Positions 1 to 64,000 of a stretch of 64,000 nucleotides of DNA are shown here, in pieces (the stretch's first letter is position 1; the number at the start of each line of letters is the position of its first letter). The translations under genes were made by a program, and so were the position numbers. Where the stretch lies: positions 1 to 64,000 of the forward strand of contig JADLHM010000046.1 of NCBI GenBank assembly GCA_020848745.1. Reading direction: 5' to 3'. A model generated the notes under the pieces. That model was not told the DNA's origin, searched no databases, and was given only the letters and a program-made list of their open reading frames with translations. This stretch comes from Deltaproteobacteria bacterium (GTDB lineage Bacteria > Desulfobacterota > Binatia > UTPRO1).

Positions 1-251
1 ATTACGCAAAACGCATGCCAGGCGGTGAGCCACGATGGCACAGTCGCTGGGGAGGCCCAGCCCTCGACGCTATCGAGGGTTGTCGGTCGCGGCCGATCGA
101 GCGCTCTCCCTGACAAGCGTCACGGCAGTGACGAAGGGGGACGTTCTCGACGCCGCGAAACTTCGAGACGCGAGACGCGATCGGCCAAAGGAGAGGGGGG
201 CACGCTCCTTGCTGCTTGCCATCGCGTTCCCGCCCACGCGGAGCTCGCCCC
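1..251. other. Upstream region of the hybrid kinase
   Basis: No assured gene lies in these bases. The minus strand has a long frame but with an Arg/Ser-rich composition typical of shadows. GTCACGGCAGTGAC is a near-palindrome at 118-131. A preceding gene may end just outside the window. No ribosome-binding site stands out for the kinase start at 252. Confidence 0.4.
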
Positions 252-1964
252 ATGTTGCCGACCCCGACCGCGAAACGCCGTAGGACCCCTGCCGTACTCG
301 CGGCAATCCCACTCTCCGCCGCAGTGCTGGGCGGCCTCCTCGCGGTGATCGCGCCACGAGCGCGCCCGCTGCTCGCGGCGGCGGTCGGCATGACACTTGG
401 CCTGACGATCGGCACGGCATGGGCCACCAAGCGCGACCGGCGCGCCGCGCGCCGCATCGAGGGGTCGGCAAGGTCGTCGGCCGCGTCGCTCGGCCTGCTC
501 CTGGCGCATTGCGAGGACGCGTTGGCCGTCACCGACGCCTCGCTGCGCCTCGTGTACGTCAACGAGGCCTTCGCGGCCCTCTGCGGACGCCCCATCGACC
601 CCGCATCGGGCACGACGCTCGTCGATGCCCTCGCGCACCGCTTCGCGGACGACGCGGAGTTCGCACACACGATCGCAGAGCTCGCCGAGGACCCGGAACG
701 CGAGAGCGCCGGCGAGCTCACGCGCCTCTCGACCCCGGCGCGATCCTTCGAGTGGCGCAGTGTCCCGCTACGCGACGCCGGCGGCATCGTCACCGGTCGA
801 GGCTTCCTCTTCCACGACGGCAGCCAGGCGCGCGAGCTCGCCGGCCTCAAGGGCGACTTCCTGAGCACCGTGACGCACGAGCTGCGCACGCCGCTCACTT
901 CGGTCAAAGGATCGCTGCAGCTCGTTCTCGGCAAGTCCGCCGGGCTCTCGCCCATCGATTCGGAGCTGTTGCACATTAGCCTCAAGAACGCCGATCGCTT
1001 GATCCGCCTGATCAACGACCTCCTCGACATTTCCCGCCTGGAGCTGGGAAAGATCGAACTGACCTTCGCGAAGGTCGGGATGCCTTCCTTGATCGACGAG
1101 GCCGTGGCGGGGCTCCGGGCCTACGCTGCGGCCCGCGAGATCACGATCGCCTCCTCGATCGCCTCCGACGTGCCCGCGCTCGCGGGCGATCGCGATCGCC
1201 TGATCCAGGTGTTGACCAACCTCATCTCGAATGCCGTCAAGTTCTCTCCCGCGGGCGGGCACGTGGACGTCTCGGTGGATGCCTGCAGCGACGAGGTGCA
1301 CATTGCGGTGCGCGATCGCGGCGTCGGCATCCCGACCGCCGATCAGAGCCGTCTCTTCCAACGCTTTCAGCGGCTCCATCCCGGACATTCGGGGGAGCCC
1401 GGGAGCGGCCTCGGGCTCGCGATCTCGAAGGCGATCGTCGAACGGCACGGGGGCACCATCCTGCTCGACAGCCGCGAGCACGAGGGCTCGACCTTCACCG
1501 TCGTCCTGCCCGCCATCCGCGAACGAGCGCGAGCGGCGGATGCCACGGCCCGGCCGCTCTCCGACGAGGAACCTCCCACCGTGCTCCTCGTCGACGACGA
1601 CGTGGAGCTCGGATTGACGCTGGAGAAGGCGTGGGGACAGCACTACCAGCTGACGCGGGTCGAGCGTGGCGCCGAGGCAATCGACGTCGCCCGCCGGATC
1701 CGTCCGGACGTCGTTCTTCTCGACGTCGTGCTCCCCGACCTGAGCGGCTATGACGTCCTACGCATCCTTCGCACCACCGGCGCAACGGCGACGATCCCCG
1801 TAATCATGCTCACCGTGCAGCCCGAACGGGCATTGTCGGCGAACCTCGGGGTCGTGGACGTCGTGCCAAAGCCGCTCGACGTCGCGCAGCTGACCCGCGC
1901 CGTGGACCGGGCGCTCGCCGACCGTCGAACGGTGGAGTCCCCTCGGCTCGCCGTCGGCGGTTGA
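252..1964 (+). CDS. Hybrid sensor histidine kinase with PAS and receiver domains
   Basis: A membrane-attached hybrid histidine kinase of 570 residues. Two hydrophobic segments lie at about residues 13-35 and 38-58, followed by a PAS-like region (about 80-195). The HisKA box VTHELRTPL places the phospho-acceptor at His209. The ATPase domain shows N, G1 (DRGVGIP) and G2 (GSGLGLAIS) boxes at about 322-395. A C-terminal receiver (about 440-560) starts TVLLVDDD, has its phosphorylatable Asp at about 491 in LLDVVLPDLSG, and ends with a conserved VPKPLD lysine. I chose ATG at 252; an in-frame codon at 216 would add 12 Arg/Pro-rich residues. No partner response regulator is adjacent. The signal is unknown; the lack of a long periplasmic loop suggests sensing in the cytoplasm or membrane. 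Confidence 0.9.
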   Translation: MLPTPTAKRRRTPAVLAAIPLSAAVLGGLLAVIAPRARPLLAAAVGMTLGLTIGTAWATKRDRRAARRIEGSARSSAASLGLLLAHCEDALAVTDASLRLVYVNEAFAALCGRPIDPASGTTLVDALAHRFADDAEFAHTIAELAEDPERESAGELTRLSTPARSFEWRSVPLRDAGGIVTGRGFLFHDGSQARELAGLKGDFLSTVTHELRTPLTSVKGSLQLVLGKSAGLSPIDSELLHISLKNADRLIRLINDLLDISRLELGKIELTFAKVGMPSLIDEAVAGLRAYAAAREITIASSIASDVPALAGDRDRLIQVLTNLISNAVKFSPAGGHVDVSVDACSDEVHIAVRDRGVGIPTADQSRLFQRFQRLHPGHSGEPGSGLGLAISKAIVERHGGTILLDSREHEGSTFTVVLPAIRERARAADATARPLSDEEPPTVLLVDDDVELGLTLEKAWGQHYQLTRVERGAEAIDVARRIRPDVVLLDVVLPDLSGYDVLRILRTTGATATIPVIMLTVQPERALSANLGVVDVVPKPLDVAQLTRAVDRALADRRTVESPRLAVGG

Positions 1965-2015
1965 CGCCGGCGGTCGCACCGCCGCGCCCCGCGGGCGACG
2001 GAGCGATCGCCTCCG

Positions 2016-2267
2016 TTACTCGCGCCCCTTGGCCCCGAGCGACGCTCCGCGCTTGCGCGCGAGACCCTGGATCGCTCGCCACGCGAGCTTGCTCGGGTTG
2101 GCGTGGCCGTTCTCCCACCGATTGACGGTCGATACCGTCACCGCGATCGCATGCGCGAACTCTTCCTGCGTCATGCCGAGACGCGAGCGCAGCTCGCGAA
2201 TGGACCGAGATCCAGGTGCATCACCCTCGGGAAGCACGTCCAACGTCTCCTCGCTGTTTCGCTCCAT
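2016..2267 (-). CDS. Small XRE/Cro-CI family HTH regulator
   Basis: An 83-residue DNA-binding protein. The central segment, about residues 25-60, reads as a classic lambda-repressor-like helix-turn-helix, with the turn around LGMTQEEFA and the recognition helix around VSTVNRWENG. The rest is a short acidic N-terminus and a basic C-terminus (GLARKRG), with no second domain. The start is well supported: AGGAGGT lies about nine bases upstream of the ATG on the minus strand. It stands alone, convergent with the hybrid kinase and divergent from the exported protein at 2529, so it could regulate either itself or that gene; this is inference. Related short XRE proteins are often autoregulators or antitoxins, but no toxin partner is visible here. 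Confidence 0.85.
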   Translation of the reverse strand: MERNSEETLDVLPEGDAPGSRSIRELRSRLGMTQEEFAHAIAVTVSTVNRWENGHANPSKLAWRAIQGLARKRGASLGAKGRE

Positions 2268-2528
2268 TGGGTGCTACCTCCTGCGCATGACGCTTGGAAT
2301 ACGTCCGGGTGTTGCCCACGGCGTTCGCCATGGCAGGCAGCAACCCGCGTGCCACGGCGGGTTCTTCGGAAGGTCGGCGATGTACGCCCGTGATCGACGC
2401 CCCGAGCGACGGTCTGATGCCGCACGGCGGCGCGCGGGTGACGGCACGGCGTCCTCCGTTGCCTTGGAGCGGCACCATTCGCTATGGGGAACATACGGGT
2501 TCGCACGGCACGACAGAGGAGGAGATCG

Positions 2529-2990
2529 ATGAGCATGGTCCGGAAACTCGAGGTTCTGGTGGCAGCCTGTACCCTTGTAAGTAGCGTGGCGGGCGTCGCT
2601 CCGACCTTCGCAGCGGCCACGCCGGAGGAGACCGTCAAGACGTACCTGGCCGCGATGAAGGACCAGAAGTTCGACGAAGCCTACAAGCAGATCTCGAAGG
2701 GCATGGCCGCCAACAAGGACGCCGAGGCCTGGGCGAAGGAGCAGAAGTACATCTTCCAGACGGGTGAGGTGAAGATCTTCAAGTACGAGGTCTTCCCGGG
2801 GAAGGTCGAAGGCGATACCGCCAAGGTCCCGAACATCCTCAGCTCCCAGGACAAGTTCCTGAACCAGCTCGGCGCCGACGAGTACGAGCTCTACACGCTC
2901 ATCAAAGAGAACGGCGAGTGGAAGATCGATCAACAAGAGATCGTGGAGAAATCGGACCAGCCGAAGTGGTTCCCCAAGAAGGCGGGCTGA
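2529..2990 (+). CDS. Small exported protein of unknown function (DUF4019/DUF4878-like fold)
   Basis: A 153-residue protein with a signal peptide at about residues 1-27, ending near PTFAAA, followed by a compact region beginning TPEETVKTYLAAMKDQKFDEAY. That helix-plus-KFDEAY pattern is typical of small NTF2-like or DUF4019/DUF4878 exported proteins, in which a helix packs on a curved sheet; the resemblance is by eye only. The start ATG at 2529 has a strong GAGGAGGAG ribosome-binding site just upstream, so the longer frame from 2484 is rejected. Lysine is unusually frequent (KDQK, NKDAEAWAKEQK), and it ends WFPKKAG. No partner genes are coupled to it, and no enzymatic residues are recognisable. 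Confidence 0.8.
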   Translation: MSMVRKLEVLVAACTLVSSVAGVAPTFAAATPEETVKTYLAAMKDQKFDEAYKQISKGMAANKDAEAWAKEQKYIFQTGEVKIFKYEVFPGKVEGDTAKVPNILSSQDKFLNQLGADEYELYTLIKENGEWKIDQQEIVEKSDQPKWFPKKAG

Positions 2991-3105
2991 CGCCGCGACC
3001 CGCTCGTCGGTTGACTCGCGATTTGATCTGAGGCAGTAGACCGCGGTCCCTGTGCCGCCGCGAGTAAGCTCCTGGCGAGCCTGCGTTTTTTCCTAGGAGG
3101 GGTTC

Positions 3106-4170
3106 ATGCAGACAACTCGGCGCGCCCTGGCGGCGCTCAGCATCGTTGGCGCTCTCGTGATCGGTGGATGTCATCACGAGGTCGAGCTTCCGCCCCTTCC
3201 GGAGCACAAGATCTCGCTCCTTGGTGACCGTTTCTTCGATGTGAAAGCGCTCTCGGCGGATCACGTATTGGTCGCCGGCTACCGCGGCAAGATCCTCGAG
3301 ACCACCGATGCAGGACGTTCGTGGAACGTCATTCCGACACCCACCGATCGGGCGCTCTACAACATCCGCTTCGCGGACGCACAGAACGGATGGATCTGCG
3401 GCCAGGCGGGCGTGATCCTCAACACCAAGGACGGCGGCAAGACCTGGGTCGAGCAGAAGAGCAACACCGAACAGTACCTGTTCGCGATCTACACCTTGAG
3501 CCCGACCCACGTGTACGCCGTCGGCGACAAGTCCACGCTCCTCGAAACGACCGATGGCGGCGTCACCTGGAAGGTTCGCAAGATCGCCCAGGACAAGGAG
3601 GGCATCTCGGACGACATCGCTCTCGCCGTGCAGGACCCGATCTTCTACGATATCGAGTTCGCCGACGATCAACACGGCTGGATCGTCGGGGAGTTCGGTA
3701 CGATCCACGCGACCTCGGACGGCGGACAGACGTGGAGCCCGCAGCAGGAAAGCCTCCTCGGCGAAGGCATCGTCGACATCCTCGATCTCCCGACCTTCTT
3801 TGGCGTGCACTTCGTGAACGCGCAGGAGGGAATCGCCGCCGGCCTCGAAGGAAGGATCGCGCGGACCAAGGACGGCGGCGCGCATTGGTCCTTCGAGACG
3901 ATCGACGAGAAGATCGCCGTCGAAGATCCGCTCTACTCGCCGTTCCTCTTTCCGGACGGCAAGGCCTGGGTGGTCGGCGCGGGCGGCGAGGTCCTGACCC
4001 GCGAGCCCGATCAGGCGGCCTGGAAGCGCGCGAAGCTCGGCATGCGTCTCTTTACGTGGCTCCGTGGCGTCGACTTCTTCGATCACAACAATGGGTGGAT
4101 CGTCGGAGGCTTCGGCACTATCCTGAGGACGAAGGACGGCGGCAAGACCTGGACGCCGAGCCTGGCGTAA
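3106..4170 (+). CDS. BNR/Asp-box repeat lipoprotein, Ycf48-like beta-propeller
   Basis: A 354-residue predicted lipoprotein. The N-terminus is a signal peptide ending in the lipobox IGGC (Cys22). The rest is a beta-propeller marked by six Asp-box repeats: TTDAGRSW, TKDGGKTW, TTDGGVTW, TSDGGQTW, TKDGGAHW and TKDGGKTW. Several blades carry GWI(V/C)G motifs, as in the photosystem II assembly factor Ycf48/HCF136 and related envelope proteins. No sialidase catalytic residues are evident, so I expect a scaffold or binding role in the envelope rather than hydrolysis. AGGAGGGG sits directly upstream of the ATG. A strong hairpin follows the stop codon. Relatives are often found near RND/MMPL exporters, but none is present here. 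Confidence 0.88.
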   Translation: MQTTRRALAALSIVGALVIGGCHHEVELPPLPEHKISLLGDRFFDVKALSADHVLVAGYRGKILETTDAGRSWNVIPTPTDRALYNIRFADAQNGWICGQAGVILNTKDGGKTWVEQKSNTEQYLFAIYTLSPTHVYAVGDKSTLLETTDGGVTWKVRKIAQDKEGISDDIALAVQDPIFYDIEFADDQHGWIVGEFGTIHATSDGGQTWSPQQESLLGEGIVDILDLPTFFGVHFVNAQEGIAAGLEGRIARTKDGGAHWSFETIDEKIAVEDPLYSPFLFPDGKAWVVGAGGEVLTREPDQAAWKRAKLGMRLFTWLRGVDFFDHNNGWIVGGFGTILRTKDGGKTWTPSLA

Positions 4171-4183
4171 GCACCGCCTTCAC

Positions 4184-4216
4184 GGGGCGGCCGCGGGAGC
4201 TCGCGGCCGCCGCCCG
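4184..4216. terminator. GC-rich hairpin after the Asp-box lipoprotein gene
   Basis: The arms CGGCCGCG (4188-4195) and CGCGGCCG (4202-4209) pair perfectly around a six-base loop, with partial extension outward. It lies 17 bases past the stop codon at 4170. There is no clear U-tract, so it may act as an intrinsic terminator in this GC-rich genome or only protect the mRNA 3' end. Confidence 0.5.
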
Positions 4217-4251
4217 TGGCTCGATTGAAGCCACGAACGTGTTTGCCTACC

Positions 4252-5013
4252 ATGCGCCCGATGAGGTTCGTGGGGTCGGTGGGCGCCAGGGCGCTATGCA
4301 TCCTACTGATCGTCGCAGGTTCGGGATGCACGACGACGGCCCGTCGCGGACGACCGGACGGCGCCGTCGCGAATTTCTTCCCTCTCCCACCGGGCTCGTC
4401 ATGGGAATACGTCGTCTCCCGTCGCGCTGACGGCGCGCCGCTACGGTTCACGGCTGTAGTCCGGCCGACCGAGTTCATCGGCCCGCACGGGCATGCATGT
4501 CGCATCGTCGACGAACGGTACGGCGTCCGTCCTTCCGACGAACCCTCGCCGATCCTCTACTGCACCGAAGGAGGCTATCTGCATCGTGTGATGTCGCTCG
4601 AGTACCGAGGCGAGTCCCTGGAAGACACCGGCATGCGCTCCGGCGAGCTCAAGTTCCTCCCCGTGAATCTCACGGCCACGCCGGCGTGGGAGGGGCGAAC
4701 GAACGCCTACCAACTCCCGGACGGCTCGGGATACGAGGTCCGCCAGCTCCATCAGGTCTACACGCAGCAGGAGCCGATCGAGGTTCCGGCGGGACGCTTC
4801 GAACACTGCGCTCGCGTCGAGACGACGGCGATCCACTCCGCGACGTCGACGGACGGCACCGCGATCGGACCCCGTATCGTCTACTACTATTCGGACTGGT
4901 ATGCGCCCGGCGTGGGATTGATTCGCACCGAGCAGCGCAGCGCCACGTCCGAGGTCCTGGCCACCGTCGAGCTGGTCAGCTTTCGTGTGAGCCCGGAAGC
5001 GGGACGCCAGTGA
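4252..5013 (+). CDS. Predicted lipoprotein, first gene of the Gld-type ABC operon
   Basis: A 253-residue protein with a short basic start, a hydrophobic helix and the lipobox VAGSGC, so it should be a lipid-anchored envelope protein. The mature part contains FFPLPPGSSWEYVV, a phrase seen at the start of small secreted beta-rich domains of unknown function, and many beta-strand-like stretches. I do not recognise an enzyme. The ATG at 4252 is preferred because it precedes the signal peptide closely; ATG at 4261 is also possible. Its stop overlaps the GTG start of the ABC ATPase by four bases (GTGA), so the two are probably translationally coupled, which links the lipoprotein to the transporter. 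Confidence 0.75.
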   Translation: MRPMRFVGSVGARALCILLIVAGSGCTTTARRGRPDGAVANFFPLPPGSSWEYVVSRRADGAPLRFTAVVRPTEFIGPHGHACRIVDERYGVRPSDEPSPILYCTEGGYLHRVMSLEYRGESLEDTGMRSGELKFLPVNLTATPAWEGRTNAYQLPDGSGYEVRQLHQVYTQQEPIEVPAGRFEHCARVETTAIHSATSTDGTAIGPRIVYYYSDWYAPGVGLIRTEQRSATSEVLATVELVSFRVSPEAGRQ

Positions 5014-5957
5014 TCGAGGTCCGCGGGCTCGTCAAGGACTTCGGAAGAACCCGCGCCGTCGACGGCGTCAGCTTCTCCGTTCGCCCCGGTGAGATCATGG
5101 GACTGCTCGGACCAAACGGATCCGGCAAGACCACGATCATGCGCCTGCTGACCGGCTTCTTTCCGCCGAGCGACGGCAGGGTCAGCGTAGACGGCCTCGA
5201 CGTCGAGGAGCACCCGCTCGCCGTCCGCGAGCGCATCGGCTACCTGCCCGAGAACGTTGTCCTGTATCCGGACCTCTCCGTGCGACGCTTTCTCACGTTC
5301 TGCGCGGCGGTCAAGGGCGTCTCGTCACGTGAACGGCTCGCGCGCATCGAAGAGATCATGCAGGCCTGCGGCCTCGTCGAGGTCGCCGACAAGCTGATCG
5401 GCAAGCTCTCCAAGGGGTACCGACAGCGCGTGGGCATCGCGCAGGCCGTCATGCATCGACCGCGCGTCCTCGTGCTCGACGAGCCCACCGTCGGTCTCGA
5501 TCCCCGCCAGATCGTCGACATCCGGAGCCTCATCAAGTCGCTCGGAGGTTCGACGACGATCCTGCTCAGTACGCACATCCTACCCGAGGTCAGCATGACG
5601 TGCGAACGCGTCATCATCATCGACTACGGGCGGATCATCGCCGAGGACACCGCGGAGGGCCTGACCCGCCGGCTGCAGGGATCTCACGAAACACGTGCCC
5701 GCGTCGCGGGACCGCGCACCGCCGTGCTCCAGGCGCTCCGGGCACTTCCCGACGTCGACGAGGTCCGTGAGGAAACGGGAGCGGACGGCGTCGTCTCGGT
5801 CGTCGTGCGGTCCGCGCGCGGAGACGAGGCCCGGCGCGAGCTCGCCGCAATGGTCGTGGGAAGAGGCTGGGGGCTCCTCGAGGTCCGCCCGCTCCCGATG
5901 ACACTCGAGGAGCTCTTCGTCCGCCTGGTACGAAGCGAACGGGACACGACCGCGTGA
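5010..5957 (+). CDS. ABC transporter ATP-binding protein (GldA-like)
   Basis: A 315-residue cytoplasmic ATPase. Walker A is GPNGSGKTT (about residues 34-42), the signature motif is LSKGYRQRVGIAQA, and Walker B is VLVLDEPTVGLDP with the following H-loop in LLSTHIL. The domain is of the ABC-2 exporter class, and after about residue 220 a C-terminal extension resembles the accessory domain of GldA-type ATPases. The GTG start overlaps the lipoprotein stop by four bases, and its own stop overlaps the permease start by four bases. Together with the next three genes it forms the common gldA-gldF-gldG arrangement. In Flavobacterium this is linked to gliding, but in most phyla the transported substrate is unknown. 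Confidence 0.93.
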   Translation: MIEVRGLVKDFGRTRAVDGVSFSVRPGEIMGLLGPNGSGKTTIMRLLTGFFPPSDGRVSVDGLDVEEHPLAVRERIGYLPENVVLYPDLSVRRFLTFCAAVKGVSSRERLARIEEIMQACGLVEVADKLIGKLSKGYRQRVGIAQAVMHRPRVLVLDEPTVGLDPRQIVDIRSLIKSLGGSTTILLSTHILPEVSMTCERVIIIDYGRIIAEDTAEGLTRRLQGSHETRARVAGPRTAVLQALRALPDVDEVREETGADGVVSVVVRSARGDEARRELAAMVVGRGWGLLEVRPLPMTLEELFVRLVRSERDTTA

Positions 5958-6700
5958 AGACGGTCGCGCTGATCCGCAAGGAGCTGGCGTCGTATTTCGC
6001 CGGGCCCCTGGTCTACGTCGTGGTAGGCGCCTTCCTGCTCGCGACCGGCTACCGATTCTACACGACGCTGAACAGCTACGTGACCTTCGGCTTCGGCATC
6101 AACATTCTCGAAAACTTCTGGCAGGATTTCTTCGTCAACCACATCGGCTTCTACCTGCTGATCGTCGTGCCGCTGTTCACGATGCGCCTGATCGCGGAGG
6201 AGCGACGCCTCGGCACGATCGAGCTCTTGTACACATACCCCCTGCGGGACACCGAGATCATGCTGGCAAAGTTCGCCGCGTGCCTGCTGATCTTCTTGCT
6301 CTTCCTCGCCGGTACGGCGCTCTATCCCGCCATCGTCTACGCCATTCAGCCGTTCGACCCGAGTCCGTTCCTCGCCCGCTATCTCGGCGCCGTCCTCTTC
6401 CTCGCGAGCTGCATCGCCTGCGGCTTGTTCGTATCCTCTTTGACCGACAGCCAGGTGGTTGCGTCGTCGTGCACGTTCGTCGTGCTCCTCCTGTTCTGGA
6501 TCCTCACCTGGAACGAGGCCGCCGTCAGCTCGACGTTTCTCACGGTCCTGAGCCAGCTTTCGACGTTCGACCACTTCTTCAGCTTCGCGCGTGGCGTGAT
6601 CGATCTGAAGGACGTGACGTACTTCGTGCTCTTCATCGGGCTCTTTCTGTTCCTGACCCTGCGTTCGATGGAATCGCGTCGCTGGCGAGGTCGCCGATGA
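5954..6700 (+). CDS. ABC transporter permease (GldF-like, ABC-2 type)
   Basis: A 248-residue integral membrane protein with about six hydrophobic segments. It begins VKTVALIRKELASYF, the typical N-terminus of ABC-2/GldF permeases, followed by a first membrane helix. The motif MRLIAEERRLGTIELLYTYP, with its charged turn, is characteristic of this family, where it couples the permease to the ATPase. It starts with GTG, overlapping the ATPase stop, and its stop overlaps the next ATG (ATGA), so translation of the whole set should be coupled. It presumably forms the membrane channel used with the GldA-like ATPase. The substrate cannot be told from sequence. Confidence 0.92.
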   Translation: MKTVALIRKELASYFAGPLVYVVVGAFLLATGYRFYTTLNSYVTFGFGINILENFWQDFFVNHIGFYLLIVVPLFTMRLIAEERRLGTIELLYTYPLRDTEIMLAKFAACLLIFLLFLAGTALYPAIVYAIQPFDPSPFLARYLGAVLFLASCIACGLFVSSLTDSQVVASSCTFVVLLLFWILTWNEAAVSSTFLTVLSQLSTFDHFFSFARGVIDLKDVTYFVLFIGLFLFLTLRSMESRRWRGRR

Positions 6701-8028
6701 GTCCGGGGCGGAGCGGGTGGGCCTCTCTCGCGCTCGGTACGATCGGACTGATCGGGTGCGGATTGCTCGTGCTGCTCTTGACGTACCGTCACAACGTTCG
6801 TCTCGACCTATCGCCCCAGCGCACCTACACCCTGTCGAGCCACGCCAAGAAGATCCTCTCGGATCTGCCCCGCGAGGTCCGACTCACCGTCTTCGTCCGG
6901 AGCGAGGATCCGCGCACGCCCCAGCTGAAGGATCTCCTCTGGCGGATCACGCAGCAGACGCCCCGCGTCACCTACGAATTCATCGACCTCAACCGCTCGC
7001 CGGCGCTCGCCCGTCGCTACGGGATCGATCGCTACGGTGCCGTCGTCGTCGAGAGCGGAGGACGGCGGCGCGACGTATCGAATCCGAGCGAGACGCTCCT
7101 GATGGGGGCCCTGCTCGCCGTCACACGCGACCACGAGCGCATGGTGTACTTCGTCACGGGACATGGAGAACGCTCCCCTGACGACGGCGACCGCAAGGCG
7201 GGCATGTCGGTCGCGAAGAGCACCCTCGAGGACGACCAATTCGTCGTCCGAACGCTGCCGCTCATGCGAGCCGAATCCGTGCCGATCGACGCCACCGTGC
7301 TGGTGATGGCGGGGCCGCGCAAAGACTATCTGCCCGGAGAGATCACGCAGATCGAGGGCTACCTGCACCGCGGAGGCAATCTGCTGCTCCTCGTGGATCC
7401 GGAAACGCCGTCGTCGATTGCCGCCTTCGCGGCGAGCCTCGGAGTGGCCACGCCCGTCGACCGGGTCGTCGTTGATCCCGAGCGTCGCCTGGCTGGCGGG
7501 GAGGCCGTGACCGTCATGGTGGCGGACCTCCTGCCGTCGTTCCTCGTGAGCGGAACTCTGGAATCCCCCCCGGTGTTCTCCTACGCTCGCCCCCTCGAGA
7601 TCATCGAACCTACTGCGACTTCTACGCTCGCCTTCCTGAAGACCAGCAGCGCCAGCTCCGCGGTCCCGGAGAACGGGGTTCGCGCCGAGAGTGGCGGCCG
7701 CCCCACCGGACCTCAGATCGTCGGCGCGGCATTCTATCCGGCGCCGGAGCGCCACGGCCGCCTGATCGTGATCGGCGACAGTGATTTTGCCACCAACGGC
7801 ATCATCGACTACCTCGGGAACAAGGATCTCCTGGTCAACAGCATCAACTGGCTCGCGCGTGACGAGTCACTGCTCGCCGCCCGCGCCCAGTCGAAAGAGG
7901 TCGGACGCGAACAATTTTTCGTCACCGAGACGCAGGGGGCTTGGTCCTTCTGGCTCGCGACGGTGCTGCAACCAGCGATTTTTTTCGCCGTCGGTTTCTT
8001 CGTGTTCCTCCGGAGACGACGCGCGTGA
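6697..8028 (+). CDS. GldG-like ABC auxiliary membrane protein
   Basis: A 443-residue protein with a transmembrane helix near each end, at about residues 8-30 and 418-438, and a large extracytoplasmic part between. The region just after the first helix, LDLSPQRTYTLSSHAKKIL, is the hallmark of GldG / ABC-type uncharacterised auxiliary proteins. The central part contains YFVTGHGERSP and LLLLVDPETP, matching the family's Rossmann-like domain of unknown chemistry. The ATGA overlap with the permease and the GTGA overlap with the DUF4340 gene show one operon. It is expected to work with the ABC pair in the inner membrane. Confidence 0.9.
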   Translation: MSPGRSGWASLALGTIGLIGCGLLVLLLTYRHNVRLDLSPQRTYTLSSHAKKILSDLPREVRLTVFVRSEDPRTPQLKDLLWRITQQTPRVTYEFIDLNRSPALARRYGIDRYGAVVVESGGRRRDVSNPSETLLMGALLAVTRDHERMVYFVTGHGERSPDDGDRKAGMSVAKSTLEDDQFVVRTLPLMRAESVPIDATVLVMAGPRKDYLPGEITQIEGYLHRGGNLLLLVDPETPSSIAAFAASLGVATPVDRVVVDPERRLAGGEAVTVMVADLLPSFLVSGTLESPPVFSYARPLEIIEPTATSTLAFLKTSSASSAVPENGVRAESGGRPTGPQIVGAAFYPAPERHGRLIVIGDSDFATNGIIDYLGNKDLLVNSINWLARDESLLAARAQSKEVGREQFFVTETQGAWSFWLATVLQPAIFFAVGFFVFLRRRRA

Positions 8029-8564
8029 GCTGGAAACGAGTGACCGTGATCTACGTCGTGCTCGCGCTGCTCGCGATCTTCGTCGAGGTCGTCGACCGGG
8101 TGGCGCCCCCTCCCGAGGAGCACGCGCAGGCACCGGTCGGACCGTCGCTGCTCGAAGCGGACGCCGCCGCCGTCACGACCGTCACCTTCCGCAAGGATGT
8201 CCGGGTCGTCCGCGCGACGCGCCAAGACGGCACCTGGCACACGCTGGAGCCGCCTGGCGCCCGCATCGCTCCCGACCTGATCGACGCGACCGTCGCCACG
8301 CTCACCGCCGGACAGGCCGCCGAGCGCCTCGGCAACGCGCCCGAACACGACCTGGCGGCGTACGGCCTCGAGTCCCCCGCGGCGACGATCGAGATCATGG
8401 TGGGTCTTCCGCCCATGCACCCCGTCACGGTCGCGCTCGGGGCCCGCAATCCGACCCAGACGGCGGTCTACGCGCGTCGCAGCGACCGGGCCGCGATCTA
8501 CCTCGTGGGCATGAACCTCCGCTACTACCTCGATCTGATCTTCGAGGCTGCGCCGCCCAGCTGA
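8025..8564 (+). CDS. DUF4340-domain protein of the Gld-type operon
   Basis: A 179-residue protein with a single N-terminal membrane helix (VIYVVLALLAIFVEVV) and a periplasmic domain. The pattern TVTFRKDVRVVRATRQDGTWHTLEPPG followed later by LAAYGLESPAATIEI matches DUF4340, a short beta-rich repeat regularly encoded downstream of GldG-type genes. It is shorter than many DUF4340 proteins, which often carry two or three repeats; here there is one. It starts with GTG, overlapping the previous stop. Its 3' end overlaps the convergent trmB gene by 40 bases, so transcription of the two genes may interfere. Function is unknown beyond the association with the transporter. Confidence 0.85.
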   Translation: MSWKRVTVIYVVLALLAIFVEVVDRVAPPPEEHAQAPVGPSLLEADAAAVTTVTFRKDVRVVRATRQDGTWHTLEPPGARIAPDLIDATVATLTAGQAAERLGNAPEHDLAAYGLESPAATIEIMVGLPPMHPVTVALGARNPTQTAVYARRSDRAAIYLVGMNLRYYLDLIFEAAPPS

Positions 8565-9151
8565 TCGCCGGAAGATCCCGGGCGGCGCTCGAACGTGAAG
8601 CTCACGAGCGTCCGGCCTCCGTCCCGGTATTTCCGGGCGAACGACGTCGTGAGCCCGGGATGATCCTCCGTCATCTCGATCTCGCGGAACTCACCGCTTC
8701 CGAGCACGTGGGCACGCGCGACGGTCGCATACGTCGCAACGTCGGTCGCGAAGTGCAGGCGCCCCTCCGGTGCCAGCGTCGCGGCGAGCGCCCGCACGAA
8801 GCCGCCCGTGAAGATGCGCCGCGGCGCGTGCGCGCGCTTCGGCCACGGGTCCGGGAAGTAGACATGATATGCGGCGACCGACGCGGCCGGAATGACCGAC
8901 GAGACGAGGCATCGCGCGTCCGCCTGCAGCATCCGCACGTTCGCCGCGCCGCGCGCGGCGAGACGCGCGTCCAGTCGCCGAGCCTTCGACGGCGATCGCT
9001 CGATGCCGAGATAATTCCGGTCCGGATGCCGTGCGGCCCTGGCGAAGAGAAACGCTCCGTCGCCGCTGCCGATCTCGATCTCCACGGCGGCGGCGTTCCC
9101 GAAGACCTCGCGCCAGAACGCCGTGCCGTCACGCTCGTGCGTCCAGCTCAT
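8525..9151 (-). CDS. trmB: tRNA (guanine-N7-)-methyltransferase
   Basis: A 208-residue SAM-dependent enzyme forming m7G46 in tRNA variable loops. Motif I reads VEIEIGSGDGAFLF, followed by the family hallmark GIERSPSKA, then the catalytic and tRNA-binding region VYFPDPWPKRAHAPRR, and near the end FARKYRDGGRTL, similar to the T-x-Y/F-E/R-xx-G region of TrmB. Length is normal for the family. It lies downstream of efp on the same strand, separated by about 145 bases. Its C-terminus is extended by about 15 Gly/Ser-rich residues, and its gene overlaps the DUF4340 gene tail to tail. Confidence 0.93.
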   Translation of the reverse strand: MSWTHERDGTAFWREVFGNAAAVEIEIGSGDGAFLFARAARHPDRNYLGIERSPSKARRLDARLAARGAANVRMLQADARCLVSSVIPAASVAAYHVYFPDPWPKRAHAPRRIFTGGFVRALAATLAPEGRLHFATDVATYATVARAHVLGSGEFREIEMTEDHPGLTTSFARKYRDGGRTLVSFTFERRPGSSGDQLGGAASKIRSR

Positions 9152-9296
9152 CCGCGCGGTAATGCGAGCGCGTGCTCCACCAGTGCCTCGGGTTCGGGTT
9201 CGCCGTATTCACGCTGGGTGCCCGTAGAACCTGGAGCAGAGCTCGAGTCGAGCGCGCTCCTCCGACTCGCGACAACGGAAATCCACGCCGCCGCCG

Positions 9297-9866
9297 CTAT
9301 TCTGCCTTCACGCGAGATAGATAGCCGCCACTCTCGGTATCGACCTTGATCATGTCCCCGACGTCGACGAAGTTCGGCACGGGCACGACGAGCCCGGTCT
9401 CGGTGGTAGCCGGCTTCAGCACGTTGGTAACGGTGGCCGTCTTGAGACCGGGCGCCGTGTCGGTCACGCGCAGGTCGACGGTCTTCGGAAGCGTCACGCC
9501 GATGGGCTTCCCCTCGTAGAAGTCCACCGTGACCCGCATATTGGCGAGCAAGTACTGCACGGCGTCTCCCAGCCACTCGGCGTCGAGCGCGATCTGCTCG
9601 AAGCTTTCCGTGTTCATGAAGTGGTGTCCCTCGCCATCGCCGTAGAGGTACTCCATCTCCTGCTGGTCGAGCGTCACGCGATCGATCTTGTCTTCCGACC
9701 GAAAACGATTCTCGGTCTGCGTTCCGGAGCGCACGCTCCGCATCTTGGTCTGGACCATGCCCCGCCAGTTTCCCGGCGTGATGTGCGTGACCGCCATGAC
9801 GCGGTAGAGATCGTTCTGGTAGTTGATGAGCATACCGACGCGCAGCTGCGTTGCAGGGATCAGCAT
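9297..9866 (-). CDS. efp: Translation elongation factor P
   Basis: EF-P, 189 residues, binds between the P and E sites and relieves ribosome stalling at polyproline. It has the usual KOW-like N-terminal domain and two OB domains; the C-terminus includes VPNFVDVGDMIKVDTESGGYLSRV, which matches the family's conserved end. The ATG at 9866 has AGGAGG-like sequence (CTCGGGAGG) upstream; a longer frame from 9938 has no support. The tip of domain I reads HITPGNWRG, so the position that carries the modified Lys34 of Escherichia coli EF-P is Asn33 here. No epmA, epmB or earP gene is in the window. Confidence 0.95.
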   Translation of the reverse strand: MLIPATQLRVGMLINYQNDLYRVMAVTHITPGNWRGMVQTKMRSVRSGTQTENRFRSEDKIDRVTLDQQEMEYLYGDGEGHHFMNTESFEQIALDAEWLGDAVQYLLANMRVTVDFYEGKPIGVTLPKTVDLRVTDTAPGLKTATVTNVLKPATTETGLVVPVPNFVDVGDMIKVDTESGGYLSRVKAE

Positions 9867-10012
9867 CGAACCTCCCGAGGAAATCAGCGGGGCGAGGTAC
9901 CACCCCCGATGGCGGAACGCAACGCGGCGCGCCGGCACGGACCACCCGCGGACGGCCGTGCGAATCCATCCGCTCCGACGGTATAACTCTGCGTCCTATC
10001 AGCGAGTTCGCC

Positions 10013-10040
10013 TTGACACATCCGGGGGCCCGTCGATAAT
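10013..10040 (+). promoter_or_regulatory. Sigma-70-type promoter of the reductase-cytochrome operon
   Basis: A perfect -35 TTGACA (10013-10018), a 16-base spacer, and GATAAT (10035-10040), which differs from TATAAT at one base. The start of transcription should be near 10047, leaving a leader of about 100 bases before the reductase ATG at 10151. Confidence 0.75.
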
Positions 10041-10085
10041 GGCGGGGAGGCTGTCTGCGTCGTCAGTGCTTCAACCACCCGCCGG

Positions 10086-10107
10086 GCGCGCGGGGATGCC
10101 CGCGTGC
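10086..10107 (+). promoter_or_regulatory. Stem-loop in the reductase operon 5' leader
   Basis: Nine base pairs, one a G-U wobble, between 10086-10094 and 10099-10107 close a GATG tetraloop. It sits in the middle of the leader between the promoter and the ribosome-binding site (CAGGAG, about 10137-10142). It does not mask that site directly. I cannot match it to a known riboswitch. Confidence 0.4.
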
Positions 10108-10150
10108 TCGTCGGCCGCCGGTCGAAGGCAGCTACTCAGGAGCGAACGTC

Positions 10151-11815
10151 ATGCTTTTTCCGAGTGATCGACAGTTGCGCGACGGCCTCACGGGCCACGA
10201 GGGGCGTGTTCAGGGCTTCATCGGGGGTTCCATCACGTCCGACGAATTCCGCCCGATGCGCCTCAGCTACGGCCTCTACTACCAGCTCGATCACACGAGC
10301 TACATGCAGCGGATCAAGATTCCGGGCGGCCTGCTCACGGTCCCGCAGATGCAGTGCTTGAACGACATCGCGGACGACTACGGGCGGGGCGTCGCGCACC
10401 TCACCACCCGTCAGGACATCCAGATCCACTGGGTTCCCCTGGGCGACGTCGGCACGATGTATCGGCGCCTCCACGCCGTCGGCATCACGACGCGCGGCGC
10501 GTGCTCCGACGGCGTCCGCAACGTGACGGCTTGCCCGCACAGTGGGCTCCTCGCGTCGGAATCCTTCGACGTCTCACCCTACGCGCAGCTCATCAACGAC
10601 TATTTCCTCTTCAACCCGCTGAACCTGACGTTGCCGCGGAAGTTCAAGATCTCCGTCACCAACTGCGAGCGCGACTGCGCCCAGGGCCCGATCAACGACA
10701 TCGGCCTCTACGCCCACGTCCGCACCGAGAGCGGGAAGCGCGTCCCCGGCTTCGCGGTCGCCGTCGCAGGCGGCCTCGGATCCCAGCCGTACCTCGCGAC
10801 GCGCCTGCGCGATTTCGTGCCGGCCGAGGACGTGCTGATCGTCTCGGAAGCGATCCTGCGCATCCAGCACCGCCTCGGCGAGCGCAAGAACCGGAGCCGG
10901 GCGCGGGTGAAGTATCTCATGCGCAAGCTCGGCGCCGACAATTTCTCGAAGGCGCTCGACGAGGAGGTCGCGCGGGTCGAGGCGAAGCGCGGCGACGAGC
11001 TGCGCCGCGAGACTCGCGAGTACGTGGCGGGCTATGAGCTGCCAGCGCCGCGCCACCCGGGCGCCCCCCTGGCCGGCGGCGACGCCGCCTACGGCGCGTG
11101 GGCGGCCACCAACGTGACCGCGCAACGCGATGGCGGATACTTCCTCGTGACCGTCACGGTGCCGATCGGCGATTACACGACCGCGCAAGGACGCGCGCTC
11201 GCCGCGCTCGCCGACGAGCATGGCAACGGCACTCTCCGCGTCTCCAATGAACAGAACTTCCTGCTGCCGTCGATCAGCGGCAAGGACGTTCCGGCGGTCT
11301 ACCGGCGACTCGTCGAGATCGGCCTTGCGGAATCGGGCGCGAACCACATCACGGACGTCGTCTCGTGCCCCGGAGCGGACTATTGCAGCCTCGCCGTGAC
11401 CCGCTCCATGGGAATGGCCGAACGCATCCGTCACCACCTGGCCGAAAGCGGCATATCCGCCGGTGCTCTCGGCGAGCTGCACGTGAAGATCAGCGGATGC
11501 CCGAACTCGTGCGGACAACATCACGTCGGCGACATCGGCCTGACCGGGATGTTGATCAAAGGCAAGGACGGCGTAGAGCGCCCCCACTACTCGATTCTGC
11601 TCGGCGGCCACGTCGGGGAGCACGACCACGCGGTCGGCAAGCGGCTCGGCGGCCGGTTCCCCGAAGCGGCCGCTCCGCGTGCGATCGCGGCAATCGCCGA
11701 ATGCTACCGGACGCGCCGCGCGCCGGGAGAGGCGTTCCACGTGTTCGTGAAGCGGGTCGGCATGGACGAACTCAGCAAGATCGCCGTCGCGGCGGCCCCC
11801 GACGACGTTCGCTGA
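10151..11815 (+). CDS. Siroheme/4Fe-4S nitrite or sulfite reductase (ferredoxin-type)
   Basis: A 554-residue single-chain reductase that would reduce nitrite to ammonia or sulfite to sulfide with six electrons. It has the duplicated ferredoxin-like and siroheme-binding halves of the family. The cluster/siroheme cysteines are Cys406, Cys412 (CPGADYC), Cys450 and Cys454 (CPNSC). The N-terminal half shows HLTTRQDIQIHWV and GVRNVTACP, as in plant-type nitrite/sulfite reductases, and KFKISVTNCERDC. The start has CAGGAG eight bases upstream. The CSD-like, cupredoxin-like and cytochrome genes follow on the same strand with gaps of 4, 6 and 9 bases, so this is the head of a redox operon. Substrate cannot be fixed from sequence; there are no adjacent cys or nir genes. 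Confidence 0.9.
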   Translation: MLFPSDRQLRDGLTGHEGRVQGFIGGSITSDEFRPMRLSYGLYYQLDHTSYMQRIKIPGGLLTVPQMQCLNDIADDYGRGVAHLTTRQDIQIHWVPLGDVGTMYRRLHAVGITTRGACSDGVRNVTACPHSGLLASESFDVSPYAQLINDYFLFNPLNLTLPRKFKISVTNCERDCAQGPINDIGLYAHVRTESGKRVPGFAVAVAGGLGSQPYLATRLRDFVPAEDVLIVSEAILRIQHRLGERKNRSRARVKYLMRKLGADNFSKALDEEVARVEAKRGDELRRETREYVAGYELPAPRHPGAPLAGGDAAYGAWAATNVTAQRDGGYFLVTVTVPIGDYTTAQGRALAALADEHGNGTLRVSNEQNFLLPSISGKDVPAVYRRLVEIGLAESGANHITDVVSCPGADYCSLAVTRSMGMAERIRHHLAESGISAGALGELHVKISGCPNSCGQHHVGDIGLTGMLIKGKDGVERPHYSILLGGHVGEHDHAVGKRLGGRFPEAAAPRAIAAIAECYRTRRAPGEAFHVFVKRVGMDELSKIAVAAAPDDVR

Positions 11816-11819
11816 ACCC

Positions 11820-12071
11820 ATGCCCGTCGAAGATGTGCCGGTCGAGCGTCGGTACTACCGGGGCACCGTGTCCGTCGTGCATCACGGCAGCCGGACGGGG
11901 TGGCTTCGGACGGAGCGCGGTCGGGAGGTTCCGTTCGCCGCGGCGCACCTGACCCTCGTCGGCACCACGAGCTTCTCGACCCTGTGTCCCGGCCTTCAGG
12001 TCGGATTCGACCTCGGTCGGAGCTCTCGCGGGCTATGCGTGACGACGATCCGGGTGTACGACACGCCCTGA
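11820..12071 (+). CDS. Small protein with a divergent cold-shock-like OB fold
   Basis: An 83-residue protein starting four bases after the reductase stop. Its layout follows the cold shock domain: GTVSVVHHGSRTGWLRTERG at the place of GTVKWFN-KGFGFI, then EVPFAAAHLT where VFVHFSAI would be, and GLQVGFDLGRSSRGLCVTTIRV at the place of GQKVEFEVGPKGPQAANVRV. The aromatic RNP1/RNP2 residues that bind nucleic acid in CspA are mostly missing, leaving one Trp. It could be a fold relative with another role, for example partnering with the reductase, or a weak RNA binder. This assignment rests on my alignment by eye. Confidence 0.7.
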   Translation: MPVEDVPVERRYYRGTVSVVHHGSRTGWLRTERGREVPFAAAHLTLVGTTSFSTLCPGLQVGFDLGRSSRGLCVTTIRVYDTP

Positions 12072-12077
12072 CCGGAG

Positions 12078-12791
12078 ATGACCAGACACGTTCTCGCCGC
12101 CATCACCATGTTGGTGGGCTCGGTCGCTCCGTGCCTCGCCTACGAGGCCATTCCATTCCAGGATGGCGGCGCGATCCGAGGGCGGGTCCGCTATGTCGGC
12201 GAGCCTCCGAGGCCGGCGGTGATCTCCATCACGAAGGATCCCGAGGTCTGCGGTCACGAGAAGGTCGCCGGCGACCTTCTCGTGTCGCCGCGTAAGGCCA
12301 TTCGGAACGTCGTCGTACGATTGCGCGACGTCCCCCGGGGCAAGCCCATGCCGAAGCCGCGAACGGTGCGGTTGCGCCAGAAGGCGTGTGAATACGTGCC
12401 GCGCGTGGCGGTATTCCCCGCGGGATCGCGCGTCCGTATCGAGAATCTCGACGAGATCCTCCACAACACCAACACGCGCTCGGAACGGAATCGGCCATTC
12501 ACCTTGGCGCAGCCCGGATTCCGTCGCGTCTTCGATAAGCGCATCGATGAGCCGGAGATGCCGATTCGAATCCGCTGCGACGTCCATTCCTGGATGGCGG
12601 CCTGGTGGATCGCGCAGGAGCACCCCTACTACGCGTTGACGGACGAGGACGGCGTCTTCGCCATCGAAGACGTTCCGCCAGGTAGCTACACCATCGAAGC
12701 GTGGCACGAAACGCTGGGCACGATCACGCAGGCCGTGACCGTGGCTCCGCACGCAGCGCTCGACGTCACGCTCCACATGACTTCACGCTAG
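12078..12791 (+). CDS. Secreted cupredoxin-like protein with carboxypeptidase-regulatory-like C-terminus
   Basis: A 237-residue exported protein with a signal peptide of about 21 residues ending CLA. The middle holds a plastocyanin-like fold with VFPAGSRVRIENLDEILHN, where His would be the first copper ligand, and RCDVHSWM, which supplies the Cys-His-Met set of a type I copper site. The end, YALTDEDGVFAIEDVPPGSYTIEAWHE, is typical of small carboxypeptidase-regulatory/SpaA-like beta-sandwich domains. Similar proteins occur next to periplasmic cytochromes in deltaproteobacteria. The gene lies between the OB-fold gene and the cytochrome gene with short gaps, suggesting an electron-transfer or envelope role; copper binding is predicted, not shown. 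Confidence 0.85.
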   Translation: MTRHVLAAITMLVGSVAPCLAYEAIPFQDGGAIRGRVRYVGEPPRPAVISITKDPEVCGHEKVAGDLLVSPRKAIRNVVVRLRDVPRGKPMPKPRTVRLRQKACEYVPRVAVFPAGSRVRIENLDEILHNTNTRSERNRPFTLAQPGFRRVFDKRIDEPEMPIRIRCDVHSWMAAWWIAQEHPYYALTDEDGVFAIEDVPPGSYTIEAWHETLGTITQAVTVAPHAALDVTLHMTSR

Positions 12792-12800
12792 GTTGATCGC

Positions 12801-14618
12801 ATGCGCCAGACCACGCCCCTCGATTCCGTTGTTCCCTCGAAACCGACCCGCCGCCGCGTCGCGCTGCTGACCCTGGCGCTCACCACAGTCCTCGTCGCGG
12901 ATCTCGCCGCGCGCGGCCCGAGGACCGTCGCCGCCGGCGCCCTCTCGGGAGCGGTGAACGAGAATCCGCTGCGCAAGGCCGACCCCAAGGAGCGGGCCAC
13001 CGCGCTGACTGCCGCCTGGACCACCTTCCAGAGCTCCTGTCGGCCGTGCCACGGCAGTCTCGGTGCCGGCGACGGCCCTCACGCGTACGCGTTCCCGAAA
13101 CGCTCGGCCGACCTCCGCCGCCCGAGTCGCGAGGTCGCACCCGACGCGGTCCGCTTCGCCAGGATTCGCGATGGCGCCGCCGTGCTCCCGGAGCGTCCTT
13201 GGGAATCCAACATGCCGGCCTTCGGCGACGAGCTCGACGCCTCGGCGATCTGGGGCCTGGTGGCCCTGCTGGAAGATTTCGGGAAAGAGGGGTCGGGACT
13301 CGATGCCGAGTCCAGCGGCACGGACATCTATGCGGCTCGGTGCGCCGCCTGCCACGGCGCGAGCGGGGCGGGGGACGGTCCACTTGCCGCCGAGCTGCTC
13401 CCGCCGCCCCGCAATTTCGTGCATGGCGCGTACCGTCTCCGCTCCACGGAGTTCGGGGAGGCCCCGCTCGACTCGGACATCATCGGCTCCACCGCCCACG
13501 GCTTGGGGGTGACCGGCATGGGTCGCTTCCTGTCCCTCGGCGTGCAACGGCTCGAAGACGTCGCGGCGACGGTGATGTCGTTCAACCCGAAACTCTTCGC
13601 CGGCACGCCGAAGACCCTCACCGGCAGCCCCACGCCCGCGCAATCGATCGACCAGCTCGCGGCGCGCGGACGGGCCGTCTACGAGGAGGCGAAATGCGCC
13701 GAGTGCCACGGAGCGACGGGGCGGGGTGATGGACCGTCCGCATCCACCCTCAAGGACGACGAGGGCCATCCGTCCGTCGCCACCAACCTCACGCAGCGCT
13801 GGACCTTCAAGATCGGGAGCTCCGCGAACGACGTCTTCCGGACACTCGCGAGCGGCCTCAACGGCACGTCGATGAAGAGCTACTCGAACCTCCCCCCCGA
13901 CGACCGTTGGGCGCTCGCGTACTATCTCGATCGCATCGGACGGGGGCGTCCGCGTGCCGCGACCAGCATCCCGGCCGCCGTCGTGACCGACGAGATCCCA
14001 CTCGACCCCGCGCACCCGTTCTGGAAGGCAGCGCTCCGCACCGAGGTCCCGATGGCACCACAGATCGAGATCGCCCCCCACTGGACCGACCCCGCGATCT
14101 CCGTGGTCGAAGTGGTCGCCGCGGTCAACAAGGATCAACTCGGCATGATGCTCACGTGGGACGACCGGTCGCCCGATCTCCGCAACGACGAGACGCGCGC
14201 CGCCTCGGTCGCCGCGGCGCTCGCACGCCACGGCGCATGGAAGCTGCCCGACGCGATCGCCGTCGAGTTTCCGAAGGAGATCGACTCGAAGGGCGCGCTG
14301 CCGCCGAGTCTCCTCGGCGACGAGAAGCGGCCCGTGCGCCGCTGGTACTGGTCCGCGGAGCGGCAGGAGCGCGGCGAAGCCGAAGCGATCGTCCAGCTCG
14401 TCGCCGGTCCCCGCGCGACCCCCGTCACGAGCACCGACAGCGGACCCGTCCGGACAGCCGCAGCCCATGCGAACGGGCAGTGGCGCGTCGTCATGGTCGC
14501 GAAGCGTCCCGGTGCGGTCACGAGCCTCCCGGTGTCCATCCAGGCATGGGACGGCGGCGCAGGAGAGAGCGGAACGTGGTTCGGCTACTCCGCGTGGATG
14601 ACGCTCAACCTCCAGTGA
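12801..14618 (+). CDS. Three-haem cytochrome c with ethylbenzene-dehydrogenase gamma-like domain
   Basis: A 605-residue exported protein with a signal anchor at about residues 20-36. Three CxxCH haem c sites occur at Cys80-His84 (CRPCH), Cys181-His185 (CAACH) and Cys299-His303 (CAECH), each followed by G-x-x-G-x-GDGP, as in class I cytochromes of the soxX/nirM kind. From about residue 385, the segment EIPLDPAHPFWKAA leads into a beta-rich domain ending GESGTWFGYSAWMTLNLQ, resembling the b-type haem subunit of ethylbenzene/dimethylsulfide dehydrogenases. It closes the operon with the siroheme reductase and the cupredoxin-like gene. It probably carries electrons in the periplasm; partners and redox direction are inference. 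Its 3' end overlaps the convergent gene by 14 bases. Confidence 0.88.
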   Translation: MRQTTPLDSVVPSKPTRRRVALLTLALTTVLVADLAARGPRTVAAGALSGAVNENPLRKADPKERATALTAAWTTFQSSCRPCHGSLGAGDGPHAYAFPKRSADLRRPSREVAPDAVRFARIRDGAAVLPERPWESNMPAFGDELDASAIWGLVALLEDFGKEGSGLDAESSGTDIYAARCAACHGASGAGDGPLAAELLPPPRNFVHGAYRLRSTEFGEAPLDSDIIGSTAHGLGVTGMGRFLSLGVQRLEDVAATVMSFNPKLFAGTPKTLTGSPTPAQSIDQLAARGRAVYEEAKCAECHGATGRGDGPSASTLKDDEGHPSVATNLTQRWTFKIGSSANDVFRTLASGLNGTSMKSYSNLPPDDRWALAYYLDRIGRGRPRAATSIPAAVVTDEIPLDPAHPFWKAALRTEVPMAPQIEIAPHWTDPAISVVEVVAAVNKDQLGMMLTWDDRSPDLRNDETRAASVAAALARHGAWKLPDAIAVEFPKEIDSKGALPPSLLGDEKRPVRRWYWSAERQERGEAEAIVQLVAGPRATPVTSTDSGPVRTAAAHANGQWRVVMVAKRPGAVTSLPVSIQAWDGGAGESGTWFGYSAWMTLNLQ

Positions 14619-16239
14619 GATCCGTCGCGGCCTCCAGCGTGGCGGAGACCTCGAGCCAACCGACCGCCTGACCAGCGACGCAGACGAGCGCGAATCGCGT
14701 CTCGACCACCGTGTCGTGCGGTCCCTGTCGCCGAACGGGAATCACCCGCTCCAACGTAGCCACGATGGCGACCTCTTCGTCCCGCTCGTCGGCGCCTTCG
14801 AGTACGAGCGTGCCCCTCTCGGCGGAGACGTCGATCGCGGCGACGGCCGCCACGGTCCGATACGCCGCACCCGCCCGTCGATGCCCGACGAGCGCTTTCG
14901 CGCACCATCGATCTCTCGACCCGAGCGACTCGAGTGCGTCCGTGGCCAGCACGAGCGGACCGCAGGCCGCGTCTGGGAGAGTGATGCGCCCGCGCGGAAC
15001 GCGCGCGCGCGACGACAGCTCGACGTCCGTGACGACGCCCCGCGTCGCGATCTCGTACCGGCGGCCCTCGATCTCTATCGCCCCATGCACCTCGCCGAGA
15101 GACTCGCTACCGATCGCGATCTGCGCCGGGTCCGTTCGACGGAAGCGGAGATCCAAACGGGCCTCGACGAGCCGGCCATCCGCGAGCCCGCGCTCGAGAT
15201 CGAGAAAAGGCGTATGGGTCGGGAACGCTATGACCGGTCCGTCGTAGACGAAACGCATCGATCCGTCCGCCGCACGCTCACAGACCAGCGGCGGCACCAC
15301 CCATCCCCTCGACGGATCGACGAGCTCGCCGGTGAAGAGCGCGAGCCGAGTGGGGCTCTCGCTCACGATCACGCGGCCGGCCACCGGCCCCCCGTCCCCG
15401 GCCTCGATGCTCACCATCACGAAGAGGTCTCCCGCGGTGAGCTGAATGCCCCGCCGTCGGGTCAGGCGTCCGCGGCCCGCCACGAGCACGGTGTGGCCAC
15501 GCGTTCGTGGCGGTTCGAGGCGACCCGCCAGGAACGAACGCGCGGTCGACGCCAGCTGACCGAGGAACCGGTCCCGGCGAACTCCGGGCCACCGGAGCGG
15601 AATCGCCAGCTCGAGCTGCGCGGCGTCGATGGTCCCGAAGCCTCGGAGCGCCGCGATCGGGCAGGACGTCTGATCGTCCTCGTCCCCGTTCAGCCGAAAG
15701 AGTTGGAGCAGATTGTCGGGATGCGCGGCCGGATAGCGACTCCCGATCGTCACGACGACACCGTCGGTGGCGACGCGTTCGCGGAGCGGCCGAACGCACG
15801 CGGCGACGAAATCATCGGACACCGTACCGGAGCCGGGTCGCACCGCGCGCAACCCCTCGGGATGCTCGCGCAAGCCGATCCCGATGTCGCATGCGACCTG
15901 GCCGACGTTCCACCCGTGGATCACCAGGACCAGCGCTCGCCCCGCATCGGTGATCATGCCCCGCAGCATCTCTCCCACCACGTCCATGAACCAGGGAGCC
16001 TCGCGGCGAACCTGGCTCGTGCGGTTCAGATCGAGCTCGTTGCGATCCCTGTGCTCGTTGATGACGACGCCGGCGTCCAGGAGCCGTCCGAGCTCACGGG
16101 TCACGTCGGCGGTGTGGAGGTCGTTCACCTTGTGCCGACCCGGGATGCGCAGGTCGCGGCGCCGACCCCCGTGCGGCGCCAGGAGCAGGATCGGCGCAGC
16201 GCCGGGTCGGACGACCAGCCACGGTGGATAGGTCGGCAT
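14605..16239 (-). CDS. N-formylglutamate-amidohydrolase-like protein with extra C-terminal region
   Basis: A 544-residue protein. Residues about 15-215 show PHGGRR, NDLHTADVT, then EHRDRNELDLNR and VIHGWN, the spacing seen in N-formylglutamate amidohydrolase-fold zinc enzymes, which hydrolyse N-formylglutamate or related amides. The rest (about 260-544) has no motif I can name and reads as beta-rich, with phrases such as GRVIVSESPTRLALFTGELVDPSRGW and VYDGPVIAFPTHTPFLDLE. That is far longer than the roughly 270-residue family. The gene is monocistronic on the minus strand, tail-to-tail with the cytochrome. The amidohydrolase call is moderate; the substrate is unknown. Confidence 0.6.
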   Translation of the reverse strand: MPTYPPWLVVRPGAAPILLLAPHGGRRRDLRIPGRHKVNDLHTADVTRELGRLLDAGVVINEHRDRNELDLNRTSQVRREAPWFMDVVGEMLRGMITDAGRALVLVIHGWNVGQVACDIGIGLREHPEGLRAVRPGSGTVSDDFVAACVRPLRERVATDGVVVTIGSRYPAAHPDNLLQLFRLNGDEDDQTSCPIAALRGFGTIDAAQLELAIPLRWPGVRRDRFLGQLASTARSFLAGRLEPPRTRGHTVLVAGRGRLTRRRGIQLTAGDLFVMVSIEAGDGGPVAGRVIVSESPTRLALFTGELVDPSRGWVVPPLVCERAADGSMRFVYDGPVIAFPTHTPFLDLERGLADGRLVEARLDLRFRRTDPAQIAIGSESLGEVHGAIEIEGRRYEIATRGVVTDVELSSRARVPRGRITLPDAACGPLVLATDALESLGSRDRWCAKALVGHRRAGAAYRTVAAVAAIDVSAERGTLVLEGADERDEEVAIVATLERVIPVRRQGPHDTVVETRFALVCVAGQAVGWLEVSATLEAATDLTGG

Positions 16240-16352
16240 CGCGAGAAATCTACCTGCGGTCTCGTGCCTTTGTCACCGCGTCGTCGCGGACCCGTCATTC
16301 CGCGCGGCGCTTTGACGGGTTTCCTCCTCACGGCTAGAGGAAGCGGGCGCCC

Positions 16353-17045
16353 ATGACGGGTTTGACGACGCCGCACGCGTACCCCGGCAAGCTGATCATC
16401 GTCGAAGGCATCGACGGCTCCGGGAAGTCGACGCAGCTCTCCCTGCTGCACAGCTGGCTCCTCGCGCAAGGGCGCAAGGTATTCTTCACCGAGTGGAACT
16501 CGTCGGCGCTGGTGCGCCGATCGCTGCGCCGCGGAAAGAAGAAGGACCTGCTCACCCCCACGACGTTCAGCATACTACATGCCGCCGACTTCGCGGATCG
16601 CCTCACGTTCAAGATCATCCCTCCGTTGAAGGCCGGCATGACCGTGCTCGCGGACCGCTACGTCTACACCGCCTTCGGACGCGACGTCGCACGCGGCGTC
16701 GACGACGAATGGGTACGCGCGCTCTACAGCTTCGCCCCCAAGCCCGACCTCGCCATCTACTTCCGGGTCCCCATCGAAGTCTCGCTCCAGCGCATCCTGA
16801 GCGGACGGACCAAGTTGAAGTATCACGAAGCCGGCATGGACCTCGGCCTGAGCCGCGATCCCACCGAAAGCTTTCGCTTGTTCCAGAGCCGCATCCTCGT
16901 GATCTACGACGAGTTGGTGCGGGAGTTCGGACTCGAGGTCATCGACGCCACCGCCGACATCACGCAACAACAACAACAGGTCCGTCGATTGGCCGCGGCT
17001 GTTCTGGGATTGGAGGGGAGGGCGCCGCGTGCACGACGCCGATAA
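16353..17045 (+). CDS. Thymidylate-kinase-family protein, first of a tandem pair
   Basis: A 230-residue P-loop kinase. The phosphate-binding loop GIDGSGKST is intact, with Lys25. Downstream are FADRLTFKIIPPLKAGMTVLADRYVYTAFGRD, matching the DR(Y/H) motif that in Tmk binds dTMP, and PDLAIYFRVPIEVSLQRI, the usual position preceding the lid. A long insertion-free C-terminal helix ends in a run QQQQQ and a basic tail. It overlaps the next gene by 17 bases. It may be the cell's dTMP kinase or a paralogue with another acceptor: the lid region carries GRTKLKYHEAGMDLGLS rather than the usual short RxR lid. Confidence 0.82.
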   Translation: MTGLTTPHAYPGKLIIVEGIDGSGKSTQLSLLHSWLLAQGRKVFFTEWNSSALVRRSLRRGKKKDLLTPTTFSILHAADFADRLTFKIIPPLKAGMTVLADRYVYTAFGRDVARGVDDEWVRALYSFAPKPDLAIYFRVPIEVSLQRILSGRTKLKYHEAGMDLGLSRDPTESFRLFQSRILVIYDELVREFGLEVIDATADITQQQQQVRRLAAAVLGLEGRAPRARRR

Positions 17046-17793
17046 AGCCTTCTACGGCAACGGCCTTCCGTACCTGAAGATCAGCCCCCTGCGGGGCAGC
17101 CTCATCGTCATCGAGGGTACGGACGGCGTCGGGCGCTCGACCCAGATCGAACAGCTCACGCGTTGGCTCGAGGTCCAGGGGTACGGGGTGGTCAATACCG
17201 GGTGGACCCGTTCACCGCTGCTCGCCGAGACCATCAACGAGGCGAAAGCCGGGCACGAGCTGAACGTCACGACGTTCAGCCTGCTCTATGCCGCGGACTT
17301 CGCAGATCGGCTCGAGAACCAGATCATCCCCGCGCTTCGCGCGGGCTTCATCGTGGTCGCCGACCGCTACATGTACACCGCGTTCGCGCGCAACGCGCTC
17401 ATGGGTGCCGATGCGGAATGGACCCGCAAGCTCTTTGGCTTCGCCGTGGTGCCCGACCTGATCCTCTACTTGCGGATCGACGTCAAGCATCTGGTCCCGC
17501 GCGTACTCGAGTCCAAGGGAATGGACTACTGGGAGTCCGGGATGCACCTGAAGCTCGGCAGCGACATCTTCGAATCGTTCCGTCGCTATCAGGCACGCAT
17601 CCTTCGCGAGTACGAGCGCATGGCGGGCGAGTTCGGCTTCGTCACCGTCGACGCGCAGCAACCGGTCGACGCGATCCAGGCCGAGCTGCGGACGGTGATC
17701 GGTCGCTACCTCGCCGGCGAGCCGCCATCGAACCGGTCGCGTGCGACGAGCCGCCGACGGCCGCGTCACGTCGCGCCTCGTCGACGCCGATGA
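17029..17793 (+). CDS. Second thymidylate-kinase-like protein with Arg in place of the P-loop Lys
   Basis: A 254-residue paralogue of the upstream gene, sharing the order P-loop, AADFADRL, ADRYMYTAFARN, PDLILYLRIDV and a lid with YWESGMHLKLGSDIFESF. The P-loop reads GTDGVGRST, so the invariant Lys is Arg36. Such a change usually weakens or abolishes phosphoryl transfer in P-loop kinases. It starts with GTG, overlapping the first gene by 17 bases, and its stop overlaps the phosphatase-like gene start (ATGA). The last 30 residues are Arg-rich. Because Tmk proteins dimerise, an active/inactive heterodimer is possible; that is inference. It may alternatively be a still-active enzyme using Arg. 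Confidence 0.8.
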   Translation: MHDADKAFYGNGLPYLKISPLRGSLIVIEGTDGVGRSTQIEQLTRWLEVQGYGVVNTGWTRSPLLAETINEAKAGHELNVTTFSLLYAADFADRLENQIIPALRAGFIVVADRYMYTAFARNALMGADAEWTRKLFGFAVVPDLILYLRIDVKHLVPRVLESKGMDYWESGMHLKLGSDIFESFRRYQARILREYERMAGEFGFVTVDAQQPVDAIQAELRTVIGRYLAGEPPSNRSRATSRRRPRHVAPRRRR

Positions 17794-19172
17794 CTGCGGG
17801 TATGGAACACCCCCGATGTCGCCTCACGCCGATCGTGCTCGCCGCGTTGCTGAGCACGCTCCTCGGATCGCTCCGGGCCGCGGAAGGTCGCGTGCTCCTG
17901 ATCGTCGTCGACGGGCTCGACGCGCGCGAGATCACTCCCGAGGTCACGCCGATCCTGGCCCGGGCATGGCAGAGCGCGTCCTGGTGCCCCGGGGTCCGCG
18001 GCGTCGCCTCGATGCCGACCCGGACGAACTCGAATCACGCGACCCTCGTCACCGGCGTGGAGCCGGAAGCGCATGGCATCACCGGCAATGCCGTCTGGGA
18101 TCGACGCACCGGACGTGTTCGCAAGTTGGGGCGCGCTGCCGACCTACAGACGGAGACCATCTTCACCATTGCCCGAAGGGCGAATCGCGGCCTCCGAACC
18201 GCCGCCGCCGTCGGCAAGCCGAAGCTCGGCGCGATGTTTGCCGGCGACGACGCGCATCAGGTGCCCCCCGACGAGCTCTGGGACGCCAGCACCGCCTCGG
18301 ACTCCGCGCGTGACGAGATCACGCGCTACGCCTACGACGGCACCACCCTGGCCGCCGCACGGGCGCTCGTCGAACATGCCGGAGCGGATTTCGTTCTCGT
18401 GAATCTCGCCGACGTCGACCGTGTCAGCCACGGGTACGGACCGCAGGCGCAACAAGCCGTCGAGACTCGCCGCCGCACCGACGCGGCGCTCGGCACCTTC
18501 CTCGAATGGCTGACGACGCGCCCGGACTGGAGCACGACGACGGTCATCGTCACGGCCGACCACGGCTTCGACGCGATCCGCGAGAAGCCCGTGCGCTTCG
18601 CGGAGGTCCTGGCCGCCGCCGATCTTCGCGGGCTCGAGGTGGTCGGCGAGGGAGGAACCGCACACGTGTACCTCACGCGACCCTCGAACCCGAGTCGCGA
18701 CGCTGCCACGCTCGCCGCCGCGCGACGCGTCGCACTCGGGCAGCCGAGCATCGCCGAGGTCTTGTACGTGCGGTCGAACCCTGCCGACAGTGACACGCGC
18801 TACACGCTCGGGGCGATCCATCCGGACTGGCACCTCGGCCACGAGCGCACCGGGGACCTCCTCCTGGTCACGAAGCCAGGATTCCAGATCGTCGACGGCA
18901 GCAGGGAGGAGGCCAAGCTGCTCGGTAACCACGGGGGCCCCGCCGAACGCATGGTTCCCGTGATCGCCGTCGGCGGCGCCACGACCTCCGAGCCATCCGG
19001 TTGCGAGGACGTGACCTCGGCGGACATCGGACGAACCGTCCAAGCCTGCCTTGGCCTTCCCGAAACGCGCCGCCTCGACGGTCGTCCGATCGCACCGGGA
19101 GCGCGCGGACGCGTCCTTCCCGGCATCTGCCCCCCCGTGGCGGTCGTCACGCCGCCCGTCACGGTGCCGTAA
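17790..19172 (+). CDS. Exported alkaline-phosphatase-superfamily enzyme (type I phosphodiesterase-like)
   Basis: A 460-residue protein with a signal peptide (ATG at 17790 overlapping the previous stop, or ATG at 17802). Metal and nucleophile motifs are clear: VVDGLDAREI, then MPTRTNSNHATLVTGVEPEAHGI, where Thr of RTNSNH should be the nucleophile, DVDRVSHGYG, and VIVTADHGFD. These match the phosphodiesterase/nucleotide-pyrophosphatase and alkaline phosphatase superfamily. It would cleave phosphomonoesters or diesters in the periplasm. The ATGA overlap with the second kinase-like gene suggests a functional link, while the PhoB/PhoR-type pair 140 bases downstream hints at phosphate control; both are inference. 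Confidence 0.88.
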   Translation: MTAGMEHPRCRLTPIVLAALLSTLLGSLRAAEGRVLLIVVDGLDAREITPEVTPILARAWQSASWCPGVRGVASMPTRTNSNHATLVTGVEPEAHGITGNAVWDRRTGRVRKLGRAADLQTETIFTIARRANRGLRTAAAVGKPKLGAMFAGDDAHQVPPDELWDASTASDSARDEITRYAYDGTTLAAARALVEHAGADFVLVNLADVDRVSHGYGPQAQQAVETRRRTDAALGTFLEWLTTRPDWSTTTVIVTADHGFDAIREKPVRFAEVLAAADLRGLEVVGEGGTAHVYLTRPSNPSRDAATLAAARRVALGQPSIAEVLYVRSNPADSDTRYTLGAIHPDWHLGHERTGDLLLVTKPGFQIVDGSREEAKLLGNHGGPAERMVPVIAVGGATTSEPSGCEDVTSADIGRTVQACLGLPETRRLDGRPIAPGARGRVLPGICPPVAVVTPPVTVP

Positions 19173-19309
19173 CGATCCGGTCGTCCTGGAGCCCTCCGCC
19201 GCACGGCAACTTCATCGTGCCGTTACATGCAGGGAACGCCGGCGTCACGGAACGACGGGTACAGGCAGGACATGCGGCGTCTCTGGGCTTCTGGTACAGG
19301 AAGCGACCC

Positions 19310-20041
19310 ATGACTCAGCGCGGGGACGGCCGCAAGCGCAAGATCCTGGTCGTCGAGGACGAGAAGGACATCCGCGACCTACTCCGTTACAACCTCGAGC
19401 AGGATGGGTTCTTCGTCCTCGAAGCCGACGAGGGCGAGCTGGCCCTGGCGTTGGTGAAGCGCGAGCGACCGGCGTTGGTCGTTCTCGATCTCATGCTGCC
19501 GGGAATGTCGGGGCTCGACATCTGTCGCGCCCTCCGCCACGACGACGAAACGTCCACGGTTCCGATCCTGATGTTGACCGCGCGTGCGGCCGAAGTCGAC
19601 AAGGTCGTCGGTCTCGAGATTGGTGCGGACGATTACGTCACCAAACCGTTCAGTCCGCGCGAGCTGCTCGCCCGCATCAAGGCCGTCCTACGGCGCGCGC
19701 ATGGCCACGACGCCTCGCGGCCACACGAGTTCTTCGAGCGCGGCCGGCTGCGCATCGACTTCGACACCCATCAGGCCTTCCTCGACGGGCAGGAGGTGAA
19801 GCTCAGTCTTCGCGAGTTCGAGCTGTTGTCGTTCCTCGTCCGTCACCCCAACCGCGTCTTCGAGCGCACGCAGCTGCTCGATCTGGTCTGGGGTCGCGAT
19901 ACCTACGTCGAGCCGCGTACGGTGGACGTGCACGTTCGACGTCTCCGTACGCGTATCGAGCGCGACGATCGCAAGCCCGAGTTGATCCTCACCGTGCGCG
20001 GCGTCGGCTACAAGTTCAACGATGCGGCCCTGGACGCCTAG
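19310..20041 (+). CDS. OmpR/PhoB-family response regulator
   Basis: A 243-residue regulator. The receiver domain begins KILVVEDEKDIRD and has the phospho-acceptor Asp60 in VVLDLMLPGMSG, the Thr of LMLTARA and the conserved Lys in YVTKPFSPREL. After a linker the winged-helix domain shows LSLREFELLSFLVRHPNRVFER and RTVDVHVRRLRTRIE, the DNA-recognition helix of PhoB/OmpR proteins. Sequence similarity to PhoB is strong (ending VRGVGYKF). It overlaps the kinase gene by 20 bases. I do not assign phoB as a symbol because no pst genes are present. ATG at 19310 is chosen; upstream frames lack a receiver. Confidence 0.93.
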   Translation: MTQRGDGRKRKILVVEDEKDIRDLLRYNLEQDGFFVLEADEGELALALVKRERPALVVLDLMLPGMSGLDICRALRHDDETSTVPILMLTARAAEVDKVVGLEIGADDYVTKPFSPRELLARIKAVLRRAHGHDASRPHEFFERGRLRIDFDTHQAFLDGQEVKLSLREFELLSFLVRHPNRVFERTQLLDLVWGRDTYVEPRTVDVHVRRLRTRIERDDRKPELILTVRGVGYKFNDAALDA

Positions 20042-21812
20042 ACTCGTCCTCTATTTCCTGCTGCCGACCCTGGTGACGTTTCCGCTGCTCGTGACGGGCG
20101 GATACGTGCTGGCGCGCCACGCGCTGGTCGGGATCGCCGACCAGGTCGCGGGGACCGCGGCCGTCGAGGAGGCACGCGCGATCGGAGCCAGGCTTCCTCC
20201 GGATCTCGCCGCCGCCGCGGGTCAGCGCCATTGCCACGACGAGGTCCACGGCAGCGTCGTGCGCTTGACCGTCATCGCGGCCCAAGGACACGTCCTCTGC
20301 GACACCGAAGCGGATCCGGCCGGCATGGTGAATCACGCCTCGCGTCCCGAGGTCCTCGAAGCCCTCGCACATGGGGCGGGCATCGCACGACGCGACAGCT
20401 CGACGCTGCGACGTCCGCTCCTCTACGTCGCCGTCCGCCTCGGTGACGGCGCGGCCACACGCATCGTCCGAATCGCCATCCCGACCGAGCTCGTGGCCGG
20501 CGCGGAGCGCCGCCTCGACGCTATCGTGCTCTGCACCATCCTCGCGACCGCCGTTTTGGCGGTCGTGCCGGCTCTGTACCTCGGGCAGCGCCTGGCCAGG
20601 CGTCTGGCCCGTATGGTGGCCTTTTCGCGCGCGGTCGCCTCCGGCGACCTCACCGCGCGCCTCTCGGCCTCGCGCCGCGACGAGCTCGGTGAGCTCGAGC
20701 AGAGTCTCGACGAGATGAGCCGCCAGCTCCGGATGTGGCTCACGGGCATGCAGGCGGAAAGCGACAAGGTCCGCGGCATCCTGGGAGCGATGATCGAGGG
20801 AGTCGTCGTGATCTCCGCCAACGGCAAGATCATCCTCATGAATCGTCGCGCGGAGGAGATCTTCGGTCTCGATCCGGACACCGACTACCATGGACGTCCG
20901 CTCATCGAGACCTGTCGCGATCACGAGCTCCAGGAGCTCCTGCGCGAGACCGTCGCGACCGGCATCCAGGTCTCCCTACGCGAGATCACCCTCGCGGACG
21001 AAGCCAAGCGCCATCTCGCCGTCAGCGTCGCGCCGCTCGCGGACCGCATCGGCTTCGTGCTCGTGTTCCACGACATCACGGAGATCAAGCGCCTCGAGAC
21101 GATGCGGCGCGACTTCGTCGCCAACGTGAGCCACGAGCTCCGTACGCCGCTCACCGCGATTCGAGGCTACACCGAGACGCTGCTGAGCGGGGCCATCGAC
21201 GACCCGGCTCGGGCGCGGAGCTTTCTCGGCGTCATCGATCGCCACTCGGAACGTCTCAGTCGCCTGATCGACGACCTGTTGACGCTCTCGGATCTCGAGC
21301 TCGGCAAGACTCCCGTCAAGAAGGAGGCAGTTCTCCTGGAGTCGCTGGTGGACGAGGCGTTCGAGGTCCTCGGCGCCAGGGCGCGCCGCGGCAACGTCAC
21401 GCTCGTCACGGAGCTTCCGCCCGGGCTACCGCTCGTGCTCGGCGACGGAGATCGCCTCCAGCAGGTCCTGATCAATCTCGTAGACAACGCCGTGAAGTAC
21501 ACCCCGGCCGGAGGCACCGTCACGATCGGTTCCCGTGTTCCACCGCACCCCGACACGTCGATGATCGAGGTGAGCGTCACCGATACCGGCCTCGGAATTC
21601 CCGCGGAGGAAATTCCACGTCTGACGGAGCGATTCTATCGCGTCGACAAGGCGCGCTCGCGCGAGCTCGGCGGCACCGGACTCGGACTCGCGATCGTGAA
21701 GCATATCGTGCAAGCGCACCATGGGAAGCTGATCATCACCAGCACGCCCAACGTGGGCACCTGCGTGAAGTTCATCATCCCAAGGTGGAGCGCACGCGAA
21801 GAATCGTCCTAG
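20022..21812 (+). CDS. PhoR-type sensor histidine kinase
   Basis: A 596-residue membrane kinase: first membrane helix about residues 9-30, a periplasmic loop to about 165, second helix about 168-190, a HAMP domain (about 192-245), a PAS domain (about 250-350) and the HisKA box VSHELRTPL with His371. The ATPase shows NLVDNAVKYTP, DTGLGIP and GGTGLGLAIVKH. The order is that of PhoR/ResE kinases, with a longer periplasmic domain than Escherichia coli PhoR. Translation starts within the last codons of the response regulator gene, so the pair is co-expressed. A likely role is phosphate- or envelope-stress sensing, consistent with the upstream phosphatase-like gene; the signal is unproven. Confidence 0.92.
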   Translation: MRPWTPRLVLYFLLPTLVTFPLLVTGGYVLARHALVGIADQVAGTAAVEEARAIGARLPPDLAAAAGQRHCHDEVHGSVVRLTVIAAQGHVLCDTEADPAGMVNHASRPEVLEALAHGAGIARRDSSTLRRPLLYVAVRLGDGAATRIVRIAIPTELVAGAERRLDAIVLCTILATAVLAVVPALYLGQRLARRLARMVAFSRAVASGDLTARLSASRRDELGELEQSLDEMSRQLRMWLTGMQAESDKVRGILGAMIEGVVVISANGKIILMNRRAEEIFGLDPDTDYHGRPLIETCRDHELQELLRETVATGIQVSLREITLADEAKRHLAVSVAPLADRIGFVLVFHDITEIKRLETMRRDFVANVSHELRTPLTAIRGYTETLLSGAIDDPARARSFLGVIDRHSERLSRLIDDLLTLSDLELGKTPVKKEAVLLESLVDEAFEVLGARARRGNVTLVTELPPGLPLVLGDGDRLQQVLINLVDNAVKYTPAGGTVTIGSRVPPHPDTSMIEVSVTDTGLGIPAEEIPRLTERFYRVDKARSRELGGTGLGLAIVKHIVQAHHGKLIITSTPNVGTCVKFIIPRWSAREESS

Positions 21813-21828
21813 ACTCCCGCGCGCGAGA

Positions 21829-23181
21829 TCACGGAGTTCGCGGCACGAAACGCGGAGCCTTCACGGAGCCGGCCACCGCAAACGGCACGATCGCCGATCC
21901 CGAGGGATCGAGAAAAGAAGCGACGAGCGCGCCGGACGGCGCGAACTCGCGCACCAGCGCGGGAGGAAGGCGCACCGTTCCGCGCCCTTCGACGTCGCCG
22001 TCCGCGCGCACACGGACTTCGCCTCCGGCCACGACCTCGCCAGATGCCACGTACACTCGGGATAGACGCCACACGCCTCGCCGCCAGGCGAAGGCGGCGC
22101 GCAACTCGTCGAACGGCAAGTCCGGTCCCGCAAGAAGCGGGGCTGCCGCGGCCAGCGCAAGGTGCGCCGTACGATCCAGCGCGAGCACCTGTACGGGGCC
22201 GCCGCCGACAAGGCGACCGCCGCGCACGGCCACGCGGCCATCGAGATGGACGCCGGCGGGAGCACGCTTCACGTCGAAGCGCATCTCGGCGCGACCCTCG
22301 ATCCGGACTCCGAACGGCATGAGCGCGCTCGCAGAGACTTCGCGGCCCGCCACGGTGAGCACGAAGGGACCGCCGTCGGTCCGCACCATCCCCGTCACGT
22401 CGAGCGTGCCGCCGCCGAGCCGGCCACGGAGCGCGATCCGACCCTCAGTATCGCGTAGCTCCATCCCTCCGGTGATACCTTCGAGCGTCGAGGATTCCGA
22501 GGCGTCATCCCGGAGTACGACAGTGCCGTCGACGACGTCCACGCGCTCGACGGCATCGAGGGTCGCGAGCACACGATCGGCCACCTCGGGCGCCGTGACG
22601 ACCGCGATCGCCGGACGCGCCACCTCGAGACGTGGCCGGACGAACACGAGCCGCCGGAGCGACGAGTCGCCCGCAACGAGTGACGCAAGCGCGACGGTTG
22701 CCGCGACCTCATCCGCGGTGAAGATATACTTGCCGTGCTCGTAACGTAGGCGCTGCAAACCGACGATGAACGTCCCGGACGGGCCGAGCCGACCGCGGAT
22801 CGCCTCGATTCGGACGTCGGCGTCGAACCATCGGCTCGCCACACGAGCGACCGCGGAGCTGAAGCCCAGCACCGGACGCCGCGCCGCCACGAGCGCCACG
22901 CCGGCAAGCGCGATCGCCAGGGTCGCCGCCCACGCCAGACGGCGCCACGACGAGCGCGGAGGTCGAGTCCCGGACGCTCGTGTCCCCGCGTCGGCGGCAC
23001 GCGAACCGGTCATTCGCGTCGCGGCCAGACCGGCCGCAACCACATCGAGACAGCTCCGACAACGGGCCACGTGCGGTGCGAGCGCGTCACGCTCGGTCTC
23101 GTTCGAGCGACCCTCGAGAAAGGCCCCGAGCCGTTCGTCGTCCGGACACGGATCCGTGTCGCGCACTTCCTCGCTCGTCAT
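21829..23181 (-). CDS. Zinc-finger anti-sigma factor fused to an AsmA-like domain
   Basis: A 450-residue membrane protein. The first 55 residues form an anti-sigma zinc-binding domain: CPDDERLGAFLEG and HVARCRSC (His-x3-Cys-x2-Cys). A membrane helix follows at about 81-101. The remaining 350 residues, periplasmic by topology, read as a repetitive beta-rich region (VRIEAIRGRLGPSGTFIVGLQRLRYEHG, then many GG-turns), similar to AsmA/TamB-type proteins that bind or move envelope lipids. It overlaps the sigma gene start by four bases (ATGA). A sensor domain of this kind on an anti-sigma factor is unusual, see findings. Confidence 0.82.
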   Translation of the reverse strand: MTSEEVRDTDPCPDDERLGAFLEGRSNETERDALAPHVARCRSCLDVVAAGLAATRMTGSRAADAGTRASGTRPPRSSWRRLAWAATLAIALAGVALVAARRPVLGFSSAVARVASRWFDADVRIEAIRGRLGPSGTFIVGLQRLRYEHGKYIFTADEVAATVALASLVAGDSSLRRLVFVRPRLEVARPAIAVVTAPEVADRVLATLDAVERVDVVDGTVVLRDDASESSTLEGITGGMELRDTEGRIALRGRLGGGTLDVTGMVRTDGGPFVLTVAGREVSASALMPFGVRIEGRAEMRFDVKRAPAGVHLDGRVAVRGGRLVGGGPVQVLALDRTAHLALAAAAPLLAGPDLPFDELRAAFAWRRGVWRLSRVYVASGEVVAGGEVRVRADGDVEGRGTVRLPPALVREFAPSGALVASFLDPSGSAIVPFAVAGSVKAPRFVPRTP

Positions 23182-23798
23182 GCCGGCCCTCCGAGGAGCC
23201 GCCGAAGTCGTTCCAGTAGTCGACTCTTACGTACGTATGCGGCGTTCATCGTGACTCCCAGGATCTCCGCGACGTCGTCGAGGGATCGACCGCGCACCAG
23301 GTGCAGCTCCGCCAGCAGGCGATCCTTCGGCGCCAACTGTCCCATCGCCCGATCCAGACGTTCGGCGGCCTCTGCTCCTTGCAAGGCCGCCTCGGGATCG
23401 CCCCCCGCGTTTCGGAGCGATCGCCGGAGTTCGATCATGTGCGGCGTATCGTCGTCCAGCGGAACGAGACGCCCCTCGCGTCGCAACCGGTCGATGGCCA
23501 TCCGAACCGCCACCACCTTGAGCCATCCCGCGAACGAGCATCCGTGTCGTCCCGCGAACGTCCGGAGCTTTCGGCCGTCGTCACGCAACAACGCTACGAA
23601 TACCTCGTGGGTCAGGTCGTCCGTCAGGTCGCTACGCCCGCGGCTCCGGAAGGCCAGAAACCGCGAGATCGCGTCTCGGACGACACCGCCGAACTCGTCG
23701 ACCAGCCGCTCTGCGGCACCCGCCTCGCCGGCCAGAAAGGCCTCGAGGACGGGATCCATCCGGTCCGGCCCCCCATCGTCCGGAGACCGATCAGACAT
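23178..23798 (-). CDS. ECF-type RNA polymerase sigma factor
   Basis: A 206-residue sigma factor with region 2 (about residues 30-95, containing LTDDLTHEVFVALLRD and FAGWLKVVAVRMAIDRLRRE) and region 4 (about 145-200, LAPKDRLLAELHLVRGRSLDDVAEILGVTMNAAYVRKSRLLERL). Regions 1.1 and 3 are absent, as in ECF sigma factors. The start ATG at 23798 avoids a long unsupported N-terminal extension. The stop overlaps the anti-sigma gene by four bases, so the two are stoichiometrically coupled and the sigma factor is likely sequestered at the membrane. Target promoters and inducing signal are unknown. Up to about 580 bases upstream no assured gene is seen. Confidence 0.9.
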   Translation of the reverse strand: MSDRSPDDGGPDRMDPVLEAFLAGEAGAAERLVDEFGGVVRDAISRFLAFRSRGRSDLTDDLTHEVFVALLRDDGRKLRTFAGRHGCSFAGWLKVVAVRMAIDRLRREGRLVPLDDDTPHMIELRRSLRNAGGDPEAALQGAEAAERLDRAMGQLAPKDRLLAELHLVRGRSLDDVAEILGVTMNAAYVRKSRLLERLRRLLGGPA

Positions 23799-24377
23799 GA
23801 CCGGGATACGTGAAAGATTCGCGCTCCCGGCGCGTCCTGGGGGCATGGACGCAACGGCGTGGAGCATTCTCGGAGCCACCGCCACGGCGGGTCCGTGGGT
23901 GGCGCGATGGGCGTATCGAGCGGGTCGACGCACTGGCGGAAGAAAGACGACGCCGTGGCGCCCGATCTTTCAGCTGGTCGACCACCGAACGCATTGCCTC
24001 GGTCACGACAGCCGCCGGGTCCGGAGCGATCTCGGCGCCATCCTGCCGCTCTCTCCCGCCGCCTGGACCGAATTGTCGGCGATGCGTCGGCCCGTCCCGG
24101 TCTCGCGCATGCCGGTGCGCGCCGCCGCTCGGACACCGTGACGCCGCTCGGCGCCTTCGCGGCCGGGGTGGTCCTGCAAGTCGCCGTCGGCATCGTCGCG
24201 TACCATCGGGGATGCCGTCACGGACGCGTCCGACTTCCGGCAAACCTCGTGGGTGAGCTTCGCGACCACAAGCTGCGCTGCCTCGGCGAGGACGCCGGGC
24301 GCGTGGACCTCGAGATCGCCCTCTTGTGCGAGCCAGATCTCCAGGCGCCGGGCGTACGGAAGATCACGTCGCGATAG
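23799..24377. other. 579-base region without an assured gene
   Basis: The interval lies between the sigma factor start and the 78-residue gene. On the minus strand, a frame directly following the stop at 24378-24380 stays open to 24003, with G/C-rich third positions and gene-like phrases (LPYARRLEIWLAQEGDLEVH), but has no ATG and only a GTG at 24269. Frames on the plus strand look like shadows. I see no convincing promoter, repeat or RNA gene. It may be a decayed gene or a second cistron with an unusual start. Confidence 0.4.
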
Positions 24378-24614
24378 TCAGCCGTTGATCTCGTGGAAGA
24401 GGTACGGTGCCGCCTCGGCCATCATCTCCTGCAGGATGGTCTTGAGCCCCTTCTCTCCATCCTCGAGTCGGCCGACGAGGCCGGAGAGCACCGCGAAATA
24501 GCGCTCCTTCTGCTCGAGGGTCATCGCCGGCAGTCGATCGTTCATGGCACGCGCGAAGCGCTCGTGCGTCATCCGGATCTGCTCCGCCAGGTCCCGTTCC
24601 AGGTCGTCGCTCAT
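24378..24614 (-). CDS. Small helical protein of unknown function
   Basis: A 78-residue protein, predicted to be almost wholly alpha-helical: MSDDLERDLAEQIRMTHERF at the start, then LPAMTLEQKERYFAVLSGLVGRLEDGEKGLKTILQEMM, ending YLFHEING. The even charge pattern and lack of Gly/Pro except at one turn (RLPAM) suggest a small helical bundle or an adaptor-type protein. Codon third positions are G/C-rich, as in its neighbours, supporting a real gene. The divergent sigma-54-type gene starts 102 bases upstream across a set of palindromes, so the two may be co-regulated. I do not recognise a family. Confidence 0.65.
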   Translation of the reverse strand: MSDDLERDLAEQIRMTHERFARAMNDRLPAMTLEQKERYFAVLSGLVGRLEDGEKGLKTILQEMMAEAAPYLFHEING

Positions 24615-24640
24615 GCGTCCTCCGTGCGTGCGGTGACGTC

Positions 24641-24689
24641 TACGCGTACCGTCGCTGGACGTCCAGCACCCCTATGACGTCCTAGTCAT
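24641..24689. promoter_or_regulatory. Palindrome cluster in a divergent promoter region
   Basis: Three inverted repeats lie in 49 bases: TACGCGTA (24641-24648), the perfect 14-base palindrome GCTGGACGTCCAGC (24654-24667) and ATGAC-6-GTCAT (24674-24689). They sit between the diverging starts at 24614 and 24717 and could be operators for a dimeric regulator. GACGTC recurs in the region. Confidence 0.45.
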
Positions 24690-24716
24690 GCAATCGGGAA
24701 TAGTGCGCACCGACGA

Positions 24717-25925
24717 TTGACTGGCGAAACGCGCGGTCGCAAGACTGCGCGCGTGACGGCGGGACTGGCGGCGGCAGACGGGGAGACGGCGGCGCCCTTC
24801 GACATCGACGAAACGCTGGGGCTCCTCGGAACGTCGCCCGCCATCCGCAAGCTCCGAGCGGAGATCCGCGCGCTCGGCCGGAGCGAGTTTCGCGCGGTAT
24901 TGGTGCAGGGTGAGTCTGGGGTAGGGAAGGAGGTCGTCACCGAGGCGCTCCGGCTCGCCTCTCGCCGCGCCGCCGCGCCCTACGAGGTCTTCGATTGCCC
25001 GGCCGTTCCGGAAGATCATCTCGAAAGCGAGTTGTTCGGAACGACGCGCGGCGCCTTTCCGGGCGCCGTCGACAAGGCTGGAGCGCTCGAGCGGGCACAC
25101 GGGGGCACGGTGTTCTTCGACGAAATCGCCGCCATGCGGCGCGAGCACCAGGCCAAGGTGCTGCGGGTGATCGAGGGAAAGGGATTTCGTCGCGTCGGCG
25201 GTAGTCGCGGGATCACGGTGGACGTCGCGGTCATCGCAGCGGCACACGAGAACCTCGCCGCGCTCGCCGCCGCGGGAGCCTTCCGCCACGATCTCTACTA
25301 CCGTCTGATCCGGGACGGCTGCCTCTCGATCCCGCCCCTGCGCGAACGGCCGGAAGACGTCACGTTCTTGGCGCGCCACTACCTCATGAGTCTCCGAGAT
25401 CCGGTGCCGCGCATCGAGCCGGCCACGATGCTCCTGCTGATGGATCACCCATGGCCGGGCAACGTCCGCCAGTTGCAAACCGTGCTCCGTATGGCCCTAC
25501 GGTCCTCCGGCGAGGTCCTCGACGCTGGGACGATGCGAGAGGTTCTGGCGCGGTTCGACGACGCCCCCGGCCATCCAACGATCAGCTCCGCGACCGCGAC
25601 GCCGCCGATCGTCGCCGAAGGGAGGTTCGCGTCCTCACCGTGCCGGACCTCGCCGGTCGAGACGGACTTCCATGTCGCAACGGCCCGCATGCAGCGCCAG
25701 TTGCTCCTGGACGCGTTTACCTCGGCGGCCGGCAACAAGACTGCCGCCGGCATCCTACTCGGCTTCCACCTTTCTCCAGGCGAGCAGCGCGTCGAGGTCC
25801 ACGACATCACCGACGCACGACGCAATCTCGCCTTGCGCAAGTTTCGCTACTGGTGCGCGCGCCTGGACTTGACCGACTCCCTGGTCCGCCGCGGGCACAT
25901 CCCGAGCGTCAGGACACCGCCCTGA
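24717..25925 (+). CDS. Sigma-54-activator-like AAA+ regulator with GAFPGA loop and split HTH
   Basis: A 402-residue protein, TTG start (GTG at 24753 is also possible). The AAA+ sigma-54 interaction domain spans about residues 33-265: Walker A GESGVGKE, loop GAFPGA at 112-117 in place of GAFTGA, Walker B TVFFDEIA, and PLRERPEDV and WPGNVRQLQ. The C-terminus has FTSAAGNKTAAGILLGF, the first half of a Fis-type HTH, then an insertion of about 20 residues before RKFRYWCARLDL. No receiver or GAF sensor domain precedes the AAA+ core. The loop substitution could prevent contact with sigma-54, so the protein may be an AAA+ regulator with altered function. Confidence 0.8.
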   Translation: MTGETRGRKTARVTAGLAAADGETAAPFDIDETLGLLGTSPAIRKLRAEIRALGRSEFRAVLVQGESGVGKEVVTEALRLASRRAAAPYEVFDCPAVPEDHLESELFGTTRGAFPGAVDKAGALERAHGGTVFFDEIAAMRREHQAKVLRVIEGKGFRRVGGSRGITVDVAVIAAAHENLAALAAAGAFRHDLYYRLIRDGCLSIPPLRERPEDVTFLARHYLMSLRDPVPRIEPATMLLLMDHPWPGNVRQLQTVLRMALRSSGEVLDAGTMREVLARFDDAPGHPTISSATATPPIVAEGRFASSPCRTSPVETDFHVATARMQRQLLLDAFTSAAGNKTAAGILLGFHLSPGEQRVEVHDITDARRNLALRKFRYWCARLDLTDSLVRRGHIPSVRTPP

Positions 25926-25990
25926 CGCGATCGGAGCGCCGCAGCATTCGACATCCCCCCGGGCGTTCACCTCGCAGAAAGGAAACTCCC

Positions 25991-26293
25991 ATGCAGTCAC
26001 GGATCCAGCAGCTCCTCACCGCACTCGCCGTCGCGATGATGGTGGGGATCGTCGGAAGCACTCTCGCCTCCGCCGAAGTCGAGCATCGAGTCGACCTCAA
26101 TACGGCGTCGGCCGCCGAGCTCGCGACCTTGCCCGGCATCGGCGACTCCAAAGCCAAAGCGATCGTCGAGTACCGGGTCGCCGACCCCTTCAGGTCGATC
26201 GAGGACCTGAAGAAGGTCAAGGGCATCGGCGACAAGACCTTCGAAGCCCTCAAACCGAGCTTGAAGGTCAGCGACGCGAGCGGGACGAAGTAA
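25991..26293 (+). CDS. Helix-hairpin-helix exported protein, ComEA-like
   Basis: A 100-residue protein with a signal peptide (about 1-28, ending ASA) and a tandem helix-hairpin-helix domain: RVDLNTASAAELATLPGIGDSKAKAIVEYR and LKKVKGIGDKTFEALKP. This fold binds the DNA backbone without sequence preference; in Gram-positive bacteria ComEA presents DNA for uptake, and short ComEA-like proteins in proteobacteria bind DNA in the periplasm. The start has a purine-rich AGAAAGGAA upstream. The gene is followed by a perfect hairpin. No com or pilus gene accompanies it, so uptake competence is only a possibility. Confidence 0.9.
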   Translation: MQSRIQQLLTALAVAMMVGIVGSTLASAEVEHRVDLNTASAAELATLPGIGDSKAKAIVEYRVADPFRSIEDLKKVKGIGDKTFEALKPSLKVSDASGTK

Positions 26294-26311
26294 CGCGAGC
26301 ACCCATGGCGA

Positions 26312-26339
26312 AGGGCCGACCGGAACCTCGGTCGGCCCT
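26312..26339. terminator. Bidirectional terminator-like hairpin
   Basis: GGGCCGACC (26313-26321) pairs perfectly with GGTCGGCCC (26330-26338), with one further A-T pair, around an eight-base loop. It sits between the ComEA-like gene and the convergent repeat-protein gene that ends at 26363, so it could stop transcription in both directions. There is no U-tract. Confidence 0.6.
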
Positions 26340-26362
26340 CGCGACGGCCACGAGTCGACTCG

Positions 26363-28222
26363 TCACTCGGTCCGGACGATGAAGTAGTGGTCGTTGTCGT
26401 TGTTCGCGTTGTTCTTCCAGCTGTTGAAATCCGTATTCTCGTAGGGGCTGGTCCCGGGAGCCGAAGCACCCCAACGCACCTGTCCACCACCGACGGTGTC
26501 GTCGATCCCGACGATCCAGAAGACCCCGGCCGGCGTCGGCTTGTTCGACGTCCACCCGACGGTGACCTCCTCGCCTCTACTCGGCGTTCCGCAATCTCCG
26601 GTGCCTGCGTCCATGATCGCGAGCGTGTCGACCGTGAAGCCATCGGAGTCGCCGCCGATCTGTTGATCCGGGCAGTACGGAGTGCCGCCAGGGCAGCCGG
26701 TGGTCTTGTCGCTCCAGATCTCGAAGTGGATGGTGCCGGTCACGGTCCCGTCTTGTCGTCCGAGACAGAGACCGAGCTCGGCAATCGTCAGCGACGCGGC
26801 ATTGTTGATGCGCTGCCGAACGACGGTCGTAGGCGGCGTCTCATCGGGAAGGTCGATCCCCCAGTAGTCGCCGAGCGTGGGCGTACTGACGATCGTGTCA
26901 GTGGGAGCGGTCGGCGTCGGCGTCGGCGTCGGCGTCTCGGTCGCCGTCGGGGTCGCCGTGGGCGTCGCGGTCTCCGTGGGCGTCGCGGTCTCCGTGGGCG
27001 TCGGGGTCTCCGTGGGCGTCGCGGTCTCCGTGGGCGTCGGGGTCGCCGTGGGCGTCGCGGTCTCCGTGGGCGTCGCGGTCTCCGTGGGCGTCGGGGTCTC
27101 CGTGGGCGTCGCGGTCTCCGTGGGCGTCGCGGTCTCCGTGGGCGTCGCGGTCTCCGTGGGTGTCGCGGTCTCCGTGGGTGTCGCGGTCTCCGTGGGTGTC
27201 TCCGTCGGCGTCGGTGTTTCGGTCGCGCTCGTGGTCGGCGTCGGAGTCTCGGCGACCGTCGCCGTCGGCGTCGGTTCGACAACGCCATTGCAGACCACTG
27301 GGTAGGGCGACACGAAGGCCGGCACGGCGCTCCGATCGGAACAGTCCACCGCGTAGGCATTGATGCAGTCGACGCAGTCAACGAGATCGGCGAGCGTGGT
27401 GACCGCCCCGTCGCACACCTCCCCGGCGGGGGTCGTGGCGGTTGGACACTGCGTGGCGAACCCGATGGCGGCCGGGGTGAGATCCCCCACGCCGTTGCAC
27501 AGCTTGTCGGCGCCGCCGCACGCCTTGCAGATGGCAGCGCGCTTCTTGGTTTCGGCTTTCGCGATCGCCGCGGCCGCCTTGCCGTCACCCGGAATGGGGC
27601 AGGGATTGGTCGCCTTCTCGGCGTTCACCGCCGTCCAGCACTTCGCGAGCGCCTTTGATCTCGCGGCGAAGAACGCCGCGGTCGCCTTGCCGATCGCTAC
27701 CTGACACTTGTTCAGGTCCTTCTCGGTCTTGGGGTTGCTCGGAACGAACTCGTCGTACGAGATGCCGACGGCGCGATCCGCCGCCGCTTCCCCGATGCAC
27801 GTCACGCACGCTGCAACGTCGGCACAATTGGCGATCGCGCCATTGCAGGATCCGTCCTCGAAGTTCGGGCAGGATCCGACGTTCCAGCCGATCTCGACGA
27901 GCGTATCGTCGTCGGCCGTCCCGCAGATCTTGTCCTTGCCGCCGCAGGCTTTGGCGATGCTCGATTCCAACTTCGCCGCCGCCTTCGCTATTGCCGGACC
28001 GACCTTGGGGTCGGCGTGGCAGTCTCCCGCCGGCAGCTTGCCCCTCACCATCGCCTCTTCGCACTTGACGAGGGCTTTCGCCTTCGCCCGGACGAATACG
28101 GCTCCCGCCTTCACGATCGCCGCTTTGCACTTCTGCGCATCGGCGTGCGCCAGCGTTCCGTGGGTAACGACCAGCACGACGACGGCGACGACAAACCTCC
28201 GTGGAACAAACAAGCCGGACAT
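26363..28222 (-). CDS. Exported Cys-rich protein with a long Thr-Pro-Thr-Glu linker
   Basis: A 619-residue secreted protein. A signal peptide (about 1-28) is followed by two similar Cys-rich modules marked by [22 protein letters not shown] and [22 protein letters not shown], each ending with paired cysteines ([22 protein letters not shown]) and C-x2-C, suggesting disulfide-bonded helical repeats. Residues about 345-465 are a low-complexity [11 protein letters not shown] linker. The last 150 residues form a beta-rich domain ([22 protein letters not shown]). The ATG at 28222 has GAGGAGG upstream; the longer frame from 28348 is not needed. Comparable proteins occur in many copies in uncultured deltaproteobacteria. 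Function is unknown; a cell-surface or secreted role is likely. Confidence 0.8.
26930..27225. repeat. 18-base tandem repeats coding the Thr-Pro-Thr-Glu linker
   Basis: The unit is ggcgtcgcggtctccgtg on the plus strand, repeated about a dozen times with single-base variants such as gcgg to gggg and ggc to ggt. It encodes the (Thr-Pro-Thr-Glu/Ala) linker on the minus strand. It gives spurious long open frames on both strands and could expand or contract by slippage. Confidence 0.85.
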
Positions 28223-28341
28223 GCCACCTCCTCGACCCAGCTGCCTCCGGCAAGAACGTGTAGGGTTGTTCGGCAGCGAAAGTTTCGATCCATATGCAGA
28301 CACGCTCATGCGGGTGTCAAGTCGAACTCGCGCCCGCGCGG

Positions 28342-28800
28342 TCAGCAACTCGACCCCGGCACCGGTGAATCGACCACGAGCGTGAGCGGCCCGTCGTTCA
28401 CGAAACGCACATGCATGTGCGCTCCGAAGCGTCCGCTGGCGACGGAGCGAACCCGGGCGCGCAACTCGTCGACGAAGCGCGCAAACAACGCGGCGGCCGC
28501 ACCGGCAGCCATCGCGCGATCATAGGATGGCCGGCGCCCTTTGCCACAGTCCGCGAGGAGCGTGAACTGCGAAATCGCGAGAAGCTCGCCATCCGCCTCG
28601 ATCACGCTCCGCTGCGTCGACGAGGACGGATCGTCGAAGAGACGGAGCCCGACGATCTTGCGCGCCATCCACGCAACGTCGGACTCGCCATCGTCGCGTC
28701 CGAGGCCCGCCAGTACCAGCAGACCGGTCCCGATACGCCCGACGGACTCGCCGGCGACGGTCACCTCCGCCTCACGGACGCGCTGGATCACGACGCGCAT
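28342..28800 (-). CDS. dtd: D-aminoacyl-tRNA deacylase
   Basis: A 152-residue enzyme that removes D-amino acids from tRNA. It has the family start [15 protein letters not shown], the SQFTLLAD motif whose backbone and Thr form part of the active site, [10 protein letters not shown], and [11 protein letters not shown] near the end (NxGPVT signature of Dtd, here NDGPLT). Length and ends agree with Dtd. It lies upstream of nothing closely coupled: the Cys-rich protein gene starts 120 bases downstream on the same strand, and the carotenoid gene diverges 84 bases away. Confidence 0.95.
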
Positions 28801-28884
28801 CGGGCCGCGCCGCAGGTCGCTTGCCGGACGGACACGCCCCAGCTAGGAGAGCGTCCCCCCACCATGCTCCCCCGGCACTGAGCG

Positions 28885-29742
28885 ATGGATTTCGTCGCCC
28901 GCATTCTCGGCATGGTCGTCCTCCGGCCGTACGTATTCGTGTTCTTCACGCTGTACCTGGTGGTCGCCGTCAAGCGCCTGGGATGGCGACGCACGGCGAT
29001 CTTTTCGTTGATCGCGTACGTCGTCGCGTTCGCGGCGGAGTTCTCCTCGACACGGAACGGATTCCCGTTCGGCCTGTACCACTACATCGACGTGACGCGC
29101 GACCGCGAGCTCTGGATCAGCAACGTCCCGTTCTGGGATTCCTTGTCGTTCACTTTTCTCTGCTATCTCGGATGGCGTCTCGGTGTGCTCGTCCACGCAC
29201 CGGTTTCGCTCGAACGCGGCGATGCGCAGGTACTCGAGACCCGTGAGATCGCCACCTCCTGGCGCGCCTGCCTCACCGGCGCGCTGCTGATGACGTGGCT
29301 CGACGTCGTCATCGATCCCCTCACGGTGCACGGCGATCGCTGGTTCTTGGGCCGCATGTACTACTATCCCGAAGGGGGCGTCTATTTTGGCGTGCCGCTC
29401 AGCAATTTCGCCGGCTGGTTCCTGGTCGGCGTGGTCACGATCAGGGCGTTCCAGGTCTGGGAGCTCCGTTTCGGCCAGGGGCACGATCGCCGCGGCAGGC
29501 GGCACGTCCGTTACAGCGCATGGCTCGAGCCGCTCGTGTACCTCGGCATCCTCCTCTTCAATCTGGGTCTGACGTTCTGGATCGGCGAGCGACTGCTCGG
29601 TACGGTCGGCACGATGATGTACGTGCCGATCATCGTGCTCTTCGTCCTGCACGTCCGCGATCCGCGCCGGCGGGCGACCGACGTCGAGGTGGAGGCACAC
29701 CGACGCGGCCAACCGCGCCCCGGCGAACGCTACGCGTCATGA
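28885..29742 (+). CDS. CruF-like carotenoid biosynthesis membrane protein
   Basis: A 285-residue integral membrane protein with about six to seven hydrophobic segments. Motifs FSSTRNGFPFGLYHY, LMTWLDVVIDPLTVHG and YYYPEGGVYFGVPLSNFAGWFLVG match the DUF422/CruF family, whose members hydrate gamma- or psi-end groups of carotenoids (CruF in cyanobacteria and Chloroflexi, bacterioruberin pathway in archaea and others). Conserved Asp, Glu and Asn residues in these stretches are the likely active centre. Its stop overlaps the hpnG start (ATGA), so it is co-translated with hopanoid genes. The exact carotenoid product cannot be named. Confidence 0.88.
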   Translation: MDFVARILGMVVLRPYVFVFFTLYLVVAVKRLGWRRTAIFSLIAYVVAFAAEFSSTRNGFPFGLYHYIDVTRDRELWISNVPFWDSLSFTFLCYLGWRLGVLVHAPVSLERGDAQVLETREIATSWRACLTGALLMTWLDVVIDPLTVHGDRWFLGRMYYYPEGGVYFGVPLSNFAGWFLVGVVTIRAFQVWELRFGQGHDRRGRRHVRYSAWLEPLVYLGILLFNLGLTFWIGERLLGTVGTMMYVPIIVLFVLHVRDPRRRATDVEVEAHRRGQPRPGERYAS

Positions 29743-30470
29743 CGCGCGAATCCCTGGTCGTGGTGACCGCGGTTCGCACGGAAACGCGGGCGGTGCTGGA
29801 GGCGCTCCGGCACGTCCGTCGAGCCGACGTCCGCGGCCTGCGGATCTGGCAGGCGGAATCCCGCGGACGCCCCGTGACGCTCGTGCAGGCGGGGATCGGT
29901 CCCGCGCGGGCCCGACGTGCCCTCGAAGCCGTTTCGCCGCCGCATGGTCCCGTCCTGTCCATCGGCTTCGCCGGTGCGCTCGTTGCGGACGCGAAGCCGG
30001 GAGACGTCGCGCTGCCGAACTCCGTCCTCTGGGAGGGCCCTTCGAGCCTGCAGCGCTACGACGTTCCCGCGTCGTCATGGCGAAGGATCGACGCGCGCGT
30101 GGCCACGATGAATCTCGGCGCGACCCTACGCGGTCCGATGCTCTCGTCTTCCGTGATCGTCGCCTCCCCGGAAGAGAAGCGAGCCGCGAGCCGTCGGACC
30201 GGTGCCGTGGCCGTGGAGATGGAAGCCGCGGGACTGGTTCCCGTTGCGTGCGAGCGTGGAGTCGATCTGCTCGTCGTCCGGACCATCCTCGACACCGCCG
30301 ACGTCTCGTTGGCCGAGTTGCCGGCCGACCTCGACTCGAGCTGGAGCGCCCGAGCCGCGCTCCTCGGCCGTCCACGCGCTTGGCCCTCGGTCTGGGCCGT
30401 GGCGCGCCACATCCCGTGCGCCGCGCGGAACCTTCGTACGACCGTGGCGGCCGCCTTGACCGCCCTCTGA
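29739..30470 (+). CDS. hpnG: Hopanoid-associated nucleoside phosphorylase
   Basis: A 243-residue member of the purine nucleoside phosphorylase/MTA nucleosidase superfamily. It begins LVVVTAVRTETRAVLEAL, has GIGPARARRALEA and SIGFAGALV near the phosphate loop, and VAVEMEAAGLVPVACERGVDLLVVRTILDTAD, matching the catalytic Glu/Asp region. Its position directly before the hpnH-type radical SAM gene identifies it as HpnG, which cleaves adenine from adenosylhopane to give ribosylhopane. The CruF-like gene overlaps its start by four bases. Nucleosidase activity on other substrates is a less likely alternative. Confidence 0.82.
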   Translation: MTRESLVVVTAVRTETRAVLEALRHVRRADVRGLRIWQAESRGRPVTLVQAGIGPARARRALEAVSPPHGPVLSIGFAGALVADAKPGDVALPNSVLWEGPSSLQRYDVPASSWRRIDARVATMNLGATLRGPMLSSSVIVASPEEKRAASRRTGAVAVEMEAAGLVPVACERGVDLLVVRTILDTADVSLAELPADLDSSWSARAALLGRPRAWPSVWAVARHIPCAARNLRTTVAAALTAL

Positions 30471-30494
30471 CGAAGGTGATCACTGCGCCTCAGC

Positions 30495-30524
30495 TTGCCT
30501 GCCCCCCCCGACCGCCCGTATAGT
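30495..30524 (+). promoter_or_regulatory. Putative sigma-70-type promoter upstream of hpnH
   Basis: TTGCCT (30495-30500), an 18-base spacer containing a run of eight C, and TATAGT (30519-30524). The -35 is weak, the -10 has five of six consensus bases. This would let hpnH be transcribed apart from cruF-hpnG. Confidence 0.4.
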
Positions 30525-30583
30525 CCAGCCGCCTGACCGCTCGGTCTGGAACCAACGGTCACCACCGGGGGGAGGGGGTCTCG

Positions 30584-31582
30584 ATGCGGTTTCCCGCACA
30601 CATCACGACCGACATGCTGAAGTGGCAGACCAGGAACTGGCTCAAGGGCAACAAGCGCTTTCCGGTCGTGCTGATGCTGGAGCCGCTGCATACCTGCAAT
30701 CTCGCCTGCCTCGGATGCTCGCCCGAAAGGTACAATGGCGACTTGAGCGACCGGCTCTCCCTCGAAGAATGCCTGCGCGCAGTCGACGACTCGGGCGCAC
30801 CGGTGGTCTCGATCTGCGGCGGCGAGCCGACCATCTACCCCGAGCTCACCGAACTCATCGCCGGCATCATCGACCGCAAGCGCCACATCTATCTCTGCAC
30901 CAACGGCCTCCTCCTCGATCGTTTCTTCAAGAAGAACACGCCGCACGAACGCCTCTCCGTGAACGTGCACCTCGACGGAATGGCCCGTACCCACGACATG
31001 ATCGTCGATCGCGGAGGTGTGTTCGACAAGGCGATCGAGATGCTCAAGCTCGGAAAGTCGCTCGGGTACCGGGTCTGCACCAATACGACGATCTATCGCG
31101 AAACGGCGATGCAAGAGATCGAGGAGATGCTGGAACTGCTCGACTCCATCGGCGTGGACGGCATGCTCCTCTCGCCCGGGTACCACTACGAAGTGCTTCC
31201 CGAGAAGCATTTTCTCTATCGCCACGAGGTCAACGAGAAGTTCAAACGCGTGATCGAGCTCTCCAGGCGCTACCGCCTCTACTCGACGCCGCTCTTCCTC
31301 GAGTTCGCCGCAGGGCTCCGCGACTACCCGTGCACCCCTTGGGGCAACGTCACGCGGACCCCGAAAGGATGGAAGGGCCCCTGCTACCTGATCGGCGAGA
31401 AATACTTCGAGACCTGGGACGCCTTCTGGAACGGCGTCGATTGGCCGTACTGGGAAACTCGACAGGATCATCGCTGCCGCGACTGTCTCATGCACAGCGG
31501 ATTCGAGGCGTCGGTCGTCCGCAAGCTCGGCGAGAGCCGTCGCGACGTTTGGACGATGACGAAGTGGAATTTCCTCGGCTGA
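30584..31582 (+). CDS. hpnH: Hopanoid biosynthesis radical SAM protein
   Basis: A 332-residue radical SAM enzyme that joins the adenosyl radical to diploptene, giving adenosylhopane, the first step of extended (C35) hopanoid side-chain synthesis. The cluster motif is CNLACLGC (C-x3-C-x2-C), followed by ICGGEPTIYPEL and YLCTNGLLLD; MRFPAHITTDMLKWQ is the characteristic HpnH N-terminus. The C-terminal region contains GPCYLIGEKYFETWDAFWNGVDW and CRDCLMHSGFE with extra cysteines. A strong GGGGGGAGGGGG ribosome-binding tract precedes the ATG. With hpnG just upstream it makes a two-step set for ribosylhopane; squalene-hopene cyclase is outside the window. Confidence 0.95.
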   Translation: MRFPAHITTDMLKWQTRNWLKGNKRFPVVLMLEPLHTCNLACLGCSPERYNGDLSDRLSLEECLRAVDDSGAPVVSICGGEPTIYPELTELIAGIIDRKRHIYLCTNGLLLDRFFKKNTPHERLSVNVHLDGMARTHDMIVDRGGVFDKAIEMLKLGKSLGYRVCTNTTIYRETAMQEIEEMLELLDSIGVDGMLLSPGYHYEVLPEKHFLYRHEVNEKFKRVIELSRRYRLYSTPLFLEFAAGLRDYPCTPWGNVTRTPKGWKGPCYLIGEKYFETWDAFWNGVDWPYWETRQDHRCRDCLMHSGFEASVVRKLGESRRDVWTMTKWNFLG

Positions 31583-31738
31583 GACCGAAGGACACGCCTG
31601 CGACATCGGGCGTCGGATTCGTGACGCCGACCCACCTTCGAGCGCGCCGATGCCTTCACCAACCGCGCGAAAACACGACGCCAGGCAGCATCGTCGTGGC
31701 GGCATGTGGGTTGCTGTCCGCTTCAGGAGACGCGGACC

Positions 31739-32515
31739 ATGCTCGCCACCCAGGCCCTCACCGACGCGCTCCAGGTCATCTACCGCGAAGCGCTACGCTC
31801 GCCGTGGATCTGTCTCAATGCCCTAAAGGATCCGACCTCGGCCCCGAATCGCCCGACCGCGGGTCGGGACGCCCCTCCGGTCCTGGTGCTCGGTGGATTC
31901 CTGAGCCACCCGTACTACTACGCCCCGTTCGGACGGCTCCTCGGACAACAGGGATTTCTCGTCCACTACGACGAGGTGTTCAACGCCGCACCCTTCAAAC
32001 CGCACGTCAGAGCGCTCGGCGAACGGGCCGCGCGCATCGCCGAGGACGCAGGAAAGCCCATCCGCATCGTCGGCCACTCCCTCGGCGGTCTCCAGGCCAT
32101 CGCGCTCCTCGTCCAGCGCCCGGACGCGATCGAGCAGGTGATCACGGTCGCGAGCCCCATCGTCGGAGGAACCCCATGGCGTCCGCTCCAGCGGCTCGCC
32201 GAGCGCGTGCTCGACGTCCACGCGAGCGAGACCGAGGTGCTGCGGGAGGACCTGGGCCCGTATGCTCGGCGTGTTACGACGATCTCCTCGCCCCAGGACC
32301 TCGTGGCGCCCCCCCCGGCATGCACCATCGACGGCGCGACGAACGTAGTCCTGAGCACCTTGCCGCGTCGGGACGAATCGCTCGCGAGCCACATCGGCGT
32401 CATCTTCATGGAGACGGTGGTCCAGATCGTCCTCGCGAGCCTGGCGCGGGCCGATGTGCAGAACCTGTCGGACGCTGCCGGGGATGCCGGCAGCCCGACG
32501 GGCGGACTCGAATAA
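31739..32515 (+). CDS. Alpha/beta-hydrolase lipase-like protein
   Basis: A 258-residue hydrolase with GFLSHPYYYAPF in the oxyanion-hole region (about 51-62), the nucleophile elbow GHSLGG (Ser about residue 110), and later a His in ASHIGVIF. The Asp of the triad is probably in SSPQDLVAPPPA. It resembles Pseudomonas-type triacylglycerol lipase relatives and PGAP1-like proteins. No signal peptide is evident, so it may act on intracellular or membrane lipids. The ATG at 31739 has CAGGAGACG upstream; an in-frame codon at 31706 would add 11 unsupported residues. It follows hpnH by 156 bases on the same strand, with a short stem-loop-prone gap, so a link to hopanoids is speculative. Confidence 0.82.
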   Translation: MLATQALTDALQVIYREALRSPWICLNALKDPTSAPNRPTAGRDAPPVLVLGGFLSHPYYYAPFGRLLGQQGFLVHYDEVFNAAPFKPHVRALGERAARIAEDAGKPIRIVGHSLGGLQAIALLVQRPDAIEQVITVASPIVGGTPWRPLQRLAERVLDVHASETEVLREDLGPYARRVTTISSPQDLVAPPPACTIDGATNVVLSTLPRRDESLASHIGVIFMETVVQIVLASLARADVQNLSDAAGDAGSPTGGLE

Positions 32516-32564
32516 CGCCTCGTCGCCTCACGAGTTTTTCGGCACGCTCGACGCGGAACCCGTC

Positions 32565-32593
32565 TTGACTCCCCGGAAGCCTTTGGGAACAAT
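32565..32593 (+). promoter_or_regulatory. Sigma-70-type promoter of the PKD lipoprotein gene
   Basis: TTGACT (32565-32570), a 17-base spacer and AACAAT (32588-32593). Spacing is ideal, with five of six and four of six consensus bases. Transcription should begin near 32600, about 55 bases before the ATG at 32656. Confidence 0.5.
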
Positions 32594-32655
32594 CCGCGCC
32601 CGTCACGATTCCACGACCCGGCAAACCCATTCGATCGAAGCTTCGAGGAGGATTC

Positions 32656-33099
32656 ATGCGATTCTCGTTCTGGACGAGTGTCGGCGCACTCGCGGTGCTC
32701 AGCGTGGCTTCTTGTACGCCTGGCGAGAACAAGACGGTCGCGGCTCCCAGCCCGGCGGTCGCGTCGCCTGCGCAAGCTCCGGTCGCAGCCACGGCTCCTT
32801 CGCCGCCCGAAGTCGCCGCCGAAGCCGAGGAAGGCGACGAGATCTTGATGGTGTGGGCTGAGGCCGAGCCGGACGAGGGTGCGCCCCCGCTCGAAGTGCA
32901 GTTGAAGGCGGACGTCTCGGGCGGCGTCGGCGACCGCAAGATCAAGTGGGAATTCGGCGACGGCTCGCCCGCCAGCAGCGAGATGAACCCGAAGCATCGG
33001 TACGAGAAAGCCGGGACCTTCCGGGCGTCGGTCGAAGTCTCCGACGCGAGCGGCGACTCGGATTCGGACTACGTCGATATCGAGATCGCCGCGGAGTAG
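32656..33099 (+). CDS. Small PKD-domain lipoprotein
   Basis: A 147-residue predicted lipoprotein. The lipobox SVASC ends a short signal peptide, followed by an Ala/Pro/Val-rich linker (about 24-55). The rest is one PKD domain: GAPPLEVQLKADVSGG, KIKWEFGDGSP, HRYEKAGTFRASVEVSD and DYVDIEI, with the diagnostic WEFGDG and HxYxxxGxF. PKD domains mediate protein or polysaccharide contacts on the cell surface. GAGGAGG lies upstream of the ATG, with a sigma-70-type promoter at 32565-32593. It is convergent with gspB-like gene 15 bases downstream. No enzyme is expected. Confidence 0.9.
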   Translation: MRFSFWTSVGALAVLSVASCTPGENKTVAAPSPAVASPAQAPVAATAPSPPEVAAEAEEGDEILMVWAEAEPDEGAPPLEVQLKADVSGGVGDRKIKWEFGDGSPASSEMNPKHRYEKAGTFRASVEVSDASGDSDSDYVDIEIAAE

Positions 33100-33113
33100 G
33101 GAGTCGCCGGTCC

Positions 33114-34040
33114 TCAGTGCCGCGGGCGGATCACGAACGTCGTACCCTCGCGCTTGAACTGAACGCCCGTCGGCGTGATCGCCGCGACGGTGAGACCGGC
33201 CGCCACTTCACCTTCGTGCACCCGCTGCGTCGGTGCACCGTCGATACTGATAAAAGCGAAACGACGGGCAGGGTCCGACGACCACTGCAGGAAGCTGAGA
33301 GCGACCTTCGGCGCGCCCGGAGGTGACCGTCCCGTATCGAAGAGAGCCTCAGCCGGGGTTTCCGGCTCGGCCGCTGGTTCCGGTGCTTCCTCGACTTGCG
33401 GCTCCGGTGGCGCCATTACCGGCGGCAGCGCCGCGAGTTCCTGATCAGCAGGCGCCGCCTGGCGTGGGATCTCCGCGGGTGCCTGGTTCACGGCCGGGCC
33501 CGCCTCTCGAATGGCGTCACGCGCAGGCCCGAAAGGAGAGGGCTCGAGTACCGATCCTTTGTCGGCGGCCGCCAATGCCGCGGGCTGCGACGGCGGTGGT
33601 ATCGGACGGGCGACCTCCGCGGGCGGAGTCGTGTCACGCGTTCTCGACGGCGGCACTCCCGTTGGCGGCTGAGCCGCGACCGGTGGCGGTGCAGGCGCAA
33701 CCTCCACCTTGGGTGCTTCCGCTTTCGCAGGCTCTGCCGCGACCGGCGCGGGCGGCTCCTGCGCAGGTGGCTCGACGCGTCCGGGAGCGCGCGGCACGAC
33801 GATCTCCGGGGCCGGTGGCGGCATGGGCAACGCAGCGACCTCGACTGTCGGCTCGCTCGTCACCCAACTGAGTAGCGCGCCCCCGCCGAACCCCACCACG
33901 GCACAGCCCAGGATGGCGGCGATCGGGAAGGGTCGCCGGCGGCGGACCGCCGGTGAGACCGCCGGTCCCTCGAGCGTCGGTTCACCCGCCGGGTCGCGAT
34001 CGCGCTCGACCTTCCGGAGCGCATCGAGGATCGTGCTCAT
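33114..34040 (-). CDS. GspB-like type II secretion helper
   Basis: A 308-residue membrane protein. It starts MSTILDALRKVERDRD, the characteristic N-terminus of GspB/ExeB, then a single membrane helix (about 38-60, FPIAAILGCAVVGFGGGALL), a very long Pro/Ala-rich periplasmic linker (about 65-235) and a C-terminal beta-domain starting LSFLQWSSDPARRFAFISIDGAP and ending GVQFKREGTTFVIRPR. In type II secretion, GspA and GspB place the secretin ring through the peptidoglycan. It follows gspA-like on the same strand, separated by 46 bases. The rest of the gsp operon is not in the window. Confidence 0.85.
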   Translation of the reverse strand: MSTILDALRKVERDRDPAGEPTLEGPAVSPAVRRRRPFPIAAILGCAVVGFGGGALLSWVTSEPTVEVAALPMPPPAPEIVVPRAPGRVEPPAQEPPAPVAAEPAKAEAPKVEVAPAPPPVAAQPPTGVPPSRTRDTTPPAEVARPIPPPSQPAALAAADKGSVLEPSPFGPARDAIREAGPAVNQAPAEIPRQAAPADQELAALPPVMAPPEPQVEEAPEPAAEPETPAEALFDTGRSPPGAPKVALSFLQWSSDPARRFAFISIDGAPTQRVHEGEVAAGLTVAAITPTGVQFKREGTTFVIRPRH

Positions 34041-34086
34041 CGAGCATCATCCTTCGTTCCGGATCGTCGTCTCATCGGCCTCGAAG

Positions 34087-35901
34087 TCATGTGCCCCCGC
34101 TCAGGCGTGGGTGTCGATAGTCGGCAAGCGCTCCGTATAGAACGATCTTGGTCAAAGGACCCACGATACCATCGGGGGCAAGGCGGTGCGAACGCTGGAA
34201 GCGGGCAACGGCTTCACTCGTACCGGCATCGTACGTCAGAGACGGCGCGTCCGGATAGACACCCACCCGCGCGAGGAGCTGCTGGAGCCGGCGAACCTCC
34301 GGTCCACGACTGCCAGGCACCAGGCGCGAGGAAAAGCCTTCGAAGTCCCGCCAGAAGACGTGCGCATCGCCGAGCCATACGCGATCGAGGTCCGGAGCGC
34401 TCAACATCGTCCCCATGTCGCCGAACCGTACGATGACGTTGGGACCGGCTACACCACCCAGCAACGCGAAACGACGCTGCCCGCTGTCCGGGAGCGAGAA
34501 CTCCAAGATCGCCGGCAGGTTCATCATCGCGAGCCGCGACAGGGTCCCGCTGGTCGGGAGATACCGGAGACCCCGGCGCGTCGCGATCGCTTGCAGATCG
34601 AGCCGCGCGCCGGAGCGCTCCTCCGGACGAAGCGGGTCGACCCCCCACGCGGCGAGGAGGCTCGTCGTGGCCGCCACCGCGGTCGCGTGATGATCGACCG
34701 CTGCCAAGGCCGCCCAGAAGGCCATCGGTCCGTCGGTCACCGACGCGGGGGCCGCTCCCGTCTCGACCTCGGCAGCCGGAGACTCCGGTTCACTCGTAGG
34801 CTCCGACGGGATCGCCGCAGGCGCCGATCCCTGCTCGGGGGTGACCTCGATGGCTGGGGTCGCAGACGCCACGGGGGTCTCGCTCTCGGAAGGAGCGGGA
34901 AGTGGAGTCGAGGTCGCCGGCGGGGGCGCGGCGGTCGGCGTCACGGTCGGCGTCGTCGCGACGGCATCCGCCATCCACATGTCGCCCGCGGGCCGCAACA
35001 GCGCCACTGCCGCCCCCAGACCAGCGGCCAGCGCGACGCCGGCCGCAAGGGCCACACGCAACGACCGATGACGCCGCGCGCCGGGCCCGGCGTCGTCGGT
35101 GCGCAACTCGGCGATAACGTGTCGCATCAGCGCGGCGCTGATCACGCGCTGTTCCCGCGTGTAGCCGGCCAGCAGCGCGCGATGCGCGGCGATGTTGATG
35201 AGCCGCGGCACGCCGCCGGAATATCGATAGACGAGGCGCACCGCGCCAGGCGAGAAGATGTCCGCCGTCGATGGCCCCCCGGCGATCCGGAGGCGATGCG
35301 CGATGTAGCGCGCCGTCTCCGCCCGATCGAGGGGCTCCAAATGCCACCGCACCGTGATGCGTTGGTTGAGTTGTGCGAGCTCGGGACGCCCGAGTAGCAG
35401 CTTCAGCTCGGGCTGGCCGACCAGGACGATCTGCAAGAGCTTCGTCGTCTCCGTCTCGAGGTTGGACAGCAGCCGCAGCTGCTCGAGCGTGGCGGGCGGA
35501 AGGTTTTGCGCCTCGTCGACGATGACGACCACGCGCTTCCCGGCGAGCTTCTGCGCCACCAAGAACGGGTTGAGCTCGTCGACGAGTTCCTTCTTACTGC
35601 TGGATGACGCGGGGATCGAGAACTCGCTGTTGATGGTCTGCAGAAGCTCGAGATCCGAGAGCGCCGGATTGAAAATGTAGCCGACGATCGTGTTCGCTTC
35701 GAGATCCCGAAGGAGCGCACGCAGCAGCGTCGTCTTCCCCGTCCCGATGTCCCCCGTAACGGCGATGAATCCCGTCCCCTCGCGGATCCCGAACAACAGA
35801 TGACCGAGCGCCTCACGATGGTGCGTGCTGAGGTACAGATAGTGCGGGTCGGGCGTGAGTCGAAACGGGGGCTCGCTCAGGCCGTAGAAAGCTTCGTACA
35901 T
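34087..35901 (-). CDS. GspA/ExeA-like AAA ATPase with peptidoglycan-binding domain
   Basis: A 604-residue protein. The N-terminal ATPase (residues 1-265) begins MYEAFYGLSEPPFRLTPDPHYLY, has Walker A GDIGTGKTT and Walker B VVVIVDEAQNL, and GRPELAQLNQRIT as in ExeA. A membrane helix lies at about 282-304, then a Thr/Pro/Ala-rich linker. A middle periplasmic domain (about 385-525, ATRRGLRYLPTSGTLSRLAMMNLPAILEF) resembles the C39-like fold seen in other GspA proteins, without a clear catalytic Cys. A PG_binding_1 domain (LVPGSRGPEVRRLQQLLARVGVYPD) ends the chain. The ATPase presumably drives assembly of the secretin through the cell wall, with GspB. Confidence 0.88.
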   Translation of the reverse strand: MYEAFYGLSEPPFRLTPDPHYLYLSTHHREALGHLLFGIREGTGFIAVTGDIGTGKTTLLRALLRDLEANTIVGYIFNPALSDLELLQTINSEFSIPASSSSKKELVDELNPFLVAQKLAGKRVVVIVDEAQNLPPATLEQLRLLSNLETETTKLLQIVLVGQPELKLLLGRPELAQLNQRITVRWHLEPLDRAETARYIAHRLRIAGGPSTADIFSPGAVRLVYRYSGGVPRLINIAAHRALLAGYTREQRVISAALMRHVIAELRTDDAGPGARRHRSLRVALAAGVALAAGLGAAVALLRPAGDMWMADAVATTPTVTPTAAPPPATSTPLPAPSESETPVASATPAIEVTPEQGSAPAAIPSEPTSEPESPAAEVETGAAPASVTDGPMAFWAALAAVDHHATAVAATTSLLAAWGVDPLRPEERSGARLDLQAIATRRGLRYLPTSGTLSRLAMMNLPAILEFSLPDSGQRRFALLGGVAGPNVIVRFGDMGTMLSAPDLDRVWLGDAHVFWRDFEGFSSRLVPGSRGPEVRRLQQLLARVGVYPDAPSLTYDAGTSEAVARFQRSHRLAPDGIVGPLTKIVLYGALADYRHPRLSGGT

Positions 35902-35964
35902 TCGCGAGCGATCCTCGGATACGCGCCCGACATTTTCAAGCCGCTGACGTCTCGAGGCGTCGGG

Positions 35965-37461
35965 CTAGGCGCCGAGCCATCGTCGCCACGCGACAGCGAG
36001 CCAGCATGCCACCAACGACCACGCGAAGGCGTCGCCCCTCGCGGCGTAGAAGGTCGGCTGTTCGAGAAGCCGCACCTCGACGCTCCGCGCCTCCGCAACG
36101 AACGTGGGAAGCTCCGTCACGACGGCACCGGTCGCGGCAATCGCGGCGGTGAGACCCGTATTCGTCACGCGAATGAAGTCGCGCCGCACCTCGACGGCCC
36201 GCCAGAGCGCGAGCGCCTGGTGCTGAAGCGGCTCCGCGCTCGCGCCGTACCACGCGTCGTTCGTGAGGTTCACGAGGAGGTTGGCGCCGCGTCCCACCGC
36301 TTGCCGGGCGGGGTCTGGAATCACGTCCTCGTAGCAGATGAGGGGTCCGACCCGCACCTCACCCGTCGTAAGGATCGTCGAAGCGTCGCCGGAGGTGAAG
36401 TGACCGGTTGCGGGACTCATGCGCCGAAGCCAGGGGAAGCGCGACGCGAACGGCAGGTACTCACCGAAGGGTACGAGCACCCGCTTGTCGTAGCGTCCGA
36501 TGATCGGACCCCCCGGCTCGGTCAGGAACGCGCTGTTGTAGAGGCGCCGCCCGCCGATTCCTTCGGCGATCGCCAGCCCGCCGAAGATCAACGGCCGTGG
36601 AGTATCCACGAATGGATGATCCTCCGGAGCCGGCAGGCGCTCGTCCACGCGGAGGGGACGTTGCGCCACCGTTTCCGGCCACACGAGGAGCGCCGCGTCG
36701 TCGGCAAGCTCCCATGACAAGCGCCGATACTCGTCGAGGTTCCGCCGAAAGTACGCCCGGTCCCCCTTGCGCTCGACGCCGATGTTTCCCTGAACGATGC
36801 CGACCCGAATCGCCGGGGCCGCCTCTCGCAACGCCTCGACGTGGTGTACGCGCGCGCCGCCCGCGAGCGCGAGCACCACGAGCGCCCCGAGGGCCGCCGC
36901 GAGTGGCGCGAACTCGCGAGCGCGAAGGAACCGGACCAGACCGGCGTTGCACCACACGATCACGAATCCGAGGACGTACGGACCCGCAACCTCGCCGCTC
37001 TGGAGCAGTGGCACCAGACGATACTGGGTGTGAGCGATACGCCAGGGAAACAGCGTCGGGAAAAGGAACTCGACGACGGAAAACGTGAGCGGTGCGGCGA
37101 GGCCGAGCGGGAGGGGACCGAGCCACGAGAGCAGCCCCATGAAGACGCCGACCTGCAAGCCCATCCACGCGACGGGCGGAACGAACAGCGCGAGCGCCGT
37201 GGGCAGCGCGAAACCCCCGAACACCTGGAAGGCGTGGATCAACCACACGAAGGCGCAGGCGATGCCGGCGGCTCCACCGAACCATCCGAGTCGAAAGGCG
37301 CGTCTTGCTGGCCCGGTCTCCGCGATCGCGATCCATGGAACCACCGCGACCCACGGGATCCACCACGCCCCGTAGTCGACGAAGCTCCAGCCGAGCGCGA
37401 GACCGCCGCCAAGCGCTCCGAGCCACTCCCACCCGCGTACCCCGCGGCCGGGACCGTTCAT
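35965..37461 (-). CDS. lnt: Apolipoprotein N-acyltransferase
   Basis: A 498-residue inner membrane enzyme that adds the third acyl chain to the N-terminal Cys of lipoproteins. The first 190 residues hold about six membrane helices. The nitrilase-like domain carries the catalytic triad: Glu in LLVWPETVAQRPL, Lys in GRYDKRVLVPFGEYLPF and Cys in VGPLICYEDVIP. A final membrane helix ends WSLVACWLAVAWRRWL. ATG at 37461 is used; a much longer frame upstream is a shadow. The gene follows the propeller-type lipoprotein by five bases, and the window is rich in lipoproteins that need its action. Confidence 0.95.
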   Translation of the reverse strand: MNGPGRGVRGWEWLGALGGGLALGWSFVDYGAWWIPWVAVVPWIAIAETGPARRAFRLGWFGGAAGIACAFVWLIHAFQVFGGFALPTALALFVPPVAWMGLQVGVFMGLLSWLGPLPLGLAAPLTFSVVEFLFPTLFPWRIAHTQYRLVPLLQSGEVAGPYVLGFVIVWCNAGLVRFLRAREFAPLAAALGALVVLALAGGARVHHVEALREAAPAIRVGIVQGNIGVERKGDRAYFRRNLDEYRRLSWELADDAALLVWPETVAQRPLRVDERLPAPEDHPFVDTPRPLIFGGLAIAEGIGGRRLYNSAFLTEPGGPIIGRYDKRVLVPFGEYLPFASRFPWLRRMSPATGHFTSGDASTILTTGEVRVGPLICYEDVIPDPARQAVGRGANLLVNLTNDAWYGASAEPLQHQALALWRAVEVRRDFIRVTNTGLTAAIAATGAVVTELPTFVAEARSVEVRLLEQPTFYAARGDAFAWSLVACWLAVAWRRWLGA

Positions 37462-37466
37462 GGATC

Positions 37467-38903
37467 CTACGGCAGCGTCACGATCACGACGTCGTCCGGA
37501 AACGTCGTCAACGAGCCGCCCGATGCGCTGGTCGGCGGTGCCGTGCTCGTCGCCGGCTCGTCCGGGAGGCCTCCATCCGATCGGATCCGGAAGCCGTCGA
37601 CGCGATCGAATCCTCCCTGGGCTACGTAGAGGATCGACCCGGTCGGATCGACCACCATGCCGACCGGCAGGGACTTCGGATCCTCCGCGGTCCGACTGAA
37701 GGTTTTGCTCGGCAGCAGGCCATGCTCCAGGAGGAACGCGTCGACTCGGCCCTCGTTGTAGACGCTCGAGTAGAGCACCTCCGCCGTCCCGTGCCGATGT
37801 CGGAGCATGCGCTGATAGACGCCCGCGCGCTTGGTGCTGCTGCTGTCGCTGTCGCTTATGACGCCGTCCGCGTTCACGGGGAACGTGAAGAGACGCTCGC
37901 TCACCTCTTCGGCCACGAACAGCTCGCCCAAGGGCGCGCTCACCGACGTATCGAAGAGCAACTGGGTGACGAGAGCGGCGCCGATGACGGAGATGGGCGT
38001 GCTCACGAGCCGTGCGTCGAGACACGTCGTCGTCTCGGGGGAGGGCACGGCCGGACCCGGCGTTTCGCCGGGGCCCGGCGTCGGCGAGACCGTCGGCGCG
38101 GGCGTGGGGGTTACGGTCGCCTGCGGATCAGGCTCGGGCAGGAACTGGCCCTGCACCCGGGGATGGATTTCGATCTCCACGGCTCCCGCAGCCGCGAAGA
38201 ACCCGTCACCCAGAGGGGCGAGCGCCGCGAAATCCGAGTCGCCGCCTCCGACGATGCAGCTCGAAGGCAGCGGAGGAATCGTCCCGTCATCGGCGATCGG
38301 GTATGCGTCGATGCGATTTCCCCCGCGGCTCGCCACGTAGAGAATCCCATTGTCGATGCTCGGATCGATGACCATGTCGACCGGATCGCTCTCGTCGGCG
38401 TCGGACACGACCTCCTGATCGCTCTTGCCCTCCGCGATGCACGCGCTGCCGCCGCCGACGCGCAAACGCACGACCTGTACGCGGTCCTCCGTCGCGACGT
38501 AGAGAAGCGAAGGATCGGTCGGATGCACGACGACACGCCGGGGGTTGTCGTCGGTCGCGATGCGCTGCTCCGGCGTCGCGCCGCTCGGTGAGTTGCCGAG
38601 CAGGACGCCGCTCACACCGAGCCGATAGACGGCGAGGCCACGCGTATTGCCGTCCCCGAGGTGACACGGCCCGTTCGGCGCAGGAACGCAAAGCCCGTCG
38701 TGCTCGCATTCGTTTCGTGCCTCGACGACGACCAGAACCTTGTCGGAGCGAACGCCGTCAAGCTCCGCGCCGGCCGGCAACGTGAAATCGCGATCCTTGC
38801 CGCCGCCCGCGCACGCCGACACGAGGAGCATCGCCACCACCAGCGCGGCCGGCGCCACGCATCGGCCCAGCAGCATCGTCCCCAACGTCAACGTGCGCAC
38901 CAT
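37467..38903 (-). CDS. Lactonase-like beta-propeller lipoprotein
   Basis: A 478-residue predicted lipoprotein, lipobox LLVSAC, followed by GGGKDRDF. The remainder shows beta-propeller phrases of the 6-phosphogluconolactonase/YVTN class, such as VVVHPTDPSLLYVATEDRVQVVRL, DMVIDPSIDNGILYVASRGGNRIDAYPI and GMVVDPTGSILYVAQGGFDRVDGFRI. A Thr/Pro-rich insertion near residues 285-310 (VTPTPAPTVSPTPGPGETPG) resembles the linker of the protein at 26363. The minus-strand start at 38903 has AACGGGAGG upstream. It ends five bases before lnt, so the two are probably one transcript. Enzymatic lactonase activity is not implied; a surface role is as likely. Confidence 0.82.
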   Translation of the reverse strand: MVRTLTLGTMLLGRCVAPAALVVAMLLVSACAGGGKDRDFTLPAGAELDGVRSDKVLVVVEARNECEHDGLCVPAPNGPCHLGDGNTRGLAVYRLGVSGVLLGNSPSGATPEQRIATDDNPRRVVVHPTDPSLLYVATEDRVQVVRLRVGGGSACIAEGKSDQEVVSDADESDPVDMVIDPSIDNGILYVASRGGNRIDAYPIADDGTIPPLPSSCIVGGGDSDFAALAPLGDGFFAAAGAVEIEIHPRVQGQFLPEPDPQATVTPTPAPTVSPTPGPGETPGPAVPSPETTTCLDARLVSTPISVIGAALVTQLLFDTSVSAPLGELFVAEEVSERLFTFPVNADGVISDSDSSSTKRAGVYQRMLRHRHGTAEVLYSSVYNEGRVDAFLLEHGLLPSKTFSRTAEDPKSLPVGMVVDPTGSILYVAQGGFDRVDGFRIRSDGGLPDEPATSTAPPTSASGGSLTTFPDDVVIVTLP

Positions 38904-39011
38904 GCAACCTCCCGTTTCCGTGCCGCGTGCGTGTACCGCATTCACCGATCGTCGTCCACAACGGCGCGGGGTTGGCAGCTCTTCGTCAATTGCGCTATTG
39001 CCGCGCTGGGG

Positions 39012-39809
39012 ATGGAGTCGGTGGCGCGCGCGTGGGCCGTCATGCTGTGTCTCGCCATGGCGGGGTCCGCCGCCGCGGAGCCCGAGCCGACCGACATCGC
39101 GCGGCGCACCTTCGACGTCGACAAAGTCGTCGATAGTCGCGCCGAGATCACCATGGCGCTGCTGAGCCAGAGTGGCGCCCGACGAGAGCGGTCGACGATC
39201 ACTCTCTCGAAGCTCCTGCCGAACGGGATCGACCGCCAACGCCTCATCCGCTTCACGGCACCCGCGGAGGTGAAGGGCACCGCCACCCTCCTGGTGGAGC
39301 ACGCCGCCGGGGACGACGACATCTGGATCTACCTACCGGCGCTCCGCAAAGTGCGGCGGCTGGTCGCCAACAACAAGAAGGATAGCTTCGTCGGCACCGA
39401 TTTTTCGTACGGCGACATCATCGGGCACCGAGTCGAGGGGTGGGCGTATCGGCTCGCGGGCCGCGAAAGCGTCGCTGGCGCCGAGACCTACGTCCTCGAG
39501 GCTACGCCGCGATCCGACGCCATCCGCGACACGAGCGGATACGCCAAGCGCAAGCTCTGGGTCCGCACCGACAACTACGTCACCGTCAAAGCCGCGTACT
39601 GGGACACTGCTGGCGCCCTATTGAAGGAGTTCGAGGCAAGCGACGTACGTGAGATCGATCCGAAAAATGCCAAATGGCAGGCGTTTCACCTGACGATGCA
39701 CAATCGACAGACCGGACATCGCACGGATTTGGTCTTCACCAAGCTCGAGGTCGGCGTCGGATTACGGGACGAGGAGTTCAGCGAGCGCTACCTCGACAAG
39801 GAGCTCTGA
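39012..39809 (+). CDS. LolA-like outer-membrane lipoprotein-sorting family protein
   Basis: A 265-residue exported protein with signal peptide (about 1-22, ending SAAA). The motifs DIARRTFDVDKVVDSRAEITM, TAPAEVKGTATLLVEH and DIWIYLPALRKVRRLVANNKKDSFVGTDFSYGDI are typical of the outer-membrane lipoprotein-sorting family (PF17131) that accompanies MMPL/RND exporters, and are not those of true LolA. The C-terminus includes HLTMHNRQTGHRTDLVF. Next is the DUF1302-like barrel, overlapping by four bases, forming the usual pair. The RND component that commonly completes the set is missing here. The fold probably binds a lipid. Confidence 0.88.
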   Translation: MESVARAWAVMLCLAMAGSAAAEPEPTDIARRTFDVDKVVDSRAEITMALLSQSGARRERSTITLSKLLPNGIDRQRLIRFTAPAEVKGTATLLVEHAAGDDDIWIYLPALRKVRRLVANNKKDSFVGTDFSYGDIIGHRVEGWAYRLAGRESVAGAETYVLEATPRSDAIRDTSGYAKRKLWVRTDNYVTVKAAYWDTAGALLKEFEASDVREIDPKNAKWQAFHLTMHNRQTGHRTDLVFTKLEVGVGLRDEEFSERYLDKEL

Positions 39810-41179
39810 CGTCGAGACGACACCGCATCGGCGTCTCGTTGCTCGGCGCGTTGCTCGGGCTGTTCCGGGCGCCAACGACCACGCTCGCCGGTCCGACGTC
39901 GCTCGATGCCCTCGGCCTCTCGGGATCGGTCGGATTCGCCTACTACAGCTCCAACCACGGCATCGACGATCGTGAGAACTTCCCGGGACTGAACCTGACG
40001 GTAAAGCAGCGCGGCCGCGCCGATGGCGGCATTCGCTGGTTCGCCGAGTCCCGCATTCTCGCGCAGCAGGTCGGGCACGAGGACGAGGACGCCCCACATG
40101 GCTCCGCCCGTGACCTTCGCTACTCCGACGAGGTGACGTCCGAGCTCCGCGAAGCATACGTCGAGATCGAGCGCGGCGCCTGGGACGTCACGATCGGGAA
40201 GCAGATCATCGTCTGGGGACGGGCGGACGAGATCAACCCGACCGACGTCCTGTCCCCCAAGAACTATCTCCTGCTTCTTCCGGAGGGCATGAGCGCGTAT
40301 CGGTTCGGGACGACCGCGCTCAAGATCGACTACTTCGCGGGGCGGGGCATCCGGCTGACGGGGGTGTGGCTGCCCCTCACGAGCACGAGCCTCGTCCCGC
40401 TCTCGGACCCGCCGCCGGGCGTACGCGTCGACACGACTCCCCCGGCGATCAGGCTCGAGAACGGCATCGCCGGCATGAAGATCGACCGCAGCGGCGCCGA
40501 CGTCGACGCGTCCATCTCCTACGCCTACGGATACAACCTCCTGCCCGAAGTCCGCCTCGTCTCGCTGGAAGAGAACGCCGAGACCGATGTGGTCCACGCA
40601 AACGTGGACCTCCGGAATGCCCGTCAGCACATGATCGGTGCGGACGCCGCGACCGCCCGGGGCCGCTTCGGCTTCCGGGGCGAGGTGGCCTACTACCACA
40701 CCGACAACCCCAACGGCCGACGCGTCGACGGCGTGACCCCCTCGCTCTTCTACGTGCTCGGCGTGGAGCACACGCTGCCGGGCGACGTCAGCGTCATCCT
40801 CCAGTACCTCGGTCGGTGGGTCATCGCGCGCGTCGATCCAGAACGCGCGCTCGACGATCCCGATCCGATCGAGGGGCGGGCCCGCTTTCTCACCGCACGC
40901 GAGACCTTCGTGATCAATCAGCAACTCGACACGGTCCAGAACGGCTGGTCGCTACGGCTGGGCAAGACGTTCTGGAACGACACCCTCAATTGCGAGCTGC
41001 TCGGCGTCCACTACTTCGAGCGCAACGACTTCTTCCTGCGGCCGCGCGTCGCCTACGATCTGACCGATGGCTGGCGGGTGACGGTGGGCGGTGAGGTGTT
41101 CGGAGGTCCGAGGGTCTCGTTCTTCGGCCGCATCAAGGACAACAGCGGGGCGTTCGTCGAACTGCTGTACAGCTTCTAG
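39806..41179 (+). CDS. DUF1302-like outer-membrane beta-barrel protein
   Basis: A 457-residue protein with repeated amphipathic strands and the family phrase REAYVEIERGAWDVTIGKQIIVWGRADEINPTDVLSPKNYL, characteristic of DUF1302. The C-terminal residue Phe (LLYSF) and alternating pattern fit an outer membrane beta-barrel. I place the start at a CTG overlapping the previous stop (CTGA), because it yields a complete signal peptide with RRHR and a hydrophobic core; an in-frame ATG at 39674 would overlap the LolA-like gene by 136 bases, and a TTG at 39839 lacks the basic n-region. AAGGAG ends two bases before CTG, which is unusually close. Function is unknown, probably lipid or hydrophobic substrate transport. 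Confidence 0.78.
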   Translation: MTSRRHRIGVSLLGALLGLFRAPTTTLAGPTSLDALGLSGSVGFAYYSSNHGIDDRENFPGLNLTVKQRGRADGGIRWFAESRILAQQVGHEDEDAPHGSARDLRYSDEVTSELREAYVEIERGAWDVTIGKQIIVWGRADEINPTDVLSPKNYLLLLPEGMSAYRFGTTALKIDYFAGRGIRLTGVWLPLTSTSLVPLSDPPPGVRVDTTPPAIRLENGIAGMKIDRSGADVDASISYAYGYNLLPEVRLVSLEENAETDVVHANVDLRNARQHMIGADAATARGRFGFRGEVAYYHTDNPNGRRVDGVTPSLFYVLGVEHTLPGDVSVILQYLGRWVIARVDPERALDDPDPIEGRARFLTARETFVINQQLDTVQNGWSLRLGKTFWNDTLNCELLGVHYFERNDFFLRPRVAYDLTDGWRVTVGGEVFGGPRVSFFGRIKDNSGAFVELLYSF

Positions 41180-41291
41180 CAGGCTCCGACCGCTCGGCTG
41201 CGGTGTCGATTGTCAACTTTACAACGACTGCCGGCCTGGGTGCTTACCCGCTGAAACCGTCCAATCCTCGCAAGGGTGCACGATTCGAGAT

Positions 41292-41320
41292 TTGACACGC
41301 CCGTCCTGCGATGGTTACCC
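41292..41320 (+). promoter_or_regulatory. Possible promoter for the 3D-domain gene
   Basis: A perfect TTGACA (41292-41297) with a 17-base spacer to TTACCC (41315-41320), a poor -10. The start codon is at 41384 with a strong ribosome-binding site. Confidence 0.3.
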
Positions 41321-41383
41321 CAGGCCTCTCGGCGGCTCGCCTTCCCCGATTCGAGCCCAAACTCGACCCAAAGGAGGAGACTC

Positions 41384-41998
41384 ATGAACACCAGCACCAT
41401 GAGGCTCGCCCTCTGTGCCGCAGCGCTCGTAATCGGAGCCGTCGGCCTCAACACCTCAGTTTTTCTTGTTTCCGGAGACGCGGAACATGCGGTCTCGGTG
41501 GCGGAAGCATCGATCCCGCCACAGGTGGGTTCAGCTCGATTCCCGCGACCCGGGACCCTCCGGATCGGACCGAGCGACCTCGTAGGGCGGCTCCATGGCT
41601 CCGGAGCGGTCTCGGCGCACGACGCCGTCCATGCGACAGCACACGTCATCCCCGCGGACCTTCCCGAGCCTCCTCTCGGGCGCTTCAAGCTGACGGCCTA
41701 CTCGGGACCGCAGCTCGGGCAGGCGCTGCCCATCACGGCGACGGGGACCACGGCCCGCGCCGGCCGTACGGTCGCCGTGGATCCCGCGGTGATCCCCCTC
41801 GGCTCGCGCATCTACATCGAAGGGGTGGGCGAACGCGTGGCGGAAGACGTCGGGGGCGGCGTGAAAGGGAACCACATCGACGTCTATCTCGGGACCGTGC
41901 CGCAAGCCTTCGACTTCGGAGTACGTCGCGGCCGCGTGAGCCTCGTCGAGACGCCGAAGTCGCGACTCGCGCGACGCCTGTCCGCTGGACGGAGCTGA
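41384..41998 (+). CDS. 3D-domain (Rpf/YorM-like) secreted protein
   Basis: A 204-residue exported protein; a signal peptide (about 1-32) precedes a variable region. From about residue 100 the sequence is KLTAYSGPQLG, then GRTVAVDPAVIPLGSRIYIEGVGERVAEDVGGGVKGNHIDVYL, which is a complete 3D (DDD) double-psi barrel with Asp of VDP, ED-GG and IDVYL, related to the catalytic core of lytic transglycosylase MltA. Such proteins cleave or bind peptidoglycan. AGGAGGAG lies upstream of the ATG. It follows a gap of about 200 bases after the barrel gene containing a consensus TTGACA, and precedes the minus-strand block. Enzyme activity is plausible but unproven. Confidence 0.85.
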   Translation: MNTSTMRLALCAAALVIGAVGLNTSVFLVSGDAEHAVSVAEASIPPQVGSARFPRPGTLRIGPSDLVGRLHGSGAVSAHDAVHATAHVIPADLPEPPLGRFKLTAYSGPQLGQALPITATGTTARAGRTVAVDPAVIPLGSRIYIEGVGERVAEDVGGGVKGNHIDVYLGTVPQAFDFGVRRGRVSLVETPKSRLARRLSAGRS

Positions 41999-42010
41999 AT
42001 CGCCCGCCGT

Positions 42011-42283
42011 CTAGGCGGTCGGCACGAAGTCGAGGAGCCGCCGGGGATCTTCGGGCTCTTCGTGCTCTCCGAGCGCCAACATCAGCTCAGTGTGCGTGAG
42101 CGTCCCCGAGCGCCACTCGCGTAGCGTGCGCCACGACCCATCTTCAGCGCGCTCGAAGAGATCCACTCGACGATCCTCCGTCAGGCCAATCGCCGCTCGT
42201 CCGCTCGGCGTCATACAGAACAACACGTATCCCGCGCGCTTGCTCGTGACGAAATGCATAGAAGGCGTCCCGTTCCTCGTCAT
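42011..42283 (-). CDS. Small protein of unknown function, coupled to the preceding gene
   Basis: A 90-residue protein. The ATG at 42283 overlaps the stop of the 224-residue gene (ATGA), which is why I choose it over ATG codons at 42295 and 42259. The sequence is plain and soluble, with beta-type stretches (SKRAGYVLFCMTPSGRAAIGLTEDRRVDLFE) and an acidic C-terminus EDPRRLLDFVPTA. I recognise no family. Translational coupling suggests it works with its neighbour. Confidence 0.6.
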   Translation of the reverse strand: MTRNGTPSMHFVTSKRAGYVLFCMTPSGRAAIGLTEDRRVDLFERAEDGSWRTLREWRSGTLTHTELMLALGEHEEPEDPRRLLDFVPTA

Positions 42284-42954
42284 TGTTGAGGGCATACACC
42301 GAGGGTCCCGAAACGAACCGCCCGCGAATACCCCACCATCCTGAGACCGTCATCTCCGAACTCGCCGACGGTGGCGAAGCCGCCGTCCTGGGTGGGTGTT
42401 CGCGACCAATCCCAGGCACGCTCCAGGAGCCGCGTACCGTGCGCGCGCCGCAGCAAGATCGTGTCGTACACGATCTCGGTGGCGCTCCGCCGCGTGAGAC
42501 GACCCGCGAGCCCGAGCGCCGCGGCATGACGCTCGAGCGCAGCTTCCTGCTGATCGTAGTTGCAATTGTACGTCGAAGGGAGCGGCGCGCCGCGCACCAT
42601 GTGCCAGCCCGAGCGGCACGTCTCCGCCCCAGCGAACGGCTCGCCTGACACCGTCCACTCGTCCTTCAACTGGTATCCGACGCCCTTCAGCAGCTGCGGG
42701 TGCACCGTCTCCGGGAAGCGCTCGAGCAGGCGCACGACCGTGAGCGGATGCGTCCCGTCCGTATCCATCCGGTATACCAGGATGTCACCGCGCGCCCGCG
42801 CGGCCTCCAGGCTCGCGCGATCGTACGGTACGGCGGTGGCATCAGCTGCGGTCGAAGCTGGGGCCGAAAGCACTCGCGCAACGTCCTCGGGGCTCAAGAG
42901 AAACGGGCCGAAGATGGATCGAGCATCGGCAATGGTGGTGGCGGAAGTCCTCAT
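42280..42954 (-). CDS. Protein of unknown function
   Basis: A 224-residue protein, soluble by composition. It contains several charged helices in the first half (SPEDVARVLSAP, GDILVYRMDTDG) and a Trp/Cys/Tyr-containing stretch (ETCRSGWHMVRGAPLPSTYNCNYDQQEAAL) of uncertain role. ATG at 42954 has GAGAGGAG very close upstream. It lies 11 bases after the moaA stop region on the same strand and overlaps the following 90-residue gene by four bases, so moaA and both genes may form one operon. A molybdenum-cofactor link is possible but rests only on position. Confidence 0.6.
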   Translation of the reverse strand: MRTSATTIADARSIFGPFLLSPEDVARVLSAPASTAADATAVPYDRASLEAARARGDILVYRMDTDGTHPLTVVRLLERFPETVHPQLLKGVGYQLKDEWTVSGEPFAGAETCRSGWHMVRGAPLPSTYNCNYDQQEAALERHAAALGLAGRLTRRSATEIVYDTILLRRAHGTRLLERAWDWSRTPTQDGGFATVGEFGDDGLRMVGYSRAVRFGTLGVCPQQ

Positions 42955-42965
42955 GCTCCTCTCGT

Positions 42966-43952
42966 TCAGCCGCCGAGCTGGAACATCTCGCGGCGCGCAA
43001 CGGTTTCGTTCTCATGCAGTCGGTGTCCCGTTGGCTTCGCGCCGACGGCTCGCAGCAGCACGTCCGCCACCGCGGACACGCCGCCCTGCGCGAGCGCACG
43101 TCGCACGTCGAGCTCGTCGTCGTTCAACAGGCAGAGGTGGAACTTGCCCTCCGCCGTCAAGCGCATGCGATTGCAGGTCCCGCAGTACGGTCGACTGACG
43201 GGACTGATGAATCCGATCGTGCCGAGCGCGCCCGCGAGCCGCGTGTTGCGCGATTCGTCGGAGGGATCCTCAGATTCGAGCGCGATCAACGGACCGAGCT
43301 CCGCTACGATCCTCGCCTCCGTCTCGGCGCTCGGCACGAAGCCCGATCGTGACACCTCCGCGGGCTCACCGCCCCCGAGCGGCATCAACTCGATGAATCG
43401 CACGTGCCACGCCCGGTCCCGCGTCAAGGCTGCGAGGCTCACGACGTCCTCGTCGTTGAACCCCCGCGTCACGACGGCGTTCAACTTGATTGGCAGGAGT
43501 CCCGCGCGCTCTGCCGCCTCGATTCCTGCCCAGATCTCCTCGAGCGTACCGAGACGCATGATCTTGGCGAGACGCTCCCGGTCGAGGGTATCGAGATGCA
43601 CATTGACGCGGCGCAAGCCCGCCCGTGCGAGCGCCGGCGCCACCCGCGGCAAGAGGACGCCGTTGGTCGTGAGCGCGAGATCCCGGACTCCGTCGATGCG
43701 CGCGATGCGCTCCACGATCTCCACGAGATCCGCGCGCAACGTCGGCTCGCCCCCCGTGAGACGGAACTTGCGGAACCCGACTCCGACGGCGGCCCGTGCG
43801 ACGGTCTCGATCTCGCTCGCGGTCAACCACGGGGAGCCGGAGGCCGATCGCCGCGCGTCCATGGGCATGCAATACACGCAGCGGAGATTGCAGTGATCGA
43901 CCAGAGAAATACGTAGGTAGTCGATCTGGCGATGGAATCGATCACGTGGCAA
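42966..43952 (-). CDS. moaA: GTP 3',8-cyclase (molybdenum cofactor biosynthesis)
   Basis: A 328-residue radical SAM enzyme, TTG start. The N-terminal cluster motif is CNLRCVYC (Cys21, 25, 28) and the second 4Fe-4S site is near the C-terminus in PYCGTCNRMRLTAEGKFHLCL. FRKFRLTGGEPTLR and LALTTNGVLL are the SAM-binding loops. It ends LGG, the conserved double-glycine tail required for MoaC interaction and activity. It makes (8S)-3',8-cyclo-7,8-dihydroguanosine 5'-triphosphate. No moaC, moeA or mog gene is adjacent. It lies downstream of the polyprenyl synthase gene on the minus strand with a gap of 71 bases. Confidence 0.96.
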   Translation of the reverse strand: MPRDRFHRQIDYLRISLVDHCNLRCVYCMPMDARRSASGSPWLTASEIETVARAAVGVGFRKFRLTGGEPTLRADLVEIVERIARIDGVRDLALTTNGVLLPRVAPALARAGLRRVNVHLDTLDRERLAKIMRLGTLEEIWAGIEAAERAGLLPIKLNAVVTRGFNDEDVVSLAALTRDRAWHVRFIELMPLGGGEPAEVSRSGFVPSAETEARIVAELGPLIALESEDPSDESRNTRLAGALGTIGFISPVSRPYCGTCNRMRLTAEGKFHLCLLNDDELDVRRALAQGGVSAVADVLLRAVGAKPTGHRLHENETVARREMFQLGG

Positions 43953-44023
43953 CGTCGCGGATTGTTTCGTCGGCGCTTCGATCTGTCAAGGTTGTGACGC
44001 TCGCCGGAGGGAGATCGATCGCG

Positions 44024-45022
44024 TCAGAGCCTGCGCTCTTCGACCTCGGTGATGATGTCCGCGAGCGCTTGTCGATAGGACGAATAGGGCAGCTCTTCGA
44101 GCAGGGCACGCGCCCGGACCGTATAGTCCTCCGCGAGTCGGCGGACCTCGATCAGGACTCCGAGATCGCGCACGCGCTTGAGGGCCGCGTCGACGTCCGT
44201 GTCGGAGCACTCGGGGGTCGTGAATACTCGTCGGACCTCCGCGTCCCGTGCGGCAGCCAGCACGAGCGGCAACGACGGATTGCCGTCACGCAGGTCGATC
44301 CCCACCGGCTTCCCCGTCCGCGCATCGCCTTCGACGTCGAGGAGATCGTCGATGATCTGGAATGCCATTCCGATGTTGAAGCCGCACAGACCCATCGCGT
44401 CCGCGCCGCGCTCGTCGACGCGCGCGAGATGCGCAGCCACGCGCGCACCCTGCGAGAAGAGAGACGCGGTCTTGCGGGCAATGATCTCGAGATAGTCGTC
44501 CATCGTGGTCGACGGATTGCGTCGGAAGCGACCCTGCATCACCTCACCCTCGGTGAGACTGATACAGGCATCGGCCGCCCAACGTACGATGCGCTCCTCG
44601 AAACGACCGCAGAGCTCGAAGGCCTTGCTGAAGAGAAAATCGCCCGTCACGAGGGTGTTGGCGAGACCGTATCGGAGGAAGGCGGAGGGGCGGCCGCGGC
44701 GCGTCTCGCCACCGTCGATGATGTCGTCGTGCAACAGTGTCGCCGAATGGATGAGTTCGAGGGCGATCGCCACGTCGATCATGTCGGTAACGTCGCGTCC
44801 GCCGCACGCCTTGAAGACGAGCAGGGCGACTGCAGGCCGCACCCGCTTTCCGCCCCCCTGGATCAAGTGCAGGGCGACTTCCGAGAGCAGCGGCTCGCGC
44901 GAAGCCATGAGCTGCTCCATCTTCTGTTCGACGCGCGCGAGGTCTTCGGCGATCAAGCCCAGATCAACGGACCCACGCGACCCGTGGACGCGCCGCCCGG
45001 GAGCATCGTTTGACGGATTCAC
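44024..45022 (-). CDS. Polyprenyl diphosphate synthase (IspB/octaprenyl type)
   Basis: A 332-residue trans-prenyltransferase that extends farnesyl diphosphate with isopentenyl diphosphate for quinone side chains. Both Asp-rich motifs are intact: LLHDDIIDGGETRRGRPS and FQIIDDLLDVEGDARTGKP, and GGKRVRP lies near the N-terminus. Long-chain products are expected from the small residues upstream of the first DDxxD (LELIHSATLLHDD), but the chain length cannot be read surely. It starts with GTG, preceded by AGGAAGGAAG, and diverges from mrp across about 163 bases. It probably supplies quinones for the redox operon and the whole respiratory chain. Confidence 0.93.
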   Translation of the reverse strand: MNPSNDAPGRRVHGSRGSVDLGLIAEDLARVEQKMEQLMASREPLLSEVALHLIQGGGKRVRPAVALLVFKACGGRDVTDMIDVAIALELIHSATLLHDDIIDGGETRRGRPSAFLRYGLANTLVTGDFLFSKAFELCGRFEERIVRWAADACISLTEGEVMQGRFRRNPSTTMDDYLEIIARKTASLFSQGARVAAHLARVDERGADAMGLCGFNIGMAFQIIDDLLDVEGDARTGKPVGIDLRDGNPSLPLVLAAARDAEVRRVFTTPECSDTDVDAALKRVRDLGVLIEVRRLAEDYTVRARALLEELPYSSYRQALADIITEVEERRL

Positions 45023-45185
45023 TCGCGCTTCCTTCCTGACCGCGGCGCCAGCGCCGAGCGGCGGTCAGCTAACGGCAAAGCTCCCGTCTTGTCAAGGCGA
45101 TGTCGAGCGTCCCCGAGGCGATGGGTCGTCGTGGCGCGTACGTTGCAATGAGGCGGAACCGCCAGTACGCTCCGATGCTTCGCTC

Positions 45186-46253
45186 GTGGCCTCGCTCGAC
45201 GACGTACGCACGGCATTGAGCCGCGTGATCCACCCCGGCTTCTCGCACGACATCGTATCGCTGGGAGTCGTGCGCGACGTCTCGCTCCGCGACGGCCACG
45301 TGACCGTGACGCTCGATGCTCCCTCGCGAAAGCGCGCGGTCGTGGAAGCGCTCCACGACGCGATCGCGACCGAGCTGCGCCGGATCGTCGGAGTCGCGGA
45401 AGTCACGATCATACCCGCGACATCCGCCGAGGCGATCCGCGAACAGCCCCAAGGCCCGCGAGCGCTCGAGCCCCTCCCGGGCGTCGCGCACATCGTGGCC
45501 GTCGCAAGCGGCAAGGGCGGGGTCGGAAAGTCGACGGTGGCGGTGAACCTTGCGCTCGCGCTGTCGGGACGCGGGCTGCGCGTCGGGCTACTCGACGCGG
45601 ACGTCCACGGGCCGAGTGCGCCCCTCATGACCGGAACGACCGACGCGCGACCGCAGATGGTCGAGGGCAAGAAGATCGTTCCCATCCGACGCAACGGCAT
45701 CGCGATCGTGTCGATGGGATTCTTCGTCGACGATCGCTCGCCCGTCATCTGGCGCGGGCCGATGGTCATGAGCATCGTCCGGCAGTTCTTGAAGGATGTC
45801 CTGTGGGGCGATCTCGACGTGCTGGTCGTCGACCTGCCGCCCGGCACCGGCGACGCGCAGCTCACCCTCCTGCAGGAAGTGCCGATCGCAGGCGGCGTCA
45901 TCGTGACAACGCCCCAGGACGTCGCGCTGCAGGACGTCCGGCGTGGCATCAGCATGTTCGCGACGGTCCAGACTCCGGTCCTGGGGATCGTCGAGAACAT
46001 GAGCGGATACGTCTGCCCGCACTGCAACGAGCACGATCCAATTTTTGCGACGGAGGGCGGAGTGCGAGAGGCCGAATCTCTCGGAGTGCCATTGCTCGGT
46101 CGTCTTGCGTTGGTCACCGAGTTGCGGGCCGCCATGGATCGCGGCACACCCCTCGTCGTCGCGCAGCCGGACCATCCGGTCGCGATGACTTTTCGCGAGC
46201 TCGCCGGACGCATCGCGACGGCGCTCCGACTAGTTCACGACGAACCGCTCTGA
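45186..46253 (+). CDS. Mrp/NBP35-family iron-sulfur carrier ATPase
   Basis: A 355-residue protein, GTG start. The N-terminal 90 residues form a MIP18/DUF59 domain ([29 protein letters not shown]), followed by the P-loop deviant Walker A GKGGVGKS at about 111-118, [12 protein letters not shown], and [12 protein letters not shown] with the C-x2-C that binds a bridging 4Fe-4S cluster. This is the normal ApbC/Mrp domain order. The protein assembles and delivers iron-sulfur clusters; the adjacent ferredoxin, MoaA and siroheme reductase are possible clients, though that is inference. It diverges from the polyprenyl synthase gene. Confidence 0.93.
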
Positions 46254-46329
46254 GTTCACGACTTTACGCTTCCCTGCCGACGTGTTACCGGTAGCGGCTG
46301 CGTTCAGTCGTCCCTTGGAGGTTATCTCG

Positions 46330-46665
46330 ATGTCCACGAAGATCACGGAAGAATGCATCAACTGCGGCGCTTGCGAGCCCGAGTGCCCCAATACGGCGAT
46401 CTACGAAGGCGGCGCCCCGTGGGAAAACAACGGCGAAAAACATCCCGCGATCGCAGCCGACATTTACTACATCGTTCCCGAGAAGTGCACCGAGTGCGTG
46501 GGCTTCTTCGATCAGGAGCAATGCGCCGCGGTGTGCCCCGTTGATTGCTGCGTTCCGAATCCCGACGATCCCGAAACCGAGGAGCAGCTCATCGTGAAGG
46601 CGCGCGTGATCCATCCCGATCAGACCTTCGACGTGGGATGCCCGTCACGTTTTCGTAAGAAGTAG
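46330..46665 (+). CDS. 2[4Fe-4S] ferredoxin, YfhL type
   Basis: A 111-residue ferredoxin. The first cluster motif is [12 protein letters not shown] (C-x2-C-x2-C-x3-C). The second is the extended form [18 protein letters not shown], with eight residues between the second and third cysteines, typical of YfhL/Fdx (AlvinFd-like) ferredoxins with very low potential. CC follows at VDCCVPN. The ATG at 46330 has CTTGGAGG upstream. It lies 77 bases after mrp and before the inositol operon. It could feed the siroheme reductase or radical SAM enzymes in the window; that is inference. Confidence 0.94.
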
Positions 46666-46717
46666 GCGCATGCGGGTGCCGGTGCGTCGCGGCCGGTCGA
46701 AAGCGCTCCCGGATCCC

Positions 46718-46746
46718 TTTACAAGCCATACCCCCTTCGTTATACC
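46718..46746 (+). promoter_or_regulatory. Sigma-70-type promoter of the inositol-lipid operon
   Basis: TTTACA (46718-46723), a 17-base spacer and TATACC (46741-46746), five and four of six consensus bases with perfect spacing. The start of the inositol-1-phosphate synthase gene is 66 bases downstream. It lies in a relatively AT-rich stretch after the ferredoxin gene. Confidence 0.6.
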
Positions 46747-46811
46747 AGCCGCGATTTTCTCGCTTTTTCGTCATGTTGCGCCATTCGAGCGAGGAACAGG
46801 GGACTGCGGCT

Positions 46812-47915
46812 ATGACTAAGATTCGAGTAGGTATCGTCGGTGTTGGCAACTGCGCGAGCAGTCTCGTGCAAGGCGTGGAGTACTACCGCCGCGCCGCCGC
46901 CGATCCGGGCGCCGAACACCCGGGTCTGATGCACTACGACCTCGGCGGGTATCTGCCGCACGATCTCGAAATCTCGTGTGCCTTCGACATCGATCGCCGC
47001 AAGGTCGGGCAGCCCCTGCACCATGCGATCTTCGCGAAGCCGAACAAGGCGGTCGACATCTGGCGGGATCTCCCCGATTCCGGCGTCACGGTCGGCATGG
47101 GGCCGATACTCGACGGGGTCTCGGAGCACATGGCCGATTATCCCGACGATGAGACGTTTCTGCCGTCGGACGCCTCGGTCGTCGACGTCGCCAAGGTCCT
47201 GAAAGCGACCGGCACCGAAGTCCTGATCAGCTATCTTCCGGTCGGCAGCCAGCAGGCCGCCGAGCACTACGCCAACGCATGCCTCGAAACCGGCACCAGC
47301 CTGATCAACTGCATGCCGGTCTTTCTCGTATCGGATCCGACCTGGGGCGAGCGCTTCACGGCCCGAGGCATTCCGGCCGTCGGCGACGACATCAAGTCGC
47401 AGGTCGGCGCGACCATCGTCCATCGGACGCTCGCGAAGCTCTTCGCGGACCGCGGCATCAAGCTCGACCGCACCTACCAACTCAACACCGGCGGCAACAC
47501 CGACTTCCTGAACATGCTGAACCGTACTCGCTTGGGATCGAAGAAGGTTTCCAAGACGGAGGCGGTCCAGGCGGTGATGCCGCAGCGCTTGCCCGCCAAG
47601 GACGTCCACATCGGCCCCAGCGACTACGTACCGTGGCAGGGAGACAACAAGGTCTGCTTCCTCCGCATGGAGGGCCGTGCGTTCGGCAACATCCCCATGG
47701 AATTGGAGTTGCGCCTCTCCGTGCAGGACAGCCCGAACTCGGCCGGCGTGGCGATCGACGCCATTCGCTGCTGCCGCCTCGCCCGAGACCGCAAGGTGGG
47801 CGGTCCTTTGCGCAGTGTTTCCGCGTACCTGATGAAGCACCCCCCGACCCAGATCACCGACGATCTCGCGCGCGATCTGGTCGAGAAGTTCATCAGCGGA
47901 GACATCGAGCACTGA
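46812..47915 (+). CDS. Inositol-3-phosphate synthase (bacterial type)
   Basis: A 367-residue NAD-dependent enzyme that turns glucose 6-phosphate into 1L-myo-inositol 1-phosphate. The Rossmann fold starts KIRVGIVGVGNCASSLVQGVEYY, and the diagnostic TLAKLFADRGIKLDRTYQLNTGGNTDFLNM and MEGRAFGNIPMELELRLSVQDSPNSAGV match actinobacterial Ino1 proteins. The ATG at 46812 begins TKIRVG; a longer frame from 46773 is not needed. It heads an operon with the CDP-alcohol phosphotransferase, and the promoter is clear. The product is the precursor of phosphatidylinositol in bacteria that make it, mainly Actinomycetota, and is less usual in proteobacterial relatives. Confidence 0.94.
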   Translation: MTKIRVGIVGVGNCASSLVQGVEYYRRAAADPGAEHPGLMHYDLGGYLPHDLEISCAFDIDRRKVGQPLHHAIFAKPNKAVDIWRDLPDSGVTVGMGPILDGVSEHMADYPDDETFLPSDASVVDVAKVLKATGTEVLISYLPVGSQQAAEHYANACLETGTSLINCMPVFLVSDPTWGERFTARGIPAVGDDIKSQVGATIVHRTLAKLFADRGIKLDRTYQLNTGGNTDFLNMLNRTRLGSKKVSKTEAVQAVMPQRLPAKDVHIGPSDYVPWQGDNKVCFLRMEGRAFGNIPMELELRLSVQDSPNSAGVAIDAIRCCRLARDRKVGGPLRSVSAYLMKHPPTQITDDLARDLVEKFISGDIEH

Positions 47916-47933
47916 GAGGTTCTCGCCGCGGTC

Positions 47934-48662
47934 ATGTGCCATCCCTGGCTCGCCGCGGGCGTCTCCGGATTCCTGGCGATCGTCATCGTTCGGGAGGTCG
48001 TGCCGGTTCTCCGTGCGTCGGCGACGAGCGACGCCTGGCCGCAATCGGGGCTTCTCGGCATTGAGCTTCGGCGTTGGTTCCGGAATCGCACCAGGCCACT
48101 CGCCGATGTCGCGCTGGCCGGAGGACTGACCGCGAACGGGGTGACCCTCCTTCAACTCGTACCGAGCCTGGGATGCGCCCTGGCCTACGCTCGAGGTTGG
48201 CTGTTCACGGCCGGCTGGCTGCTGATCGCATCGGGCACACTCGACGTTCTCGACGGAGAGATGGCGCGGCGCGACGGGCGCAACGGATCGCACGGGGCAT
48301 TCATCGACTCGATGGTGGACCGTTACGGCGAGGCGATCGTCTTCGCGGGCCTCGTGGCGCTCTACCGGAAGGAATGGATGTTGTGGCTGGTACTGTCGGC
48401 GTGGGTTGGAGGATTTCTCGTGAGCTACGTACGGGCCCGCGCTGAGAGCCTCGGGGTGGAATGCCGCGAGGGACTGCTGCAACGTCCGGAGCGATACGTC
48501 ATTTTGGGAGGAGCCTCGATGGTCGACTCGCTCGTGCGGCACTTCACTTGCGATCCGGCGGGAGGTCACAGTCTCCTGACAGCCGGTATCGGTCTCCTCG
48601 CGGTACTCGCCAACGTCACGGCGGCGCAGCGCATCCACGGGACGTGGCAGCGGCTCGCATGA
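47934..48662 (+). CDS. CDP-alcohol phosphatidyltransferase (likely phosphatidylinositol-phosphate synthase)
   Basis: A 242-residue membrane enzyme with about six hydrophobic segments. The active-site signature D-G-x2-A-R-x8-G-x3-D-x3-D is fully present in DGEMARRDGRNGSHGAFIDSMVDR. The ARAESLGVECREGLLQRPERY region with Arg-Pro-Glu-Arg is typical of the phosphatidylinositol-phosphate / archaetidylinositol synthases. It should join CDP-diacylglycerol and inositol 1-phosphate, and the directly upstream inositol-phosphate synthase gene (18-base gap) supports that. Its last stop overlaps the ATG of the 58-residue membrane protein gene. Substrate choice is inferred from context and motif. Confidence 0.88.
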   Translation: MCHPWLAAGVSGFLAIVIVREVVPVLRASATSDAWPQSGLLGIELRRWFRNRTRPLADVALAGGLTANGVTLLQLVPSLGCALAYARGWLFTAGWLLIASGTLDVLDGEMARRDGRNGSHGAFIDSMVDRYGEAIVFAGLVALYRKEWMLWLVLSAWVGGFLVSYVRARAESLGVECREGLLQRPERYVILGGASMVDSLVRHFTCDPAGGHSLLTAGIGLLAVLANVTAAQRIHGTWQRLA

Positions 48663-48835
48663 CGGAATCCGACGTGTCCTGGATCGCGCCCGCGAGCGGC
48701 ATCCTCGGCGTATTTCTCACCGTGCTGGGCGCGGGCCTCGTCCTCGACGCGGATTGGTGGTGGCGCGGCGGCACATTCATAGGTGTCGGCGCACTGATGC
48801 TCGTGGGCCCCCGACGGTCCGGAGAGCCGTCGTGA
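48659..48835 (+). CDS. Small membrane protein between lipid genes
   Basis: A 58-residue protein with one or two hydrophobic stretches: WIAPASGILGVFLTVLGAGLVL and WRGGTFIGVGALMLVGPRR, separated by the sequence DADWWW. Both ends overlap the neighbours by four bases (ATGA before, GTGA after), so it is tightly coupled to the CDP-alcohol phosphotransferase and to the flippase-like gene. I recognise no family. It may be an accessory subunit of the lipid enzyme or transporter; that is inference. Confidence 0.65.
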   Translation: MTESDVSWIAPASGILGVFLTVLGAGLVLDADWWWRGGTFIGVGALMLVGPRRSGEPS

Positions 48836-49824
48836 ACCGCACCACGCGCACGCTCCTCGGGATCGCCATCTCCATCGTCGCCCTGTATCTCGCGATGCCA
48901 CCGCGCGACGAATGGGGCAACGTCGTCGCGGCGTTCGCGCGAGTCCAGTACGCGTACGTGGTCCCCATCGCCCTGATCAGCGCCTACAGCATCGTCGTGC
49001 GCTGTCAGCGTTGGCGCTTGTTGCTGCGCCCCGTCGGCACGATCCCGTTTCTGCCACTTTTCTCGGCCACATCGGTCGGCTTCCTCTGCAACATGGTGCT
49101 GCCGCTCCGTGTAGGTGAGGTCATTCGCCCGGTTCTGCTCGCCAACCGGATGAACGTTCCGGTGAGCAGCGTCCTCGCCTCGGTGCTGCTCGAGCGCTTG
49201 CTCGACATGCTGACGATTCTCGTTTTTCTCGGCCTCGTGATGTGGCTGATGCCCGTTTCGGACACGATCCGCCAGAGCGGCATCGTCTTCCTCCTGTTCG
49301 CGCTCTTCGCGATCGCCATGGTCGCTTCTCTCCAACGGCGGCACCCGCTCGCCCTCGCGTTCTTACGATGCATCCTCGCTCGCATGCCGCCGGGCATCCG
49401 CGAGCGCGCCGAGGCCGCCCTGCAAAGCTTCATCGGCGGCTTGCAGGGAATCGGCACGGGAGCCGCGCTCCTCTGGATCCTCGGCTATTCCGTGTTCCTC
49501 TGGATCGTCATCGCCTCCGTGTTCGGAATCGGGTTTCTCGCCTGCGGCCTCGAGGTACCGCTCGTCAGCGGCGCGCTCGCTCTGGTGACTGTCGTGGCGG
49601 GTGCCGTATCCGCGCCGTCGGCTCCGGGCTTCATCGGCACGTTTCAAGCCGGGTGCATCGTCGCGCTCGGCCTGTTCGGCATCAGCCGGGCGGATGCCAT
49701 CCCCTACGCGTTCGTCGTATGGGCCGCGCAGTGGCTCACGCAGGTGATCTTGGGGGTTGTCTTTCTCTTGCGTGAGAACATAAGGTTCGGCGATGTGCGG
49801 GCCGCTGAAGAGCCCCCACCCTGA
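48832..49824 (+). CDS. Lysylphosphatidylglycerol-synthase-TM/UPF0104-type flippase-like protein
   Basis: A 330-residue integral membrane protein with about eight hydrophobic segments, GTG start. It has WRLLLRPVG, GFLCNMVLPLRVGEVIRPVLLANR and VLLERLLDMLTILVFL, the signature of the UPF0104/AglD/MprF-flippase family, and SAPSAPGFIGTFQAGCIVALGLFG near the end, as in that family. It overlaps the small membrane protein by four bases. Family members flip or stabilise glycosylated or aminoacylated lipids. Here the neighbours suggest an inositol-lipid or a lipid-linked glycan; the cargo cannot be read. Confidence 0.87.
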   Translation: MNRTTRTLLGIAISIVALYLAMPPRDEWGNVVAAFARVQYAYVVPIALISAYSIVVRCQRWRLLLRPVGTIPFLPLFSATSVGFLCNMVLPLRVGEVIRPVLLANRMNVPVSSVLASVLLERLLDMLTILVFLGLVMWLMPVSDTIRQSGIVFLLFALFAIAMVASLQRRHPLALAFLRCILARMPPGIRERAEAALQSFIGGLQGIGTGAALLWILGYSVFLWIVIASVFGIGFLACGLEVPLVSGALALVTVVAGAVSAPSAPGFIGTFQAGCIVALGLFGISRADAIPYAFVVWAAQWLTQVILGVVFLLRENIRFGDVRAAEEPPP

Positions 49825-49827
49825 CTG

Positions 49828-51066
49828 GTGAGCCTCACGAACAAAACGATCGTGCTCGGCGTGACGGGCGGCATCGCGGCCTACAAGACGCCCGACGTAG
49901 TGCGCGCACTCGTCACCGCCGGCGCGCGCGTTCGCGTGATCCTCACGCAGTCCGCGGAGCACTTCGTGACTGCGCTCGCGCTTCAGACGGTCTCGGGTCA
50001 ACCCGTGGCGCGGGGGCTTTTCGATCTGACGGAAGAGTCCGAGATCGGACACATCCGCCTCGCCGATGAGGCCGACGCGCTCGTGATCACGCCGGCGACG
50101 GCGAACGTAATCGCCAAGCTCGCACACGGGCTCGCCGACGACCTCCTCAGCACCGTCGCTCTCGCCACGCGCGCTCCGCTGCTCGTTTGTCCCTCGATGA
50201 ACGTGCACATGTACGAACATCCGACCGTGCGTGCCAACCTCGCTCACCTCCGCGCGGCGGGGCACGCGATTCTGGAGCCCGATGCCGGCTTCCTCGCGTG
50301 CGGCTACAGTGGTGCGGGCCGCCTCCCCGACGCCGCCGCCATCGTCGAGGAAGTGCGGGCCATCGTCGGCCCGAAAGATCTCGCGAGCCTACGGGTCGTC
50401 GTGTCGGCGGGTCCCACCTGGGAGGCCCTCGATCCCGTTCGACACATCGCGAATCGCTCCTCGGGAAAGATGGGCTACGCCCTCGCGCGTCTGGCTCGTC
50501 GTCGGGGTGCGGACGTGACGCTGATCAGCGGCCCGACGTCGCTGGAGCCGCTCCGCGGGGTTCGCACCGTTCCTGTCGTGAGCGCACGCGAGATGGAGCA
50601 GGCCGTCCTGAGCGAAGCCGCGACAGCCGACGTCGTGATCATGGCGGCGGCGGTCGGCGATTTCCGACCGGCCGATTCCTCGCGTCACAAGATCAAGCGC
50701 GGCCGCGCGGATCTCGAGCTCCGGCTGGTCCCGAATCCCGACATTCTCGCAAGGCTCGGAGCGCTCACGGGTCCCCGCTTGCTGGTCGGGTTCGCCGCCG
50801 AGACACGCGACCTCGTCGCCAATGCCCGCCGGAAGCTGCAGGCGAAAGGTGTCCATCTGATGATCGCCAACGACGTGACCGCTGAGGGCGCGGGCTTCGA
50901 TGTCGACACGAACATCGTCACCATCCTGGACCGCGGTGGTCGCGTTGAGCGCCTGACGAAGATGAGCAAGGAGGACGTCGCCGCGGCGATTCTGGACCGC
51001 GTCGTCGATCTTCACCGAGTTCGGGAAAGCTCGGGAGCCAAGCGGCACGAGCCCCGACGCCGCTGA
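49828..51066 (+). CDS. coaBC: Bifunctional phosphopantothenoylcysteine decarboxylase/synthase
   Basis: A 412-residue enzyme, GTG start, which carries out two steps of coenzyme A synthesis. The CoaC half (1-180) begins IVLGVTGGIAAYKTPDVVR, has PATANVIAKLAHGLADDLLST (FMN site), CPSMNVHMYEHP, and ACGYSGAGRLPD with the proton-donating Cys. The CoaB half (from about 190) has VSAGPTWEALDPVRHIANRSSGKMGYALA and MAAAVGDFRPADSSRHKIKR, which bind CTP and form the dimer. It starts four bases after the flippase-like gene stop, so it lies in the same operon without functional connection required. It ends tail-to-tail with the phospholipase-like gene. Confidence 0.96.
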   Translation: MSLTNKTIVLGVTGGIAAYKTPDVVRALVTAGARVRVILTQSAEHFVTALALQTVSGQPVARGLFDLTEESEIGHIRLADEADALVITPATANVIAKLAHGLADDLLSTVALATRAPLLVCPSMNVHMYEHPTVRANLAHLRAAGHAILEPDAGFLACGYSGAGRLPDAAAIVEEVRAIVGPKDLASLRVVVSAGPTWEALDPVRHIANRSSGKMGYALARLARRRGADVTLISGPTSLEPLRGVRTVPVVSAREMEQAVLSEAATADVVIMAAAVGDFRPADSSRHKIKRGRADLELRLVPNPDILARLGALTGPRLLVGFAAETRDLVANARRKLQAKGVHLMIANDVTAEGAGFDVDTNIVTILDRGGRVERLTKMSKEDVAAAILDRVVDLHRVRESSGAKRHEPRRR

Positions 51067-51079
51067 CGCGACCCCGGAC

Positions 51080-51967
51080 CTAACACATCCCGCAGACGTG
51101 CGCCTTCAACTCCGGCACCACCTTCGCCGTAATGGAATCCTGCAAGGACGGCGTCAGCTGGCGCTTCTTTCGCAACAACCGCAGCCGCTTGCGGATCTGT
51201 TCGGCGCGCTCCAGGTGCTCGCGTCCGGTCGGATCGAGCCGGACGCACGCGGCCTTCCGGCCATTGGTCAGCATGTCGAGCGCGGCGTGGGAGCAGAGAT
51301 CGCCGTAGCGGACGACATCGCCCGGCGGGAGCGGATAGCGTGACCGGGCCCCCAATCGATGCATCATCTTGCGCCACTGCTCCACGCGGTGAAGTGCCAT
51401 GACGGAGTTGAAGATGCGCTTGTTCGTCCGAAACGAGAACAAGGTGCGCTCCACGACGCGCTCCATCAGGTCGTCGCAATCCGGATAGAACCGGCTGACG
51501 ACGTCGCGGAGGCGCTTCCAATCGTCCTCCCGCTGCAAAGCGTCGAATCGCGCTTCCCAATAAACGTGTTTCAAAGCCCGAGCTCGGAAGCTCGCGATGA
51601 GCTGGAGAGGGACGTAGTAGTTGTGCGAGTAGGTATCCGCGGCGAGATGAGTCAGGTAGCCGTATGCGAACGCACGCTCCGAACCCGTCGCCGCGCTCTC
51701 CAGTACCTGCCATCCCACGTTCCACGAATGGCAGTGGTAGCGGAGATCGCGCGCGAACTTCTTCGCCTGGACGATGTCCGCCCCGACGCAGCCGTACAGA
51801 TATGCGTCGGGAAAGGCGCGCAGGATTTCTTGAAGGGCGGAGGGCAGGGTGTTAATCCCCGCCAGCATGGTCGCGCCGTGCACCAGGTGGGTGACCGGCC
51901 CCCAAGCCTGCGCCTCCTGCGGGACGAGCAGGACCATCACAGCAGCGACGAACGACATCGGTCCCAT
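51080..51967 (-). CDS. Zinc-dependent phospholipase C-like exported protein
   Basis: A 295-residue secreted protein. The signal peptide ends AQA with the mature chain starting WGPVTHLVHG. In zinc-dependent phospholipases C the mature N-terminal Trp itself ligates zinc, and the Trp-Gly and His pattern is retained. Further likely zinc ligands are in GCVGADIV, HSWNVGW and YGYLTHLAADTYSHNYY, where the HLAAD-SHN run is a strong family match. Later residues contain an Arg/Lys-rich helical region (KRLRLLRKKRQL) and CGMC at the end. It may hydrolyse phospholipids or bind them. ATG at 51967 is the start used, with the longer frame from 52006 not required. It is divergent from the uracil-DNA glycosylase gene. 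Confidence 0.82.
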   Translation of the reverse strand: MGPMSFVAAVMVLLVPQEAQAWGPVTHLVHGATMLAGINTLPSALQEILRAFPDAYLYGCVGADIVQAKKFARDLRYHCHSWNVGWQVLESAATGSERAFAYGYLTHLAADTYSHNYYVPLQLIASFRARALKHVYWEARFDALQREDDWKRLRDVVSRFYPDCDDLMERVVERTLFSFRTNKRIFNSVMALHRVEQWRKMMHRLGARSRYPLPPGDVVRYGDLCSHAALDMLTNGRKAACVRLDPTGREHLERAEQIRKRLRLLRKKRQLTPSLQDSITAKVVPELKAHVCGMC

Positions 51968-52026
51968 CACGATGATAAGCGTACTCCCCGCGCCAGGCGC
52001 CCACAACCGTCAACCTTGAGGACTCG

Positions 52027-52848
52027 TTGGACGAGCGATCTGAGCTCCTCGAGCTGATACGGAGCGCGCGGGCGCACGTCGACTGGCTGCGCGAGACCGC
52101 CGTCGAAGCGGTCTCGTCCGAGCGTCCGGCGACACCGCCACGGGAGGGGGGCATACGAGAAACCCCACCGTCGGGAGTATCCGAGGACACCGCGCCGCCC
52201 GTGCCGAGCCTCACGTCGCCCATCGGGGCGGTGCCGGCCCCAGCGGTCGCGGAGGATACGGTCGATTTCCTGACGCATCCGGGCGTCAGGGAGAGTCGAA
52301 CGCTTGCCGCGCTCCGCACGGTCATCGGGGATTGCCAGCGCTGCAAGCTCGCGAGCACCCGCACGCAAGTCGTTTACGGCGTGGGCAATCCCGACGCCGA
52401 TCTGGTGTTCGTCGGCGAAGCGCCGGGGCACGACGAAGACATGAGCGGCGAGCCCTTCGTCGGCCCCGCGGGACAGCTTCTCACGGAGATCATCGTGAAG
52501 GGCATGAAGATCCGGCGCCAAGACGTCTACATTGCGAACATCATCAAGTGCCGGCCAGCCAAGAATCGCAATCCCGAGCCAGACGAGATCGCCGCGTGCG
52601 AGCCGTTCCTGAAACACCAGTTGCACCTGATCCGGCCGAAGGCGATCGTGGCGCTCGGTAGCTTCGCGGCACAATGCCTCCTCAAGACGCGAACGCCAAT
52701 CTCGCGACTGCGCGGCGTGTGGGCGAGCTATCAGGGCATCCCGCTGATGCCGACATTCCACCCCGCGTACCTGCTCCGGAATCCCTCCGACAAGCGCCTG
52801 GTCTGGCGTGACATCCAGCAAGTGATGGCGCTCCTCGGGCTGCGGTAG
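52027..52848 (+). CDS. Type 4 (Fe-S) uracil-DNA glycosylase
   Basis: A 273-residue DNA repair enzyme that removes uracil. The 4Fe-4S cysteines are DCQRCKL (C-x2-C) and [18 protein letters not shown]. Motif A is [27 protein letters not shown] and motif B is [10 protein letters not shown], all standard for family 4. The first 90 residues are a low-complexity Pro/Ala/Glu-rich N-terminal extension, longer than in typical 200-residue enzymes, which may link to another protein. It starts with TTG, and the start is not certain. It is divergent from the zinc-dependent phospholipase-like gene and upstream of queA by about 80 bases. Confidence 0.94.
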
Positions 52849-52929
52849 CCTCTGGGCTCGAGCCGAATCCCGTGCAGTCCCGGTGAGTTGACTGCCTCTG
52901 CGGTTCCGAGTTACACCGCCCGTTCGCCC

Positions 52930-53961
52930 ATGGATCTCGGCGTCCTCGACTATGCGCTCGATCCGGCGCTGATCGCCCAACAACCTTTGCCTACCCGCGA
53001 TGCGAGCCGGATGCTGGTCGTCGAGCGCTCCTCCGGCACGCGCACCGACACGCACGTGCAGCGGCTCGAGGAGTGGCTGCACCCCGGCGATCTTCTGGTC
53101 ATCAATGACGCCGAGGTGATGGCGGCCCGACTCCACGGCACGCGGCCGACCGGAGGCGCCATCGAGGTGCTCCTCGTCGAGCGCGTCGAAGGCACCACCT
53201 GGAAGTGCATGGCGCGCGGCGCCGGCCGAATCTCTGCCGGTGAATCGATCCGCTTCGGCGACCAACTGAGCGGCACGTGGGGTGAGCGGTTGGACGACAC
53301 GTACCGCACGCTTCGCTTGCGCTGCGAGGGCAACGTCGACGCCACCCTGCGCCGTGTGGGCGAGCTGCCGCTGCCCCCGTACATCCGCCGACCGGAGGGC
53401 CCGTCGTCCCTCGACCGCGAACGCTACCAGACCATGTTCGCTCGCAGCCCCGGCGCGATCGCCGCTCCCACTGCGGGCTTGCATTTCACGCCGCGCCTCG
53501 TGGCCAATCTCGCCCGGCACGGCGTCGGATGCACTCCCCTCACGCTCGTCGTCGGTCCCGCGACGTTCCTTCCCATCCGTACGGCATCCCTGGCGGAGCA
53601 CAACGTTCCGTCGGAACGTTTCGTCATCCCGGAAGAAACCGCCTCCGCCATCACCGAGGCCCGCGCCAGAGGCGGCCGTATCGTCGCCGTCGGAACGACC
53701 TCGGTGCGTGCCCTGGAGACCGCCGCGGACGACGAGGGCGTCGTGCAGCCGGGAAGCGGGCGGACGAAGCTCCTCGTCGGCCCCGGATTCCGCTTCCGGG
53801 CCGTCGATGCCCTGTTCACCAACTTCCACTTGCCGCGTTCGAGCCTCCTTGCGCTCGTCGCGGCCTTTGCCGGCGTCGAGACCACGCTGGCCGCGTATCG
53901 GGCGGCCACCGCGGCCGGCTATCGCTTCTACAGCTACGGCGACGCCATGTTGATCGTGTGA
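52930..53961 (+). CDS. queA: S-adenosylmethionine:tRNA ribosyltransferase-isomerase
   Basis: A 343-residue enzyme that transfers and isomerises the ribosyl part of SAM to preQ1-tRNA in queuosine synthesis. Motifs: DYALDPALIAQQPLPTRDASRMLVV, LLVINDAEVMAARLHGTRPTGGAIEVLL, SPGAIAAPTAGLHFT and TSVRALETAA, NFHLPRSSLLALVAAFAG, and the end RFYSYGDAMLI, all standard. ATG at 52930 is used; an upstream frame from 52888 adds 14 residues. The stop overlaps the tgt start by four bases (GTGA), so queA and tgt are coupled. The gene order queA-tgt-yajC-secD is widely conserved in bacteria. Confidence 0.97.
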   Translation: MDLGVLDYALDPALIAQQPLPTRDASRMLVVERSSGTRTDTHVQRLEEWLHPGDLLVINDAEVMAARLHGTRPTGGAIEVLLVERVEGTTWKCMARGAGRISAGESIRFGDQLSGTWGERLDDTYRTLRLRCEGNVDATLRRVGELPLPPYIRRPEGPSSLDRERYQTMFARSPGAIAAPTAGLHFTPRLVANLARHGVGCTPLTLVVGPATFLPIRTASLAEHNVPSERFVIPEETASAITEARARGGRIVAVGTTSVRALETAADDEGVVQPGSGRTKLLVGPGFRFRAVDALFTNFHLPRSSLLALVAAFAGVETTLAAYRAATAAGYRFYSYGDAMLIV

Positions 53962-55091
53962 CCATCTTCCGCTTGCTTCACGAGGACGCGACGAGTCGCG
54001 CTCGCCGTGGCCGCCTCACGCTCGCCCACGGCGTCGTCGAGACACCCGCGTTCATGCCGGTGGCGACCCACGGGAGCGTCAAAGGGCTCACCCCACTGCA
54101 GATCCGCGAGACCGGGGCGGAGATGATTCTCTCGAATGCGTACCATCTCTGGCTACGACCAGGATGCGACGTCATCGAGACCGCGGGCGGACTGCACCGC
54201 TTCTGCGGCTGGAGCGGCCCCATCCTCACGGACAGCGGCGGCTATCAGATCTTCTCGCTGGCGTCCCTGGCACGCGTCAGCGACGACGGGGTGACCTTCC
54301 GATCGCACATCGACGGGAGCACGCACGCGCTCACGGTCGAGGAAGTCGTGCGCGCCCAGGAGCGTCTCGGCAGTGACGTGGCGATGATCCTCGACGAATG
54401 CCCGCCGGGCGACGCCGACCGGGGCACTGTGGCGGCGGCGACGGAGCGCACCGCGCGCTGGGCCGAGCGTGCCGCGGCCGCGCGTTCACGTGCCGACCAG
54501 GCCGTATTCGGCATCGTGCAGGGCGGTACGCACCTCGACCTCCGGCAGCAGAGCGCCCGGGCGGTGATCCGGCTCGGATTCGACGGATATGCCCTCGGTG
54601 GCCTCTCGGTCGGCGAACCGCGACCCGATACGTGGCGCATCGCCGCTGCGACGACGCCGCACCTACCCGCCGATCAACCGCGCTACTTCATGGGCGCCGG
54701 AACGCCGACCGATCTCGTACGGCTCGTGGCCGCCGGGGTGGACCTCTTCGATTGCGTGCTGCCGACACGCCTGGCGCGAAACGGCACACTCTTTACGAGC
54801 GCTGGCCCGGTGGTGATCCGCCATGCCCGTTACGCCGCCGACCCCCGTCCCGTCGACGAGGCGTGCACCTGCTATTCGTGCCGGCATTTCGGTCGAGCGT
54901 ACCTGCGCCACCTCCTGATGGCACGCGAACCGCTCGCCGTAACGCTCAACACGCTGCACAACGTCACGTACTATCAACGATTGATGCTACGGATGCGAGA
55001 AGCCATCGCCACCGACACATTCGGAGCATTCGCCGCGTCGCGCGAATGGACGCCATCGGCGGCGACAGAGGAGGGTACATGGACGGCTTAG
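53958..55091 (+). CDS. tgt: tRNA-guanine transglycosylase
   Basis: A 377-residue enzyme that exchanges G34 for preQ1 in tRNA of Tyr, His, Asn and Asp. The catalytic residues are recognisable: Asp in ILTDSGGYQIFSL and the nucleophile Asp in DLFDCVLPTRLARNGTLF. The zinc site is CTCYSCRHFGRAYLRHLL (C-x-C-x2-C and a later His). GIVQGGTHLDLRQQSA and AVGGLSVGEP-type (ALGGLSVGEP) motifs are present. GTG start, overlapping the queA stop. Its last 13 bases overlap yajC. The C-terminal residues after about 365 are unrelated to other family ends. Confidence 0.97.
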   Translation: MTIFRLLHEDATSRARRGRLTLAHGVVETPAFMPVATHGSVKGLTPLQIRETGAEMILSNAYHLWLRPGCDVIETAGGLHRFCGWSGPILTDSGGYQIFSLASLARVSDDGVTFRSHIDGSTHALTVEEVVRAQERLGSDVAMILDECPPGDADRGTVAAATERTARWAERAAAARSRADQAVFGIVQGGTHLDLRQQSARAVIRLGFDGYALGGLSVGEPRPDTWRIAAATTPHLPADQPRYFMGAGTPTDLVRLVAAGVDLFDCVLPTRLARNGTLFTSAGPVVIRHARYAADPRPVDEACTCYSCRHFGRAYLRHLLMAREPLAVTLNTLHNVTYYQRLMLRMREAIATDTFGAFAASREWTPSAATEEGTWTA

Positions 55092-55420
55092 CCTGGGCTC
55101 AGGGTGCGGGAGGACCGGCGGCGGGTCCGAGTACGCTCGTCAATCTACTTCCGATCGCGCTCATGTTCGTGATCCTGTACTTCCTCATGATCCGGCCCCA
55201 GCAGAAGCGGGCCAAAGAGCACGAAACGATGGTGCAGAATCTGAAGCGAGGAGACGACGTGGTCACGAGCGGCGGTATCCACGGCCGCATTCAGGCGATC
55301 GCCGACAAGATCCTCACCGTAGAGGTCGCCCCGAACGTGCGCATCCGCCTGGATCGCGATCAGGTGGCGACAGTGCTGCGCGGCGCTCGCACTGAAGAGA
55401 AAGACAAGGAGAAAGCATGA
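55079..55420 (+). CDS. yajC: Sec translocon accessory protein YajC
   Basis: A 113-residue protein with one membrane helix (STLVNLLPIALMFVILYFLMIRPQQKRAKE) carrying the conserved RPQQK that follows the helix in YajC, then KRGDDVVTSGGIHGRIQAI, the small domain unique to this family. The ATG at 55079 overlaps the tgt 3' end by 13 bases and has GAGGAGGG upstream. It forms a complex with SecD/SecF at the SecYEG channel. It overlaps secD by four bases. The extended C-terminus (TEEKDKEKA) is charged. Confidence 0.95.
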   Translation: MDGLAWAQGAGGPAAGPSTLVNLLPIALMFVILYFLMIRPQQKRAKEHETMVQNLKRGDDVVTSGGIHGRIQAIADKILTVEVAPNVRIRLDRDQVATVLRGARTEEKDKEKA

Positions 55421-56991
55421 AGCTCGGATATCGTGTCGCCTTGGTGGCCGTCCTGCTGTTGGTGAGCGGCGTCTACCTCCTCCCCGTGCTCACCACCGTG
55501 CCGGCATGGTGGCCGTCCGTGCTCCCCCGCGAAGCCCTGCGCCTCGGTCTCGATTTACAGGGCGGGATCCATCTGATCCTCCAGGTCGAGGGTGACAAGG
55601 CCGTCGAAACGGCTCTCAACGGGACGATGGAGGACCTCAAGCGTGAGCTCACGGAGGCGCAGGTCGCGACGAGCAAGCTCGAGCGGGCGGGCAAGCGGAT
55701 CCACCTCCAGCTCCGCGACGCGAGCAAGAGCTCGGCGCTCTCCGACCTCTTGAAGAACCAGTTTCCCATCCTCGTGGCTGCCGCCGATCCGACCGCCCAG
55801 CCGGGAGACACGGTCCTCGGCTTCGACGACCGCGAAGAGCGCCGCATCCGCGAGTTCGCCGTAGACCAGTCCATCGAGACGATCCGCAATCGCATCGATC
55901 AGTTCGGCGTACGCGAGCCGGTCATTCAACGCAGCGGTACGGATGGGATCCTGGTGCAGCTCCCCGGTATCCAGGACCCGCAACGTGCCAAGGATCTGAT
56001 CGGCAAGACCGCCGTGCTGGAATTCAAGCTGGTCGCGGGCAGTGCCGATCCGGCCAAACCCTCGAGCGGCACCGAAGTTCTTCCCGGCGAAGAACGTGAC
56101 CCCGTGACCGGCCAGATGAACAGCAAAGTCACGTACACCCTCGAACGCAAGACTCTGATGACCGGCGAAGTCATCGCCGACGCGCGCGTGCGACCTTCAA
56201 CCCAGATGGAAGGCCCGTACGTGGAGCTCGTGCTCAACAGCCGTGGAGCGAAGCTCTTCGAGGAGATCACGGCGTCGAGCGTGAACCGACAGCTCGCGAT
56301 CGTGTTGGACGGAAAGGTGAAGTCGGCTCCGGTGATCCGCGAACGTATCGGTGGGGGGCGAGCTTCCATCACCGGCAACTTCGATCTCCGCGAGGCACGC
56401 GATCTTGCGATCGTACTTCGCGCGGGGGCGCTCCCCGCACCCGTCACCCTCGCCGAGGAGCGCACGGTAGGCCCGACGCTCGGACGCGACTCGATTCAGC
56501 AGGGAATGATCTCGTTCGCAGTCGGTGGCGCGCTCGTGATCATCTTCATGCTGGTCTATTACAAGGGCGCCGGGATCCTCGCCGACCTCGCGCTGCTCCT
56601 GAACGTGGTATTCATCCTCGCGGCGCTCGCGGCCCTCGAAGCGACCGTGACCCTGCCGGGAATCGCCGGCCTCGTCTTGACGCTCGGCATGGCCGTCGAT
56701 GCGAACGTGTTGATCAACGAACGCATCCGCGAGGAGCTCCGCCTCGGAAAGACCGTTCGGGCAGCGATCGAGGCCGGCTACGAGCGGGCACTTCCCGCAA
56801 TTCTCGACTCGAACATCACGACGTTCCTGTCGGGTCTCATCCTCTTCCAGTTCGGCTCGGGACCCGTCAAAGGCTTCGCGGTGACGCTCTGCATCGGCCT
56901 CGTCACCTCCGTTTTCACGGCGGTCGTCTGCACCCGAATCGTCTACGATTTCATGTTGAGCCGCCGCCGCATGCAGACGATCAGCATCTGA
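55417..56991 (+). CDS. secD: Protein translocase subunit SecD
   Basis: A 524-residue membrane protein with six predicted helices and a large first periplasmic domain. DLQGGIHLILQVEGD is the N-terminal family motif, RNRIDQFGVREPVIQRSG the conserved P1 region, and GMAVDANVLINERIREELRLGK with the functional Asp of transmembrane helix 4. The ATG overlaps yajC by four bases. SecD, with SecF, uses proton motive force to complete export through SecYEG. In most genomes secF follows at once; here the next gene is an HTH protein. The chain ends after helix six, so it is not a fused SecDF. Confidence 0.96.
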   Translation: MKLGYRVALVAVLLLVSGVYLLPVLTTVPAWWPSVLPREALRLGLDLQGGIHLILQVEGDKAVETALNGTMEDLKRELTEAQVATSKLERAGKRIHLQLRDASKSSALSDLLKNQFPILVAAADPTAQPGDTVLGFDDREERRIREFAVDQSIETIRNRIDQFGVREPVIQRSGTDGILVQLPGIQDPQRAKDLIGKTAVLEFKLVAGSADPAKPSSGTEVLPGEERDPVTGQMNSKVTYTLERKTLMTGEVIADARVRPSTQMEGPYVELVLNSRGAKLFEEITASSVNRQLAIVLDGKVKSAPVIRERIGGGRASITGNFDLREARDLAIVLRAGALPAPVTLAEERTVGPTLGRDSIQQGMISFAVGGALVIIFMLVYYKGAGILADLALLLNVVFILAALAALEATVTLPGIAGLVLTLGMAVDANVLINERIREELRLGKTVRAAIEAGYERALPAILDSNITTFLSGLILFQFGSGPVKGFAVTLCIGLVTSVFTAVVCTRIVYDFMLSRRRMQTISI

Positions 56992-57065
56992 CGCAACGAA
57001 ACCCATCAACTTGATATGATTGAGCTTTTCGAGATCTCCGCACGGTGGCGGGAGGGCCGTTCGGC

Positions 57066-57095
57066 TTGACCTCTTTTTTCGGCCCGTGGTATGCC
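57066..57095 (+). promoter_or_regulatory. Putative promoter of the excisionase-type HTH gene
   Basis: TTGACC (57066-57071), an 18-base spacer beginning with TCTTTTTT, and TATGCC (57090-57095). The predicted transcript would start near 57102, 28 bases before the ATG at 57130. A TTGATA at 57011 is a less well-spaced alternative. Confidence 0.4.
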
Positions 57096-57129
57096 ACGAC
57101 CATTCATCCGACTGGAGCGCACGTACTCG

Positions 57130-57321
57130 ATGCTCGACCGGGACGACATCTACCTGAACAGCAAAGAGGTAGCGCAGATACTCGACGTCAGCCCCGACAC
57201 GGTCAACGAGTTCGCCCGCAAGCATCTCCTGCCGGCATTCAAACAAGGGCGACAATGGCGCTTCCGAAAGCGTGACATCGCGTCGTTCAAACGGCAGCTA
57301 CGGGGCACCACCGCAGCTTAG
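57130..57321 (+). CDS. Excisionase/MerR-like small HTH protein
   Basis: A 63-residue DNA-binding protein. The sequence DIYLNSKEVAQILDVSPDTVNEFARKHLLPAFKQGRQWRFRKRDIASFKRQL is a complete winged helix of the excisionase/HTH_17 family, where the second helix and the WRF wing contact DNA. ATG at 57130 is used; ATG at 57091 would add 13 residues with no support. Such proteins are common in deltaproteobacterial genomes and are not by themselves evidence of a mobile element; I see no integrase next to it. Its position between secD and a lipid methyltransferase gives no clear function. Confidence 0.83.
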   Translation: MLDRDDIYLNSKEVAQILDVSPDTVNEFARKHLLPAFKQGRQWRFRKRDIASFKRQLRGTTAA

Positions 57322-57378
57322 CGTCGCGGGCTTTCAACCTCGGTTTGCCGTCGAGTCTTGAGTTCGCAAGGGGGGCGC

Positions 57379-58050
57379 ATGGCGGGTCAGCGCAACGGGG
57401 CGGAGCGTAGGTCGTCGTCGGACCCACAGCGAAGCAAGATCTACGCGGAATTCTCCCACCTCTATGATCTGATCTTTCAACGGATTTTCTTTCCTCGCAT
57501 CGCAAGCGTCATCAAGTCTCTCCACATCGAGCCCGGCGCTCGCGTGCTCGAAGTGGGGGTGGGGACCGGACTCTCTCTTAGCGCCTATCCCTCCCACTGT
57601 GACGTGGTCGGCATCGATCTCTCGCAGGAGATGTTGGATCAAGCAGAAGAAAAGGTCCGCGAGCGTGGCTGGAACCACATCAGCCTCCGCCAGATGGACG
57701 CACTCGATCTGAGCTTCCCCGACGACAGCTTCGACTACATCATGGCGTTCCACGTCGTGAGCGTCGTTCCCGACGCGACCAAGCTCCTCGACGAAGCGCG
57801 TCGCGTGTTGCGTCCGAACGGGACGTTGGTGATCATCAACCATTTCCGCAGCGAACGGCCCATCATCGGGTCGTTGGTGGAAATGGCCGACCCCGTCACA
57901 CGCAAACTCGGCTGGCGGACGACCCTCCGACTGGTCGACATGTTCAACGGCGCCCCCGTGGCCATCGAGCGACAATTCAAGACTTCGCCACGCTCTCTTT
58001 TCACCGTCGTAATCGCGCGAAACCAGAAGGAGATGCGCGCGACCGGTTGA
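57379..58050 (+). CDS. SAM-dependent methyltransferase, PmtA-like (phosphatidylethanolamine N-methyltransferase)
   Basis: A 223-residue class I methyltransferase. Motif I is VLEVGVGTGLSLSAYP, followed by GIDLSQEMLDQAEEKV and DSFDYIMAFHVVSVVPD. The N-terminal YAEFSHLYDLIFQRIFFPRIASVIKSL and the absence of other domains resemble bacterial PmtA, which methylates phosphatidylethanolamine. Small UbiE-type enzymes are an alternative, but UbiE begins differently and has longer motif spacing. ATG at 57379 has AAGGGGGG upstream. It is followed by an AT-rich non-coding region with DnaA boxes. Phosphatidylcholine or methylated phosphatidylethanolamine production is inferred. Confidence 0.82.
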   Translation: MAGQRNGAERRSSSDPQRSKIYAEFSHLYDLIFQRIFFPRIASVIKSLHIEPGARVLEVGVGTGLSLSAYPSHCDVVGIDLSQEMLDQAEEKVRERGWNHISLRQMDALDLSFPDDSFDYIMAFHVVSVVPDATKLLDEARRVLRPNGTLVIINHFRSERPIIGSLVEMADPVTRKLGWRTTLRLVDMFNGAPVAIERQFKTSPRSLFTVVIARNQKEMRATG

Positions 58051-58323
58051 ATCATCCGGAGCGCGTCGACTGTGGATAACCTGTGGGTTACGGATCGGAT
58101 GATTAATCGCGCACTTGCCGACTGCAGCCCGCATGCTGATCGCAAGATCCGATGATCAGCACCCAAATCTTCCATAAACCATTGGATCTACAATCAAAAA
58201 TCCATGATTCTTCACGATCGATCATTTGCCGTGATCCAATCTGACGCACTCGAGGAGAGGTCGTCGGGATGACCCACTCGACAGTGTGGATAACTTCCCG
58301 ACCGACGACGGCGTGGCAAAGAA
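58051..58323. other. Candidate replication origin: AT-rich intergenic region with two perfect DnaA boxes
   Basis: The boxes TGTGGATAA (complement TTATCCACA) are at 58071-58079 and 58285-58293. TGTGGGTTA follows the first at 58082, eleven bases on, as a weak box. Between them are eight GATC sites from 58093 to 58236, repeats GATC(G/C)GATGAT(T/C)A at 58093 and 58146, and a stretch at 58158-58213 that is about two thirds A+T, unlike the GC-rich neighbourhood. dnaA and dnaN are not near, so a different role such as a DnaA-titration site is possible. Confidence 0.55.
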
Positions 58324-58395
58324 TGCCCCCGCCCAGAATCGAACTGGGACTTAGGGTTCCGGAGACCCTCGTGATGTCCTTTTCACTACGGGGGC
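58324..58395 (-). tRNA. tRNA-Arg (anticodon CCG)
   Basis: A 72-base cloverleaf on the minus strand. Acceptor stem GCCCCCG/CGGGGGC, D stem GTGA/TCAC, anticodon stem AGGGT/ACCCT with loop CTCCGGA (anticodon CCG, reading codon CGG), variable AAGT, T stem CCCAG/CTGGG with loop TTCGATT, and discriminator A. The 3' CCA is not encoded. A candidate promoter is at 58407-58435. It sits between the AT-rich region and the ZIP transporter gene. Confidence 0.95.
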
Positions 58396-58406
58396 AGAGG
58401 GTCCGC

Positions 58407-58435
58407 TGGGTACCACGGGCCCCACGGGGGGTCAA
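58407..58435 (-). promoter_or_regulatory. Possible promoter of tRNA-Arg
   Basis: On the minus strand, TTGACC (58430-58435), a 17-base spacer and TACCCA (58407-58412). The -35 is good and the -10 poor, but the spacing and the distance to the tRNA start (11 bases) fit. Confidence 0.35.
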
Positions 58436-58443
58436 CGAAGTGG

Positions 58444-59199
58444 TCAGCCCAGGCCTGCTCCTTCGATGAGCGATTCGGTGACGTAGTACAACAGCACGCC
58501 GACGAACACCATCACGGCCACCCGGCTGTCCTCGCTCCGGTTCACCTCAGGGATCAGGTCGGAGGCGGCCACGTAGATCGTCACCCCCGCGGAGATCGCG
58601 AGGCCCTCGCCGACGAGGCCCTGGAGCGGATACATGGCCATCGCGCCGACCACGCTGGCCGCGCCTACCGCGACCGAGGAGAGGAGAGCCGTCCGACGCG
58701 AGTGTCCGCCGGCGAGCATGATCGACGCGATCGTGAACCCCTCGGGTGCCTTGTGCAGCGCGATCGCGATGAAGAGCAGGAGACCGAGCCTCGGGCTGAT
58801 GACGAACCCCGAGGCGATCGAGATGCCGTCGAAGAAACTGTGGATCGACAAGCCGAGCAGCGCCGACGGGCCGACTCCGACCCCGATGTGCTCGGGATGA
58901 GTCTCTTCCCCGAAATGGAAATGCCGGACCGCCGTGTGCTCGACGAGATGGATCATGAGATAGCCGACGAGCACCAGCATCGGAGCATGCGGCGTCATCC
59001 CGGCGCTCACTGGCAGCATCTCGAGAACGACGGCGGCCAGCATGAATCCGCCTCCGAGCGCGACGAAGTAGTTCAAGAGCGCCGCATTCCATTGCCGCCT
59101 GACAGTCACGATCATGCCGCCGACGGCCGTCGCGACCGCCGTGACGACGATGAACGGCAGCGTGACCCAGAGCGAGACCGCCGTCGTCGGGTCGGGCAT
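58444..59199 (-). CDS. ZIP-family metal transporter
   Basis: A 251-residue integral membrane protein with eight predicted helices. The metal-binding helices IV and V contain LSIHSFFDGISIASG and IALHKAPEGFTIASI, in place of the ZIP family HNFPEG-type motifs (HSFFDG and HKAPEG are common in the GufA/ZupT group). A His-rich loop (HTAVRHFHFGEETHPEH) lies between helices III and IV. The substrate could be zinc, iron or manganese. ATG at 59199 overlaps the stop of suhB (TGATG). The longer frame from 59397 is rejected because it lacks membrane character at its start. Confidence 0.9.
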   Translation of the reverse strand: MPDPTTAVSLWVTLPFIVVTAVATAVGGMIVTVRRQWNAALLNYFVALGGGFMLAAVVLEMLPVSAGMTPHAPMLVLVGYLMIHLVEHTAVRHFHFGEETHPEHIGVGVGPSALLGLSIHSFFDGISIASGFVISPRLGLLLFIAIALHKAPEGFTIASIMLAGGHSRRTALLSSVAVGAASVVGAMAMYPLQGLVGEGLAISAGVTIYVAASDLIPEVNRSEDSRVAVMVFVGVLLYYVTESLIEGAGLG

Positions 59200-60014
59200 C
59201 ACGTCGACGTCCCCGCCGGACTCGCGTCCAGCCGTGCGCTCAACGTCGCGACCATCTGGGCGTGTAGCCGCCCGTTGCTCGCGAGCGTCTGCTGTCCGAA
59301 CACGTCGAAGTCGTTGCCGCGGAAGTCCGTGACCGTGCCGCCGGCCTCTCGAACGATCAGCACCCCCGCCGCGGTATCCCACGGACGGAGCTTCCACTCC
59401 CAGAATCCGTCCAGTCGCCCGCAGGCGACATAGCAGAGGTCGAGCGCCGCGGAACCGCTGCGGCGCACGCCCTGGCTGCGCCGAACCATGTCGGCGAAGT
59501 ATCCAAGGTAGCCGGAGAGGTTCTCCCGTCGATCGTACGGGAATCCGGTCGCGACGAGCGCGTCATCCAGCGCGCCGATCGACGACACACCGATCGGCAC
59601 ATCGTTGAGCGTCGCACCCGCGCCTTCTCTGGCGACGAACGTCTCCCCGCGAATGGCGTCGTGCACGAGGCCGAGCACGAGGTGCTCGCCGAGCGCCAAT
59701 GCCAGCGAGATCGCGAAATGGGGATAGGCATGCGCGAAGTTGGTCGTCCCGTCGAGGGGATCGAGATACCACACGTATCGATCGCGCGACGGCCGCCGCA
59801 CTTCGCCGGATGACGACTCCTCCGCGATCACGAGATGATCGGGAAAGGCCGACGACAAGCGCGCGACCATCGCGCCTTCGATCGCCTGATCCGTCTCCGT
59901 CACGAGGTCGACCACACCTTTGCGGTGGATCGCCTTGGCTTCGCGCCACGTTCCGAGCAGCGTCGCACCCGCCTCGTCGACCGCCGCGCGGGCGACGCGC
60001 TCGAACGGCTCCAT
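59199..60014 (-). CDS. Inositol monophosphatase family protein (SuhB-like)
   Basis: A 271-residue Mg-dependent phosphatase. Metal-binding motifs: IAEESSSGE, WYLDPLDGTTNFAHAYPHF and WDTAAGVLIVREAGG, the full IMPase signature. ATG at 60014 begins MEPFERVARAAVDEAG, typical of SuhB/IMPase. It could remove phosphate from inositol 1-phosphate, which would link it to the inositol-phosphate synthase in this window, or act in RNA processing and ribosome assembly as SuhB does in Escherichia coli. It precedes the ZIP gene with a one-base stop/start overlap. It is divergent from ispE by 80 bases. Confidence 0.92.
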   Translation of the reverse strand: MEPFERVARAAVDEAGATLLGTWREAKAIHRKGVVDLVTETDQAIEGAMVARLSSAFPDHLVIAEESSSGEVRRPSRDRYVWYLDPLDGTTNFAHAYPHFAISLALALGEHLVLGLVHDAIRGETFVAREGAGATLNDVPIGVSSIGALDDALVATGFPYDRRENLSGYLGYFADMVRRSQGVRRSGSAALDLCYVACGRLDGFWEWKLRPWDTAAGVLIVREAGGTVTDFRGNDFDVFGQQTLASNGRLHAQMVATLSARLDASPAGTST

Positions 60015-60095
60015 GCGCGCGAGCTTGTCTCACATTGACCATGGCAGATCAAGGTGAAACGATACGCGGCCGCTCGCGAAGATCACGGACGACTC

Positions 60096-60977
60096 GTGCT
60101 CAACACGATCACGCGCACCGCACCCGCCAAGGTGAATCTCTGCCTGCGCATCGTCGGACGTCGCGCCGACGGTTACCACCTCCTCGATTCGATCTTCGCC
60201 GGCATCGATTTGAGCGATCGCGTGGAAATTTCGGCCGTTCGCACGACCGGCGCGACGCACGTCTCGATCGCCTGCGACTATGCGGGGGTCCCGAGGGACG
60301 AGACCAACATCGCGGGACGAGCTGCGCGCAGCCTCCTCCGACATTGCGGGATCTCGGCCCGGGTGGACATCCTCATCGAGAAGCGCATCCCCCCGGGCGC
60401 GGGACTCGGCGGAGGGAGCAGCAACGCGGCCACCGTCCTCGTGGCGCTCGCCGAGATGCTCGGTCTCGATCTCTCGCATCGCGAGCTCGCGTCGCTCGCG
60501 TTACCACTCGGCGCCGACGTCCCGTTCTTCCTCACCGGAGGCTGCGCCCGGGTACGGGGAATCGGAGAGCACATCGACCCGATCCCCGGCTGGCCGGAAC
60601 ACGAGTTGGTGGTTGCGATCGCGCCGGTGGCCGTCTCGACGGCATGGGCCTTTCGCAACTACGCGGCCGGGTACGCATCCAGCCCGGAGGAACCCGCTCG
60701 GATGGCGGCGAGCGCCGTCCTCGACCCGGCACTGATGCGGAACGACCTCGAGGCGGTCGTTCTCGAAGCCTACCCCGAGATTGCCGCGGCGAAGCGTGGG
60801 TTGGTCGCGGCGGGTGCGGCGACGGCCGTGATGTCCGGAAGCGGCGCCGCCGTGGTCGGATGGTGCCCCCCAGGGGTCTCGGCACGCGCCGTCTGCGACG
60901 CGTTCGCCGCAGCCCATCCCAGCATGACCGTGCACCACACCCGTATTCTCTCCTCGATGCGGCCGTCGATCGGTTGA
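60096..60977 (+). CDS. ispE: 4-diphosphocytidyl-2-C-methyl-D-erythritol kinase
   Basis: A GHMP kinase of the MEP isoprenoid pathway, 293 residues from GTG 60096; GTG at 60054 would add 14. The substrate lysine and N-terminal APAKVNLCLRIVGRRADGYH, the ATP loop PPGAGLGGGSSNAATVLVAL, and VMSGSGAAVVGW near the end are all standard IspE. The next elements are tRNA-Gln, prs and rplY-like, a gene order common in deltaproteobacteria and Firmicutes. Its stop codon overlaps the -35 of the tRNA promoter. It supplies precursors for hopanoids, carotenoids and quinones whose genes are also in the window. Confidence 0.95.
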   Translation: MLNTITRTAPAKVNLCLRIVGRRADGYHLLDSIFAGIDLSDRVEISAVRTTGATHVSIACDYAGVPRDETNIAGRAARSLLRHCGISARVDILIEKRIPPGAGLGGGSSNAATVLVALAEMLGLDLSHRELASLALPLGADVPFFLTGGCARVRGIGEHIDPIPGWPEHELVVAIAPVAVSTAWAFRNYAAGYASSPEEPARMAASAVLDPALMRNDLEAVVLEAYPEIAAAKRGLVAAGAATAVMSGSGAAVVGWCPPGVSARAVCDAFAAAHPSMTVHHTRILSSMRPSIG

Positions 60978-61002
60978 CCAATCCAGAGGTTACGCCTATC
61001 AT
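60974..61002 (+). promoter_or_regulatory. Sigma-70-type promoter of tRNA-Gln/prs
   Basis: TTGACC (60974-60979), overlapping the ispE stop, an ideal 17-base spacer and TATCAT (60997-61002). Five of six bases match at both hexamers. Transcription should begin near 61009, 57 bases before the tRNA. Confidence 0.7.
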
Positions 61003-61065
61003 TTGCGGCTTTCCGCCCCGTCCGCGCCACGATGGAGCGGCGGGACGACACAACGAAAACGTCGA

Positions 61066-61137
61066 TGGGCGGTCGCCAAGCGGTAAGGCCCCGGTCTTTG
61101 GATCCGGTATACGAAGGTTCGAATCCTTCCCGCCCAG
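61066..61137 (+). tRNA. tRNA-Gln (anticodon TTG)
   Basis: A 72-base cloverleaf. Acceptor TGGGCGG/CCGCCCA, D arm GCC/GGC, anticodon stem CCGGT/TCCGG with loop CTTTGGA (anticodon TTG, reading CAA), T arm GAAGG/CCTTC with loop TTCGAAT, discriminator G. The pair next to the anticodon loop is T-T, a mismatch. CCA is not encoded. It lies between ispE and prs, the conserved place of this tRNA in several phyla. Confidence 0.95.
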
Positions 61138-61172
61138 CTATCGAGGATCCACCACGCAGCGAAGGACGCTGA

Positions 61173-62132
61173 ATGGCACTGCGCGCAAAGGACGAAGTGA
61201 TCATATTCACCGGCAGCTCGAACCCGAAGCTGGCCCGCGAGATCGCGCACTATCTCAGCACCGATCTCGCCAACGCAGAGGTGGGAACCTTCAGCGACGG
61301 GGAAACGCAGGTCGAGATCACCGAGAACGTGCGCGGCGGCGACGTATTCGTCGTGCAGTCGACGTGCCCGCCCGCGAACAACCACCTGATGGAGCTGCTC
61401 CTGACCCTCGACGCGCTGAAGCGGGCATCGGCCGGACGCATCACCGCCGTGGTTCCGTACTACGGCTACGCGCGCCAAGATCGCAAAGTGTCGCCGCGCG
61501 TCCCGATCAGCGCGAAGCTCGTCGCTGACTTGATGACGACGGCCGGTGCGGCGCGCGTGCTCACGATGGATCTTCATGCGGGGCAGATCCAAGGCTTCTT
61601 CAACATCCCCGTCGACAACGTCTACGCCACGCCCGTCCTGCTCGCCTACATTCGCCAACAGGTCCAGGACGGCGAAGCTCTCACGGTCGTTTCCCCGGAC
61701 GCGGGCGGCGTCGAACGGGCGCGCGCATTCGCAAAGCGCTTGAATGCCAACCTGGCGATCATCGACAAGCGCCGCGTCGCCGCGAACGAGGTCGCCGAGA
61801 TGAAGATCATCGGTGACGTCACGGGTCGCATCGCCGTCATCATCGACGACATCATCGATACCGCCGGAACGATCGTGGCCGCCGCCGACGCCATTCGCGC
61901 CGCCGGCGCGCAGGAAGTCATCGCGTGCTGCACGCACGCCGTGCTCTCCGGGCGGGCGCTCGAACGCCTTCGCGGATCGTCCCTGAAGCGGCTCGTCGTC
62001 ACCGACACGATTCCGCTACGCGAGGAGGCGCGCGCGCTGCCGAACATCACCGTCCTGTCGGTCGCCCACCTGATCGGCGAAGCCATCCGTCGCATCCACA
62101 ACGAAGAATCCATCAGCTCGCTCTTCATCTGA
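61173..62132 (+). CDS. prs: Ribose-phosphate pyrophosphokinase
   Basis: A 319-residue enzyme that makes phosphoribosyl pyrophosphate. Motifs: [53 protein letters not shown] (the flexible loop and PRPP site), and [22 protein letters not shown] (PRPP-binding motif). Lengths and motifs fit class I Prs. It follows tRNA-Gln by about 35 bases and precedes the L25 gene by 21 bases. The tRNA promoter at 60974-61002 may drive both. It feeds nucleotide, His, Trp and NAD pathways. Confidence 0.97.
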
Positions 62133-62152
62133 AGGCGCACCGGAGGTCAGTC

Positions 62153-62812
62153 ATGGAAGAGATCATCCTCAATGTCGAGGCACGCAGCGATCGCGGCAAG
62201 GGCGCGGCACGACGCCTGCGGCGTTCCGGCAAGGTTCCCGCCGTATTCTACGGCCCGAAGAGCGACGCCATGCCGATCGCCGTCGACCGCAAGGACTTCG
62301 CGGCACACGTCGCCAATCTCGAGGGATCGCATCTCATCCGATTCCAGTCGGCCTCGAGCGATCTCCAGCAGCGGGTCGCTCTCGTCCGCGAGGTCCAGCA
62401 TCACCCCGTGACCAGCGGCATCCTCCATGTAGATTTCTATGAGGTCGATCTGACGCAGCGCCTGAAGGTGACGGTGCCGCTGCACTTCGTCGGCCGCGCC
62501 AGAGGCGTGGCCGAAGGCGGCATCTTGCAGCCGGTCATACGCGAGATAGAGGTCGAGTGCCTGCCGACCGACATCCCGCAGTTCATCGAGGTCGACGTAA
62601 CGGCTCTCGACATCCACGACGCCGTGCACTACGCGGACGTCACGATGCCGCCGAACGTCACGGCGGTGTTCGACGCCAACGAAGCGGTCGTGACCGTGCT
62701 GCCGCCGACCGTCGAGGAAGTGAAGACGGCCACCACCGAAGGCGAGGGTGAGAGCGCCGCCGCTGCGACACCGCCCGAAGCGAAAGAGACGAAGGAATCC
62801 GGTAAGTCTTGA
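62153..62812 (+). CDS. 50S ribosomal protein L25/general stress protein CTC
   Basis: A 219-residue L25/TL5-type protein that binds 5S rRNA. The N-terminal L25 domain begins LNVEARSDRGKGAARRLRRSGKVPAVFYGPKSDAMPI and has HLIRF. A CTC-type C-terminal domain follows (EVQHHPVTSGILHVDFYEVDL, VPLHFVGRARGVAEGGILQPVIREIEVECLPTDIP). The tail is a Glu/Ala/Lys-rich disordered stretch. ATG at 62153 has GGAGG upstream. It lies in the conserved prs-rplY-pth order. Confidence 0.94.
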   Translation: MEEIILNVEARSDRGKGAARRLRRSGKVPAVFYGPKSDAMPIAVDRKDFAAHVANLEGSHLIRFQSASSDLQQRVALVREVQHHPVTSGILHVDFYEVDLTQRLKVTVPLHFVGRARGVAEGGILQPVIREIEVECLPTDIPQFIEVDVTALDIHDAVHYADVTMPPNVTAVFDANEAVVTVLPPTVEEVKTATTEGEGESAAAATPPEAKETKESGKS

Positions 62813-62850
62813 TCGAACATTTTGCCGGATCATCGTACGCGCGGTAGCGC

Positions 62851-63426
62851 ATGAAGCTCGTCGTTGGCCTCGGGAATCCGGGGGCACGTTACCGTCGCAC
62901 TCGCCACAACGTGGGGTTCATGGTGATCGACGCGCTGGCGGAGCGCTGGCGCATCGGTGTCGGAGGACACCGCCACGAGGCCGAGCTCGGAACGGGCGAG
63001 GTGCGCGGCGAGCGCGTGGCGCTCGCGAAGCCGCAGACGTTCATGAACGCGAGCGGCGAGGCCGTCGCGAAGCTCCGTCGGCTGTACCGGCTCGATCCCG
63101 CCGACATTCTCGCGGTGTACGATGATCTCGACCTCCCCCCCGGGAAGGTGCGGCTGCGGGGGGAGGGGAGCGCCGGCGGACACAACGGGATGGCCTCGCT
63201 GATCAGCGTGCTCGGCAAGGGATTCCCCCGGCTTCGGATCGGGATCGGTCGGCCCCCGGGAGGAGCCGATCCGGTCGGCTTCGTCCTCGAGCCCTTCGAA
63301 GCCAACGAATCCGCGACCATCCATGACGCTGTCGGCCGGGCGGCGGACGCCGTCGAATCGTGGATCGCCGACGGCCTCGACGCGACGATGAATCGCGTCA
63401 ACCGCCGCGATGCGACACACGCCTGA
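62851..63426 (+). CDS. pth: Peptidyl-tRNA hydrolase
   Basis: A 191-residue enzyme that frees tRNAs from stalled peptides. Motifs: VGLGNPGARYRRTRHNVGFMVID (His is catalytic), KPQTFMNASGEAV and YDDLDLPPGKVRLRGEGSAGGHNGM, RLRIGIGRPPGGADPVGFVL. All match Pth1, including the Asn and Asp of the active site. It starts 38 bases after L25 and precedes rpsF. A short C-terminus (ATHA) ends the chain. Confidence 0.97.
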   Translation: MKLVVGLGNPGARYRRTRHNVGFMVIDALAERWRIGVGGHRHEAELGTGEVRGERVALAKPQTFMNASGEAVAKLRRLYRLDPADILAVYDDLDLPPGKVRLRGEGSAGGHNGMASLISVLGKGFPRLRIGIGRPPGGADPVGFVLEPFEANESATIHDAVGRAADAVESWIADGLDATMNRVNRRDATHA

Positions 63427-63482
63427 GGCTGGCAATCCACGCAACGTTCCGCTAGAAAGCCGGGTTCCATAGAGGAGGTAGG

Positions 63483-63905
63483 GTGAGCGACGAGCGCCGA
63501 ACACGACGATACGAGAGCATGATCGTGCTGCGAACCGACCTGCTGGAAGCAGGGGTCAAGGAGCAGGCCGAGCGGGTCCGTAAACTTCTCGAAACGCACG
63601 GAGCCGTCGTCGCTGGCATTCACGACTGGGGGCTTCGCGAGCTCGCGTACGCGATCCAGAAAGAGCGCCGCGGCTACTACCTCCTCGCAGAGTACACGGG
63701 GCCGGCCGCCGCCGTCGCGGAGCTCGAGCGGACCCTCAAGCTTTCCGATGTAGTCTTGCGATTCGTCTCGATTCGCCAAGACGAAGACTCACCGCCTGTG
63801 GTCCCGCCGCAGCGCGAGGCCGAGAGCGCTGCCAACCTCGACGACACGCTGCAATCCGACGACGAGCTGGCCCCGGTGGGAGCCGAGGCGGGCGACGTCG
63901 AATGA
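63483..63905 (+). CDS. rpsF: 30S ribosomal protein S6
   Basis: A 140-residue ribosomal protein, GTG start. It contains RRYESMIVLRTDLLEAGVKEQ, GAVVAGIHDWGLRELAYAIQKERRGYYLLAEYTGP and LKLSDVVLRFVSIRQDED, the S6 fold. The C-terminus is a longer acidic tail (about 35 residues, ending GAEAGDVE) than in Escherichia coli and may be disordered. GAGGAGG is upstream. It heads the rpsF-rpsR cluster and the downstream rpsR start is visible at the window edge. Confidence 0.97.
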   Translation: MSDERRTRRYESMIVLRTDLLEAGVKEQAERVRKLLETHGAVVAGIHDWGLRELAYAIQKERRGYYLLAEYTGPAAAVAELERTLKLSDVVLRFVSIRQDEDSPPVVPPQREAESAANLDDTLQSDDELAPVGAEAGDVE

Positions 63906-63932
63906 CCCATCGACACGGAAGGTAATCGAGCC

Positions 63933-64000
63933 ATGCCTGGACGAGCTGGTGGAAAGAGCGGGGGCACACGCGGTCGCCCGCGTGGACGAGACGATCGCGG
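63933..64000 (+). CDS. rpsR: 30S ribosomal protein S18, 5' fragment
   Basis: The window ends inside this gene. The 22 visible residues start MPGRAGGKSGGTRGRPRGRD; they are Gly/Arg-rich and would fit a basic, divergent N-terminus of bS18, with the conserved zinc-binding core lying beyond the window. ATG at 63933 has ACGGAAGG upstream and follows rpsF by 28 bases. The call rests on position in the rpsF-rpsR order, so it is moderate. rplI may follow. Confidence 0.65.
   Translation, partial: MPGRAGGKSGGTRGRPRGRDDR

Follow-up and report, generated by a model that had tools for sequence, protein, structure and literature searches.

A gap between two gene ends, holding two perfect DnaA boxes in a genome that has few of them, raises the question of whether it is the chromosomal origin of replication or a DnaA-binding site of another kind. 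The gap lies in a window of 64 kb, the whole stretch of DNA analysed here, which forms the first part of the 82.8-kb contig C46 in a draft genome of 4.88 Mb (155 contigs). It is flanked by the 3′ ends of a methyltransferase gene on the plus strand and of tRNA-Arg(CCG) on the minus strand. The sequence-only reading had proposed a chromosomal oriC far from dnaA, or failing that a DnaA-titrating locus, and the features on which it relied are indeed present: two perfect copies of the box 214 bp apart, a weak third copy exactly 11 bp after the first, eight GATC sites that all fall between the boxes, and a real AT-rich tract whose best 40 bp, starting near 58175, reach 70% A+T (Table 1). Its estimate that far less than one perfect box should occur per 64 kb was also borne out, as dinucleotide shuffles give an expectation of 0.04 and none of 100 shuffles contained two boxes. 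Scanning the genome for box density, as it had suggested, returned five perfect TTATCCACA sites in 4.88 Mb, two of them in the gap, and only 10 sites within one mismatch of the box in the 203 kb of contigs C46 and C12.

Table 1. Features of the gap and its borders, in coordinates of the window
Feature	Position	Strand	Remarks
SAM-dependent methyltransferase gene (UbiE-like)	57379..58050	+	Pfam Methyltransf_11, 4e-25; 3′ end forms the gap border; in 53 of 58 relatives
DnaA box 1, perfect TTATCCACA (TGTGGATAA on the + strand)	58071..58079	-	same place in G003, G004 and G005 with at most one mismatch
DnaA box 2, weak (TGTGGGTTA on the + strand), 11 bp past box 1	58082..58090	-	TGTGG core conserved
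AT-rich spacer tract	58158..58213	.	counterpart in relatives not AT-rich
Weak IHF-like site AATCAAAAATCCA, matching at 7 of 9 positions	58192..58204	+	chance level within the window's family
DnaA box 3, perfect TTATCCACA, oriented as box 1 and 214 bp away from it	58285..58293	-	conserved, at 214 bp in G004 and at 224 bp in G003
tRNA-Arg(CCG)	58323..58396	-	3′ end converges on the element; same tRNA adjoins the element in G003 and G004

As had been noted, no dnaA, dnaN, gyrB or gidA is seen near the gap; dnaA and dnaN are adjacent on contig C12. GC skew was computed on C12 and C46. The cumulative minimum of C12 falls at C12:60,148, within the dnaA-dnaN gap, where the 12-kb flanks pass from -0.047 to +0.077, while the same contrast at the candidate runs from -0.036 to -0.027, a difference below 0.01. 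On C46 the skew is negative over the whole 82.8 kb without a switch at 58.2 kb, and the highest contrast anywhere on this contig (0.036) lies between two negative values. The positive side on C12 fades toward zero past about 12 kb, and the skew evidence is therefore local; in the complete genome G021, sampled as 20 stretches of 19 kb, skew was too noisy to place the origin. The dnaA-dnaN gap contains, in five of five family genomes, a TTCCAC box-like site followed by a CTACTA-type run, plus an AT-rich stretch. This run (CTATTACTA in the version of G003) is the complement of the DnaA-trio, for which the consensus is 3′-GAT-5′ (PMC6669920). Perfect TTATCCACA is absent from the dnaA-dnaN gap, where the boxes are degenerate. 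The skew minimum together with the DnaA-trio run in all five gaps thus places oriC between dnaA and dnaN, the usual location in bacteria.

Consequently, the proposal that the gap is the chromosomal origin, distant from dnaA, did not hold. What spoke for it was the occurrence of tandem DnaA boxes, an AT-rich tract and GATC sites within one gap, and tandem boxes are indeed shared with origins that use the basal unwinding system of DnaA box and DnaA-trio. The candidate gap, however, has neither a DnaA-trio run nor a conserved AT-rich tract, both of which are found at dnaA-dnaN. In the relatives the inner G+C is 0.50-0.69, so that the tract of the window is not a conserved unwinding element. With 82.8 kb lacking a skew switch, an origin at this position is extremely unlikely. 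The GATC sites are not kept either, with zero to two in the other 13 elements described below, and the GATC(G/C)GATGAT(T/C)A repeats show no conservation in relatives. Since all three features are unconserved, they are probably incidental and particular to this genome. Sequestration of the SeqA type through GATC sites was rejected for the same lack of GATC conservation. The fallback of a DnaA-titrating locus fared better, and is supported in kind: a box arrangement away from dnaA is conserved across families.

This conservation is not visible to a simple alignment. BLASTN of the gap against 58 relatives returned the self-match only, and conservation was therefore demonstrated via synteny and box patterns. 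The methyltransferase gene was detected in 53 of the 58 and served to locate the syntenic gap. In G004 and G003, which belong to other genera of the same family, it holds the tandem (TGTTGATAAGCTGTGGA, TGTGGATAACCTGTGGA) and, 214 and 224 bp on, respectively, a third box pointing the same way; in G005 the tandem is kept, after which the contig ends. Box 2 reads TGTGGA or TGTTGA in most relatives. The assemblies of G001 and G002, two genomes of the same genus (89% complete), lack the methyltransferase, and this comparison within the family covers G003, G004 and G005. Because the DNA between the boxes cannot be usefully aligned among family members, the boxes look as if they were kept by selection rather than by recent descent.

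The arrangement extends beyond the family. A gapped two-box pattern and a tandem pattern, both of which miss degenerate boxes, were run over 148 genomes of the class. The gapped pattern turned up additional cases. For the tandem pattern, 28 of the 148 genomes yielded 60 matches, versus a single match for the reversed control, and many of these matches are oriC arrays or dnaA-side sites (families f5, f2, f16 and part of f15). Away from dnaA, the layout of the window recurs 3′ of rlmE (FtsJ domain) in G031, one genome of f8, and beside sucC in G030, G106 and G023. The sucC locus was then read in 30 genomes, which added G108, G105, G107, G050, G101 and G102, while G043 was known from its own contig. 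In this sucC group, comprising 10 genomes of f11, f13 and f15, paired boxes stand 185-197 bp apart in the same direction, versus none in about 20 other sucC loci. Several of these genomes have boxes with one mismatch, which the strict patterns had missed. In f13 and f15, 21-26 bp separate box 1 from the stop codon of sucC. G023 and G043 carry the boxes in the opposite orientation with respect to sucC. The sucC loci of G000, G002, G003, G004 and G031 hold no element, and wherever both places were checked each genome has one element location. Outside the class, a strict pattern that also misses G000 and G003 matched 4 of 379 genomes of the phylum versus 0 for the control.

Overall, 14 elements from five families share strong boxes that flank a long spacer, with a spacing of 185-224 bp, in three contexts (methyltransferase/tRNA-Arg, rlmE and sucC) and with two flips that leave the layout intact. 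Read rightward in the orientation of TGTGGATAA, this layout is TGTKGATAA-N(2)-TGTKGA with a far TGTKGATAA at +185 to +224. On the strength of these sequence patterns the gap very probably holds a conserved DnaA-binding element outside oriC. A stand-alone element, instead of a promoter or terminator, is favoured by the convergent setting and by the fact that the element occurs in three gene contexts and is flipped at some sucC loci. It is true that the elements adjoin gene 3′ ends, and according to work cited in PMC10950094 RNA polymerase can be halted by DnaA at the asnC terminator, so one might consider a transcription roadblock, or a terminator that depends on DnaA, where genes converge. Such a device needs no box pair at a fixed distance, however, nor would it account for a layout that is unchanged through three contexts and two flips, which makes it a very unlikely explanation. 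The synteny of the arrangement in three genera, and its presence elsewhere without a tRNA, led us to reject a remnant of integration at the tRNA 3′ end.

Two further observations come from this survey. The gene converging on sucC (L118:7885-9090, L120:8917-9873 and L121:9618-10592) is kept next to the element in f11, f13 and f15; its product matches no Pfam family and ends in sequences such as DLYRGGVLLDT or NLYINGVLQGT. At L097 (G007:C34:51429), the flanking genes diverge and the third box follows the tandem after only 89 bp; this site may be a short variant, or else belong to a promoter.

Within the spacer, motifs rose above shuffles only in position-limited tests; an unaligned k-mer search inside the 14 elements found nothing above shuffles. 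In the sucC group, 6 of 10 elements have GAWTTGCC, allowing one mismatch, within a 30-bp interval near +55 (shuffle maximum 4), and matches to an IHF-like site peak at +103, a peak reached by none of 300 shuffles. The IHF-like site is perfect in G105, carries one mismatch in G050 and is weak in the others, the perfect IHF consensus being found in only 1 of the 14 elements. Neither motif is significant in the window's own family, where 23 of 300 shuffles reach the IHF-like peak.

The anatomy bears on how such an element may work. The simplest possibility is a passive sink, in which the boxes bind DnaA and lower its free amount and leave its nucleotide state unaffected. Strong boxes are otherwise nearly absent from the genome, so the site could matter, and there is a precedent in Bacillus subtilis, where six DnaA-box clusters are thought to act in this way and where deleting the clusters affects initiation (PMC13220808). 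Both systems are groups of boxes in the chromosome outside oriC, but B. subtilis has six clusters per genome, whereas the element described here has a fixed layout and occurs once per genome wherever checked. Moreover, a sink could do without a fixed tandem register, a fixed direction and a spacing of 185-224 bp, and it has no need of an inner motif at a constant offset; three boxes are also few for titration. We consider a passive sink unlikely. Alternatively, the site could resemble DARS1 and DARS2 of Escherichia coli, where ADP is stripped from DnaA and initiation is promoted; these are likewise non-coding DnaA-box elements outside oriC. Yet the boxes of the DARS2 region point both ways within tens of bases, while those of the element point one way and are separated by one long gap of nearly 200 bp. 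Compact boxes in both directions, a DARS trait, are absent from the element, and DARS-like activity is accordingly a distinctly poor prospect.

A closer counterpart is datA of E. coli, a locus near oriC that is replicated early and that restrains DnaA by stimulating hydrolysis of its bound ATP (datA-dependent DnaA-ATP hydrolysis, DDAH). Measured in the same manner in strain MG1655, datA has TTATCCACA and TTATTCACA in the same direction 162 bp apart, with TATCAATAGGTTA, matching the IHF consensus, between them at 93 bp from one box, in a gap on which a tRNA-Gly operon and queG converge. Its function requires boxes 2, 3 and 7 and the IHF site, and the spacing matters (PMC10950094, PMC4585315, PMC5835720). 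Both datA and the element are non-coding, lie outside oriC and carry strong boxes in the same direction (162 bp apart in datA, 185-224 bp here), with closely spaced boxes at one end. The IHF site of datA and the IHF-like site of the sucC group take a similar place between the boxes (93 and 103 bp). Similar to datA, the element of the window occupies a gap between a converging tRNA and protein gene, with a perfect box on the strand of the tRNA; seen from the tRNA side, both consist of a perfect box, a spacer and then the boxes before the converging gene. The two nevertheless differ in several respects. Additional boxes are present in datA, and its IHF site fits the consensus, whereas most members here have a weak IHF-like site or none; datA depends on boxes at both ends, and the details of how its boxes are grouped are different; and no DNA relatedness between the two is evident. 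We take the likeness to be one of design, and membership of datA is not claimed.

By this analogy, the gap probably holds a self-contained element away from the origin that controls DnaA and most likely works like datA. For the sign of its effect, a net negative, datA-like action appears slightly favoured, and most of the remaining likelihood falls to plain titration or DARS-like reactivation. The anatomy and conservation of the element are read directly from the genomes, and from these we infer what the proteins may do. DnaA-ATP would load onto both boxes of the tandem and onto the distal one, and the two ends of the element would be drawn together by a bending protein of the IHF or HU type. 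The resulting complex would withhold DnaA and probably speed up ATP hydrolysis by DnaA after passage of the fork has duplicated the site. In this way it might limit re-initiation at the oriC in the dnaA-dnaN gap. Chances are about even that we are dealing with an independent instance of the datA design, in an undescribed family of elements that spans at least five families of the class and keeps its layout as its context changes.

The literature consulted describes, for E. coli and for B. subtilis, loci away from the origin that act on DnaA as switches or sinks, and datA and DARS loci are absent from B. subtilis according to a 2026 review (PMC13220808). A layout of the datA type in so distant a class would point either to an older age of such control or to its repeated origin. 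In addition, comparing about 14 diverged elements shows which parts, among the tandem register, the spacing and the bend site, are kept by selection.

The genome encodes two full DnaA proteins, L006 (C12:58.6-59.9 kb) and L007 (C148, about 13.6-15.0 kb), each with an ATPase and a box-binding domain, and two are likewise present in G003, G004 and G005. In G005, a perfect DnaA box just upstream of the second dnaA gene (L109:2852, on G005:C439) suggests that this gene is self-regulated. The perfect boxes outside the gap are single TTATCCACA sites on C43 and at C12:103064, and one at C19:250-310 (L002:250-310), which follows CCTACTATTAATAAG near the contig end. Downstream of the C19 box are a transposase and what is likely a toxin-antitoxin pair, and the site is possibly the origin of a mobile replicon. 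In f5, more than 10 perfect DnaA boxes form an 11-bp tandem array at contig ends beside dnaA (L079, G059:C42:1-130, and G059:C199). Elsewhere in the window, an open reading frame on the minus strand (26363-28348) contains a long run of repeats of an 11-residue type, probably the linker of an exported protein.
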